Source: Treponema sp. (GTDB lineage Bacteria > Spirochaetota > Spirochaetia > Treponematales > Treponemataceae). From it: DNA of 45,162 nucleotides. The first letter of the stretch is position 1; every line of letters starts with the position of its first letter. The stretch spans positions 1-45,162 of the forward strand of contig JAAYQG010000052.1 in NCBI GenBank assembly GCA_012519415.1, read 5' to 3'. Below, piece after piece: positions 1-45,162 of the stretch. Made by a program: the position numbers and the translations under genes. A model generated the notes under the pieces. It searched no databases and was not told the DNA's origin. It saw nothing but the letters and a program-made list of their open reading frames with translations.

Positions 1-130
1 ACTACAAGGCTTGGGCGTTCGCAGGGTTTAATCTACGAATTTAGGGTCTATGTTAGCAAAAACTTGAGGCTTGGTGAGTCGGGTGGGTTTTATCTAAAAT
101 TTAGGGGGGGGGAATTTAGCGAAATGTTAA
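1..130 (+). repeat. Dispersed intergenic repeat, copy 1 (two 60-bp units)
   Basis: Two consecutive units start with GGCTTGG at 8 and 68, a 60-bp period. Each continues with a GGGTTT-ATCTA-AATTTAGGG core and ends in TTAGC-AAA. The same core recurs in reverse orientation at 2609-2820 and in forward orientation at 35560-35815, so this is a family and not local low complexity. A run of nine G lies at 104-112 inside the second unit. The left edge is cut by the window. No open frame of interest is present. The rest of the gap to 314 is AT-rich and I see no firm promoter in it. Confidence 0.7.
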
Positions 131-314
131 ATTGTGTGCAGAGTGTACAATCGGTTTTAGAAGAGGTAATTTCATAAAACTATTGCTTGTATAAAGAAAA
201 CTTGTTAAACTTCTTTGAGAATAAATTACATGATTTAAATGAAATCCTCAAAATTTTTTTTAGGAATGTCATGAATATTTAAGTGAATCATATGGTTTTT
301 CGGGGGGAAATTTA

Positions 315-1661
315 ATGAGCGTATATGAAAATGTTACCGCTTTTTTGGGACGATATGGTTTTTCTGTTACAGCGTATGATGTAAATACAATAATCGACGG
401 TCTTTTGTATGATATGAAAGCCGGTCTTGCAAAGGGCAAAGGAATCGGCTCTGCGATGGATGCAACGGAAGATATGATTCCGACATGGGGGCTTCCTCCT
501 GCTGAATCTCCAAAAAATGAATCTGTTATTGTAATTGATGCCGGCGGAACAAACTTTCGTTCATGCCTTGTTACATTTGATGATTCCGGCACTGCTTCTA
601 TAAGTGAACTTGAAAAAACTTCTATGCCTGGCATTGAAAAAGAGCTTTCAAAAAAAGATTTTTTTGCTGCAATTGCCACAAATCTTGATCATTTAAAAAA
701 TAAATCAAAACGTATCGGTTTTTGTTTTTCATATGCAATGAATATCACGCCTGATGGCGACGGCGAAGTAATTAGTTTTTCAAAGGAAATTAAAGCAAAA
801 GAAGTAATCGGCTCGCTGGTCGGAAAAAACTTAAGCGATGCACTTGTTGAACGTGGTTGGAATCGTCCTGAAAAAATTACGCTTTTGAATGATACAACAG
901 CTGCTTTGCTTGCCGGAGCTTCAAATGCAATTGAAGGGCGTGCATACAGTTCTTATGTGGGTTTTATTTTGGGCACAGGTATGAACACTGCTTATATTGA
1001 TTCAGATCATATTGCAAAACTTGATGGAATGAAAGATTCAGCTGGACGTTCTGCGCCCAAAAGTCAGATTATCGTCTGTGAATCAGGAAAATTCAACAAG
1101 CTTCCGCGTTCAGAATTCGACATTGAATTTGATAAAACTGCAAACACTCCGGGTCTTTATGTAATGGAAAAAATGTGCTCAGGAGCGTATCTTGGTCCGG
1201 TTAGTCTTATTGCATTAAAAAAAGCAGCAGATGACGGTTTGTTTTCTGCGCCTGTTGCAGAATCAATAAAAATGCTTTCTAAGCTTGAGCTTAAAGATAT
1301 GGATCAGTTTTTTTATGCACCGCATAAGAGAACAACTCTTCTCGGTTCAATTGCCGCAAAAGGCACTCGACAAGATGCTGATACAATTTTTGTTTTACTT
1401 GACCATTTTGTTGCTCGTTCTGCAAAACTTGCCGCTGCAATTATTTCAGCTGCCGTAATAAAAAGCGGTGCAGGTAGCAGTGCTTCTTTGCCTGTTGGTG
1501 TTGTTTGTAATGGTACAACTTTCTATAAGACACACAACCTGAAGGAACGTTTGCTAGGCTATTTGAATGAGGTGCTTATAAACCAGCGGCATATTTATTT
1601 TGAGATACTTACAATAGATAATGATATTACACTTGGAACTGCGGTTGCAGGTTTGAGTTGA
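315..1661 (+). CDS. Hexokinase (eukaryote-type fold), ATP-dependent
   Basis: Predicted cytoplasmic sugar kinase of 448 residues that phosphorylates glucose or related hexoses at the entry of glycolysis. Visible motifs are the phosphate-1 loop DAGGTNFR (75-82), the sugar-binding and catalytic segment LNDTTAALLAG (191-201, with the presumed catalytic Asp in NDT) and the glycine-rich phosphate-2 segment GFILGTGMN (216-224). Length and motif order fit the hexokinase family known in Treponema rather than the shorter bacterial ROK glucokinases. The ATG at 315 follows a strong GGGGGGA ribosome site at 302-308. The gene stands alone, followed by a 209-bp gap and flbB. The ATP and hexose assignment comes from the family; which hexose is preferred cannot be read from the sequence. 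Confidence 0.9.
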   Translation: MSVYENVTAFLGRYGFSVTAYDVNTIIDGLLYDMKAGLAKGKGIGSAMDATEDMIPTWGLPPAESPKNESVIVIDAGGTNFRSCLVTFDDSGTASISELEKTSMPGIEKELSKKDFFAAIATNLDHLKNKSKRIGFCFSYAMNITPDGDGEVISFSKEIKAKEVIGSLVGKNLSDALVERGWNRPEKITLLNDTTAALLAGASNAIEGRAYSSYVGFILGTGMNTAYIDSDHIAKLDGMKDSAGRSAPKSQIIVCESGKFNKLPRSEFDIEFDKTANTPGLYVMEKMCSGAYLGPVSLIALKKAADDGLFSAPVAESIKMLSKLELKDMDQFFYAPHKRTTLLGSIAAKGTRQDADTIFVLLDHFVARSAKLAAAIISAAVIKSGAGSSASLPVGVVCNGTTFYKTHNLKERLLGYLNEVLINQRHIYFEILTIDNDITLGTAVAGLS

Positions 1662-1670
1662 AATATATGA

Positions 1671-1697
1671 AGAAAAGCGTTTTATGAAAAGCTTTCT
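1671..1697 (+). terminator. Weak hairpin after hexokinase
   Basis: AGAAAAGC at 1671-1678 can pair with GCTTTCT at 1691-1697, leaving one bulged A. It starts ten bases after the hexokinase stop. No clear T-run follows, so termination is a guess. Confidence 0.25.
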
Positions 1698-1720
1698 GCT
1701 CAAAAATTTATAAGTTTTAT

Positions 1721-1747
1721 TAACTATATTAAACAGCTATCCGATAA
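1721..1747 (+). promoter_or_regulatory. Possible sigma-28-like promoter before flbB
   Basis: TAAC (1721-1724), a 15-base gap, then TCCGATAA (1740-1747). The -10 matches GCCGATAA at seven of eight positions. The -35 core TAAA is matched at three of four. Transcription would start near 1754, giving a leader of about 117 bases for flbB. It competes with the sigma-70-like site at 1793-1821. Confidence 0.3.
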
Positions 1748-1792
1748 ATTAGTAATTGGTGCTGTCTTAAAGAGGTTCTTCAAACGGTGCTT

Positions 1793-1821
1793 TTGGAAAT
1801 GTTTTTTCTATAAAATATATA
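1793..1821 (+). promoter_or_regulatory. Possible sigma-70-like promoter before flbB
   Basis: TTGGAA (1793-1798) and TATATA (1816-1821) are separated by 17 bases. Transcription would begin just before the inverted repeat at 1832-1856, so that hairpin would sit at the 5' end of the flbB message. Confidence 0.3.
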
Positions 1822-1831
1822 GTTGATTAAT

Positions 1832-1856
1832 GAGCTTGTTTTATCAAATCAAGCTC
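1832..1856 (+). other. Inverted repeat in the flbB leader
   Basis: GAGCTTG (1832-1838) and CAAGCTC (1850-1856) form a perfect 7-bp stem with an 11-base loop. The stem ends a few bases before the GAGAGG ribosome site, so it could act as an operator or as a translation-modulating hairpin. The function is unknown. Confidence 0.4.
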
Positions 1857-1870
1857 TTGAGAGGTAAAAC

Positions 1871-2503
1871 GTGTCAGCAAAAGGAACAATCGGCAAGACT
1901 ATTGTGTTGCTTTTATTGATTATCATTTTGGTCTTTCTTGGTTTATTCTGGTTTGATTATCTAGGTGTAATTCAAGCCAAGAAATTTTTTGAGCCGGTTT
2001 ACCGTCTTATTGGGTTGCAGCCGCAGACGTCTGTTTCTGCTAGTGATTTTTCTGCTGCTCAAGAAGCAGATCTTGAAGCAGACAGATTAGCAAAGCGGCT
2101 TGAAGCATTAAATTTGCGCTCACAAGAACTTGATAAGCGTGAATCTGATATCCAAGTAAAAGAAGCTGAATATCAACAAATTGCACAAGAACTTGACGAA
2201 AGAAAGATTTCTCAAGAAGAACGAGAATTAACTTTTGAAAAAATTCAAAAAGAATACGAAGATAAAGAGCTTAATTATCGAACAATTGCTGCACAGCTAA
2301 ATGGTATGCGTCCTGAAGCTGCTGTTGAAATTTTGCTTGCTATGGACGATCAGCTTGCGATAGATGTTTTGCGCCGTGTTGACGAACTAGCAGAAGAAGC
2401 CGGTGCAAATTCAATGGTATCATATTGGCTCTCTCTGATGCCAGCAGACCGTGCTGCCTCAATTCAGCGCAAGATGACAACAAAACCGGTAACATTAGAT
2501 TAA
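1871..2503 (+). CDS. flbB: FlbB, periplasmic-flagella motor protein (MotE-like)
   Basis: Protein of 210 residues with one N-terminal membrane helix (about 9-29), a long charged coiled coil (about 60-140) and a helical C-terminal domain (about 140-205) containing GMRPEAAVEILLAMDD, which resembles the MgtE/MotE-type domain. This layout is that of spirochetal FlbB, a periplasmic motor component needed to build the spirochete-specific collar and recruit the stator. The start is GTG at 1871 with GAGAGG eight bases upstream; no ATG fits better. It lies just upstream of the fla operon but is separated from fliK by a hairpin, a repeat and a promoter, so it is probably its own unit. In Borrelia, as I recall, flbB also sits close to fliK and flgD. 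The main alternative is a generic coiled-coil membrane protein. Confidence 0.75.
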   Translation: MSAKGTIGKTIVLLLLIIILVFLGLFWFDYLGVIQAKKFFEPVYRLIGLQPQTSVSASDFSAAQEADLEADRLAKRLEALNLRSQELDKRESDIQVKEAEYQQIAQELDERKISQEERELTFEKIQKEYEDKELNYRTIAAQLNGMRPEAAVEILLAMDDQLAIDVLRRVDELAEEAGANSMVSYWLSLMPADRAASIQRKMTTKPVTLD

Positions 2504-2536
2504 TATCTTTGTGAACTAGAACATGTATAAAATTCG

Positions 2537-2563
2537 CTCCCCCAATCGGGTGGGTTGGGGGAG
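2537..2563 (+). terminator. Strong GC-rich hairpin after flbB
   Basis: CTCCCCCAA (2537-2545) pairs perfectly with TTGGGGGAG (2555-2563) around a nine-base loop. It lies 34 bases after the flbB stop. The following sequence is only mildly T-rich, so this is a probable terminator or a transcript-end stabiliser. Confidence 0.6.
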
Positions 2564-2608
2564 ATATGTTCAATTCTAAGACAACTCAAATAATTCAGAT
2601 ACATAGTT

Positions 2609-2820
2609 AATTTCGATTTTCGCCAGATTACTCTCCAAATTCGTAACACCAACCCACCCAAACGCCCAATCTTTCAAGTTTTTGCCCCACAAAACTTAGC
2701 ATTTTGCTAGATTAAACCCTAAATTTTAGACTAATCCCACTCGAATGTCCAATCCGCGTTTTGCTAACATAAACCCAAATTTATAGATTAATCCCAAAGC
2801 AAAACGCCCCCCTAAAAAAA
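2609..2820 (-). repeat. Dispersed intergenic repeat, copy 2 (about three units, reversed)
   Basis: Read on the minus strand, this stretch holds three degenerate units. Two contain close matches to GGATTAATCTAGCAAAACG and GTTAGCAAAACGC. The third contains AAAAACTTGAAAGATTGGGC, which matches AAAACTTGAGGCTTGG of copies 1 and 3. A run of six C lies at 2807-2812. There is no coding sequence here. The repeat fills most of the 562-bp gap between flbB and fliK, and the fla promoter begins just after it. Confidence 0.65.
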
Positions 2821-2843
2821 CAAAAAGTTTTTTCAAACCTATC

Positions 2844-2870
2844 TAAAGTGTCTGCTTTGTTTTCCGAAAA
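2844..2870 (+). promoter_or_regulatory. Sigma-28 (FliA)-like promoter of the fla operon
   Basis: TAAAGTGT (2844-2851), an 11-base spacer, then TCCGAAAA (2863-2870). Against TAAAGTTT-N11-GCCGATAA this is seven of eight and six of eight, with exact spacing. Transcription would start near 2877 and give a leader of about 190 bases before fliK. A sigma-28-like promoter at the head of the fla operon agrees with what I recall for other treponemes. The operon itself encodes FliA at its far end, which would make a positive loop. Confidence 0.65.
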
Positions 2871-2927
2871 ATAATAAGAGCGAAAAACAGAATATAAAGT
2901 CATAGCGCAGTTCGTGTTTGTTTCCGC

Positions 2928-3030
2928 ATTTTTCAAACGAAAAATATGTGAGCTTCCGCTGCGGTATCTTATAAAAATTATTTTGAGCTTTACATTTGTA
3001 GAAATCTTGAAAAAATAAAATTTTTCAAGA
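2928..3030 (+). other. Two hairpins in the fliK leader
   Basis: ATTTTTC (2928-2934) pairs with GAAAAAT (2939-2945) around AAAC. TCTTGAAAAA (3005-3014) pairs perfectly with TTTTTCAAGA (3021-3030) around a six-base loop. The second has an A-tract/T-tract stem like an intrinsic terminator, yet it sits only 35 bases before the fliK start. An attenuation or transcript-stability role is possible. Confidence 0.4.
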
Positions 3031-3065
3031 TTCCATCAAGTATGAGTTCAAATGGAGGTATGCCG

Positions 3066-4427
3066 ATGGAGGCTCTATCAATTCGCCTTGACGGTATGGA
3101 AACATTAAATGCTTCACCGAAAGCTTCTTTTGGAGCTGAAAGCTTTAAGTCCGGCGAATCGACATTCAGCCTAGTGCTGGATAACGTACTCAAGGCCACG
3201 GATGGTGTACAAAAGCCTGTAGAACTTACAAAGCCTCAGGAAAAACAACCTGAATCGACCACAAGGGACGTAAGTGCATCTGCAGACGATTCAAAATTAA
3301 AACAGATGGTTTCAGAATCTGATAAAACAGAAGTTACCGAAGCATCTAACAAAGCTGCTGAAACTGAAAATCTGAATGAAGAAACAACTACAGTTTCAGA
3401 AGCAAAAGAAACAAAAGAACAAAAAGCTGTTCTTGCTGCTGATAATTCAGAAAAAGCTGAAACAGAAGAAACTTTACTTCTTGCAAATTCTGCTGAAGAA
3501 AGTGCAGAAACAGTAACTGTAAAAAAAGATTCAAAAGATTCTTTAGTTAAAATTGTAACTGAATCTGTTTTTATTCAAGATGAATCTACAGAAGAAGTTG
3601 CAAACTCTCTTAGCGTTCAGAATGAACTTGAAGAGTTGTCTGAAAAAACGATAAAGAAAACAGGCAAAACAAATGAAAGTGCTTCTTTATTTGCAAATAT
3701 TCAAGCTGAAAAAGCTAATAATCCTGCAAAAATTGAAGAAACACTTGCTTCAGACGTTCATGTTCAAAGTATTGCTGCAAAAAAACAGGAAGCTCCACTT
3801 ATTGAAGTAATTGATGAGCGCACACAGTTCGGTTCTGATGTTGAAAAATCAAGCGGTCTTGTTTCAAATGTTGCTTATGATGGCAATGGAACAGCGGAGA
3901 TGACACTTAATCTTGCAGATTCTCAAGGACAGAATGTTGCGCAAATTCAAGATGGTGCTAATGTTCAAGAAAGTTCTAAATCATCATTTGCGTCTATGCT
4001 TTCAACTGAAATTAGGAACAATGCAGGTGAATTTGTTAAAACTGGACTTATTACATTACGCGACAATAAATCGGGAACAATCAATCTTGTTTTACATCCG
4101 GAAGAACTTGGTAATGTTAAGATTAAACTTGAATTATCCGACAAATTAATTACCGGTAGAATTATTGTGTCTAGCGAAGAAGCTTATGGTGCTTTTAAAA
4201 ATAATATTGAAAGCCTTCGTCAAGCTTTTTTGAATTCGGGCTTTGAAAGCGCAGGGCTTGAGCTTTCATGGAGCGGAAGCGATGAATCTAATAATAGACA
4301 CAACGATTCAGAAAATGGAAAAAATCCGCATGGATTTGATTATACTGATTCGATGCCGCTTGCAGCCGGTGCGGAAGATATGCCGGACGGTTATTTTGGT
4401 TTGACTTCAGTAAATGTTGTTATCTAA
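3066..4427 (+). CDS. fliK: FliK, flagellar hook-length control protein (treponemal Tap1)
   Basis: Secreted ruler that sets hook length and switches the export gate from hook to filament substrates. The middle (about 60-280) is very rich in Glu, Lys, Ser, Thr and Ala, with low complexity and little hydrophobicity, as expected of a FliK ruler. The C-terminal part (about 300-410) is the hook-length domain, with the hallmark LHPEELGNVKIKLEL. An ATG also lies in frame at 3042, but I chose 3066 (453 residues) because GGAGG at 3054-3058 sits seven bases before it while 3042 has no ribosome site. It is the first gene of the fla operon, with flgD starting 28 bases after its stop. The acidic tail after the domain is not conserved in the family as far as I know. 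Confidence 0.85.
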   Translation: MEALSIRLDGMETLNASPKASFGAESFKSGESTFSLVLDNVLKATDGVQKPVELTKPQEKQPESTTRDVSASADDSKLKQMVSESDKTEVTEASNKAAETENLNEETTTVSEAKETKEQKAVLAADNSEKAETEETLLLANSAEESAETVTVKKDSKDSLVKIVTESVFIQDESTEEVANSLSVQNELEELSEKTIKKTGKTNESASLFANIQAEKANNPAKIEETLASDVHVQSIAAKKQEAPLIEVIDERTQFGSDVEKSSGLVSNVAYDGNGTAEMTLNLADSQGQNVAQIQDGANVQESSKSSFASMLSTEIRNNAGEFVKTGLITLRDNKSGTINLVLHPEELGNVKIKLELSDKLITGRIIVSSEEAYGAFKNNIESLRQAFLNSGFESAGLELSWSGSDESNNRHNDSENGKNPHGFDYTDSMPLAAGAEDMPDGYFGLTSVNVVI

Positions 4428-4455
4428 AAGCAAAGATTAAAATTAGGAGAAATTA

Positions 4456-4899
4456 ATGCAACTTAACACAACAATGAGTGCACAAGATCAGGCAATAGTT
4501 CAGCAGGCTGTAAATACACAAAACGCCAAAAATACTGCTGTAAATGGTCGTGTAGCAAGTCAAGAATTGGGAAAGGATGATTTTCTAAAACTGCTTATAA
4601 CACAGCTTTCAAATCAAGATCCTACTTCTCCTATGGAGAATACTGAATTTATTGCACAAATGGCTCAGTTCTCAAGTCTTGAGCAGATGACAAATATGAG
4701 TACCGGTTTTACAAAACTTACCAATATGCTTTCAGGCACAGAAGCTGTTTATACTATTGGTAAAACTGTTGAGCTGACTTCTGGAGAGAACATTGTTACA
4801 GGACAAGTTCAAGCTGTAACACGCGGAGACAATCCACAGATAATAGTAAATGGCATGCCGTACAGCATGAAGCAGATAAACAAGATTTATGGCAATTAA
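4456..4899 (+). CDS. flgD: FlgD, hook-cap scaffolding protein
   Basis: Protein of 147 residues that caps the growing hook and guides FlgE assembly outside the inner membrane. The diagnostic N-terminal region is GKDDFLKLLITQLSNQDP followed by SPMENTEFIAQMAQFSSLEQM (about 38-77). It is short compared with enteric FlgD (over 200 residues), because it lacks the large C-terminal Tudor/FNIII part. That fits the short spirochetal FlgD. The start ATG is preceded by TTAGGAGA. It is followed 12 bases later by flgE, so the two are surely co-transcribed. Confidence 0.9.
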   Translation: MQLNTTMSAQDQAIVQQAVNTQNAKNTAVNGRVASQELGKDDFLKLLITQLSNQDPTSPMENTEFIAQMAQFSSLEQMTNMSTGFTKLTNMLSGTEAVYTIGKTVELTSGENIVTGQVQAVTRGDNPQIIVNGMPYSMKQINKIYGN

Positions 4900-4911
4900 G
4901 AGGGTACAAAT

Positions 4912-6303
4912 ATGATGCGATCACTTTATGCCGGTGTTTCCGGTATGCAAAATCATCAGACAAGAATGGACGTAATCGGTAATAACGTTTCTAACGTTAA
5001 TACAACCGGTTTCAAACGAGGTCGTGTTAATTTTCAAGACATGATTTCACAACAGCTTTCCGGTGCTGCAAAACCGACTAACGAAGTTGGCGGTGTAAAC
5101 CCAAAAGAAGTTGGTCTTGGAGTTACAGTTGCAAGTATTGATACAATCTTTACACAAGGCAACTTGCAGACAACCGGTGTTTCTACTGATATTGCAATTC
5201 AGGGCAACGGCTTTTTTATCATGAAAAACGGTGAAGAAACATTTTTCACACGTGCCGGTACATTCGGCGTTGATAAAGACGGAACACTTGTAAATCCTGC
5301 AAACGGTCTTAGAGTTCAAGGCTATATGGCAAGGGAACTTAACGGAGAAATGGTTATTAATACTGCCGGTTATACGGAAGATTTAATAATTCCTGTCGGT
5401 TCAAAAGACCCTGCAAAAGCTACTCAGAATGTAAATTTTGCTTGTAACTTGAATAAAAATACGCCGGAAATTGCAGAAGGTGCCAACGAAGCTGAAATTG
5501 CCAAAGGAACTTGGTCTACAGAATTCAAAATTTACGATACATTCGGTAATGAACATGATTTAAGTGTTTCTTTTACTCGTGTTCCTGGAACTCCAAACCA
5601 GTGGGAAGCAACTGTAATAGTAGATCCTGATTTGGCAGATGAAACACAGACTCGCATTGGACTTGGCGGTACAGACGGGCAGGGAAATACATTTGTAGTC
5701 AATTTTGATAACAATGGCACTTTGCTTTCTGTAACAGATTCTGCCGGAAATGTAAGTGCTGAAACTGGAAATATTCTTCTTCAGACTTCTTTTAACGTTC
5801 CAGAGACAACAGATGCTGCTGATGGCGAACTTACTCGCCAAATGTTCAATATAAATCTTGGACAAATTGGAAGTCAGTTAAATACAATAACTCAGTATTC
5901 TTCTGACAGCTCTACAAAAGCATTCTATCAAGACGGTTATACAATGGGCTATCTTGACAATTTTAAGATTGATAACAGTGGTGTAATTACTGGTGTATAT
6001 TCTAACGGAACAAATCGTGTTATCGGTCAAATTGCAATGGCAAGCTTTACAAACCAAGGTGGTCTTGAAAAAACAGGCGACAGCACTTATGTTCAGTCGA
6101 ATAACTCTGGTCTTGCAAATATCAACGTTGCTGGTGTAGCAGGCAAAGGCTCATTGCTTTCTGGTGCACTTGAAATGTCAAACGTAGATTTAACAGAGCA
6201 ATTTACAGACATGATTGTTACACAGCGAGGTTTTCAGGCTAACTCAAAGACAATTACGACTTCAGATACGCTTCTTGAAACCGTTTTGAGTTTGAAGCGT
6301 TAA
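4912..6303 (+). CDS. flgE: FlgE, flagellar hook protein
   Basis: Structural subunit of the hook, 463 residues. The N-terminal rod-like motif ([20 protein letters not shown], 4-23, then [12 protein letters not shown]) and the C-terminal coiled-coil end ([20 protein letters not shown]) frame variable middle domains. Counting from the first of two adjacent ATGs (4912), Lys is at 165 and Cys at 178. These are the residues reported to form the lysinoalanine cross-link between FlgE subunits in Treponema denticola, so the hook is probably a covalent polymer and the 4912 start is supported. AGAGGG at 4900-4905 is the ribosome site. Downstream is a 143-bp gap with nested hairpins and a sigma-28-like site before flbD. 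Confidence 0.95.
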
Positions 6304-6327
6304 TCTTTAGCTGTGGATAACCGATAA
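6301..6327 (+). promoter_or_regulatory. Possible sigma-28-like promoter between flgE and flbD
   Basis: TAATCTTT (6301-6308), an 11-base spacer, ACCGATAA (6320-6327). This is six of eight and seven of eight against TAAAGTTT-N11-GCCGATAA. The first three bases are the flgE stop codon. The -10 overlaps the left arm of an inverted repeat (AACCGATA with TATCGGTT at 6393-6400), so the same bases could serve RNA folding instead. Confidence 0.4.
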
Positions 6328-6425
6328 ACAATGCAGAGAATGTGTATGTGTATAGAAAATAATTCTACATTCTCTGCATTTCAAATGCGACATATCGGTT
6401 AAAACCTCTTGACTGTCAAAGGTTT
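6319..6425 (+). other. Nested hairpins between flgE and flbD
   Basis: Outer arms are AACCGATA (6319-6326) and TATCGGTT (6393-6400). Inside is a perfect 13-bp stem, ATGCAGAGAATGT (6331-6343) with ACATTCTCTGCAT (6367-6379). Next comes AAACCT-TTGAC (6402-6413) pairing with GTCAAAGGTTT (6415-6425) with one bulge. This is likely an RNA processing or stability element that uncouples the abundant flgE message from flbD-motAB, or a partial terminator. There is no T-run. Confidence 0.55.
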
Positions 6426-6446
6426 AGCATTCAAAATGGAAGTATT

Positions 6447-6644
6447 ATGATTGAAGTAACAAGATTTGACGGAAGCGTTTACTGGATAAATCCACATCAG
6501 ATTGAAAGGATTGAGTTAAATCCTGATGTTACACTTTTAATGCTTTCTGGTCAAAGATTTATTGTTAAAGAAAAACCGGAAGAAATTAAAGAAAGAATTA
6601 TTGCGTACCGTCGTCTAATCGGTGCTTTTAAAAATGAAGAATAA
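6447..6644 (+). CDS. flbD: FlbD, small flagellar protein
   Basis: Sixty-five residues matching the short FlbD family: it opens with MIEVTRFDGSVYWINPHQIE and has a conserved LSGQRFIVKE segment near 38-47. It has no membrane helix. Its place directly before motA is the standard spirochete and Firmicute arrangement. The molecular role is not established in the family; recent work links related proteins to the stator or the FliL region. The start ATG has GGAAG a few bases upstream. It is unrelated to the Caulobacter regulator of the same name. Confidence 0.85.
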   Translation: MIEVTRFDGSVYWINPHQIERIELNPDVTLLMLSGQRFIVKEKPEEIKERIIAYRRLIGAFKNEE

Positions 6645-6744
6645 ACGGATATAAAAGGACTAAACTGTTTTTTGAAATATTCCGTATAAATATATAGCAT
6701 AGAAAAGTTTTGAAATATTTTGGCTTTTTTATACTTTAAAATAC

Positions 6745-6767
6745 CTTTCTTAAAAAATATAAGAAAG
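6745..6767 (+). other. Hairpin in the motA leader
   Basis: CTTTCTTA (6745-6752) pairs perfectly with TAAGAAAG (6760-6767). It stands just before the AAGGGAG ribosome site of motA. Other larger gaps in this operon (before flbB, fliK, flbD and fliO) also carry hairpins. Confidence 0.4.
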
Positions 6768-6793
6768 ACTTTCCTAAGGGAGCGGGGCTTTTT

Positions 6794-7576
6794 ATGGATA
6801 TAATGACAATTATTGGTATGGTTGCTGGTACAGCTAGTCTTATCATGTCAGTTCTTACATCTGGTGGTACTTTGAGTGGTATCTGGGACTTGCCGTCATT
6901 CATCTTTGTTGTTCTTGGTTCGTATGCTGCTTTATGTATTGCTTTCCCGATAAAATATATAACGGGCATTTGGGGTGTTATTGCAAGAACTTTTAAGATT
7001 CCGGATTTTAACGAAAAAGTATTAGTTCAAAACATGGTTTCATTATCGGAAAAAGCTCGTCGTGAAGGTATTCTTGCTTTGGAAGAAGGACTTGAAGATC
7101 TTGATGATGAATTTATGAAAGTAGGTCTTCGACTTGTAGTAGATGGTACGGATGGCAATGTTATTCGCGGTATTCTTGAAAATGAAATGGGACAGATAGA
7201 ATCTCGCCATATGCAATGGATAACGGTTTTAAATACTTGGGCAGGTCTTGGACCTGGATATGGTATGATGGGTACTGTTATTGGTCTTATTGGTATGTTG
7301 AGAAACTTGGAAGATAAATCTGCAATCGGTCCTAATATGGCTGTTGCCTTGGTTACAACTTTGTATGGCTCGTTGATTACAAATATGTTCATGGGTCCTT
7401 TTTCAGCTAAATTACAGCTTCATAACAATCAGGAAATGATTATCAAAGAAATGATAATTGAAGGGGTTTTGTCAATTCAAGCCGGTGATAACCCCCGAAT
7501 TCTTGCTCAGAAGCTTTTAACCTACCTTGATCCTGTTTCACGTAGGGCTGTTGAAGCTGAAGTTATAAAGGATTAA
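6794..7576 (+). CDS. motA: MotA, flagellar stator subunit
   Basis: Inner-membrane stator protein of 260 residues that, with MotB, forms the ion channel driving flagellar rotation. Four membrane segments are visible: two near the N-terminus (about 2-20 and 33-53) and two after the cytoplasmic loop (about 148-170 and 180-202). The loop holds the charged patch that contacts FliG. The third helix includes WAGLGPGYGMMGTVIGLI, with the family's functional prolines and glycines. ATG at 6794 follows AAGGGAGCGGGG. It is followed 19 bases later by motB. The context gives it the usual flagellar rather than ExbB/TolQ role. Confidence 0.95.
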   Translation: MDIMTIIGMVAGTASLIMSVLTSGGTLSGIWDLPSFIFVVLGSYAALCIAFPIKYITGIWGVIARTFKIPDFNEKVLVQNMVSLSEKARREGILALEEGLEDLDDEFMKVGLRLVVDGTDGNVIRGILENEMGQIESRHMQWITVLNTWAGLGPGYGMMGTVIGLIGMLRNLEDKSAIGPNMAVALVTTLYGSLITNMFMGPFSAKLQLHNNQEMIIKEMIIEGVLSIQAGDNPRILAQKLLTYLDPVSRRAVEAEVIKD

Positions 7577-7595
7577 TTTAATATAGGGGAATTTG

Positions 7596-8318
7596 ATGGC
7601 AAAGAAAGAAAGAAAACAACCGGAACCGCCATCGCAGGCATGGCTTGGAACTTACGGTGATATGATTACACTAATGCTTTGCTTTTTCGTTATGTTGTTT
7701 AATCCATCGGAAGTGGACATTGTGGAATTAAACCAGATGGTTGCATCTTTGAGTGGTGATCCTGCTGCAGGTGGGCAGTCTTTGTCTACCGGCAAACTGG
7801 CAGATTTAGGAAACACAATCAATTCAATGCCGTCTATGGAAAAAGGTAAATCTTTAGGTTTGGCTGTAAAAAGAGCTGTTAGTCTTTTTGCTCCGGATGT
7901 AAAGTCAAATAAGATTACTATTACAAGTGATGAAAGAGGGCTTGTAATCAGCCTTGCTTCCGATTCATTTTTTGAGCACGGAAGTGCAACACTTGATATG
8001 GAGCTTGCAAGAGATTCATTATTGCGTCTTGCACAATTCTTTTTAGCTCAAGAAGAACTTGCAGAACGCCGTTTTAGAATAGAGGGACATACTGATAATA
8101 CTATACCGAATGCGGCTTTATGGCCTTCAAATTGGGAGCTTTCAACGGCTCGTGCAACTAATGTTTTGCATTATTTAACTGATTTCGGTGCTGATGAGCA
8201 GCGTTTTTCAGTGGCTGGTTATGCAGATACTCAGCAAAAATTTTCAAATGATACACCCGAGGGACAGGCGTATAATCGTCGTGTGGATATTATTATACTG
8301 GACGATGGTCATTTTTAA
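7596..8318 (+). CDS. motB: MotB, flagellar stator subunit with peptidoglycan-binding domain
   Basis: Partner of MotA, 240 residues. A short basic cytoplasmic tail is followed by one membrane helix containing [15 protein letters not shown]. Asp22 in this segment is the ion-carrying residue. The periplasmic part ends in an OmpA-like peptidoglycan-binding domain with [14 protein letters not shown] and RRVDIII. A TTG lies one codon earlier, but ATG at 7596 is properly spaced from TAGGGGA at 7584-7590, so I took that. The lack of extra Ser/Thr around Asp22 does not by itself tell proton from sodium coupling. fliL follows after 33 bases. Confidence 0.95.
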
Positions 8319-8351
8319 TGATACTATTTACAAAGCTGAGGAAGGTTAGTT

Positions 8352-8900
8352 ATGGCAGATGATGATGATTTGAACATTGATGGTGAAGATGTTTCTGAAG
8401 AATCTGGCAAAGGTTCAGGTGTTTTAGGGGGAATTCTTCCGTCAATACTTAAATGGGTGGCAATTGTTGTTGCAGCAATCATTCTTATCGTAACTGTTTG
8501 TGTAATCACAATAAAAATTATGAATAAGAATAACCCTACTCAAGCAGCAATTCCAATTTCTGATGATTATAAGAAATCCCGTGAAGTTCTTGACTGGTAT
8601 AGTTCAATTGGTTCCATTCGCACAAAAACAAGCGATGCAGCTCCGGCAACTGTTATTGTAGAAGTAGTTCTCGGTTATAAAACACAAGATAAAATTACTT
8701 CAACTGAAATTACACAACGCCAAATTGAAATTAAGGATTTTATCCGCCGTTATTTCACGCAGAAATCAGCTTCTGAGTTGAAGCCGCAAAATGAGCGCGA
8801 ATTACAAATTGAAATTCGTAACTCTATAAATGATGATATTTTGATGGATTCGAAAATCAAGGATGTAAAATTTATGAGCCTTGAAGTTATCGAACAGTAG
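8352..8900 (+). CDS. fliL: FliL, stator-associated flagellar membrane protein
   Basis: Protein of 182 residues with an acidic cytoplasmic N-terminus, one membrane helix (about 32-55) and a periplasmic FliL domain. The end of that domain (about 120-182) carries RQIEIKDFIRRYFTQKSASEL, typical of the family. FliL forms rings around the stator and stabilises it in its active state; in spirochetes it also affects orientation of periplasmic flagella. ATG at 8352 follows GAGGAAGG. It lies 18 bases before fliM in the operon. Identification rests on the C-terminal motif plus position and is firm. Confidence 0.9.
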   Translation: MADDDDLNIDGEDVSEESGKGSGVLGGILPSILKWVAIVVAAIILIVTVCVITIKIMNKNNPTQAAIPISDDYKKSREVLDWYSSIGSIRTKTSDAAPATVIVEVVLGYKTQDKITSTEITQRQIEIKDFIRRYFTQKSASELKPQNERELQIEIRNSINDDILMDSKIKDVKFMSLEVIEQ

Positions 8901-8918
8901 TCGTTATAAGGGATCAGT

Positions 8919-9953
8919 ATGAACGAAGTTCTGTCACAGGATGAGATTGATCAACTTCTCACAGCAATCAGTTCTGGAGAAACCGAACAGGAAGCTTTTA
9001 GACCTGTAAGTGATACCAGAAAGATAAAGATTTACGACTTTAAGCGTCCTGACAAATTCTCAAAAGAGCAGATACGTACAGTTTCTATCATGCATGAAAC
9101 TTTTGCACGGTTGACAACAACAAGTTTGTCAGCTCAGTTGCGCAGTATGGTTCATGTTCATGTTGCGTCTGTTGATCAGCTTACCTATGAGGAATTTATC
9201 CGTTCTATTCCAACACCAACAACGCTTGCGGTCATTAATATGGATCCATTGAAAGGTAATGCAATTCTTGAAATAGATCCTGCAATTACATTTTCAATGA
9301 TTGACCGCTTGTTTGGTGGTTCAGGTCAGGGCACAAAAGTGCAACGCGATTTGACTGATATTGAACAGTCTGTAATGGAAGGAATAATCGTGCGTATTTT
9401 GGCAAATATGCGTGAAGCATGGACGCAGGTAATTGATTTGCGTCCGCGCCTTGGGCAGATTGAAACAAATCCTCAATTTGCGCAGATTGTTCCGCCTTCA
9501 GAAATGGTAGTTTTGGTAACGCTCGAAACTAAAGTAGGTGAAGAAGAAGGAATGATGAACTTCTGTATTCCTTATATTACGATTGAGCCTATCATTTCAA
9601 AGCTTTCATCTCAATTCTGGTTTTCTTCTGTTCGTAGAAGTTCTACGACTCAGTATCTTGGCGTATTAAAAGAAAAGCTTGCCAATGTTGATATGGATGT
9701 TGTTGCTGAAATTGGTTCAATAAATTTGCCTATTCGAGATGTTTTAAGTTTAAGATGTGGTGATATTGTCCGATTATCTAATGTAAGGGTGGGAGATCCG
9801 CTTACTTTGAGCGTCGGCAGTGTAAAAAAATTCCTGTGCCAGCCGGGTGTTATCGGTAAAAAGATGGGCGTTCAGGTTCTTGGTAAATTAGACCAGGTAG
9901 ATGACAAAGACGACTTTGAAGAATTAACAGAAGGAGACGAATTATATGAGTGA
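8919..9953 (+). CDS. fliM: FliM, flagellar switch protein
   Basis: Cytoplasmic C-ring component of 344 residues that binds phosphorylated CheY and sets rotation direction. The N-terminal CheY-binding peptide is SQDEIDQLLTAI (6-17). The middle CheC-like domain includes DRLFGGSGQ (about 128-136). The C-terminal FliN-like domain (about 255-330) follows. ATG at 8919 follows AAGGGATC. Its end overlaps the start of fliY by eight bases, which indicates translational coupling and suits the fixed stoichiometry of the switch. Confidence 0.95.
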   Translation: MNEVLSQDEIDQLLTAISSGETEQEAFRPVSDTRKIKIYDFKRPDKFSKEQIRTVSIMHETFARLTTTSLSAQLRSMVHVHVASVDQLTYEEFIRSIPTPTTLAVINMDPLKGNAILEIDPAITFSMIDRLFGGSGQGTKVQRDLTDIEQSVMEGIIVRILANMREAWTQVIDLRPRLGQIETNPQFAQIVPPSEMVVLVTLETKVGEEEGMMNFCIPYITIEPIISKLSSQFWFSSVRRSSTTQYLGVLKEKLANVDMDVVAEIGSINLPIRDVLSLRCGDIVRLSNVRVGDPLTLSVGSVKKFLCQPGVIGKKMGVQVLGKLDQVDDKDDFEELTEGDELYE

Positions 9954-11100
9954 TGGTGCCATTTCTCAAGACGAAATTGATGCCTTGTTATCAGGTGTTG
10001 ATCTGGGCGGGATGGGTTCGGCTGCACAAACGTCTTCGGTTGCAAAAAAGATAGATATTAAAACTTTAGCTGATTTTGCAAAAGATACAACTAACAGTTT
10101 GCAGTCTAATCTGTCAACTATGACAGGTTCTGAGTTTAACGTCGAAGAGCCAACAGCAGATGTGCTGAGTCGTGATGATCTTTTAAAACAATTGCCGGAA
10201 ATGGTTGTTGCTGTAACTGCTGATTTTACAGAAAGCATGACAGGTGATCATCTATTTTTGATGCATCCGGATTTTGCAAAAAAACTTGCAGGACTAATAA
10301 ACAAAGAAGATATTTCAGAACTTGACGATATGTCACTTTCTGTTATCTCTGAAATTGTTTCACAGCATAGCGGTACAGAAATAACCGAATTGAGCAAAAC
10401 TGGAAAATTTCCGGGACTTGCAATTATTCCTGCTGAAGCAATTCATGTTGCAAAAGCAATGGTACGTTATCCACAAGGCGATTTTGTATTATTTACATTC
10501 CCTATAAGTGTTGATGGAAAAACGTATCAGCTATGGGAAGCTATATCAAATAATGTTGCATTTAATATTGCTAATGCATTGAATCCTCCAACAGAAACAG
10601 CTGGCGGTGCCCCAATTAATGATATTCCTGCAGCGAGTCATGCTTCTATGGGTGGAAGTTTTGCTCCAAATGCAGCAATGAATATGGGAAATCCTATGAA
10701 CATGGGCGGAATGAATATGAATAGCATGGGTATGAATATGGGAAGTCCCATGAGCATGGGCGGACAGATGATGGGCGGAATGCCTAATGTTCAGTCGTTG
10801 CAATATCCTAGTTTGCAAAGTGGCGTAAGCCCTATGGAACAGGGAAACATCGGTTTAATTATGGATGTTTTCATGGAAATGACTGTAGAGCTTGGTAGAA
10901 CCAGAAAGCAAATAAAGGAAATTCTTGGAATGGGCGAAGGCACAATTATTGAGCTTGATAAACTTGCCGGTGAACCTGTAGACATTCTTGTAAATCATAA
11001 ACCGATTGCAAAAGGTGAAGTTGTAGTTATTGATGAAAACTTCGGTGTTCGTGTAACTGAAATTCTTTCACCTGTTGAACGTGTTACTGAGATGAAATAA
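9946..11100 (+). CDS. fliY: FliY (FliN-type switch protein with CheC-like domain and Met-rich linker)
   Basis: Switch protein of 384 residues. It opens with SQDEIDALLSGVDL, a FliM-like CheY-binding peptide, followed by a CheC/FliY domain (about 70-215), a linker, and a C-terminal FliN domain (about 300-384, with LGRTRKQIKEILGMGEGTI). The linker (235-279) has about 15 methionines in 45 residues, in an MNMGG / MGSPM pattern. I cannot find a clean CheC phosphatase signature (S/D-x3-E-x2-N): the best candidate, Ser132 to Glu136, has Ser139 where Asn is expected, so CheY-P dephosphorylation may be weak or absent. ATG at 9946 has GGAGACG upstream. Confidence 0.92.
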   Translation: MSDGAISQDEIDALLSGVDLGGMGSAAQTSSVAKKIDIKTLADFAKDTTNSLQSNLSTMTGSEFNVEEPTADVLSRDDLLKQLPEMVVAVTADFTESMTGDHLFLMHPDFAKKLAGLINKEDISELDDMSLSVISEIVSQHSGTEITELSKTGKFPGLAIIPAEAIHVAKAMVRYPQGDFVLFTFPISVDGKTYQLWEAISNNVAFNIANALNPPTETAGGAPINDIPAASHASMGGSFAPNAAMNMGNPMNMGGMNMNSMGMNMGSPMSMGGQMMGGMPNVQSLQYPSLQSGVSPMEQGNIGLIMDVFMEMTVELGRTRKQIKEILGMGEGTIIELDKLAGEPVDILVNHKPIAKGEVVVIDENFGVRVTEILSPVERVTEMK

Positions 11101-11152
11101 ATCTTATAACAAAACGCAATACTGTTGCTTTTTGAATGTTTTTGATTTATAC

Positions 11153-11210
11153 TAAACTCACGTAGTTATTGCTGCGTGAGTTTATTCACTTTTGCAATGG
11201 GGATTGCAAA
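11153..11210 (+). other. Two hairpins between fliY and fliO
   Basis: TAAACTCACG (11153-11162) pairs perfectly with CGTGAGTTTA (11175-11184). TTTGCAAT (11191-11198) pairs with ATTGCAAA (11203-11210) around GGGG. Together they occupy the gap before fliO. The first is followed by a partly T-rich stretch and could act as an intra-operon attenuator. A TTG in the first loop (11169) opens a long frame but is not a credible start. Confidence 0.5.
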
Positions 11211-11222
11211 TTTAGAAAGTGG

Positions 11223-11897
11223 GTGGGGGACAATACGAATATTTCAAAAAAAATATTACTGCTGTTTATAAGTTTATTTGTTCTGTCAATTAATTGTTTG
11301 AATGCCCAGACAGACGCTCAAGAAGCTGTTTCTGATGTTCGATCTGAAGAACAAATGTTGATAATTTCACCTCCTAGTGAAGATTTTTCTTCGGAGCAAT
11401 CTCTAAAAACCAATACCACTTGGCAGTTCATCAAGCTAATTTTAGTTTTAATTCTCGTCATAGTTTGTATTTATGGAATTGTTTGGTTTTTGAAAAAAAC
11501 ATCAAATCCTAATTTTCAACCTGATCCTTATTTAAAAAAAGTAGCCGCATTAAATTTATCTCCTGGTAAATCAGTTTTTATTGTTTCTACGCCAACTCAA
11601 GCTTTTCTTGTCGGAACAAGCGATAACTCTGTTAATTTGATTGGTGAAATTAATGATAAGGATTTAATTGATTCGATGAACTTAGCCGCTGAAAAAGTTC
11701 CTACCGCAAAACCCAAAGACTTTGCTTCTATCTTGGCTGCATTTTTCCCAAAAGGAAATACAGATGAAGCTGAAGAGTTTGAGGAATTCGATGATTATTT
11801 TTCTTCTGTTGCGCAAAAAACCGGTGAAAAAATACGTCAAAAACGGGAACAAATCCAAAATAAAAATAAAAATAACAGCGGGGGAGATTCTCAATGA
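11223..11897 (+). CDS. fliO: FliO, flagellar export-gate assembly protein
   Basis: Inner-membrane protein that helps assemble the FliP ring of the export gate. It has an N-terminal signal-like segment ending in LNAQ, a periplasmic stretch, a second membrane helix (FIKLILVLILVIVCIYGIVWFL) and a FliO-type cytoplasmic domain starting near DPYLKKVAALNLSPGKSVFIVS. The start is uncertain. The frame opens at a TTG (11169) inside a hairpin loop, which I reject. GTG at 11223 keeps the signal helix near the N-terminus but has a weak ribosome site. The strong GGGGGA at 11225-11230 would instead suit an unusual ACG or ATT codon at 11235 or 11241. The stop overlaps the fliP start (ATGA). The basic tail is rich in Lys, Gln and Asn. 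Confidence 0.8.
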   Translation: MGDNTNISKKILLLFISLFVLSINCLNAQTDAQEAVSDVRSEEQMLIISPPSEDFSSEQSLKTNTTWQFIKLILVLILVIVCIYGIVWFLKKTSNPNFQPDPYLKKVAALNLSPGKSVFIVSTPTQAFLVGTSDNSVNLIGEINDKDLIDSMNLAAEKVPTAKPKDFASILAAFFPKGNTDEAEEFEEFDDYFSSVAQKTGEKIRQKREQIQNKNKNNSGGDSQ

Positions 11898-12715
11898 AAC
11901 GTTCTCTTCGCTTTTTTTTAATAGTTGTTTTAATGATATTTATTTCTGTGCAATTTGTTTCAGCGCAGTCATCTTTCCCTGCCGGCTCGACTTCCGGCAC
12001 AACAACAATGAACTCAGAAGTTACGCCGGTTACTGTTCCATTAGTTGATTTGCAGTTAAGACAGCCGGAAAATGGAAAAGAAGTTGCGTTTTCTGTGCAA
12101 ATTTTGTTGTTGCTTACTGTTCTTTCGCTTGCACCTAGTATTCTTATTCTTTTAACCTGTTTTTTGAGATTGTCTATCGTGTTGGATTTTATAAAAAGGG
12201 CATTATCGTTGCAGCAAGTTCCTCCAACAGTTGTATTAAATGGAATTGCTTTCTTTTTAACTTTGTTTATAATGTGGCCTACTTTTAATCAAATATATAA
12301 AAATTCTTTTAGACCCTTAGCTGATGGACAAATAGGAGTAGAAACAGCTTATACAGAAGCTGAAGCTCCTTTACGAATTTTTATGTATAAACAAATGGTT
12401 AATGATACGAGCTATATCTCAATGTTTATGTCTATGGCAAAATTGCCAAAACCAAATAATCTTGCTGATGTACCGACATATGCTTTGATTCCTGCATATA
12501 TTCTTCATGAATTAACTGTAGCATTTAAAATTGGAATAATGTTGTATATTCCGTTTATTATTATTGATATGGTTGTTGCGAGTATATTGATGTCAATGGG
12601 TATGATTATGCTCCCTCCTGTACAAATTTCAATGCCATTTAAGCTTATGTTATTTGTTCTTATAGATGGTTGGGGGCTTTTGACGCAACAGCTTTTTAAT
12701 TCAATTATTCCTTAA
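11894..12715 (+). CDS. fliP: FliP, flagellar export-gate protein
   Basis: Core pore protein of the flagellar type III export gate, 273 residues. A cleavable signal peptide (about 1-25, ending SAQ) is followed by a short periplasmic stretch and the conserved membrane region LLLTVLSLAPSILILLTCFLR, with further helices to the end. The motif PTVVLNGIAFFLTLFIM and the C-terminal MLPPVQISMPFKLMLFVLIDGW are classic FliP. ATG at 11894 overlaps the fliO stop by four bases and has GCGGGGGAG upstream. A 76-bp AT-rich gap follows before fliQ. Confidence 0.95.
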   Translation: MKRSLRFFLIVVLMIFISVQFVSAQSSFPAGSTSGTTTMNSEVTPVTVPLVDLQLRQPENGKEVAFSVQILLLLTVLSLAPSILILLTCFLRLSIVLDFIKRALSLQQVPPTVVLNGIAFFLTLFIMWPTFNQIYKNSFRPLADGQIGVETAYTEAEAPLRIFMYKQMVNDTSYISMFMSMAKLPKPNNLADVPTYALIPAYILHELTVAFKIGIMLYIPFIIIDMVVASILMSMGMIMLPPVQISMPFKLMLFVLIDGWGLLTQQLFNSIIP

Positions 12716-12791
12716 AGTGATTGTTATTCATATTTAATTGAATATTGTAGAATAGTTGATTTTATTTATCTAATGTATTGAGGGAGTTTAT

Positions 12792-13061
12792 ATGAGTGTT
12801 GGACAGCTTGTTTCATTAATGCAAAGTGGTGTTAAACAGATTTTTATGCTTGCTTCACCTGTTTTGGGTGCTGCGTTGTTAGTTGGTTTAATAGTTGCTA
12901 TTTTACAGGCTGTAACTTCAATTCAAGAGCAGACTCTAACATTTGTTCCTAAAATATTTGCGATTCTTACTGTTTTGGCTTTGCTTGGCGGTTGGATGTT
13001 CACTTCTATGAAGGAATATGCAATTAGGCTGTTTATGCAAATTCCAAGTATGGTTTTATAA
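12792..13061 (+). CDS. fliQ: FliQ, flagellar export-gate protein
   Basis: Small inner-membrane protein of 89 residues with two helices (about 14-36 and 48-68) separated by a conserved polar segment, VTSIQEQTLTFVPKI. Several copies pack around the FliP5-FliR core of the export gate. ATG at 12792 has TTGAGGGAG upstream. fliR begins 18 bases after its stop. Length and sequence are typical. Confidence 0.95.
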   Translation: MSVGQLVSLMQSGVKQIFMLASPVLGAALLVGLIVAILQAVTSIQEQTLTFVPKIFAILTVLALLGGWMFTSMKEYAIRLFMQIPSMVL

Positions 13062-13079
13062 ATATGGTGAAATAAATTT

Positions 13080-13877
13080 ATGTTAGAGCAGATTGTAGCA
13101 AAAGCTCCATTATATTTTTTAATTGCCGCTCGTGTTTTTGCCATGATATTGACAGTACCTCTTTTGTCTACAGCTGCCGTTTCAAGAGTTGCTAAAATTG
13201 CACTTGCCGGCTACACCGCTTATATATTAATGTCGCAAATTTCGTATAGTGTATGGAATGTAGATCCTTATTCACTTGATTATGTGCTTTTAGTTATTGG
13301 CGAGGGCTTGATTGGAATTATCACTGGCTTTTATGTATCGATGCTGTTTGCAGCTTTTAGTTCTGCTGGTCAGTTTTTTACATATCAAATGGGTTTCGGT
13401 GCCTCTGAAGTTTATGATTCGCTTTCTCAAATAGAAAATCCTCTTATGGGGCAATATTTGAATTTACTTGCAATGCTTCTTTTTTTGCAAGTTAAGGGAT
13501 TTCAAAAACTTTTTTTAGGCGGTGTACTTCGTAGTTTTGAATCTTTGAATTGTTATGTTCTTCTCGAAGCAAAAAACACATTTTTAACTTTTTTATTAAG
13601 CGGTTTAACAAAATTGTTCTTTGATGCAATGATGATTGCATTGCCAATTATCGGAACATTGTTTTTAATTTCTATAAGCACAGGTTTGCTTTCTAAAGCT
13701 GCTCCGCAAATGAACCTGCTTTCGGAAGGTCTTCCTACTACGATTTTATGTGCTTTCTTTTTGCTTACAGTATTGTTACCTTCAATGTGCAATTATTTTG
13801 AACGTTGCTTTACGGCAGCTTTTGTAAGATTAGAAGATTTGTTTGCAAAGATATCGCCTCTGGTGGCACCTTTATGA
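13080..13877 (+). CDS. fliR: FliR, flagellar export-gate protein
   Basis: Inner-membrane protein of 265 residues with about six hydrophobic segments. It completes the FliP5-FliR-FliQ4 export channel. Family features include the N-terminal ARVFAMILTVPLLSTAAVS and the conserved GQFFTYQMGFGASEVYDSL in the middle (about 97-115). Its stop overlaps the flhB start by four bases (ATGA), so the two are coupled. In some bacteria FliR and FlhB are fused, which fits this tight junction. Confidence 0.95.
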   Translation: MLEQIVAKAPLYFLIAARVFAMILTVPLLSTAAVSRVAKIALAGYTAYILMSQISYSVWNVDPYSLDYVLLVIGEGLIGIITGFYVSMLFAAFSSAGQFFTYQMGFGASEVYDSLSQIENPLMGQYLNLLAMLLFLQVKGFQKLFLGGVLRSFESLNCYVLLEAKNTFLTFLLSGLTKLFFDAMMIALPIIGTLFLISISTGLLSKAAPQMNLLSEGLPTTILCAFFLLTVLLPSMCNYFERCFTAAFVRLEDLFAKISPLVAPL

Positions 13878-15136
13878 ATCTAAAGGTGATAAATAATTTA
13901 CAAAAAATAATCGGATTTCCTCTTTCAAGTTTTATTTATTCCATATATGAAAAACTGAATTTAATGTCGGAAACGTTAATATCGTTAATATATAGAAGAA
14001 ATGTTGCAGTTTCTATTGATAAATCCGGTGCTTGTATTGATTTGCAATGGTTTGCAAGAGCAGAAGATGAAGGGCGCACAGAAGAAGCATCAGAACATAA
14101 AATACGAAAAGCTAGAGAAGAAGGGCGTGTCGCAAAAAGCCAAGAATTGAATTCAGGGCTTGTTTTGTTGTTTTCCGTTCTTTCGCTGATAATATTTGCT
14201 CCGTGGATTTTTACTAATTGTGTAAAAGTTATTAAGTTTTATTTTGATCGATGTGCAGAATCGAGTTTTACAGATAGATCGCTTGTTGTTGCTTTTTTTA
14301 TTTATTTTATAAAAATGATACTTCCTATTGCTTTTACAGCAATTGTTGCAGGAATAGCGGGCAATATTATACAAAACAAAGGTTTTCTTTTTTCTACAAA
14401 ACCCATAGAGCCGAAATTTTCAAAAATTCTTCCAAAATTCGGTGAATATTTTAGGAAAACGCTGTTTTCTTTTGAGGGATTGTTCAATGTTGCTAAATCA
14501 ATAATTAAAGTAACAATTATTATAATTTCAGCATATTTGCTTATAAAAAATAATTTTTTTATGTTAAAGTCTCTTATAAACATGGGGCTTTGGCAAGCTT
14601 TTTCTTATGTTGCAGGAGTTTGTGCAACATTACTGCTTATGGCTTCGATAATTTTTATAATTATTGCTGTTCCGGATTACTTCGTGCAGCGTCATCAATT
14701 TATGGAATCTTTGAAAATGACAAAACAGGAAGTAAAAGAAGAGTTTAAAGAACTTGAAGGTGATCCTCTTGTTAAAAGCCGCTTGCGTCAAAGAATGCAT
14801 GAAATGATGCATCAGAGTATGCCGCGTCTTGTTGCAGAAGCTGATGTTGTTATTACAAACCCGACTCACTTTGCATGTGCCATTCAATATGATAAGACTA
14901 AGATGCCCGGTCCGATGTTGACTGCAAAAGGCGCAGATTCACTTGCGCAGCGTATTAAAGAAATAGCTAAACAGAACGATGTTCCGATTATAGAAAATCG
15001 TCCGCTGGCACGAGCTCTCTACAAAGAGGTTGAAATTGGTGATATAATACCGGAAGAATATTATCAAGCACTAGCGGTAATTCTTGCGAAAGTGTATAAT
15101 ATGAATTCTTCCAAACATAGAGCAAAGTTTCTTTGA
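13874..15136 (+). CDS. flhB: FlhB, export-gate substrate-specificity switch
   Basis: Protein of 420 residues with four membrane helices (about 95-115, 135-165, 208-230 and 245-268) and a cytoplasmic C-terminal domain containing the autocleavage motif NPTH (329-332). Cleavage there lets FliK switch export from hook to filament proteins. The conserved start of most FlhB proteins corresponds to LQWFARAEDEGRTEEASE at about 57, so about 56 extra N-terminal residues are present. ATG at 13874 is supported by GGTGG seven bases upstream and by the overlap with fliR. An internal Met at 31 is an alternative. A 159-bp gap follows before flhA. Confidence 0.93.
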   Translation: MNLKVINNLQKIIGFPLSSFIYSIYEKLNLMSETLISLIYRRNVAVSIDKSGACIDLQWFARAEDEGRTEEASEHKIRKAREEGRVAKSQELNSGLVLLFSVLSLIIFAPWIFTNCVKVIKFYFDRCAESSFTDRSLVVAFFIYFIKMILPIAFTAIVAGIAGNIIQNKGFLFSTKPIEPKFSKILPKFGEYFRKTLFSFEGLFNVAKSIIKVTIIIISAYLLIKNNFFMLKSLINMGLWQAFSYVAGVCATLLLMASIIFIIIAVPDYFVQRHQFMESLKMTKQEVKEEFKELEGDPLVKSRLRQRMHEMMHQSMPRLVAEADVVITNPTHFACAIQYDKTKMPGPMLTAKGADSLAQRIKEIAKQNDVPIIENRPLARALYKEVEIGDIIPEEYYQALAVILAKVYNMNSSKHRAKFL

Positions 15137-15295
15137 CATTATTGATTTACTGTGCAAAAATGTATTCAGGAGATTTTCAAAATTTCTTGTTTTGATTTCT
15201 TTGCTGTAAATTATTTTGTGCCTGTTAGGGGACGGGCAATTGATTTTTTATTTTGAGAACATTGCTGAATGGCTTGTTAAAAAAGGGTGGAAATA

Positions 15296-17380
15296 ATGGC
15301 CGACAGACTCGGTAAATTATTCAAAGGTATTACAAACAATCTTGTTCCTGTAGCATCAATTATCATCATTATGATGTTGATAATTCCGTTGCCGACTCTG
15401 CTACTTGATGTGCTTATGGCTGCCAATCTTTTGTTGGCACTTTTAATTTTGCTTATTGTTATATACACACCTCGTGCTATTGATTTTTCTTCTTTTCCAT
15501 CAATGCTTCTTATTTCAACAGTATTCAGTCTTGGACTGAACGTTTCATCAACTCGGCTGATTTTAACATTGGGAACAAAATTTGATGGGCGTATGGTACG
15601 TGCTTTTTCGACTTTCGTTATCGGTACAGGTGGAACGGACGGTCTTTTAATTGGTTTTGTAATATTCATAATTATTATTGCTGTTCAGGCTTTTGTTATT
15701 ACAAAAGGCGCAACTAGAGTTGCTGAAGTTGCTGCGCGTTTTACATTGGATGCAATGCCGATGAAACAGGCTGCCGTTGAAGCAGAGTATAATTCAGGTG
15801 CTATTTCAGAAGAAGAAGCTCGCAGAAGAAAAATGGAAGTTCAACGAGAATCTGATTTTTACGGTTCCATGGATGGTGCTACAAAATTTATTTCTGGAAA
15901 CGTAAAGGTTGGAATTTTTATTACGGTTATTAACCTTGTCGTAGGAATCATTTTTGGAATGGTTTTAAGGAATGAACCTTTTGAAAAAGCAATTCAAACT
16001 TATGCTTCTCTTACAATCGGTGATGGACTTTTATCACAGTTGCCGTCGCTTTTAATTTCTTTTGCGACAGGTTTGATTGTTACACGGTCTGCTTCAGATG
16101 GAAACATGGGAGAAGACATAAAAAAGCAATTTTCGCAAAATGCTTGGGTTTTTTATGTGGGCGGTGCAACTCTTGCTATTATTGGTTTGCTTCCGGGATT
16201 TCCATGGTATGTGCTTATTCCAATGGGAAGTGCGCTTGTTTATCTTGGTGCACGTCTTAGAAAAATTGAGAAAAAGAATTTTGCAGCACAGCTTGAAAAA
16301 GAAAAATCGAAAGTTAAACCCGGTGCAAAGCCCGGTGAACCTGGTGAGATAAGCCCTGTTGTACCTCTTGATCCGCTTTCGCTTGAGCTTGGTTTTGCAT
16401 TAATTCCACTTGTAGATAAAGAAAAAGGTGCAGAGCTTTTAGAGAGAGTTACGCGCATTAGACGAGAAGCTGGGCTGGATTTAGGTCTTGTTGTCCCTCG
16501 TATACGCATTATTGATAATATGGCATTAGAACCAAATGAATACTGCTTTAAGATAAAAGGAGTTGCTGTCGGTCAAAGCCACATTCGTATGGGCTGGTAT
16601 ATGTGTATGGATACAGGCGGTGTTATAGAAGAAATTCAAGGTGAAAAAACAACAGATCCGGCATTTGGACTTCCTGCAATTTGGATAACTGAAGATATGC
16701 GTGAAAAAGCGGAACGTGCTGGTTATGCCGTAGTAGATCCGCCAACAATTATTGCAACTCACCTTACTGAAATTATTAAACGCCATGCAGCAGAAATTAT
16801 TGGTCGCCAAGAAGTGCAATCAATTGTTGATGCTTTGCGCAAAGATTATCCTGCTGTTGTTGATGAAGTTACAAAAATATTTAATATGGGTGAAATTCAA
16901 AAAGTATTGCAGCGACTTTTGAAAGAACAAGTTTCTGTACGAAACACTGTTGTTATTCTCGAAACTATGGCGGATTTTGGACCAACAACAAAACGAACAG
17001 ATATTCTTGTTGAAAAAGTACGACAAGCATTGGGGCGTCAAATTTGTTTACAATATGCTGACGAAAACAGAACGCTCCATGTTTTGACGATAGAGCCGGA
17101 ATTTCTTCAAGTATTGGTTGACAGTCGTGTAGATACTGTTAATGGGCCTATGGCAGCACTTGAGCCGAAACAGCAAAGAACATGGATTTCTGCATTGAGC
17201 ATGGCCGCCGCCGCTGTGCAAGAAAAAGGTTTTATGCCTGTAATATTATGTCCAGAAGAAGCTCGAATACTGGTTAAAGCAAGTTCTGAAAGAGAAATGC
17301 CGGGATTGGTAGTTCTTTCTGTTCCAGAAATTACAAGTGATATAAAAGTGGAATCTTTGGGAGAAATAAAAGTTGGATAA
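15296..17380 (+). CDS. flhA: FlhA, export-gate ring protein
   Basis: Large export-gate component of 694 residues. The N-terminal half has about eight membrane helices with the family signature VAEVAARFTLDAMPMKQAAV (about 140-160). The C-terminal half is a cytoplasmic domain that forms a nonameric ring and docks chaperone-substrate complexes. A GTG lies three codons earlier, but ATG at 15296 is better spaced from GGGTGG. Its 3' end overlaps the flhF start by eight bases. The 159 bases upstream of the gene hold no clear promoter. Confidence 0.95.
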   Translation: MADRLGKLFKGITNNLVPVASIIIIMMLIIPLPTLLLDVLMAANLLLALLILLIVIYTPRAIDFSSFPSMLLISTVFSLGLNVSSTRLILTLGTKFDGRMVRAFSTFVIGTGGTDGLLIGFVIFIIIIAVQAFVITKGATRVAEVAARFTLDAMPMKQAAVEAEYNSGAISEEEARRRKMEVQRESDFYGSMDGATKFISGNVKVGIFITVINLVVGIIFGMVLRNEPFEKAIQTYASLTIGDGLLSQLPSLLISFATGLIVTRSASDGNMGEDIKKQFSQNAWVFYVGGATLAIIGLLPGFPWYVLIPMGSALVYLGARLRKIEKKNFAAQLEKEKSKVKPGAKPGEPGEISPVVPLDPLSLELGFALIPLVDKEKGAELLERVTRIRREAGLDLGLVVPRIRIIDNMALEPNEYCFKIKGVAVGQSHIRMGWYMCMDTGGVIEEIQGEKTTDPAFGLPAIWITEDMREKAERAGYAVVDPPTIIATHLTEIIKRHAAEIIGRQEVQSIVDALRKDYPAVVDEVTKIFNMGEIQKVLQRLLKEQVSVRNTVVILETMADFGPTTKRTDILVEKVRQALGRQICLQYADENRTLHVLTIEPEFLQVLVDSRVDTVNGPMAALEPKQQRTWISALSMAAAAVQEKGFMPVILCPEEARILVKASSEREMPGLVVLSVPEITSDIKVESLGEIKVG

Positions 17381-18662
17381 TTTTAGGCAGAAAAGAGATA
17401 CACTTACAGAACGCGCTTCAGATTATGAATCATGTATGCAAAAAATACGTGCAAAATGGGGTACTGATTTTGAAGTTGTATTTAGACGCACTGTTACTTG
17501 GGGCGGATTTTTGGGTTTTTGGGAAAAACAAGGCGTAGAACTCGAATATGTTTTGAAAAAAGACAGTCCATATAGATCAAATTATATTCCACAAAACCAA
17601 CTACAATCTCAATCGTTAGCTTTTGATGATATAAAACAAAAAGTACTAAATGCTGCATCTGTAAAACGTCCTGAAGAAAGTGTCGAACTTAAAAAAATGA
17701 CAGCGGAAATAAAAGCATTGCGAGAAATTATTGAAAAAGGTGCTTTTACATCGCATATTAATAGTTCTCAAAAAGCCGAACATAAAAATATTGCAAAAAT
17801 AAGGGAAATTCTTGAAAAAAATGAGTTTACGCCTTCTTATATAGCTAAATTAACAGAAAGAATTCGCAAAGAATTTTCGTTAGACAAGCTTGATGATTAT
17901 GAGCTTTTACAAGAAACAGTAGTAAATTGGATTGGCGAATCTATTTATATAGATAGAGAAGATGTTGCTTTTAATCCTTCGGATATGAATTCCTCACGAA
18001 GTTATCCTCGCATTGTAATTTTAGTCGGGCCTACCGGTGTTGGAAAAACTACTACTCTCGCAAAGTTTGTCGCAAATGCAATTCCACGAGATGAGAATTT
18101 TTCAACCGACCGGTTTCATATAATTTCGATGGATAGTTATCGGATTAAGGCGGCAGAACAACTTAAAACTTATGCGGATTATATGGAAATTCCTTTTTCG
18201 CAAGCTGAATCTCTTGAAGATTTAGAAAAACTTGTAGCTATGTTTCGCGATAAGACAGATTTATTTTTTGTTGATACGCTTGGAATTAGTCCGAACGATT
18301 ATGCAATTCTTGGAAATCTTCGTAAAAAGCTTGATTTGCGCGGCATAGAAACTGATGTTTATCTAACGTTATCTGCAACTACAAGAGTGAGTGATATGCG
18401 TGAAATAATCAAACAATTTTCTATGTTTGATTATCGTTCAATTATTGTTTCAAAATTTGATGAAACACAGAAAGTCGGAAGTATTATCAGCGTTTTGTCT
18501 GAAAAAGAAAAACCAGTATCTTATATAACGATTGGTCAGACAGTACCAAAAGATATTAAAAAAGCTACGGTTTTGGCTTTTTTGCAGCGTATTGATAATT
18601 TGGAAATAAACGGTCCAAAAATTGAAAAACGGTTTGACGCTATTCTTGATATTATAGATTAG
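17373..18662 (+). CDS. flhF: FlhF, SRP-type GTPase for flagellar placement
   Basis: Signal-recognition-particle family GTPase of 429 residues that marks the cell pole for flagellar assembly. It has a variable basic N-domain (1-150), a helical region and a G-domain with P-loop GPTGVGKTT (219-227), a DSYRIKAAEQLKTYADYM segment and VDTLGIS as the G3 motif. The start is TTG at 17373, inside the end of flhA, with GGGAG upstream; the first Met (22) would cut into the conserved N-terminal B domain. In spirochetes, polar placement of periplasmic flagella depends on FlhF. flhG follows after 125 bases. Confidence 0.93.
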   Translation: MDNFRQKRDTLTERASDYESCMQKIRAKWGTDFEVVFRRTVTWGGFLGFWEKQGVELEYVLKKDSPYRSNYIPQNQLQSQSLAFDDIKQKVLNAASVKRPEESVELKKMTAEIKALREIIEKGAFTSHINSSQKAEHKNIAKIREILEKNEFTPSYIAKLTERIRKEFSLDKLDDYELLQETVVNWIGESIYIDREDVAFNPSDMNSSRSYPRIVILVGPTGVGKTTTLAKFVANAIPRDENFSTDRFHIISMDSYRIKAAEQLKTYADYMEIPFSQAESLEDLEKLVAMFRDKTDLFFVDTLGISPNDYAILGNLRKKLDLRGIETDVYLTLSATTRVSDMREIIKQFSMFDYRSIIVSKFDETQKVGSIISVLSEKEKPVSYITIGQTVPKDIKKATVLAFLQRIDNLEINGPKIEKRFDAILDIID

Positions 18663-18787
18663 TTATTGTAGGAAAAGTTTGTTCTCCCGAATTTGTGGAT
18701 GTTTATTTAGTTTGCTAAAATGCAATTTTGAATTTGAAAGTGGCAGAAAAGCCTAAAAAAAAAGGAATAACAAATTAAGGAATAATA

Positions 18788-19654
18788 ATGGAAGATCAAG
18801 CAACACAGCTTCGTGAAATGATGCAATCGAGAAGAACAAATGCAAAAAAGACTCGAATAATTACTGTTACAAGTGGTAAAGGTGGCGTTGGAAAAACTAA
18901 TATAGCAGTGAATCTTGCAATTGCTTATGCTCAAACAGGCAAAAAAGTAATTTTAATAGATGCAGATTTAGGACTTGCCAATGTTAATGTTATTTTGAAT
19001 ATGATTCCGAAATTCAGCTTATATCATGTGGCAACAAAACAGAAAAAAATGACGGAAATTATTGAATCTACTGAATTCGGAATTAAAATTATAGCCGGCG
19101 CAAACGGTTTTTCTCGTATTGCTAATCTTTCGGAAGAAGACAGGATTTCTTTTATAAAAGAATTTGAAACCTTATCTTCTGCAGATATAATTATTATTGA
19201 TACAAGTGCGGGCATTTCAAATAATGTGTTAAGCTTTGTTGAAGCAGCAGATGAAGTGCTCATAGTTACAACACCTGAACCTACTGCAATTACAGATGCT
19301 TATGGCATGATAAAAGTTATAGCAACGGAAACCGATTCCATTAAATTGAATTTAAAGCTTGTTGTAAATCGAGTTCACTCTGCTGCAGAAGGAAAACGCA
19401 TAGCTGATCGCATGACAAATATTGTCGGTCAATTTTTGAATTGTAAAGTTGATTATATGGGTTTTATTTATGATGATTCTGTAGTTTCTCAGTCTGTAAT
19501 AAGACAAAAACCTTTTATTATTACAGAACCGAATTCAAAATCTGCAATGTGTATTCGGCATCTTGTTAGCAGAATTGAAAAAATTGATATAGCCCAAACT
19601 GGTGGGGTTAATCGTTTTATTGATAAATTGATGGGGCGTGCATATACGACATAA
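18788..19654 (+). CDS. flhG: FlhG (YlxH/FleN), MinD-type ATPase controlling flagellar number
   Basis: ParA/MinD-family ATPase of 288 residues. It has the deviant Walker A SGKGGVGKT (29-37) and IDADLGLANVNV (57-68), which is characteristic of FlhG. The N-terminal TQLREMM segment resembles the short FlhG helix that stimulates the FlhF GTPase. FlhG normally restrains FlhF and the number of flagella per pole. ATG at 18788 is preceded by AAGGAATAAT. It is 106 bp upstream of a small membrane-protein gene that lies between it and fliA. Confidence 0.92.
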   Translation: MEDQATQLREMMQSRRTNAKKTRIITVTSGKGGVGKTNIAVNLAIAYAQTGKKVILIDADLGLANVNVILNMIPKFSLYHVATKQKKMTEIIESTEFGIKIIAGANGFSRIANLSEEDRISFIKEFETLSSADIIIIDTSAGISNNVLSFVEAADEVLIVTTPEPTAITDAYGMIKVIATETDSIKLNLKLVVNRVHSAAEGKRIADRMTNIVGQFLNCKVDYMGFIYDDSVVSQSVIRQKPFIITEPNSKSAMCIRHLVSRIEKIDIAQTGGVNRFIDKLMGRAYTT

Positions 19655-19760
19655 TTGATAAGAAAAATTGGCGGCGGCAGTTTTTATCTAATTTTACTCT
19701 TTTAAAACTCAGACTTGACCAATTAGAATTTTTACCTTAATCTTTATGTATGGGGGTTTT

Positions 19761-20423
19761 ATGGATACAACTAAAAAAGTTGTAATATTTGCTGTTTGTG
19801 GTTTTGTTTTATCCTTCCTCGTAGGTCTATTTTCTTCGGTTTCATTTGGCATTATTTTATTAAGGGCTATTGTTTCCGCCTTAATTTTTGCCGGACTTTA
19901 TTATGCATTGTCAATTATTTTTAAACGATATTTAGTTGACAACACAGAAACTGTTGGACAACAGGCAGGAACAGAATCTATTATTCCACAAAGAGGGCAG
20001 CTTATTGACATCAAACTTGAAGATGAATTTCTGCCGGAAGAAGAAAATGCTCCGCTATTTAAAATCCCTAAAGAATTGATGCCGAATAAAGATAATGATT
20101 CTGAATCTGCTACAGGAGTTTTTAATAATGTTGAAACATCAGCTTCTATGCAACCTTCTATGCAACATGAGCAGCCTTCAGACGAAAAGCTGTTTGCAGC
20201 TCCAACGAAAGTAACAGATAATACTAATGATATTGAATTGGGGTCTCTTCCTGATATGGACTCTATGCTTTCTGATATGCAAGGCTCGCCGACAAGCGAA
20301 GTTATAACTACATCAGATTTTGCGAATTCAGAAGAGATGGTGGTTTCCGGCGAATTACGCGATGCAGAAAAGGAAATTATGGCAAAAGCCATTCATACGG
20401 TTTTAGCTCGCGATAACAATTAA
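19761..20423 (+). CDS. Two-helix membrane protein of unknown function, flhG-fliA interval
   Basis: I do not recognise a named family. The protein has 220 residues, two close N-terminal hydrophobic helices (about 6-27 and 30-52) and a long acidic, Ser- and Met-rich tail predicted to be cytoplasmic and mostly disordered. A short amphipathic C-terminal segment (GELRDAEKEIMAKAIHTVLARD) follows. A hypothetical gene at this spot is also what I recall between the FlhG and FliA genes of other treponemes, so a flagellar or chemotaxis-linked role is an inference from position. The start is ATG 19761, because GGGGG lies just upstream; an ATG at 19746 has no ribosome site. A TTGACC (19715-19720) lies upstream but I could not find a matching -10. 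fliA begins 12 bases after its stop. Confidence 0.6.
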   Translation: MDTTKKVVIFAVCGFVLSFLVGLFSSVSFGIILLRAIVSALIFAGLYYALSIIFKRYLVDNTETVGQQAGTESIIPQRGQLIDIKLEDEFLPEEENAPLFKIPKELMPNKDNDSESATGVFNNVETSASMQPSMQHEQPSDEKLFAAPTKVTDNTNDIELGSLPDMDSMLSDMQGSPTSEVITTSDFANSEEMVVSGELRDAEKEIMAKAIHTVLARDNN

Positions 20424-20435
20424 AGGTGTGGAAAG

Positions 20436-21224
20436 ATGATTGCTTCAGTATTTGAGCAAAAAACAGAAGAAGAATTGTGGATAGAATTTAAAAAAACTAA
20501 TTCTCCGGCTTTACGCGATGCGTTCATTCGTCAATATATGCCTTTGGTTAAATATGTTGCAGGAAAAGTATCAGTAGGAATGCCTGGCAGTGTTGAATTT
20601 GATGATTTAGTTGGGTTTGGTCAATTCGGTCTTCTTGATGCAATAAATAAATTTGATCCTGAAAAAAATGTTAAATTTAAAACTTATGCCGTTACAAGAA
20701 TTCGAGGCGCAATTTTTGATGAACTGCGTTCTATTGACTGGGTTCCTCGTTCTGTTAGGCAGAAATCTCGTGAAATTGAAGATGCCATAAGTAGATTGGA
20801 ATCTAAACTTGGCAGAACAGCCTCTGATGCAGAAATTGCTGATTCAATGGGAATTAGTGAAGAAGATTACAATCAGATTGTTTTAAAAGTATCAGGAACG
20901 AGCATTTTATCTTTAAATGATATTTGGTATTCCGGCGATGATTCAGATCATGTATCAATCGGTGATTGTATTGAATCGCCTTCAAGTTTGAATCCTGATG
21001 TTATTGTTGAGCGAGAAGAGGTTAGGCGTATTATAATTGAATCAATAAATGATTTACCTGAAAAAGAAAAAATGGTTCTCGTTTTGTATTACTACGAAGA
21101 TTTGACTTTTAAAGAAATTGGACAAGTTCTTAATGTTAGTGAATCACGTATTTCGCAGCTTCATACAAAAGCAAATTTAAGACTTCGTGCAAAATTAACA
21201 AACATACGTAAAGGAATCTTATAA
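20436..21224 (+). CDS. fliA: FliA, flagellar sigma factor (sigma-28 / WhiG family)
   Basis: RNA polymerase sigma factor of 262 residues for late flagellar and motility genes. Region 2 carries FDDLVGFGQFGLLDAINKFDP and KTYAVTRIRGAIFDELRS (about 48-95). Region 3 follows, with SRLESKLGRTASDAEIA. Region 4 ends with LTFKEIGQVLNVSESRISQLHTKA, a helix-turn-helix for the -35. It is the last gene of the fla operon. The window contains sigma-28-like promoters before fliK (2844), after flgE (6301) and before a secreted ankyrin gene (42111), so FliA may activate its own operon. No anti-sigma FlgM is visible here. Confidence 0.95.
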   Translation: MIASVFEQKTEEELWIEFKKTNSPALRDAFIRQYMPLVKYVAGKVSVGMPGSVEFDDLVGFGQFGLLDAINKFDPEKNVKFKTYAVTRIRGAIFDELRSIDWVPRSVRQKSREIEDAISRLESKLGRTASDAEIADSMGISEEDYNQIVLKVSGTSILSLNDIWYSGDDSDHVSIGDCIESPSSLNPDVIVEREEVRRIIIESINDLPEKEKMVLVLYYYEDLTFKEIGQVLNVSESRISQLHTKANLRLRAKLTNIRKGIL

Positions 21225-21233
21225 AAATTATTT

Positions 21234-21262
21234 TTGACCGATATATATCTTGAGCTTTTAAT
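21234..21262 (+). promoter_or_regulatory. Sigma-70-like promoter before the tandem hairpin leader
   Basis: TTGACC (21234-21239), a 17-base spacer and TTTAAT (21257-21262): five of six matches in each box with ideal spacing. Transcription would start near 21269. That would place the whole tandem hairpin region in a 5' leader of about 350 bases for the FapA-like gene. Confidence 0.55.
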
Positions 21263-21302
21263 TTTATTTTTGTTATTTCGGTTATTGCCGGTTTTATAGG
21301 GG

Positions 21303-21459
21303 TGTTTAACGAAACCTTTGCCGAAGATGGCGTCAAAGGTTTCGTTTCCAAGTTTGCGACGCAAACTTTATTATATATTGCACTTTCTCATTCCATTACG
21401 AAAGTGCGGTAAAAACTCAATTCGGAAGTTGAAACTTCCTCATCGAGTTTTTATAGGGG
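21303..21459 (+). repeat. Tandem four-hairpin element, unit 1
   Basis: A 157-base unit bounded by TTTTATAGGGG on both sides (21292-21302 and 21449-21459). Hairpin 1 is a perfect 13-bp stem (21308-21320 with 21334-21346) and a 13-base loop. Hairpin 2 is AAGTTTGC/GCAAACTT (21350-21357, 21361-21368). Hairpin 3 is GCACTTTC/GAAAGTGC (21380-21387, 21400-21407) with a 12-base loop. Hairpin 4 has outer arms AAAAACTC/GAGTTTTT (21411-21418, 21445-21452) and an inner stem GGAAGT/ACTTCC closing a TGAA loop. An open frame crosses it (21318-21500), but it looks like a by-product of the repeat. Confidence 0.8.
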
Positions 21460-21616
21460 ATGCAATCAAAACTTTGCCGGAAATGGCGTCAAAGGTTTGA
21501 TTTGCAAAGTTTGCAATGCAAACTTTATTATTAACGTTGCTTCCTCACTGTGTTGCGGAAGCACATAAAAAGTTACTTTCGAAAACTGAAGTTTTCTCAG
21601 TAACTTTTTATAGGGG
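21460..21616 (+). repeat. Tandem four-hairpin element, unit 2
   Basis: Second 157-base unit with the same four hairpins in the same order. Hairpin 1: 21464-21476 with 21490-21502 (12 of 13 pairs). Hairpin 2: AAAGTTTGC/GCAAACTTT (21506-21514, 21518-21526). Hairpin 3: TGCTTCC/GGAAGCA (21538-21544, 21557-21563), again with a 12-base loop. Hairpin 4: outer AAAAAGTTACT/AGTAACTTTTT (21567-21577, 21599-21609), inner GAAAAC/GTTTTC with a TGAA loop. The terminal ATAGGGG acts as the ribosome site of the gene at 21623. The stems of hairpins 3 and 4 differ from unit 1 in sequence but are kept in structure. Confidence 0.8.
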
Positions 21617-21622
21617 AAGCTT

Positions 21623-23593
21623 ATGGTTACACTTGAAGATATACGCAATGAACTCCAAAAAAAATTACAGATTGATCAGCTTTTGCGTTCTGTTGAAGTT
21701 CATGCTGATACTTTAGATGAAGCTTTAGCAGATGCAGCTGTTCAGTTACAGACGCGTGTCGCATATCTTGAATATGAAATAATTGAACGCGGCTCTGATG
21801 GGTTTCTGGGAATTGCGAAAAAACCATGGGTTATTAATGCTTACGAAACTGCTGCTATAGTTATGGCAAGAGAAAAGAAGAAGAAAAAACTTGCTGACGC
21901 TGCTGCTGCCGAAGATGGAAGTGTTGACGTTATTCCGGATAAAGATGCTGAATTCTTTGTGCATTATTTTGACGGTTTTATTGTGCTCAAAATTATTCCG
22001 CCGGTTGGCAATGGTGCAAATGTAACTGTGAATCAAGTTGTTTCATCTATAAATACCGGCGAATCTTACGAATTTAAAGAAGCTGATATAAAAAAAGTTG
22101 TTGATAGAGGTGATACCGAAGGGCTATACGAACGGATTGGAACATTTATCCAAAATCCTGTTAATGATGCGATCATTTCTGTTGATGTTTCTATGGACGA
22201 GATGACATGCACTATTATTGCCACAGCTCCAATGCGCGAGGGTGGTGAAATTCAAGCTGAATATATTGAACGCCAGCTTCAACGACGAAATGTTACAGTC
22301 GGCATTGACCGTGAAAAGATTGATGCTTTTGTAGATAAGCCTGTGTATGGAATTCCTTATGTGGTTGCAGAAGGAATAAAACCTGTTGACGGACGAGATG
22401 CATATATTCAGTATAATTTTGAAACAGACCGTTCAAAAATCAGAATTAAAGAATCTGCTTCAGGTCAAGTAGACTTTAAGGAATTGAACCTTATTCAAAA
22501 TGTTGTCGAAGGTCAACCTCTTGCACAAAAAATGCTTGCGGAGCGTGGTAAAGCGGGCAAGACATTATTCGGAAAATATCTCGAAGCTAAAAATGGAAAA
22601 GACATACCGATTCCGCTTGGAAAAAATGTGCGTTTAGATACAGATGGGCGTACAGTTCTTGCAACTTGCAATGGACAAGTTTTGCTTTCGGGAAGTAAAA
22701 TTAACGTTGAGCCTGTTATGGAAGTTGATTCTGTTAGTATTAAAACAGGTAATATTACTTTCCTTGGTACTGTAATTGTAAAAGGTAATGTTGATGATGG
22801 CTTTAATGTTAAAGCTTCCGGAAATATCGAAGTTTATGGAACTGTTGGAAATTCTCAAATTGAAGCAGACGGTGATATTATTGTTTCTTTGGGAATCATG
22901 GGGCGCGATGAGGGAACTATAAAATGCGGACGTTCTCTTTGGGCTAAATTTATCCAGAATGCAAATGTTTTTGCCGACGAAAATGTAATTGTTGCAGATG
23001 GAATTATTAATTCTAACGTTACATGTAATAAACGAATTATTTTGCAAGGAAAACGAGCTGCTATTATTGGAGGACATCTCTTTGCAACAGAAGAAATAAA
23101 CGCTAAGACAATCGGTTCTAGCGGTGCCGGAAGCGAAACTGTACTTGAAGTCGGTTTTGATCCTAAAAAAAAGCAGCGTCTTGATGAATTGCAAGCAAGG
23201 CAGAGTGTAATTGTCCATGAACTTGAAGAAATTTCTTTGAATCTTTCTACATTAGAAAACCAAAAGCAAATGAGAAAATCTCTGCCGCAAGATAAAGAAG
23301 AAGCTCTTGCAACTTTGTATAAACAAAAAAGCGATTTTATGGACGAATCTGAAGTTATCGCCACAGAAATACAAGAGATTCAGAATTATTTGCGCGAACT
23401 GAAAGTTATTGGTAAGATTTCAGCATCCGGCACAGTTCATCCTGGTGTAAAATTGTTCATTAGAGATATAAAAGAAGATATTCGTATAGAAATCAGAAGT
23501 GTTACGTTCTATCTTGAAAACGGATTTATTCGACAGGGTAAATATGAACCTGTAAGTGATGATATAAAACGAACACCTGATGGATACAATTAA
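21623..23593 (+). CDS. FapA/DUF342-family protein with Jag-N-like N-terminus
   Basis: Protein of 656 residues with no membrane helix. The N-terminal part (about 15-75) looks like a Jag-N domain, with the hallmark EYEIIERGSDGFLGIAKKPW. The middle (about 110-510) is the FapA/DUF342 region, which ends in a glycine-rich beta-helix of repeated short strands (KGNVDDGFNVKASGNIEVYG and following). A coiled coil at about 515-590 and a last strand-rich piece complete it. The family function is poorly defined; related proteins are linked to polymer or surface processes and, in some bacteria, to motility. The start uses GGGG at 21613-21616, the last bases of the hairpin element. It follows fliA but probably has its own promoter at 21234. 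Confidence 0.7.
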   Translation: MVTLEDIRNELQKKLQIDQLLRSVEVHADTLDEALADAAVQLQTRVAYLEYEIIERGSDGFLGIAKKPWVINAYETAAIVMAREKKKKKLADAAAAEDGSVDVIPDKDAEFFVHYFDGFIVLKIIPPVGNGANVTVNQVVSSINTGESYEFKEADIKKVVDRGDTEGLYERIGTFIQNPVNDAIISVDVSMDEMTCTIIATAPMREGGEIQAEYIERQLQRRNVTVGIDREKIDAFVDKPVYGIPYVVAEGIKPVDGRDAYIQYNFETDRSKIRIKESASGQVDFKELNLIQNVVEGQPLAQKMLAERGKAGKTLFGKYLEAKNGKDIPIPLGKNVRLDTDGRTVLATCNGQVLLSGSKINVEPVMEVDSVSIKTGNITFLGTVIVKGNVDDGFNVKASGNIEVYGTVGNSQIEADGDIIVSLGIMGRDEGTIKCGRSLWAKFIQNANVFADENVIVADGIINSNVTCNKRIILQGKRAAIIGGHLFATEEINAKTIGSSGAGSETVLEVGFDPKKKQRLDELQARQSVIVHELEEISLNLSTLENQKQMRKSLPQDKEEALATLYKQKSDFMDESEVIATEIQEIQNYLRELKVIGKISASGTVHPGVKLFIRDIKEDIRIEIRSVTFYLENGFIRQGKYEPVSDDIKRTPDGYN

Positions 23594-23628
23594 TATCTAA
23601 GAAAAACATTCGTTTGTACTATAAGTTG

Positions 23629-23654
23629 TCCCCCGATATAGCGTATTCGGGGGA
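23629..23654. terminator. Hairpin between convergent genes
   Basis: TCCCCCGA (23629-23636) pairs with TCGGGGGA (23647-23654) around ten bases. It lies between the stops of the FapA-like gene (plus) and the ABC gene (minus). On the plus strand it is followed by a T-rich stretch. It can serve both directions. Confidence 0.65.
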
Positions 23655-23679
23655 TATTATTTAATTTTTCAAAACTGAT

Positions 23680-25437
23680 TTATTTTGCTGCCAACTTATA
23701 ATATTCACCTTTAAGGTTTATCAATTCTGTATGATTTCCGCGTTCTTTTATTTCCCCATCATTTACATAGAATATAATATCGCTTTCTCTTATGGTTGAA
23801 AGGCGATGTGCAATAATAAACGATGTACGATGTTTTAAAAGTTCAGTTAAACCTTTTTGCAACGCTCTTTCTGTTTCGGAATCTACTGACGATGTTGCTT
23901 CATCAAGAATAAGAATGCGCGGATCTGATAAAAGAACACGTGCAAAACTTATAAGCTGTTTTTGTCCTGTTGAAAGTCCGCCGCCATTTTCATGCAAGAT
24001 TGTATTATAGCCATCTTTGAATGCACTAATAAAATCATGAGCTTGAACAGTTTTTGCAGCTTTTATAACTTCTTCATCTGTTGCATTAAGTCTGCCATAG
24101 CGAATGTTTTCCATTATCGAGCCGGAAAATAAAAAACTATCTTGCAACATTACACCGACTTGTTGTCTTATAGATTTTATTTTCAATTTTTGAGTATCAA
24201 TGCCGTCAATAAGAATTTCTCCATTGTCGGGGTTGTAAAAGCGCGAAAGCAAGTTGACAATTGTAGTTTTTCCAGCTCCGGTAGGACCTACAATAGCAAC
24301 TTGTGTTCCCGGTTCTATTTCAAAACTAATATTTTTGAGTATTGGGTTTCCTTCTTCATAAGAGAAATTTACATTTCTAAACGAAACGTGACCTCTTATA
24401 GGCGGCAAATCTGTAGCACCTGGATTATCTGTTATATCTTCATTTTCATCTAAAAGCTCAAATATGCGTTCCATATAAGCACCTGTAGTTACCATTGAGT
24501 TGTAAAAGTTTCCAAGATTTTGTATAGGGTTCCAAAAACGCCATATATAACCTGAAAAAGCAACAAGCGTTCCGATTGATACTGTAGTGCCAAGCCATTG
24601 TATGCCTGCCATATAAACGAGAGTAACTCCAAGTGTTGAAAGATTATCTATAACAGGCCAGATTATGTTGTTTATATTTACAGCTGTCATCCATGTTTTT
24701 TTCCACTCATTGCAAAGCCCTGAGAAAATATTCATGTTTATTTTTTCTCTAGCAAAACTTTGAGTTATTTTCATGCCATTAAGACTTTCACTTAAATATG
24801 CGTTTAAGTTAGATTGTTTGTAGCTTACTTGTTGCCAAGCTTTATGCTGAGATTTTTTCAGCAAAAGTAAAGTAATAAAAAGAAACGGTAATGCTGCCAT
24901 ACAGATTAATGTAAGGCGCGTGTCAATCGCAAACATAAAACAGAGAATGACAGTAATATTGAAAAGGTCGCTTATAAGCTGAATAATGCCGTTTGAGAGC
25001 AAATCAGAAAGTGAGTTGACATAATTTACAACTCGAATCTGAATTTTTCCATGCGGACGAGAATCAAAGTATGTAAAAGGCAAAGCTTGTAGTTTTGCAA
25101 ATACATCACGCCGAATTTCAACAATGATTTTTTGAGCAACTCTTGTCATAAGTTTAAGCTTAATAACAAGTAGTCGCCAAACTAAAATCGAAGAAACTAA
25201 AAGCAACGCTGCGAGTATAAAAAGCATATTAATATTTTTTTGCGGTATTGCAGTGTCTATAGCAAGTTTTATCAACAGCGGGCTTGTAAGTGATATTGCT
25301 GAAGCTACAAGCATTGCAATACATGAAAGTATCATTTGCTTTTTATAAGGCTTTATCCAATGAAAAAGCCGTGCAACTATATGAACATTAATTTTTCGGT
25401 CTTCAAATTCGTCTTCGTCAAATCTATTTCGTGCCAT
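23680..25437 (-). CDS. ABC exporter half-transporter, second subunit
   Basis: Type I ABC exporter of 585 residues: six membrane helices (about 35-315) and an ATPase domain with Walker A GPTGAGKT (384-391), signature LSTGQ (488-492), Walker B ending ILDE (510-513, with the catalytic Glu) and switch His544. Its signature departs from LSGGQ, while its catalytic Glu is intact. The upstream partner shows the opposite pattern, so the two look like a heterodimer with one degenerate and one active ATP site. ATG at 25437 has AGGAAAG upstream, 50 bp after the partner. The substrate is unknown: relatives export drugs, lipids or peptides. Confidence 0.9.
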   Translation of the reverse strand: MARNRFDEDEFEDRKINVHIVARLFHWIKPYKKQMILSCIAMLVASAISLTSPLLIKLAIDTAIPQKNINMLFILAALLLVSSILVWRLLVIKLKLMTRVAQKIIVEIRRDVFAKLQALPFTYFDSRPHGKIQIRVVNYVNSLSDLLSNGIIQLISDLFNITVILCFMFAIDTRLTLICMAALPFLFITLLLLKKSQHKAWQQVSYKQSNLNAYLSESLNGMKITQSFAREKINMNIFSGLCNEWKKTWMTAVNINNIIWPVIDNLSTLGVTLVYMAGIQWLGTTVSIGTLVAFSGYIWRFWNPIQNLGNFYNSMVTTGAYMERIFELLDENEDITDNPGATDLPPIRGHVSFRNVNFSYEEGNPILKNISFEIEPGTQVAIVGPTGAGKTTIVNLLSRFYNPDNGEILIDGIDTQKLKIKSIRQQVGVMLQDSFLFSGSIMENIRYGRLNATDEEVIKAAKTVQAHDFISAFKDGYNTILHENGGGLSTGQKQLISFARVLLSDPRILILDEATSSVDSETERALQKGLTELLKHRTSFIIAHRLSTIRESDIIFYVNDGEIKERGNHTELINLKGEYYKLAAK

Positions 25438-25487
25438 ATTCTTTCCTTGTGTTAAAAAATATCAAAATTTTAGTTTCAAGATTGATT

Positions 25488-27233
25488 CTAAAATTCATTT
25501 TGATTTTTATATACATGATTATAATATCCATCTTGCTGAGCTATAAGTTCTTTGTGAGTTCCACTTTGAGTAATTTCACCATTTTCAATAACAAGAATAA
25601 AATCTGCATTTTCAAAAGATGAAACACGATGGCTTATAATAAAACTTGTATGTCCGACAGATTGTTCTTTAATTGACTTTCTTATGCGTTCTTCTGTTTT
25701 TGTATCTACTGCCGAAGTTGTATCGTCAAGAATCATAATTTTGGGATTTGCAAGAAAAAGCCGCGCAAGTGCAATTCTTTGTTTTTGTCCGCCCGAAAGA
25801 CCAACGCCTCGTTCTCCAACGACTGTTTCATATCCGTCTGGTAAATCGCCAATAAAGTCTTTAACGCGCGCAAGTTCTGCTGCTTTTTCCACTTCGGTAA
25901 AGCTTGCATTCGGATTTGCAAATCTTATGTTTTCAATAACTGAATCTGAAAACAGGAAAACGTCCTGCATTGTAATTCCAATATTTTTTCTAAGATATTG
26001 CAAGTCATATTCCCTTATATTAATTCCGTCAACGAGAATTTCGCCTTCTGTTACGTTATAATAGCGGCATAAAAGTTTTGCAATAGTTGATTTTCCGCTT
26101 CCTGTTGGACCTAAAATTCCAACAGTCATTCCTGGTCGTACAGAAAATGAAATGTTTTTCAAAACTTTTATATTGTTATAGGCAAAGCTTACATTATGAA
26201 ATTCTACTTGACCTATAAATTCTCTAATTTGACTATCACCGGTTGCTATGTTCATATCGTCTATTGCATCTTTTGCATTGACAATTTGCGGTTTTGTACA
26301 GTGAAGTTCATAAAGACGCTGCGCACATGCGGAAAAACGCTGCATATTGTCAACTAGAATGCCAAACATATTAATTGGTTGTGTAAATGCCCACATCAAT
26401 CCGTTAAATGTAACAATTTGTCCAAGCGTCATTTTGCCGTTCATAACAAGGTAGCCGCCAAAAAGGATTAAAACAATCGGTAATGTTCCGCAAATTGCTT
26501 CGATTGCAGGTATGTATTTGATGCGTATATCTGCATTTTCAATGTTTTTGTTGCAGTATGCGGTATTTTCTATATCAAATTTTTCTTTTTCATATTCTTC
26601 TCTAACAAAAGCTTTTACAACTCTGTTTCCTGCAATGTTTTCACCTGCACGTGTATTAAGAACAGCAAATTGATCTCTAACACTCAAATGTGAAGGTCTT
26701 ATTTGTATTTTGAATTTCCAAATAAGAAAAATAACAAAAGGCGCAACAATCATAAAGGCAAGTGTGAGTTTTATATTTATTTGCATCGAAACAGCGATTG
26801 AAAAAATATAAATGAGAGCATTTTCAATAATCTGATAAAACGACCATGCAACAAAATGTCTAACCATATCAAGATCGCTTGTTAAAAGAGTCATTACGTT
26901 TCCGGTTGGAGATTTATCAAACCATGAAAAATCCAGCGTTTGAATATGTGCATATAAATCTTGACGCATTGCACGCATTACATTTTGAGAGCAATGTTCA
27001 AATATAAGTTGATAAAGATACCGAAACACTGCTTTTATAAATGTGCAGCAAATCATAATCAGTACAAACTTGATTAATAGATTATGTTCTCCACCTGTAA
27101 TTACACGATCTACGATTCTACCACTTACAGAAGGGTTAACCATATTAAGAGCCGAAACAGTTATAGTTAGCAGAACTCCAAGCATCATCCAGTAACGATA
27201 CTTGCGAACATAAGACCAAATCCACTTAAACAT
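25488..27233 (-). CDS. ABC exporter half-transporter, first subunit (degenerate Walker B)
   Basis: Type I ABC exporter of 581 residues: membrane part about 15-305, Walker A GPTGSGKS (375-382), canonical LSGGQ (479-483) and Walker B ILDD (501-504), where the usual catalytic Glu is Asp504. Switch His535 is kept. Glu-to-Asp at this place is the mark of the degenerate site in heterodimeric exporters such as TM287/288 and BmrC/D. The frame opens ten codons earlier, but ATG at 27233 with AGGTGG five bases upstream is the better start. It is transcribed away from the ankyrin gene at 27596; the 362-bp interval between them is very AT-rich. Confidence 0.9.
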   Translation of the reverse strand: MFKWIWSYVRKYRYWMMLGVLLTITVSALNMVNPSVSGRIVDRVITGGEHNLLIKFVLIMICCTFIKAVFRYLYQLIFEHCSQNVMRAMRQDLYAHIQTLDFSWFDKSPTGNVMTLLTSDLDMVRHFVAWSFYQIIENALIYIFSIAVSMQINIKLTLAFMIVAPFVIFLIWKFKIQIRPSHLSVRDQFAVLNTRAGENIAGNRVVKAFVREEYEKEKFDIENTAYCNKNIENADIRIKYIPAIEAICGTLPIVLILFGGYLVMNGKMTLGQIVTFNGLMWAFTQPINMFGILVDNMQRFSACAQRLYELHCTKPQIVNAKDAIDDMNIATGDSQIREFIGQVEFHNVSFAYNNIKVLKNISFSVRPGMTVGILGPTGSGKSTIAKLLCRYYNVTEGEILVDGINIREYDLQYLRKNIGITMQDVFLFSDSVIENIRFANPNASFTEVEKAAELARVKDFIGDLPDGYETVVGERGVGLSGGQKQRIALARLFLANPKIMILDDTTSAVDTKTEERIRKSIKEQSVGHTSFIISHRVSSFENADFILVIENGEITQSGTHKELIAQQDGYYNHVYKNQNEF

Positions 27234-27322
27234 AAAAACCACCTGATATCTTATAGAAAACAAAAAGAAGTTTAAATTTTTAAGAACTTGTATCAGAAAT
27301 ACTATTCATCATTTGCCGCGAA

Positions 27323-27356
27323 AGCAAAAATCTAAAGTCTTAATTAAATTTTTGCT
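27323..27356 (+). other. Inverted repeat in the divergent ABC-ankyrin interval
   Basis: AGCAAAAAT (27323-27331) pairs perfectly with ATTTTTGCT (27348-27356). It sits about 90 bp upstream of the ABC operon start in a region otherwise without genes. Possible operator. The rest of 27234-27595 is AT-rich with no other structure that I could support. Confidence 0.35.
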
Positions 27357-27559
27357 GTCATTTATATGCAGTTTTTTAATTGCAAACAATCAGCCGTAAA
27401 TGATGATTTATACTGTTTTCTTAAAAATTATCATCTTTATATTTTCAAATTATCTTTTGTCTTGTTTTCAATACAAAATTATCATAAAGTTGTAATAATA
27501 CAATACATGATTTTCCCTAATAATCTTTATATTATGTTAAATATTTTCAAATCTTTTAC

Positions 27560-27588
27560 TTGTTGAGTTTTGATAGATAGTTTATACT
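27560..27588 (+). promoter_or_regulatory. Promoter at the ankyrin gene, leaderless arrangement
   Basis: TATACT (27583-27588) lies only seven bases before the ATG at 27596, and a poor -35 (TTGTTG, 27560-27565) sits 17 bases upstream. Transcription would start on or next to the A of ATG. No ribosome site is present. Confidence 0.4.
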
Positions 27589-27595
27589 GAATACT

Positions 27596-28525
27596 ATGAA
27601 GTGGTTAATTGTTGTTCCCGAGTCTGAAAGTCCTGAAATTGATGTAGTTCAATGTTTTTTGCGTGAAAATATGGCAAATTACGAAATATATGATATAGAC
27701 AAACAAAAGCATTTAGAGCCTTTAGCTAAGGCTAATGATGCTTTTAAAAAAACAAGGAAAAGTTTTTCGGAAGCAACACATTGTATTTTTTTAGATGCGC
27801 ATAAATATACTTCATATACATTGCTTCCTTATTTATGCGGTTTTTTATCCGGCTGCAAGATTCCTGTTTTTGTAACAGGATATGCTTCTTCAAAAGAATT
27901 GCCATCATTTTTTTATGGATTTAAAACATTTTTATCTGAACATAAATTATTAAAAGAGCTTACAAAATGTTTTGTGGAATATATTGAAGAAGAAACAAAA
28001 ACAAATGCAAAAAAAGAACTGTATCAAAAAGGTTTGCCTTTTACGCCTGATTCTTTTTCTTTTCAAATTGCAAAAGGAAGCGAAGATATTTGCAACCTTT
28101 TTATAAAAGCAGGAATGGACGTAAATGAAGTTGATTCTGCCGGCACGCCGATGTTATGCAATGCTGCAAGAGCCGAAAACAAAAATATTGTTCTTTTGTT
28201 GTTGGAAAATGGTGCAGATGTCAATGCTGTATCTAAAGATCGAGGTTATACTCCTCTTATGGATGCTGTGTGGCGCAAAAATGCTGAAATTACAGATATT
28301 TTTATAAAAAATGGTGCTGATCTTAATGTTGTTAGTAATGACGGACAAACTGCGCTTATTCTTGCTGTTGGAAGCGGTAGTGTAAAAATTTGTGAGCTTT
28401 TAGCGCGAAACGGTGCAGACGGAGAAATGAAAGACCATATGGGTATGACTGCATATGGCTATGCAAAGCTTTTTAAGAAAGAGGCAATTCAGGCAATTCT
28501 GGAAAAATATGGAAAAGCAAACTGA
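27596..28525 (+). CDS. Ankyrin-repeat protein with Rossmann-like N-terminal domain
   Basis: Protein of 309 residues, no signal peptide, so probably cytoplasmic. The C-terminal half (about 155-305) has four or five ankyrin repeats, seen in ENGADVNAVSKDRGYTPLMD, KNGADLNVVSNDGQTALILA and RNGADGEMKDHMGMTAYGYA. The N-terminal half (1-130) starts with MKWLIVVPESE and contains ATHCIFLDAHKYTSYTLL followed by CGFLSGCKIPVFVTGY. That resembles a strand-helix-strand TIR or nucleoside-deoxyribosyltransferase fold, but this is by eye only. No SD precedes the ATG. Its stop overlaps the murG start by 17 bases, so it may be the first gene of the murG-to-regulator operon. Confidence 0.65.
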   Translation: MKWLIVVPESESPEIDVVQCFLRENMANYEIYDIDKQKHLEPLAKANDAFKKTRKSFSEATHCIFLDAHKYTSYTLLPYLCGFLSGCKIPVFVTGYASSKELPSFFYGFKTFLSEHKLLKELTKCFVEYIEEETKTNAKKELYQKGLPFTPDSFSFQIAKGSEDICNLFIKAGMDVNEVDSAGTPMLCNAARAENKNIVLLLLENGADVNAVSKDRGYTPLMDAVWRKNAEITDIFIKNGADLNVVSNDGQTALILAVGSGSVKICELLARNGADGEMKDHMGMTAYGYAKLFKKEAIQAILEKYGKAN

Positions 28526-29666
28526 AAAAAAATATTGTGCTGTTTTTACAGGCGGAGGTACGGGCGGGCATATTTATCCGGGACTTGCTGTTGTAGATGA
28601 ACTTAAAGCTAAACTTGATTGCAAAATTTACTGGTTTGGTTCTTCAAGAGGCATGGATAAATCTCTTGTTGAAAAAAGCGGTTCTTGCGACAGATTTATA
28701 GGAATTCCATCTGGAAAGCTTAGACGTTATTTTTCGCTTAAAACTGCAGTAGATATGATGCGCATCGTTGCAGGTTTTCTAAAAGCTTTTTTTGTCCTTT
28801 TAAAACTGAAGCCGGATTTTGTTTTTTCTAAAGGTGGTTTTGTTAGTGTGCCGCCTTGTTTTGCAGCGAAGGTTTTACATATTCCTGTTTATACACATGA
28901 ATGTGATTTTTCACCCGGACTTGCAACAAAACTCAATGCAAAATGTGCACATCGGATACTTGTTTCTTATGAAGAAACTATCGGCTTTTTTTCAGTTGCA
29001 AAACGCAGTGCAATAACTGTAACCGGAAACCCTGTAAGACCGGTTTTTTATAAAGCAGATGCTTCGATAGGTGCAAAATTTTTAGGCTTTTCAAAAACGG
29101 AAAAACCTAAAAAGCCTGTTATGCTTGTTTTAGGAGGTTCCGGCGGTGCAAAACAGATAAACGAAATTGTAAGTCAAAATCTTTCTTTTTTGTGTGAACA
29201 TTTTGTGGTTGTTCATCAATTCGGTTCATCTCAAAAAATAGAAGATTTTTCTTCAGAAGTTCAAACGCTGATAGATAAAAAATTATATATGCCGTTTCGG
29301 TTTATTTATCAGGAAATGCCTCATGTGCTTGCGTTTGTGGATTTTGTTTTTTCTCGTTCCGGTGCAAATACGCTGTGGGAAGCAGCTGTTCTAAAAAAGC
29401 CGCTTCTTTTACTACCGCTTGAAGGTTCCGGAACACGAGGCGATCAAGTTGAAAATGCTGATTATTTTGTAAAACAAGGTGCAGCATATCGTCTTTTTTT
29501 AAATGATAAAGATACTTCAAATGCGTTAAAGGATTCTATTCTTCTTTTTGAAGATAAACATTTTAGAGACAAGCTCAGTTCAAATATTTTCGCGCTTCTG
29601 CCGAAAATTCGACCTGCTGTAGCAATAGCTGACCTTTTAATAAATGAAAATTGGAATAAAGTATGA
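28509..29666 (+). CDS. murG: MurG, lipid II synthase (UDP-GlcNAc transferase)
   Basis: Membrane-associated glycosyltransferase of 385 residues that adds N-acetylglucosamine to lipid I, giving lipid II for peptidoglycan. It has the N-terminal GGGTGGHIYPGLA loop, VFSKGGFVSVPP, the inter-domain LVLGGSGGAKQIN and SRSGANTLWEAA with LLLPLEGSGTRGDQVENA in the donor-binding domain. The frame extends upstream, but ATG at 28509 begins the conserved part (MEKQTEKKYCAVFTGGGTGG). Its stop overlaps the cvpA start by four bases (ATGA). The gene order murG-cvpA-holB-kinase-regulator matches the one I remember from T. pallidum. Confidence 0.93.
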   Translation: MEKQTEKKYCAVFTGGGTGGHIYPGLAVVDELKAKLDCKIYWFGSSRGMDKSLVEKSGSCDRFIGIPSGKLRRYFSLKTAVDMMRIVAGFLKAFFVLLKLKPDFVFSKGGFVSVPPCFAAKVLHIPVYTHECDFSPGLATKLNAKCAHRILVSYEETIGFFSVAKRSAITVTGNPVRPVFYKADASIGAKFLGFSKTEKPKKPVMLVLGGSGGAKQINEIVSQNLSFLCEHFVVVHQFGSSQKIEDFSSEVQTLIDKKLYMPFRFIYQEMPHVLAFVDFVFSRSGANTLWEAAVLKKPLLLLPLEGSGTRGDQVENADYFVKQGAAYRLFLNDKDTSNALKDSILLFEDKHFRDKLSSNIFALLPKIRPAVAIADLLINENWNKV

Positions 29667-30154
29667 ATTTTGCTGTAATAGACATAATTTTTTTTATTAT
29701 TATTTTAATAACATCTGTTCATGGTGCGATACGAGGTTTTTTAGATGAGTTTTTTTCAAAACTTGCAGTAATTGCAGGAATATTTATAGGTCTTGTATAA
29801 AATAAATTTTTGGTTCCATTTTTGCCAAAACTTGGAAACTTGATTTTGCTGACAAGAATTTTAGCTTTTTTAATTCTTTTTATTGTTGTTTATGTTGCTA
29901 TACGGATAGTGCAAAAAATTGTGGGATTTGCTTTTCAGGGTGATATTATGAAAGGGCTTGATAAATCGTTAGGCTTTTTTCTTGGAATAGCCGAAGGATT
30001 TCTTATTGTTGGGCTTATTCTTTTTTTGCTTTATTCACAACGCCTTTTTGATATTCGTCCTGTGCTTATTGATAGTTTTTTTGACAAGCTGATTTCACCG
30101 ATTTTTACAACTGTGTCTGAGAATATTCAATTTCAAGGAAGTATTCATGTTTGA
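29663..30154 (+). pseudogene. cvpA: CvpA-family membrane protein gene interrupted by an in-frame TAA
   Basis: From ATG at 29663 (overlapping the murG stop) the frame encodes 45 residues, with a hydrophobic helix and the CvpA-like segment HGAIRGFLDEFFSKLAVIAGIFIGLV. A TAA then occurs at 29798-29800. The same frame continues without shift through FLVPFLPKLGNLILLTRILA and further helices to TGA at 30152-30154. The total, about 162 codons, is the normal size of the CvpA/colicin V production family (four membrane helices). So one nonsense codon breaks an otherwise intact gene. A TTG at 29810 could restart but lacks a ribosome site. The alternatives are a sequencing error or a lab-strain mutation. 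The downstream overlap with holB is intact. Confidence 0.75.
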
Positions 30155-31412
30155 TAATGTATTGTACCAAAATGTAACCGAACTTCTTATTGATGAAATT
30201 CAAAAAAACAATATGCCACAAGCTTTGCTTTTTTCAGGACCAAAAGGTTCAGGAAAACTTACATGTGCTATTGAACTTGCACGTGTAATTTCATGTTCCG
30301 GAAATGGTCTTGGCGTATACGGCGAATGGACTTGTGCATGCATTTCATGCTTAAAACATAAAGCATTAAATCATTCAAACCTTATGATTATTGGTTCACG
30401 GGAATGTATTCTTGAAATAGAAGCTGCATGTAAAACTTTTTTACATGCGGTTGAAGCTTCCGTTCCGTATATTCAGGCTGCCAGATATTTATTTGTACGT
30501 GCTGTCCGTAAACTAACTCTTAGATTCAACCAAATTTTATGGGAAGGCGATGAAAAACTTTCTAAAATGGCACCAATTATTCAAAATATTGACGAGCTTT
30601 TAGAAGAAATAGATCCTCTTAGAACGTTGCCACCTTTTGAAGAAACTAAAAAAATAGCGGATTGTATTGTTACGGCGTGCCAAAAATTAGAAAATCTTTT
30701 TCTTTACGATTCTATTCCTGTAGCGCAAATAAGACGTGCTGCCGCATGGACTCATCTTACAACTTCTGATGGCAGTAAAAAAGTGCTTATTATTGAAAAT
30801 GCAGACAGAATGCAAGATTCTGTGCGAAACGCACTTTTAAAGATTCTTGAAGAGCCTCCTCAAAATGTTTTGTTTATTTTAACAACTTGCCGCCGTGCTG
30901 CTGTTATGCCTACAATTCTTTCAAGAGTAAGAACTTATGCTTTCATTGATCGAACTCCAGAACAGCAAAGAGAAGTGATTTCTCGTGTTTTTCACGAGAA
31001 TACATCTTTTGATTCTGTTTCTGCGTATTTGGAGTCTTTTTTGCCGGTTTCTCGTGAAAAACTTTCTAAGCTCGCTTGTTCATTTTTATTGACTGTTCAA
31101 AATCTGCCTCCGCTTATACGTCGTATTATAGTGCAGCGGTTCAATCCTCGTGATCAAATCCCTGTTGAGATGATTATAAGCGAAGCCCATAATTTTGAAC
31201 CGCGTATTTTATTTTCACTTTTTTTGAAGGAAATTCTTGATATTCTTCGCATTGCAATTCTTGAAAAAGGCATTTCTTCACAAGAACAAAAAGCCGCATT
31301 TTCTTGGATCAATGTCATACGCACAGCAAGTGAAAATGTTTCAATGTATAATCAAAGTATATCAAGTGCGCTTGATTATCTTGCAATCGAATTAGCAAGA
31401 GCTTCATCTTAA
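30147..31412 (+). CDS. holB: DNA polymerase III delta-prime-like clamp-loader subunit
   Basis: AAA+ clamp-loader protein of 421 residues that helps load the sliding clamp at replication forks. It shows Walker A GPKGSGKLT (31-39), a zinc module with Cys50, Cys63, Cys65 and Cys68, then KVLIIENADRMQDSVRNALLKILEEPP (about 212-238), typical of delta-prime and DnaX, and ILSRVR (257-262) where SRC is usual. About 100 extra residues (roughly 85-188) separate the zinc module from the SIPVAQIRRA segment; enteric HolB has about ten there. ATG at 30147 overlaps the cvpA end and has AAGGAAG upstream. The alternative is a DnaX-related paralogue, but the zinc module and short C-terminus favour HolB. Confidence 0.8.
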   Translation: MFDNVLYQNVTELLIDEIQKNNMPQALLFSGPKGSGKLTCAIELARVISCSGNGLGVYGEWTCACISCLKHKALNHSNLMIIGSRECILEIEAACKTFLHAVEASVPYIQAARYLFVRAVRKLTLRFNQILWEGDEKLSKMAPIIQNIDELLEEIDPLRTLPPFEETKKIADCIVTACQKLENLFLYDSIPVAQIRRAAAWTHLTTSDGSKKVLIIENADRMQDSVRNALLKILEEPPQNVLFILTTCRRAAVMPTILSRVRTYAFIDRTPEQQREVISRVFHENTSFDSVSAYLESFLPVSREKLSKLACSFLLTVQNLPPLIRRIIVQRFNPRDQIPVEMIISEAHNFEPRILFSLFLKEILDILRIAILEKGISSQEQKAAFSWINVIRTASENVSMYNQSISSALDYLAIELARASS

Positions 31413-31424
31413 AAAGAGATAAAA

Positions 31425-32633
31425 ATGCGTCGTTATGCAAAACGTGTAGCACAAAAAGTTGATAAGCTTTCTAAAGAACAAGTAGAAACTCTTCTTGATA
31501 TGGTACTTGAAGAAAATGAAATGTTCGATGCAGTTATGGAATCTGTGAACACAGGACTTTTGATTTGCGATAAAAGCGGAAATTTGCTTTTAACAAATAA
31601 AACAGCCGAACGTCTTTTGCCCTTCAATGCAACGCGCGTAAATGTAGCGGAACAACGCGCTCAAGCAACACCTGTGTGGAATATTATTGCTGATTCAGAT
31701 ATAAGCGATTTTCTTCGTTCTGTGTATGATATACCGAAAAACCATACAAGCGAAGAATTTACGCTTGAAACAGCAGGCGGAAGTGTAAGAATAATTGTTG
31801 TTACAGCGTTACCGCTTGTGCAAAAAAAACAAATAACAGGCACATTGATTCAAATTGAAGATGTAACAGAAGCTAGAAATCAACAAACGCTTTTGCGCCG
31901 CATGGAGAGTCTTGCAAGTCTTACAAACCTTGCTGCAAGTGTCGCACATGAAATCAAAAATCCGCTTGGTGCAATAAGTATTCACATTCAGCTTATTCAA
32001 AAAGCTTTAAAAAAAGCACGTAAAACCGATGGTTTGCTACCTAATTCTAAATTTGTGGAAAATTATCTTGATGTTGTCAATGAAGAAATAGGCAGACTTA
32101 ACAAAATTATTGTTGATTTTCTTTTTGCAGTGCGCCCAATTCAGGCAAAACTTGAACCGGTAAATCCGAATGCTATAATAATTTCCCTTATGGAATTTCT
32201 AAAACCTGAATTAGAAAAAGCTTCAGTAGAATTGAAGCTTGAAATGATTGAAAAACCGCCGAATTTAATGCTTGATGTAGCCCTTTTTAAACAAGTTATT
32301 ATGAATCTTGCGCAAAATGCAGTTGATGCAATGAAAAATGGCGGCATCTTGGGAATTTATACCCAAGTCAAAAATGATCATTTTATAATTACTGTAGCAG
32401 ATACCGGCGAAGGTATGGACGAAAAGACATACAATCGTATTTTTGAGCCATATTTTACAACAAAAGCAAAAGGTACAGGCTTAGGACTTACTATGGTTTA
32501 CAAAATAATAAAAGAATCTGCCGGAGAAATTGATGTTAGATCTTTTCCCGGTAAAGGCACTGTTTTTACTATTTCACTTCCTGTTCCACAAAAAGACCGC
32601 CGTTCACTTGAATTTGGAGGAGTGAAAAATTGA
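31425..32633 (+). CDS. Soluble PAS histidine kinase (NtrB/AtoS-like)
   Basis: Sensor kinase of 402 residues without membrane helices, so it senses a cytoplasmic signal. It has a PAS domain (about 30-150, MESVNTGLLICDKSGNLLLTN), an H-box SVAHEIKNPLGAISIH with phospho-acceptor His175, an N-box with Asn298, DTGEG (326-330) and GTGLGL (350-355). This is the NtrB class with HE-KNPLG. It overlaps the regulator gene by four bases, so the pair is one two-component system. The T. pallidum pair in this place is annotated AtoS/AtoC, but the true signal is unknown. Confidence 0.92.
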   Translation: MRRYAKRVAQKVDKLSKEQVETLLDMVLEENEMFDAVMESVNTGLLICDKSGNLLLTNKTAERLLPFNATRVNVAEQRAQATPVWNIIADSDISDFLRSVYDIPKNHTSEEFTLETAGGSVRIIVVTALPLVQKKQITGTLIQIEDVTEARNQQTLLRRMESLASLTNLAASVAHEIKNPLGAISIHIQLIQKALKKARKTDGLLPNSKFVENYLDVVNEEIGRLNKIIVDFLFAVRPIQAKLEPVNPNAIIISLMEFLKPELEKASVELKLEMIEKPPNLMLDVALFKQVIMNLAQNAVDAMKNGGILGIYTQVKNDHFIITVADTGEGMDEKTYNRIFEPYFTTKAKGTGLGLTMVYKIIKESAGEIDVRSFPGKGTVFTISLPVPQKDRRSLEFGGVKN

Positions 32634-34000
32634 AATTCAATATATTGATAATAGATGATGAAAAAAACATTCGAGAAGGTCTTGCCGCCGCTTTAGAAAT
32701 GGACGGCTATAATGTAGTTCTAGCTTCTGACGGCGAAACAGGACTTAACCTTGTTGGCAGAGGAGATATAGATCTTGTTATTACAGATTTACGAATGCCT
32801 GGTATTTCCGGCGAAGAAGTTTTATCTAAAGTAACTTCAGAAAGTCCAGGGTTACCGGTAATTGTTTTAACAGGGCATGGAACTATAGATACTGCTGTTG
32901 ATGCTATGCGTGCCGGTGCGTATGATTTTTTGACAAAACCGCTTAACCTTGATAGGCTTTCTTTAATTGTAAAGCGAGCACTTCAAACAAGGGAACTTTC
33001 GCTTCAGCACAGGCAACTTAAAGAAGAACTTGATACAAACAAAACATTTGAATCTATTATTGGAAAAAGTGCGGAAATGCAGAAAATTTTTGAAATGGTA
33101 CGTCGTGTATCATCTTCAAAAGCTTCTGTTTTAATAACAGGCGAAAGCGGTGTTGGCAAAGAATTGATTGCAAATGCTATACATAATCTTTCTCCTCGTA
33201 AAGACAATCCGCTTATAAAAGTGCATTGTGCAGCACTTTCGGAAACTCTTCTTGAAAGTGAATTGTTTGGACATGAAAAAGGAGCTTTTACAGGTGCTGT
33301 TGCAAGAAAACGGGGAAGATTCGAGCTTGCGCACGGTGGAACAATCTTTCTTGATGAAATAGGCGAAATAGACCAGAATGTTCAAATAAAAATACTGCGT
33401 GTTTTGCAAGACAAACGTTTTGAACGCGTAGGCGGGGAAGAAACCGTAGAAACTGATGTTCGTGTAATTACTGCAACAAACAGAGATCTAGAAAAAGAAA
33501 TTGTAGAAGGGCGTTTTCGTGAAGATTTATATTATCGACTTAATGTTGTGCATATTCATGTTCCACCGCTACGTGAACGCAAAGATGATATTCCTCTGAT
33601 GGTAAGTTCATTTATAAAAGAATTTGCAAAAGAAAATGGAAAAAATATTACTTCTATAGATTCACAAGCAAGAGCCGCCCTATATAAATACGATTGGCCT
33701 GGTAATATTCGTCAACTGCGCAACAGTATTGAAAGTGCTGTTGTAATGTGTGTAGGTGATATTCTAACTCTTGATGATTTTCCGCCGACAATTTCTCAAC
33801 ATAGTTCTCAAGATATTGTACAGATTCCTGCAGGACTTACTCTTGATGCGGCAGAAAAGATTTATATTAATGAAACATTAGCAGCAAATAGCGGCAATAA
33901 ATCAAAAACAGCAGATGTTCTTGCTATCGGTAGAAAAACACTTCATAGAAAACTTGCAGAATACGCAAAAACTAATGTGGAAACAGACGAGTCAACTTAA
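32630..34000 (+). CDS. Sigma-54-dependent response regulator (NtrC/AtoC-like)
   Basis: Transcription activator of 456 residues. The receiver domain has acidic pocket Asp9-Asp10, phospho-acceptor Asp53, Thr81 and Lys103. The AAA+ domain has GESGVGKE (171-178), an intact GAFTGA loop (218-223) that contacts sigma-54, and FLDEIGEI as Walker B. A Fis-type helix-turn-helix (about 425-448, KSKTADVLAIGRKTLHRKL) ends the protein. It can therefore act only with RpoN, which is not in this window. TTG at 32630 is the start, with GGAGG nine bases upstream. I could not identify a sigma-54 promoter in this window. Confidence 0.92.
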   Translation: MKFNILIIDDEKNIREGLAAALEMDGYNVVLASDGETGLNLVGRGDIDLVITDLRMPGISGEEVLSKVTSESPGLPVIVLTGHGTIDTAVDAMRAGAYDFLTKPLNLDRLSLIVKRALQTRELSLQHRQLKEELDTNKTFESIIGKSAEMQKIFEMVRRVSSSKASVLITGESGVGKELIANAIHNLSPRKDNPLIKVHCAALSETLLESELFGHEKGAFTGAVARKRGRFELAHGGTIFLDEIGEIDQNVQIKILRVLQDKRFERVGGEETVETDVRVITATNRDLEKEIVEGRFREDLYYRLNVVHIHVPPLRERKDDIPLMVSSFIKEFAKENGKNITSIDSQARAALYKYDWPGNIRQLRNSIESAVVMCVGDILTLDDFPPTISQHSSQDIVQIPAGLTLDAAEKIYINETLAANSGNKSKTADVLAIGRKTLHRKLAEYAKTNVETDEST

Positions 34001-34021
34001 TTTAATCCAAATGAATAATTT

Positions 34022-34055
34022 TACTGAATATTTTTATTACATGGAATATTCAGTA
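34022..34055. terminator. AT-rich hairpin between convergent regulator and J-domain genes
   Basis: TACTGAATATT (34022-34032) pairs perfectly with AATATTCAGTA (34045-34055) around a 12-base loop. It lies 22 bases after the regulator stop and about 60 bases from the end of the minus-strand gene. No T-run follows, so termination efficiency is uncertain. Confidence 0.5.
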
Positions 34056-34114
34056 TATTATGCTTTGTAGCAAAATCGTAATTGTTTATTTATAAAGAAG
34101 ATATTTATTAAAAT

Positions 34115-34405
34115 TTAATCGTCAAGTTTGCCTTTTGTGTACCAGATTTCTATTCTTTGAAAAGCTTCGTTTATTGTTGAAGCGATTTTAGTTGCAGTAA
34201 CAAGACTGTAGCAGTTTTTTGCATGTTTGTCAGGGTGATGTTTCTTCATTAAATTTCGTTGTGCGGATTTACACAAAGATAAAGATGCACCCGGTGTTAA
34301 TCCAAGTCTATAAAAATCTTTGTATAATTCTTGGGGAATAGCACTGCGTTTTGTTTTAATGTTTACATTTACAGATTCTCTTGTACGAAACTTTGAATTT
34401 ATCAT
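34115..34405 (-). CDS. Small J-domain (DnaJ-like) protein
   Basis: About 96 residues, mostly one J-domain: helix II/III around LCKSAQRNLMKKHHPDKHAKN with the essential HPD tripeptide, and a last helix TINEAFQRIEIWY. Such a domain stimulates the ATPase of a DnaK-type Hsp70. There are no Gly/Phe, zinc or C-terminal substrate domains, so it is a specialised co-chaperone, not DnaJ itself. The start is uncertain: I chose the ATG at 34405. The frame runs on to 34525, but that would overlap the 5' end of galM on the other strand. Confidence 0.7.
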   Translation of the reverse strand: MINSKFRTRESVNVNIKTKRSAIPQELYKDFYRLGLTPGASLSLCKSAQRNLMKKHHPDKHAKNCYSLVTATKIASTINEAFQRIEIWYTKGKLDD

Positions 34406-34514
34406 TTTTAGCAAAATTCCTATGCAAATTTGACGACTTGCGTTATACTTCTTTTGTGTTTTGAGCTTATTGCTTATCACTACCCATTTTTCAATATCGG
34501 CAGGAAATGCAAAA

Positions 34515-35558
34515 ATGAAAATCAAAAGAACAAGATTTGGAGTTCTCTCTACTGGAGAAAAAGTTCATCTGTATACAATTAAAAATGCAGATATGTCTTT
34601 TTCTGTAACAAATTTCGGTTGCACAATTACAAGTATTATTGTGCCGTCTAAAAACGGTGTAAAAGAAGACATCGTTCTTGGTTATTCTGATTTAACAGGA
34701 TATATAAACAGCCATGGCGGTCCTTATTACGGTGCATTTATTGGTCGTTTCGCAAACAGGATTGGCGGTTCTACGTTTAAACTGAATGGCGAAACATATA
34801 CGCTTGATTCAAACGATGGGAAAAATATGCTTCATGGCGGTTTTATGGGTTATGATAAAATGCTTTTTGAAGCTAAAAAAATTAAAACTGATGATAGCGT
34901 AGGTGTGCGTTTTACTCGCAAAAGTAAAAGCGGCGAACAAGGGTTTCCCGGAAACCTTTTAATTGAAGTAACATATTCTTTGAACAAGAAAAACGAAATA
35001 TTGCTTGAATATAAAGCATGGACTGATAAAGATACACCGGTCAATTTTACAAATCATACTTATTTTAATTTGACAGGTAATTTTCATAATAAGATTTTCG
35101 ATCATGAACTTATGCTCAATGCTGATTCATATCTTGCAGTTACAGACGATCTTATTCCTACAGGTCAATTTACATCGGTTGATAAAGACAAAGCTTTTGA
35201 TTTTAGAAAAGCAAAAGCGATTGGAAAAGATTTTGCAAAAGTAAAAGGTGGTTATGACCATAATTTTGTGATTAACCATATTGCAAAAAAAGAGCTTTCT
35301 GTTTGTGCTGCTGTATATGAACCTACAAGTGGTCGCTCAATGCTCGTTTCGACAAATCAGCCCGGTGTTCAGTTTTATGCAGGCGGTTCTCTTGTCGGAA
35401 GTGCCGGAAAGTTCGGCCAGATTCATCAAGCAAATGAGGGCTTTTGTCTGGAAACTCAACAATTTCCAGATGCACCAAATCATGAGAATTTTCCATCATG
35501 TATTCTTCGCCCGGGTGAGGAATTTTACGCACAGACAATATATGGATTTAGGTGGTAG
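34515..35558 (+). CDS. galM: Aldose 1-epimerase (mutarotase)
   Basis: Cytoplasmic enzyme of 347 residues that interconverts alpha and beta anomers of galactose and glucose. Active-site motifs are in place: FIGRFANRIGG (75-85), LHGG with His107, NHTYFNL with His181, Asp248 in GGYDHN and Glu313 in FCLETQQFPDAPNH. The frame opens earlier (34461), but ATG at 34515 follows AGGAAA and matches the usual family start. It stands alone, divergent from the J-domain gene, and its stop at 35558 is directly followed by the repeat at 35560. Confidence 0.93.
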   Translation: MKIKRTRFGVLSTGEKVHLYTIKNADMSFSVTNFGCTITSIIVPSKNGVKEDIVLGYSDLTGYINSHGGPYYGAFIGRFANRIGGSTFKLNGETYTLDSNDGKNMLHGGFMGYDKMLFEAKKIKTDDSVGVRFTRKSKSGEQGFPGNLLIEVTYSLNKKNEILLEYKAWTDKDTPVNFTNHTYFNLTGNFHNKIFDHELMLNADSYLAVTDDLIPTGQFTSVDKDKAFDFRKAKAIGKDFAKVKGGYDHNFVINHIAKKELSVCAAVYEPTSGRSMLVSTNQPGVQFYAGGSLVGSAGKFGQIHQANEGFCLETQQFPDAPNHENFPSCILRPGEEFYAQTIYGFRW

Positions 35559-35559
35559 T

Positions 35560-35613
35560 GGCGTTTTGCTTTGGCTTCTATCTAAAATTTTGGGATTAAT
35601 CTAGCGAAACGCC
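35560..35613 (+). repeat. Dispersed intergenic repeat, copy 3a
   Basis: The unit starts GGCGTTTTGC (35560-35569) and ends GCGAAACGCC (35604-35613), which pair over ten bases with one G-T. Between them lies CTAAAATTTTGGGATTAATC, the family core also seen at 2609-2820 and 1-130. It begins one base after the galM stop. Confidence 0.7.
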
Positions 35614-35620
35614 GAAGTTT

Positions 35621-35705
35621 GCAGTTTAATCAGACGTCCTGTCTGATTAAACTGCCGAGTTTTGCTTCACAAAACTCACGCTTGTGCACTGCCTCCATGC
35701 AGTGC
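35621..35705 (+). other. Array of three perfect hairpins
   Basis: Hairpin A: GCAGTTTAATCAGAC (35621-35635) with GTCTGATTAAACTGC (35641-35655), loop GTCCT. Hairpin B: GAGTTTTG (35657-35664) with CAAAACTC (35670-35677), loop CTTCA. Hairpin C: GCACTGC (35686-35692) with GCAGTGC (35699-35705), loop CTCCAT. All are perfectly paired. They follow one another with almost no spacer, between two repeat units. Confidence 0.7.
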
Positions 35706-35737
35706 GGATTTGTACAGGTGCGGCATAATTTTGCGGT

Positions 35738-35815
35738 GCGAAAACTTGAGGCTTGGGCATTTGCGTTTTGCGTTTGGGTTGGAGCTAAAATTTTGGGATT
35801 AATCTAGCAAAACGC
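35738..35815 (+). repeat. Dispersed intergenic repeat, copy 3b
   Basis: It opens GCGAAAACTTGAGGCTTGGG, as in copy 1 (60-75), then GCGTTTTGC (35763-35771), which pairs perfectly with GCAAAACGC (35807-35815). The core CTAAAATTTTGGGATTAATC is identical to copy 3a. Confidence 0.7.
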
Positions 35816-35820
35816 TGTAG

Positions 35821-35863
35821 ATTTGCAGTTTAATCAGACGTTCTGTCTGATTAAACTGCAAAT
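35821..35863 (+). other. Perfect 19-bp hairpin, second copy of hairpin A
   Basis: The arm 35821-35839 pairs perfectly with 35845-35863 around GTTCT. The inner 15 pairs are the same as in the hairpin at 35621-35655, and it again follows directly on a repeat unit. So repeat plus hairpin form a composite module of about 100 bp that is present twice. It could also terminate galM transcription. Confidence 0.7.
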
Positions 35864-35957
35864 TCTGAGCTGGTTTCCTTCCTTGAAAAAATTATTTTAT
35901 GTTTTGTTTTCATTTTCATATTTCAAATGTGCTGTTTTTCGGGTATTATGTATTATA

Positions 35958-36938
35958 ATGGAAAAAAATATAAGAACGTGTCTTGTTATTTTAGGACCGA
36001 CCGCAACGGGTAAAACTTCTTTGGCTGTTGCACTTGCGAACAGGTTTAATGCTGAAATTATTTCAGCTGATTCAAGGCAAGTTTATCGCGGACTTGATAT
36101 TGGTTCCGGCAAAGATTTGAACGAATTCACTATAAAGGCGCAAGACGGCACGGAGCACACTGTGCCGTATCATCTTATCGATGTTACAGATTTATCAACG
36201 GAATATTCGGTTTTCAATTATCAAAAAGATGCTTACAATGTTATTAGCGATATTTTAGCACGCGGAAAATCTATCGTTCTTGTGGGTGGAACTGGTATGT
36301 ATCTTGATGCTGTTCTACGCGGATATGATATGATTGATGTGCCGACAAATATTCAGCTTCGTAATTCATTGAACGGCGTGCCTGATGAAGAGCTTGTAAA
36401 AAAACTTGTTGCGCTGAAAGGAAATGTGCATAATACAACAGATATAACAGAAAGACATAGACTTATTCGTGCGATTGAAATTGCCGAATACGAAAACACA
36501 ACTGAAGCAAAAGCTGTTCGTGCACAAATGGTGCCGCGCCCTAAAGTTGATTTTTTTGTAATTGGCTTGACTTTTCCGCGAACAAGACTTCGAGATGGAA
36601 TACGTAAAAGGCTTATAGCTCGTTTAGATGATGGTATGCTTGACGAAGTTCAGCATTTGCATGATTGCGGTGTAAGTTTTGAACGCTTAGAAAGACTAGG
36701 GCTTGAATATCGTTTTTGTTCGGAATATTTACAAGGTAAGTTTGATAGTTACGAAACTTTTGTGGAAAAACTCTATATTGCAATCGGTCAGTTTGCAAAA
36801 CGGCAAGAAACGTGGTTTAGAGGAATGGAGCGCAAAGGATGCAAAATCAACTGGCTTAAAACAGATGAAAAAACTACAAAAGCCGAAGTTTTTCAAAAAG
36901 CGTTGGAATTAATCCAAAAAAACGGTATTGCATTATGA
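35958..36938 (+). CDS. miaA: MiaA, tRNA dimethylallyltransferase
   Basis: Enzyme of 326 residues that adds a dimethylallyl group to A37 of tRNAs reading UNN codons. It has P-loop GPTATGKT (13-20), then SADSRQVYRGLDIGSGK, VPYHLIDV and VGGTGMYLDAVLRG, all standard. The frame extends upstream through the hairpin region, but ATG at 35958 begins the conserved sequence. There is no ribosome site close to it, and a TATTAT box (35944-35949) lies eight bases upstream, so a very short leader is possible. Its stop overlaps the next gene by four bases. Confidence 0.93.
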   Translation: MEKNIRTCLVILGPTATGKTSLAVALANRFNAEIISADSRQVYRGLDIGSGKDLNEFTIKAQDGTEHTVPYHLIDVTDLSTEYSVFNYQKDAYNVISDILARGKSIVLVGGTGMYLDAVLRGYDMIDVPTNIQLRNSLNGVPDEELVKKLVALKGNVHNTTDITERHRLIRAIEIAEYENTTEAKAVRAQMVPRPKVDFFVIGLTFPRTRLRDGIRKRLIARLDDGMLDEVQHLHDCGVSFERLERLGLEYRFCSEYLQGKFDSYETFVEKLYIAIGQFAKRQETWFRGMERKGCKINWLKTDEKTTKAEVFQKALELIQKNGIAL

Positions 36939-38134
36939 TTCATTCTGTTGAAACGTATAGAAAAAAAAGAATGCAAGTTGTCGAGCCTTTTATAAAGGAA
37001 CTTGAATTTTTGCATGGAGATATTTTTGTATGTATTCCTGCAATCAATGAATATCCGTTGATTCTAAAAACAATTGAATCTCTGGAAAAAGCGCGCGCTT
37101 TTTATGAAGCTGAATGTGAAAAAAAATGTGAAAATGCAAAAAAAATCTGCTTTGTTATCAATGTGAATAATCGCGAAAGTCACAGCCTTGAGGTGAAAAA
37201 TAACAATAAAAAGTTACTTGAGATTCTTGATTCTTATGATAAAAGCCGTTTTCGTGCGATTGACTCTTCTTCATGCGGAAAAACAATGAGTGAAAAAGAC
37301 GGCGCAGGTTTAGCTCGAAAAATTGCACTTGATTTTGCATACCTTTCAAGTGGCGGAACAAAAGAATCATTACTTTGCTGCATGGACAGCGATACACTTG
37401 TTGATAATGATTATTTTAATGTTTTAGACAAAGCTTTTTTTAATAATTCTTCAAAGAAAAAACTTAAAGCAGCTGTTACAGATTTTTCGCACAAACTTGA
37501 TGGAACAGAACAAGAAAATTCAATAATCATTGAATATGAATCATATCTAAAAAATCATGCAGAAAAACTGAAAATAGCAGGTTCTCCGTGGTTTTATGTT
37601 GCACTTGGTCCGACATTAGTCTGTACTGCCGAAACTTATGCTGCTTGCGGTGGTATGAACAGACATATGGCTGGCGAAGACTTTTATTTTCTTCAATCTC
37701 TTCTAAAAGTTACAACCGAAAAAACATTTGCAAAAATTCCTACCACAGTTCATCCGTCTTCGCGTGTTTCTTGGCGTGTTCCGTTTGGAACCGGTGCTGC
37801 TATTTTTGGAACAATTAATGGAACATATAAAATCAAAGATTTTTCAGATAAGTTTTTTGAAATTTTATCAGACTTTATTAAACTTGCCAAAGAAATAAGC
37901 GAAAAAGCTGTAAAATTATCAATGCCATTTGAAGATGAATTTATTGCACGTTCAAAAGAGATTTCAGAAATTTTATCAACTTTCTTAAAAGATGAAAAAT
38001 TCGATTTTGTGTGGCAAAATCTTTTCAAGCATAATAAAAAAAATGCTGATTCCTTGTTCAGGGCTTTCCATTGCTGGTTTGATGGATTAAAAACAATAAG
38101 ATTATTTCATGCTCTTGAGCGAGCAGAAAAATAA
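36935..38134 (+). CDS. GT-A-fold glycosyltransferase-like protein
   Basis: Protein of 399 residues, no signal or membrane helix. It has FVCIPAINEY (31-40), a metal-binding DSD (151-153, within CCMDSDTLVDNDYF) and GEDF (247-250), then VHPSSRVSWRVPFGTGAAI. The order fits family-2-type transferases that use a nucleotide sugar. Donor and acceptor are unknown. It is translationally coupled to miaA (ATGA overlap), which looks like operon convenience, not a shared pathway. It runs convergent with the exonuclease gene. Confidence 0.7.
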   Translation: MIHSVETYRKKRMQVVEPFIKELEFLHGDIFVCIPAINEYPLILKTIESLEKARAFYEAECEKKCENAKKICFVINVNNRESHSLEVKNNNKKLLEILDSYDKSRFRAIDSSSCGKTMSEKDGAGLARKIALDFAYLSSGGTKESLLCCMDSDTLVDNDYFNVLDKAFFNNSSKKKLKAAVTDFSHKLDGTEQENSIIIEYESYLKNHAEKLKIAGSPWFYVALGPTLVCTAETYAACGGMNRHMAGEDFYFLQSLLKVTTEKTFAKIPTTVHPSSRVSWRVPFGTGAAIFGTINGTYKIKDFSDKFFEILSDFIKLAKEISEKAVKLSMPFEDEFIARSKEISEILSTFLKDEKFDFVWQNLFKHNKKNADSLFRAFHCWFDGLKTIRLFHALERAEK

Positions 38135-38152
38135 TGCAAATCTTCGAGATAT

Positions 38153-38731
38153 TTAGAAATTTCTGTATGTTTGTTTTATGGTTTTGGTTGATGTTCTTTC
38201 TAAAAGTTTAAGAAAAATTTCCATGCAGACTCTTGCATCATCTTCTGCACGATGAGCATTTGTAACATTTATTTCAAAAAATTTTGCAAGAAACTGTAAG
38301 TTGTATTTGCCTAAATCTTGTAAAACTTCTTTAGCAAGCTTTAGAGTGTCTGCTGTTTTATTTTTAAGAGGTTTTATGTTTAGAAGATTAAGTTCTTTGT
38401 TAATAAAACTTAGATCAAAAGTTGCATTATGTGCAATAAGCACAGAATCGTTGATAAAATCAAGAAAAATGTTTGCACATTCCGAAAAAATCGGCTTGTT
38501 ACTTACCATTGAATCATCTATTCCATTAACACGAGTAATTTCCGGTAAGATTTTTCGCTGAGGATTTATAAGCACATTATATCGCGCTCTAATGCCTAAT
38601 TTATCAAAGGAGATTGCACCAATTTCTATAATTTTTTCTTCTTCTGGCTTTAATCCTGTCGTTTCTGTATCAAATGCGGTAAAAACTGCTCCAGATTCAT
38701 ATAGCTGAAGCAGTTCTAAAATATTTAACAT
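38153..38731 (-). CDS. DnaQ-type 3'-5' exonuclease (Pol III epsilon-like)
   Basis: DEDDh exonuclease of 192 residues: Exo I FDTETTG (about 19-25), Exo II AHNATFD (about 99-105) and Exo III HRAEDDA (about 159-165), all with their acidic residues and the His. It could be the proofreading subunit or a stand-alone exonuclease. The size and the lack of a clear polymerase-binding tail do not settle which. It starts 12 bases after the phosphohexomutase stop with no obvious ribosome site, suggesting translation coupled to the upstream gene. Confidence 0.85.
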   Translation of the reverse strand: MLNILELLQLYESGAVFTAFDTETTGLKPEEEKIIEIGAISFDKLGIRARYNVLINPQRKILPEITRVNGIDDSMVSNKPIFSECANIFLDFINDSVLIAHNATFDLSFINKELNLLNIKPLKNKTADTLKLAKEVLQDLGKYNLQFLAKFFEINVTNAHRAEDDARVCMEIFLKLLERTSTKTIKQTYRNF

Positions 38732-38743
38732 TGGTAAAATTTA

Positions 38744-40510
38744 TCAATTATTGTCTAATATATCATTTATTTCCGTTTTAATTGCAGAAATAAGTGCAGA
38801 AGCTTCTTTTTTTGCAAAATCCAAACATTCGTTTGATGGAACTTGCACATTTATATAAAATTTGATTTTTGGTTCTGTTCCGCTTGGACGAGCACTTACA
38901 ATTGTTCCGCCTTCGAGGAAAAACTGAAGAACGTTGCTTTTAGGAAAGTTGAGCTGTTCTGTACTTTCAGGATTTGACGGATTAAAAACAATACTTTGCT
39001 GAAAATCACGGATTTTAACGACTTTTTTCTTGCCAAGAGATTCAAATCCGTTTTTTCTAAGCATAGTCATAATGTTTTTCATTTTTTCTGCACCGGATGC
39101 GCCATCAAAGTTTTTTGAAATTGAACAGTCTTCGTAATAACCGAATTCTTTGTACAATTCTTCAAGTCGTTCAAGAAGAGATTTACCTTTGCTTCTCCAA
39201 TAAAGTGTCATTTCTGCGCACATTGCAGCGGCTGAAATTCCATCTTTGTCGCGCACATCTGTTTCAACATTGTAACCGTAGCTTTCTTCAAAACCGAAAA
39301 TATAATTATTTGAACCTGTTGTTTCAAAGCGCGCCATATCAGCAGCAATCCATTTAAAACCTGTAAGACATTCAGAAACATAAACTCCGTTTGCGTTAGC
39401 CATTTTGTCAACCATTGTAGATGTTACAATGGAACGAATTATAGCAGGATTTTTCGGCATTTTATTAAGTTCTTTGCGCGAACATAAAATATAATCAGTG
39501 AGCAAAATGCCCATTTGGTTACCAGAGATAAGTACGAATTTTCCGTTTTTGTCGGGAATGGCACTGCCGAATCTGTCTGCATCAGGATCTGTAGCCATAA
39601 CAACATCGGCTTTAATTTTTTCAGCAAGTTCAATTGCCATTTTGAGTGCAGGAGCTTCTTCTGGATTCGGTTTTTCAACTGTATAAAATGTTCCATCAGG
39701 TTCTCTTTGTTCGGGAACTGTTGTAACGCTCAGGCCTAAATCACTTAAAACTTTTTCAACATGCATTGCACCTGTTCCATGTAAAGGTGTATATACAACT
39801 TTTACTTCTTTTCCAAGTTTTGCAATGAGTTCAGGGCGGAAAAGCTGTGATTTTACCATTTCCCAATAAGGCTCATCGATTTCTTTATCAATCATTACAA
39901 GCTTGCCTGATTTTAATGCTTCTTCTTTGCTTATTGTTTTTACACTTGTTACGGCATTTACTTCATCGATAATACCTTCATCATGCGGTTCAATAACTTG
40001 TGCACCGTCATTCCAATAAGCTTTATAGCCATTGTACTGTGGCGGATTATGAGAAGCTGTAACAACAACTCCTGTATCACATTTTAATTTTCTAATTGCA
40101 TAGGAAAGTTCTGGAGTGGGGCGAAGACTTGTAAAAAGATATGTCTTAAAACCATTTGCAGCAAAAATTAATGCAGTTGCTTCCGCGAAAACATCAGAAT
40201 AACGTCGAGAGTCATATGCAACAACAGCAGCGAGTTCTCCTTTTTTAGCTTTTTCAGGAAATGTTTTGATAAAATAATTTGCAAGACCTTGAGTCGCGCT
40301 ATTAATAACAAAAGTGTTTATTCGGTTTGTACCGCCACCTATTATGCCACGAAGTCCGCCTGTTCCAAATTCAAGATTGCGATAAAAACGGTCTTCCAGT
40401 TCTATAAAATCTTCTTTTGCAATTAAATCTTCTACTTCTTTTGCAAAAGAAGCATCTTTTTCATCTTTTATGTATGATTTTGCTCGTTCAAGAATTTTGT
40501 TTTTGTCCAT
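38744..40510 (-). CDS. Phosphoglucomutase/phosphomannomutase family enzyme
   Basis: Alpha-D-phosphohexomutase of 588 residues that moves phosphate between C1 and C6 of hexose phosphates. It shows the active-serine loop TASHNPPQYNGYK, the metal loop ATDPDADRFG, the sugar-binding FGFEESYGY and the phosphate-binding SGTEPKIKFY. The length matches the PgcA/PGM2-like subgroup. The frame opens at a TTG (40543), but ATG at 40510 with AGGAG upstream is the better start. A TATAAT box (minus strand, 40548-40543) lies upstream without a good -35. With hexokinase it could link glucose entry to glycogen or cell-wall precursors. Confidence 0.92.
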   Translation of the reverse strand: MDKNKILERAKSYIKDEKDASFAKEVEDLIAKEDFIELEDRFYRNLEFGTGGLRGIIGGGTNRINTFVINSATQGLANYFIKTFPEKAKKGELAAVVAYDSRRYSDVFAEATALIFAANGFKTYLFTSLRPTPELSYAIRKLKCDTGVVVTASHNPPQYNGYKAYWNDGAQVIEPHDEGIIDEVNAVTSVKTISKEEALKSGKLVMIDKEIDEPYWEMVKSQLFRPELIAKLGKEVKVVYTPLHGTGAMHVEKVLSDLGLSVTTVPEQREPDGTFYTVEKPNPEEAPALKMAIELAEKIKADVVMATDPDADRFGSAIPDKNGKFVLISGNQMGILLTDYILCSRKELNKMPKNPAIIRSIVTSTMVDKMANANGVYVSECLTGFKWIAADMARFETTGSNNYIFGFEESYGYNVETDVRDKDGISAAAMCAEMTLYWRSKGKSLLERLEELYKEFGYYEDCSISKNFDGASGAEKMKNIMTMLRKNGFESLGKKKVVKIRDFQQSIVFNPSNPESTEQLNFPKSNVLQFFLEGGTIVSARPSGTEPKIKFYINVQVPSNECLDFAKKEASALISAIKTEINDILDNN

Positions 40511-40694
40511 AAAATCAGAATCTCCTTTTGGTACATCTTGCAATTATAATTTGTATTTATTTACTATAACACAAAAATCATTTTTTAGACTAGGGGATTT
40601 TTCGAGATTAAAATAACGATTATTAACGAGACTTTTGTCATTTTCGGCAAGTTGCTCTTTTCCGTTTTAGTCAAAATTTAGTTTATAATTTCTA

Positions 40695-40723
40695 TTCTCA
40701 GATAAAAATACTTATGCTATAAT
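40695..40723 (+). promoter_or_regulatory. Extended -10 promoter, leaderless HD-GYP gene
   Basis: TTCTCA (40695-40700), a 17-base spacer and TATAAT (40718-40723) with a TG dinucleotide one base upstream (TGCTATAAT). The ATG at 40730 lies exactly where transcription should begin, and there is no ribosome site. The rest of the 219-bp divergent interval is AT-rich with no further structure that I can support. Confidence 0.6.
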
Positions 40724-40729
40724 TCAGCT

Positions 40730-42025
40730 ATGAAAAAAAAGTCAAATATAAAAGTGGATGAAAGTAAAAAAATAGAATTTATTTCGTCTAATAACGAAAT
40801 GAAAAGCAACATTTCTGTTTTTAAACTTAATTTGTTTGCTGTGTGTTTTTTTCCGGTTTTGATTTTAGGAAAATATTTAAATTATTATACAGGAACAAGT
40901 TATAAGCGATTTTTCGCTTATTTTATTTTTGCTTTATTTTGTCTGTTAATTGAATTTTTAGCTATAAAATTTTATAACGAAAAACCTGCAACTAAATACA
41001 TTTGTCTTTTTATCTCACAGATTTTTATAACAACACTTTCGCTTGATGTGGGTTTAGAAATATATATTTCTTACGTTATAGTACCTCTTGTAAGTTTATT
41101 ATATTTTAATCCAAAATTTTCAAAACAAATTGCTTCTTTTAGTTATATATGTATGGTTGTTTCAATAATTGTTAGGGCATTTACTTATAATCCTTATTAT
41201 TATCAGCTTATTTCCAAAAAGCAATGGATTTTAGCTTACGTAACGGGGCTTTCGCTTGAATATTTTGCAAATATTTTTATGGTAAATAAAATTGCAAAAC
41301 ATTCACTATTATTTATTGAAGATAAAAAAAGACAAAACAAAAATCTACTTAGTATTCAAAAACAAATTGTCAATGCTTTTTCAAATCTTATTGAAACAAA
41401 AGATATTACAACAGGCAAGCACATTAGGAGAACTAGCGAATATGTTGCTGTTATTTGTCGAAGCTTAAAATCACTTGGATATTATAAAGAAAAGCTTGAT
41501 AGACATACTATTGAGCTTATTGTTTTAGCAGCACCTTTGCATGATTTAGGAAAAGTTAACATTCCAGATTCAATTTTATGCAAAACAGGACGTCTTACGC
41601 GTGAAGAACATGAAATTATTCAAAATCATCCTATTGAGGGAATGTGTCTTATAACTGAAAATATGTCATTTATTGAAAATTCTGAATATATTCAAATTGC
41701 AAGATATATGGCACTTTTTCATCATGAACATTGGGATGGAACCGGCTATCCTTTTAGGCTCGTTGGAGAGGAGATTCCACTTGTGGCACGAATTATGGCA
41801 GCGGCAGATATTCTTGATGCACTTTTAAGTGAACGACCGTATAAACGAGCTTATTCGCTTGAAGAATCTTTTAAATTTATTTCAACTTTAAATGGAAATT
41901 GTCTTGAGCCTGCAATTGTTGAAGCAATTCTTGCAGCGCAATCTGAAATTTCAGAAATTTACAATTCATTTATTGATGTGAAAGATGAACTTCCAACAGT
42001 TGATGATGATAATTCAGTATGTTAA
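40730..42025 (+). CDS. Membrane HD-GYP protein, cyclic di-GMP phosphodiesterase
   Basis: Protein of 431 residues: a basic N-terminus, about six membrane helices (33-190) and a cytoplasmic HD-GYP domain (about 212-410). Catalytic features are HIRRTSEY (231-238), HDLGK (271-275) and HHEHWDGTGYP (331-341). These are the metal and GYP signatures of enzymes that hydrolyse cyclic di-GMP to GMP. The membrane part matches no sensor family I know. In treponemes cyclic di-GMP affects motility and virulence. It is likely leaderless (see the promoter entry). A secreted ankyrin gene and an EAL gene follow. Confidence 0.88.
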   Translation: MKKKSNIKVDESKKIEFISSNNEMKSNISVFKLNLFAVCFFPVLILGKYLNYYTGTSYKRFFAYFIFALFCLLIEFLAIKFYNEKPATKYICLFISQIFITTLSLDVGLEIYISYVIVPLVSLLYFNPKFSKQIASFSYICMVVSIIVRAFTYNPYYYQLISKKQWILAYVTGLSLEYFANIFMVNKIAKHSLLFIEDKKRQNKNLLSIQKQIVNAFSNLIETKDITTGKHIRRTSEYVAVICRSLKSLGYYKEKLDRHTIELIVLAAPLHDLGKVNIPDSILCKTGRLTREEHEIIQNHPIEGMCLITENMSFIENSEYIQIARYMALFHHEHWDGTGYPFRLVGEEIPLVARIMAAADILDALLSERPYKRAYSLEESFKFISTLNGNCLEPAIVEAILAAQSEISEIYNSFIDVKDELPTVDDDNSVC

Positions 42026-42110
42026 AAAATTTTCTTTTTAAGTGAACAACTTTTAAAAAGGCGAAAGTTTTTATCAAATATTCCGCATAAATAAATATTC
42101 GATGTTATTT

Positions 42111-42138
42111 TAAACATGGCTATTGTTTTAGCCGATAA
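42111..42138 (+). promoter_or_regulatory. Sigma-28 (FliA)-like promoter of the secreted ankyrin gene
   Basis: TAAA (42111-42114), a 16-base gap, then GCCGATAA (42131-42138), a perfect -10. The gap is within the 14-16 bases accepted for sigma-D/sigma-28 promoters. Transcription would start near 42145, leaving a leader of about 25 bases with GGGTGGG as the ribosome site. FliA is encoded in this window. Confidence 0.6.
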
Positions 42139-42170
42139 GATTGTTAGGTTTTATCAATTTGGGTGGGTTT

Positions 42171-43361
42171 ATGAACAAAAACAATCTTTTTAAACTATTT
42201 TTTTGTCTGTTTTTTGCTTTGTTTGGATATTGTGTTTTTGCGCAAAATGTTATTATTGAAGAAAAAGATTATGAAATCTTAGGACAAGCAATTGAAAATA
42301 ACGATGTTGCAAAAATAAATGAAATTCTTGCAAAAGGTGTAAATTTAAAGCGAGAAACCGGCTGGGGGTTTAAGCCTTTAACTCGTGCAGCTCGTTACCA
42401 TGCTTATGATGCTGCAAAAATTTTGATAAATTCCGGTGCTGAAATAAATGTAATAGACAATTATGAAGGGCTTTCTCCTTTAGGTTATGCTTGCAAATAT
42501 AATGATATTGTTATGGCTGATTTGCTTTTGAATGCTAATGCGATTGTTTCGCTAAAAGACGAAAACGGTTCAACTGCATTTCATACTGCTGTTGAAAATG
42601 AAAATGTTGATATGGTGAAATTACTGCTTTCTTACGGTGCAGATATTAATGTAAAAAATGCAAAAGGAAAAACTCCGGTTGAAATTGCCGCTGATAAAGG
42701 CAATACGGAATTATTAACAATTTTTAAAAGTCCAATATCAATAAAAAAACGAGAAATTCAATCGAGTGTAAAACGTTCTGCACAAATAAGACGGAAAAGT
42801 TCTGCCGGATATATTTATGGAATAATTAAAAATCAAAGAAATGCGGCAGAAGTGCTTATTCCGTTTGGAAACGATGTCAATAAAAAAGATTCTGAAGGAT
42901 ATACTGTTCTTATGGTGGCTGCATCTCAAAATGATATGACTGCTGTTGAAATACTAGTAAAAGCCGGTGCAGATGTAAATGCAAAAAATAAAGAAGGCGA
43001 GAGTGCTTTGCTTTTTGCTGCAAATCGAAATTCATCTGCAATGGTAAAAATGCTTTTAAGTTATGGTGCAGATGTAAACATAAAAACAAACAAAGGGTTA
43101 ACGCCTCTTATGTGTGCTTCATCAAAAGATTATCTTGAAGTACAAAAAACATTATTATCTAACGGTGCAAAAGTTGAAGAGTTAGATTATCAAAATAAAA
43201 ATGCGCTGTTTTATGCAGCAAATTCAGAAAATATAGCGTCTGTAAGACTTCTTCTTGAAAATGGTGCAAATGCCTTTTCAAAAGACATATTTGGAAACAC
43301 ACCAATATCTTGGGCAAAAAAACGCGGCTTTGCAAGAATTGCATCATTGCTGATGCAATAA
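42171..43361 (+). CDS. Secreted ankyrin-repeat protein
   Basis: Protein of 396 residues with a signal peptide (1-25: MNKN, a hydrophobic core, VFAQ cleavage). Two ankyrin blocks, about residues 35-182 and 225-392, are split by a very basic linker (about 185-215, rich in Lys, Arg and Ser). Repeats include SYGADINVKNAKGKTPVEIA, KAGADVNAKNKEGESALLFA and SYGADVNIKTNKGLTPLMCA. No lipobox is convincing, so it is probably periplasmic or released. ATG at 42171 follows GGGTGGG; an earlier ATG (42141) lacks one. The sigma-28-like promoter ties it to motility gene control; a periplasmic flagellar or host-interaction role is an inference. Confidence 0.75.
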   Translation: MNKNNLFKLFFCLFFALFGYCVFAQNVIIEEKDYEILGQAIENNDVAKINEILAKGVNLKRETGWGFKPLTRAARYHAYDAAKILINSGAEINVIDNYEGLSPLGYACKYNDIVMADLLLNANAIVSLKDENGSTAFHTAVENENVDMVKLLLSYGADINVKNAKGKTPVEIAADKGNTELLTIFKSPISIKKREIQSSVKRSAQIRRKSSAGYIYGIIKNQRNAAEVLIPFGNDVNKKDSEGYTVLMVAASQNDMTAVEILVKAGADVNAKNKEGESALLFAANRNSSAMVKMLLSYGADVNIKTNKGLTPLMCASSKDYLEVQKTLLSNGAKVEELDYQNKNALFYAANSENIASVRLLLENGANAFSKDIFGNTPISWAKKRGFARIASLLMQ

Positions 43362-43401
43362 TGAAGTCCCAATGAGTTATTGTGTTTCAATAAGATATAT
43401 A

Positions 43402-45045
43402 CTAACGGTGGGTTTTCATAAATTCAGTGAAATCTTCGATATTCATTGGTTTGGCGTAATAAAATCCCTGAATATAGTCGCAATTCAAAATTCTTAATAA
43501 ATCTGACAGTTCTTTTGTTTCTACACCTTCCGCAAGCACAAGTGTATCGCCTGTTTCTTTCATCATCAATATATGATGCTTGACCATAAGACGCTTGTAT
43601 TCATTTGTTTCGATTTCCGTAATGAGGCTTTTGTCAAATTTGATTTCAGAGTATTTATACTGCATAAGTCGCGCCGTATTTGAATAACCGTTTCCATAAT
43701 CGTCAAGAGCAAGTTCTATTCCATGATTGTGAAACTCGTTCATTACTGAAACAAGTAGTTTTTCATTTTTTGCAATCATTGATTCTGTAATTTCAAACCT
43801 GAAAATATTATGCGGAAGTGAAAATGAATCAATGATTGAAGTTAGTTTTTCAACAATATTATCTTGCATACATTGTATAATCGAAATGTTTATATTTATT
43901 TTTTCAAGTCCTTGCTGTGTAATCTCGGTGTCTTTTATAAAACGACAGGTCTTTTTTAATACAATTTCTCCGATTTTTACAATGTCGCCGTTCAATTCTG
44001 CTTGCGGAATAAATTTTTCAGGTAGAATTAACTGACCGTTTTTATCTTTAAGCCTTACAAGTGCTTCACCTCTTGTAAATGTGTTTTTGTGCAAATCATA
44101 AATCGGCTGGATAAAAACCTCGAAATCTTCAGATTTAACAGCTTCTTTTACTCTGTTTTGAATATCTAAAGACTCAAGGTAGTCTTTTTCCATTTCAGCT
44201 GTTACTATAAGTTTTGTATCGTCTTTTATGTAGTTCTGGTTGAAAATGAAACGTAGCAAATTCAAAAATTCATCGATATTTTTATTGTCCGTCATTTTAA
44301 AGACGTGCATCTTTGTATAATCTTCGATTATAAAGAATTGCACCTTGAACGGATACTTTCTGTCGGGTGTTTCATTTTTATCGTTCAATGAAATTGATTT
44401 TATATAAGAATTTTCAAGCAATTTCAGTTTGTCATTCAGTTCGTCTTTTGTGTTGCAGTAATAAACATAGCTATCACTGAACAAAGCGTAATAAGAATTA
44501 TCTTTGCAAAGCTTCATAATATAAAAACTGAAGTCACGAAGTATTTGGTTTATTTTTTCTATGCCGAATTGGTCAAAAAGTTCTTCAAGGTTTTGAATAT
44601 GAATTATTAAGAAATAATGCTCTTTTGCGGTAAGCGTGGACAAATCATTGAATCTGTCAATAAAAGCTTCTACGTTGAAAATCTGTAATTTTGAATCTAT
44701 GAAACGAGAAGGATTTCTTATTGAAAGATAAATCAAAAGAACTGAAATTGAAACTATAAAACCTGTTGCAAAAATAGTCGGAAATGCAGCCTGAAATAGA
44801 TAGCTCATTATTGCAAGCGTTGTGTATGATAAACAAACTATGATTTGTGATTTTGTGAATTGTTCCCTTTTATGTAGAATAAAAAAGAAACCATAAATAG
44901 TGTAGAATGCCGCAACTACATAAAGCAAGTTCCACCATTCTCCGTGATGATAAGTTCCGTCCGGCAGAAAGTACATGATTTTTCGGTGAAACGGCGCAGT
45001 GATGATGAGCAGTAATTCAATGATTGACGGTGTAAAAAGAATCAT
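43402..45045 (-). CDS. Membrane EAL protein with degenerate GGDEF, likely cyclic di-GMP phosphodiesterase
   Basis: Protein of 547 residues: about four N-terminal hydrophobic segments (1-110), a GGDEF-like region (about 120-285) that lacks the GGDEF signature, and an EAL domain (about 298-545). The EAL site looks intact: GEALVRL (326-332), FEITES (417-422), DDYGNG (448-453), Lys469, AEGVET (505-510) and IQGFYYAKP. So hydrolysis of cyclic di-GMP to pGpG is expected, and synthesis is not. The N-terminus is hydrophobic from the first residue, and an in-frame stop lies just upstream, so it may be shorter than some relatives. It is convergent with the secreted ankyrin gene. Confidence 0.85.
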   Translation of the reverse strand: MILFTPSIIELLLIITAPFHRKIMYFLPDGTYHHGEWWNLLYVVAAFYTIYGFFFILHKREQFTKSQIIVCLSYTTLAIMSYLFQAAFPTIFATGFIVSISVLLIYLSIRNPSRFIDSKLQIFNVEAFIDRFNDLSTLTAKEHYFLIIHIQNLEELFDQFGIEKINQILRDFSFYIMKLCKDNSYYALFSDSYVYYCNTKDELNDKLKLLENSYIKSISLNDKNETPDRKYPFKVQFFIIEDYTKMHVFKMTDNKNIDEFLNLLRFIFNQNYIKDDTKLIVTAEMEKDYLESLDIQNRVKEAVKSEDFEVFIQPIYDLHKNTFTRGEALVRLKDKNGQLILPEKFIPQAELNGDIVKIGEIVLKKTCRFIKDTEITQQGLEKININISIIQCMQDNIVEKLTSIIDSFSLPHNIFRFEITESMIAKNEKLLVSVMNEFHNHGIELALDDYGNGYSNTARLMQYKYSEIKFDKSLITEIETNEYKRLMVKHHILMMKETGDTLVLAEGVETKELSDLLRILNCDYIQGFYYAKPMNIEDFTEFMKTHR

Positions 45046-45102
45046 AAGTTTCTTTTTTGTTCAGCGGCTTTCGTGTTGTCGTCATTGCAATAAGAAAAAT
45101 GC

Positions 45103-45132
45103 AGTATACTGGAGCTTGTGTGTTTACGGCAA
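45103..45132 (-). promoter_or_regulatory. Possible sigma-70-like promoter of the EAL gene
   Basis: On the minus strand, TTGCCG (45132-45127), an 18-base spacer and TATACT (45108-45103). Transcription would start near 45096, about 50 bases before the ATG at 45045. Confidence 0.35.
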
Positions 45133-45162
45133 GGATATGAATTACAGCCAGAAAAGTGTTTA

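What the first reader, a model, noticed from the sequence alone, without database searches (positions are those of the whole stretch)
21303..21616. Two tandem 157-bp copies of a four-hairpin RNA-like element with compensatory changes
Each unit has four hairpins in the same order, with matching loop sizes (13, 3, 12 and a TGAA loop), and ends with TTTTTATAGGGG. Between the units the stems of hairpins 3 and 4 and two pairs of hairpin 1 change on both sides so that pairing is kept (for example GGAAGT/ACTTCC against GAAAAC/GTTTTC). One A-G mismatch occurs in hairpin 1 of unit 2. The loop of hairpin 1 keeps 11 of 13 bases. The last base block is also the ribosome site of the FapA-like gene, and hairpin 4 has terminator-like A/T arms next to it. 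A tandem structured leader that controls this gene (attenuator or ligand-binding RNA) fits well. A dispersed mobile hairpin element that landed there is the main alternative.
Basis: partly seen in the sequence, partly recalled or inferred. Interest (0 to 1): 0.85.

Follow-up and report, generated by a model that had tools for sequence, protein, structure and literature searches.

The report
Mobile hairpin units inserted at ribosome sites
The two hairpin-rich repeats are copies of a short mobile DNA element, present about 90 times in this gut treponeme, that lands exactly on the ribosome-binding site in front of genes and duplicates it so the gene still works, probably carried there by an RNA-guided transposon of the IS110 family.

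Summary
In detail: two head-to-tail units of about 157 bp, four hairpins each, with real two-sided pair changes. Both match Rfam TD-1 (RF03155), which covers only hairpins 2-4. The fapA-leader interpretation does not hold. The unit is a dispersed element: 86 TD-1 hits in this 2.45-Mb genome, against 0-2 related copies in the congeners checked. In 41 of 47 arrays with a complete right end, a Shine-Dalgarno (SD) sequence and a start codon follow at once (1.2% of random positions). In three congeners the fapA site is empty: CCGGTTTTATAGGAGAAACTTATG. Here TTTTATAGGGG stands before, between and after the units, so the SD is duplicated at each insertion. In the apparent T. denticola genus the same SD sites are filled in one species, empty in another, and occupied by an IS110-family transposon in a third. 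That IS110 clade, one copy in this genome and next to a TD-1 unit, always inserts at SDs, shares its right end with TD-1 (TTCGTTGACTTTTTATRGGAG) and carries the SD in a putative bridge-RNA loop. Best reading: TD-1 is a non-autonomous passenger of SD-targeting, bridge-RNA-guided IS110 elements. Insertion at the SD is well shown; mobilisation by IS110 is inferred.

The parts
21292..21302 (+). left direct repeat TTTTATAGGGG: target (SD) copy before unit 1
   Evidence: congeners have a single TTTTATAGGAG here
21303..21448 (+). unit 1 (hairpins 1-4)
   Evidence: TD-1 match 21339-21458, 65.7 bits over gathering score 64.5
21308..21346 (+). unit 1 hairpin 1 (arms 21308-21320 / 21334-21346, conserved 13-nt loop); outside Rfam TD-1 except its 3' arm
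21350..21368 (+). unit 1 hairpin 2
21380..21407 (+). unit 1 hairpin 3 (GCACTTTC/GAAAGTGC, 12-nt loop)
21410..21453 (+). unit 1 hairpin 4 (outer A/T stem, inner GGAAGT/ACTTCC, TGAA loop); its 3' arm is the right end of the element
21449..21459 (+). middle direct repeat TTTTATAGGGG (SD copy between units)
21460..21605 (+). unit 2 (hairpins 1-4)
   Evidence: TD-1 match 21496-21615, 52.7 bits, E 8e-8, below gathering score
21464..21502 (+). unit 2 hairpin 1 (one A-G mismatch)
21507..21525 (+). unit 2 hairpin 2
21538..21563 (+). unit 2 hairpin 3 (GCTTCC/GGAAGC allele)
21566..21610 (+). unit 2 hairpin 4 (GAAAAC/GTTTTC allele)
21606..21616 (+). right direct repeat TTTTATAGGGG; its AGGGG is the working SD of fapA
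21623..23593 (+). fapA, the gene whose SD was the target (656 aa; FapA, FapA_N, Jag_N domains)
20436..21224 (+). upstream flagellar-type sigma factor gene (sigma-70 regions 2, 3, 4); in some congeners it abuts fapA directly

Best explanation
Each unit is a copy of a short non-coding mobile element (an extended TD-1: four hairpins between ends GGAG... and ...TTTTTAT[AGT]GGAG). The element inserts at the SD of a gene, in the gene's direction, so that an SD remains on both sides and the gene keeps a working ribosome site. Because the SD is regenerated, the same site can be hit again, which gives tandem arrays such as the two units at fapA. The carrier is most likely a clade of IS110-family insertion sequences that inserts at SDs, shares the right end with TD-1, and carries SD-like sequence in two loops of a putative bridge RNA. 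TD-1 would be moved in trans as a passenger with no transposase of its own. Shown by sequence: the SD position, the empty sites, the flanking repeats, species-to-species presence/absence, the shared target and right end with IS110, and co-occurrence. Inferred: that the IS110 transposase moves TD-1, that the leader RNA is a bridge RNA, and that the hairpins help the host leader tolerate the insert.
For: Copy number: 86 TD-1 hits and about 90 hairpin 1+2 hits in the own genome, forming about 74 arrays. Position: 41 of 47 arrays with a complete right end are followed directly by SD, start codon and ORF of 75 codons or more, against 1.2% of random positions. Empty site at fapA in three congeners. 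Left and right flanks of the same array match better than shuffled pairs (mean common stretch 6.9 vs 5.3, p 5e-5). In the apparent T. denticola genus, orthologous SD sites are filled in some species and empty in others. At three of these sites G046 has an IS110 end instead. Every copy of this IS110 clade with a readable right end (about 14 loci, one of them ending at a contig edge) ends ...TTGACTTTTTATGGGAG, and nearly all are followed within a few bases by a start codon. Own genome: one IS110 transposase (PF02371, PF01548), directly upstream of a TD-1 unit with the same SD repeats. Close IS110 clade and TD-1 co-occur (14 of 19 genomes vs 74 of 226, Fisher p 7e-4); distant IS110s do not (3 of 17). 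In the IS leader, bases before GGAG in loop 1 match the element's own left flank better than those of other copies (p 0.001). Published: with the bridge RNA in trans a 22-bp donor suffices (PMC11208160), and the inside of such an IS can be replaced by cargo and still move (PMC11187229).
Against: Four of five T. denticola-genus genomes checked carry TD-1 but no PF02371 hit, so a carrier must have been lost or be different there. Five genomes with the IS110 clade lack Rfam TD-1 at the cut-off used, though one of them, G154, has a related unit by model R1. The two commonest left ends in this genome (AACGAAAAC, CAATCAAAAC) resemble the IS left end (GYRTGATAAAA) only loosely. The own IS110's second loop is interrupted by about 24 nt. 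Many own arrays show only short or imperfect flank matches. One IS110 copy (L320) has no start codon right after its right end but a further hairpin unit. The bridge-RNA assignment rests on loop sequence and position, not on a covariance model or RNA data, and the p value of 0.001 comes from 11 elements. Co-occurrence was not corrected for phylogeny.
Confidence: 0.75

Rival explanations
1. A tandem cis-regulatory leader (riboswitch or attenuator) that senses a signal for fapA or for many genes; Rfam files TD-1 as Cis-reg.
For: Strong covariation and conserved unpaired loops; always in the 5' leader, in gene orientation.
Against: Downstream genes are unrelated; the fapA and many other sites are empty in close relatives; hairpin 4 lacks a U tail after the stem; G-U departures are no commoner than A-C departures (21:26 and 6:7; small tRNA control 15:0). 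The leader location follows from the insertion target.
Confidence: 0.07
2. A mobile element at SDs, but spread by another mechanism: an unknown transposase with staggered cuts and true target-site duplication, or retrotransposition of leader RNA.
For: Direct repeats of 8-13 bp, some longer than a two-base core would need; 5'-truncated first units in several arrays.
Against: Truncations occur at both outer edges of arrays, including 3' ones, so they look like erosion, not 5' truncation by reverse transcription; no other element sharing both ends was seen; the IS110 clade shares target and right end. The seekRNA authors note that apparent duplications in these families come from end assignment (PMC11187229).
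Confidence: 0.13
3. Arrays and stem changes arise only by host processes: tandem duplication, gene conversion between copies and palindrome correction by template switching, with no current transposition.
For: Mosaic hairpin alleles (no significant association of hairpin 3 with 4, p 0.15, or hairpin 1 with 4, p 0.56; the allele calls of hairpin 4 were rough) and a few hairpin 1 arms that do not match each other; wobble symmetry.
Against: Cannot explain new occupation of unrelated SD sites with exact empty sites in relatives. It probably accounts for the stem alleles, not for the spread.
Confidence: 0.05

Closest known systems
TD-1 RNA, Rfam RF03155 (clan CL00124 with TD-2 RF03162)
   Same: Unit 1 over and unit 2 below the gathering score, end to end; same hairpins 2-4 and the same TTTTTATAGGA end; copies in the apparent T. 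denticola genus score up to 136 bits.
   Different: Rfam models only hairpins 2-4 and files it as cis-regulatory; here there is a further conserved 5' hairpin, duplicated SD repeats, tandem arrays and a mobile behaviour.
IS110-family insertion sequences with bridge RNA / seekRNA (IS621, ISEc21)
   Same: Shared SD target, shared right end, no terminal inverted repeats, insertion in one orientation, guide-like loop in the leader of the autonomous copies.
   Different: TD-1 has no transposase and no visible guide loop; an IS110 clade aimed at SDs was not found in the held papers.
MITEs / non-autonomous passengers of insertion sequences
   Same: Short, non-coding, high copy, ends shared in part with a rarer autonomous element, depends on it in trans (inferred).
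   Different: No terminal inverted repeats; four internal hairpins; lands on the SD and regenerates it.
REP/BIME and integron attC repeats
   Same: Hairpin repeats with paired variation, often in tandem (from general knowledge of these families).
   Different: Located at gene starts, not at gene ends or in cassette arrays; flanked by SD repeats; no such Rfam match.

Membership tests
TD-1 RNA (RF03155) | covariance model score at or above the gathering score | tested here: met
   Unit 1: 65.7 vs 64.5 bits; unit 2: 52.7, below. 13 of 86 genome copies pass.
TD-1 RNA (RF03155) | cis-regulatory function, as its Rfam type says | not testable with these tools
   Only position known; empty orthologous sites and unrelated genes speak against a shared signal.
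IS110 family | encodes DEDD/Transposase_20 protein | tested here: not met
   TD-1 units carry no such ORF (157 bp). The proposed partner at G000:C70 does: PF01548 and PF02371.
IS110 family | specific target, fixed orientation, ends without inverted repeats | tested here: met
   SD target and orientation in 41 of 47 arrays; same for the IS copies.
IS110 family | bridge RNA with target- and donor-binding loops | tested here: inconclusive
   Only in the autonomous IS: loop 1 ...AGGAGAATGAAGAGC, loop 2 GACTGAATGGGAG; flank match p 0.001. No guide loop seen in TD-1.
MITE-like non-autonomous element | ends shared with an autonomous element in the same genome | tested here: met
   Right end GTTGACTTTTTATGGGAG exact in the IS and in some TD-1 copies; left end similar for some alleles only.
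MITE-like non-autonomous element | terminal inverted repeats | tested here: not met
   None between the unit ends; IS110-type elements lack them too.
Riboswitch or attenuator | associated with genes of one pathway or one signal | tested here: not met
   Genes downstream are functionally mixed.
Riboswitch or attenuator | expression platform (terminator or SD sequestration) | tested here: inconclusive
   SD lies just outside hairpin 4; no U tail after a stem; no expression data.

The most novel reading that the evidence does not exclude
The hairpin unit is more than a passenger: its own RNA, made with every host mRNA leader, takes part in the RNA-guided IS110 system (as a guide partner, a transposase-binding RNA or a processed leader), so that a two-part mobile system reads and rewrites ribosome-binding sites across the genome.
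Probability: 0.1. Interest if true: 0.9.

Novelty: new variant of a known kind. Interest (0 to 1): 0.72.

Why it matters
It turns an Rfam cis-regulatory RNA of unknown function into a mobile element with a likely carrier. It also points to RNA-guided transposons whose target is the SD itself, a site present before most genes and regenerated by insertion, which would explain how about 74 arrays can be tolerated. If true, it offers natural SD-directed bridge RNAs to study and a warning that covariation in repeated leaders need not mean regulation.

Tried and rejected
Riboswitch or attenuator for fapA: rejected on unrelated downstream genes and empty orthologous sites. Retrotransposition with 5' truncation: rejected because 3' partial units are also found. 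An upstream peptide starting at the left SD was considered by eye: a start codon is not conserved across units, so it was dropped. Integron attC reading: dropped because copies are dispersed before ordinary genes. An early statement that congeners hold no copies was too strong: Rfam TD-1 gave none but model R1 finds one or two related units in G004, G006 and G007. Papers: no text on TD-1 with Treponema, on non-autonomous IS110 with bridge RNA, or on IS110 in T. denticola was found in the held library; the original description of TD-1 (from memory, Weinberg and colleagues 2017) is not held.

Full report
What is there. Rfam names hairpins 2-4 of both as TD-1, RF03155: unit 1 at 65.7 bits (gathering score 64.5), unit 2 at 52.7. 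Hairpin 1 lies outside the Rfam model except for its 3' arm. On the minus strand the stretch from hairpin 1 to hairpin 3 of unit 1 weakly matches TD-2 of the same clan (39 bits, below the gathering score of 48.7).

Copies in the genome. TD-1 has 86 matches in this 2.45-Mb genome of 189 contigs. A model of hairpins 1+2 built here (R1) finds 104 matches at E 1e-3, about a dozen of them weak or opposite-strand echoes. Together they form about 74 single or tandem arrays of one to three units or more. Over 64 full units, all four hairpins covary: 29 of 44 pairs change on both sides, against 17.0 in shuffles. The variants are a few discrete alleles per hairpin, found in many combinations, and a few hairpin 1 copies have arms of two different alleles.

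Position. Of 47 arrays with a complete right end and enough sequence after it, 41 run straight into an SD, a start codon and an ORF on the same strand; random positions in the same loci do so in 1.2% of cases. The genes are mixed: fapA, leuD, pyk, cysS, argD, argC, purM, pfk, fba, metE, trpB and others, named here from their sequences. Partial last units also stop at the SD.

Insertion. Seven congeners were compared at several of these genes. At fapA, three of them read CCGGTTTTATAGGAGAAACTTATG, without insert; here CCGGTTTTATAGGGG is followed by the two units and then TTTTTATAGGGGAAGCTTATG. So TTTTATAGGGG is found before, between and after the units. Across 33 arrays the left and right flanks of the same array match better than shuffled pairs (6.9 vs 5.3 bases, p 5e-5); some of this signal comes from arrays whose left flank is itself an older unit. 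Congeners have no Rfam TD-1 and only zero to two related units by R1, so this genome has had a large expansion.

A second genus. Examples: the L223 site is empty in G037 (AAAAAGGAGATTAATATG) and filled in G021 and G052; the L233 site is empty in G037 and filled in G021 and G052. At three sites (L223, L224, L229) G046 has a different insert with one identical right end: the 3' end of an IS110-type transposase gene, then ...GTTTGTTGACTTTTTATGGGAG and the native start codon.

The IS110 clade. The own genome has a single such transposase, at G000:C70, with PF01548 and PF02371. Its right end GTTGACTTTTTATGGGAG runs into a TD-1 unit, which ends at the same SD before the next gene. Relatives at 52-100% identity occur in 19 of 245 family genomes; their readable copies mostly have left ends at native AGGAG and right ends ...TTGACTTTTTATGGGAG a few bases before a start codon. 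TD-1 hairpin 4 of one own allele (AAAAAGTCAAC...TTCGTTGACTTTTTATRGGAG) equals this IS right end with an added inner hairpin; a congener's unit in G004 has ends GGAGTTAGGATAAAAAG and CTTGACTTTTTATGGAGG, close to the IS at both sides. TD-1 and this IS clade co-occur (14 of 19 vs 74 of 226 genomes, p 7e-4); distant IS110s do not.

The guide. In IS110 elements a leader RNA pairs with target and donor through two loops (PMC11208160; PMC11187229). The leader of this clade has ...NAGGAGAATGAAGAGC (NGGGAG in two of them) and, further on, GACTGAATGGGAG. The bases before GGAG in the first loop match the left flank of the same element better than those of others (p 0.001, 11 elements). The second resembles the right end ATGGGAG. 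This is an inference from sequence; the predicted fold of the own leader is only modestly stable (z -2.3).

Pairing. If the + strand RNA were under selection, G-U pairs should outnumber A-C mismatches. They do not: 21 vs 26 here and 6 vs 7 in the other genus; a small tRNA control gave 15 vs 0. The paired changes therefore look inherited as hairpin alleles, exchanged between copies, or kept by a strand-symmetric DNA process, rather than kept by selection on the leader RNA.

Mechanism proposed. Shown: SD position, empty sites, SD repeats, presence/absence between species, shared target and right end with IS110. Inferred: the IS110 transposase with its leader RNA moves TD-1 in trans through a circle whose junction is the SD-like core; each insertion leaves an SD on both sides, so the gene survives and the site can be used again. 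Published work shows that a short donor and a guide RNA in trans suffice in related systems.

Distribution. All 53 positives among 294 genomes of the order belong to the own family, and 88 of 245 family genomes are positive.

Noticed in passing
window 35560-35870: Two imperfect copies about 205 bp apart of another hairpin repeat (core GTTTAATCAGACGTYCTGTCTGATTAAAC) between two + strand genes; a weak TD-2 match lies on the minus strand (35619-35704, 36.2 bits).
   Followed up: no
L258, L259, L254, L275 (other genus): A nested insert of about 62 nt (TTCGCTATCCGCTTTAGCGGATACGATGAAAAATTTCCTT...GAGCCGAAAGGCTCTGA) sits in the apical loop of TD-1 hairpin 4 at several loci and in three species: the hairpins seem to grow by loop insertion.
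   Followed up: no
L309 (G000:C70), IS110 leader: The own IS110 leader has about 24 extra nt (TAACTGCAGCGAAGCTTCAAGCAG) inside the second, donor-like loop; relatives mostly have GAATGGGAGA(A/T)TGGAAC there. It may be impaired.
   Followed up: partly
L237 (G035), L238 (G038): Arrays of four nearly identical units at exactly 165 and 174 bp spacing before a gene start, which look recently duplicated.
   Followed up: no
G046:C1 (L296-L308): Complete and broken IS110 copies at SDs, several next to TD-1 units.
   Followed up: partly
whole own genome: Many contigs end inside TD-1 arrays (C46, C58, C145, C178, C159, C20), so the arrays probably break the assembly and the copy number is a lower bound.
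   Followed up: no
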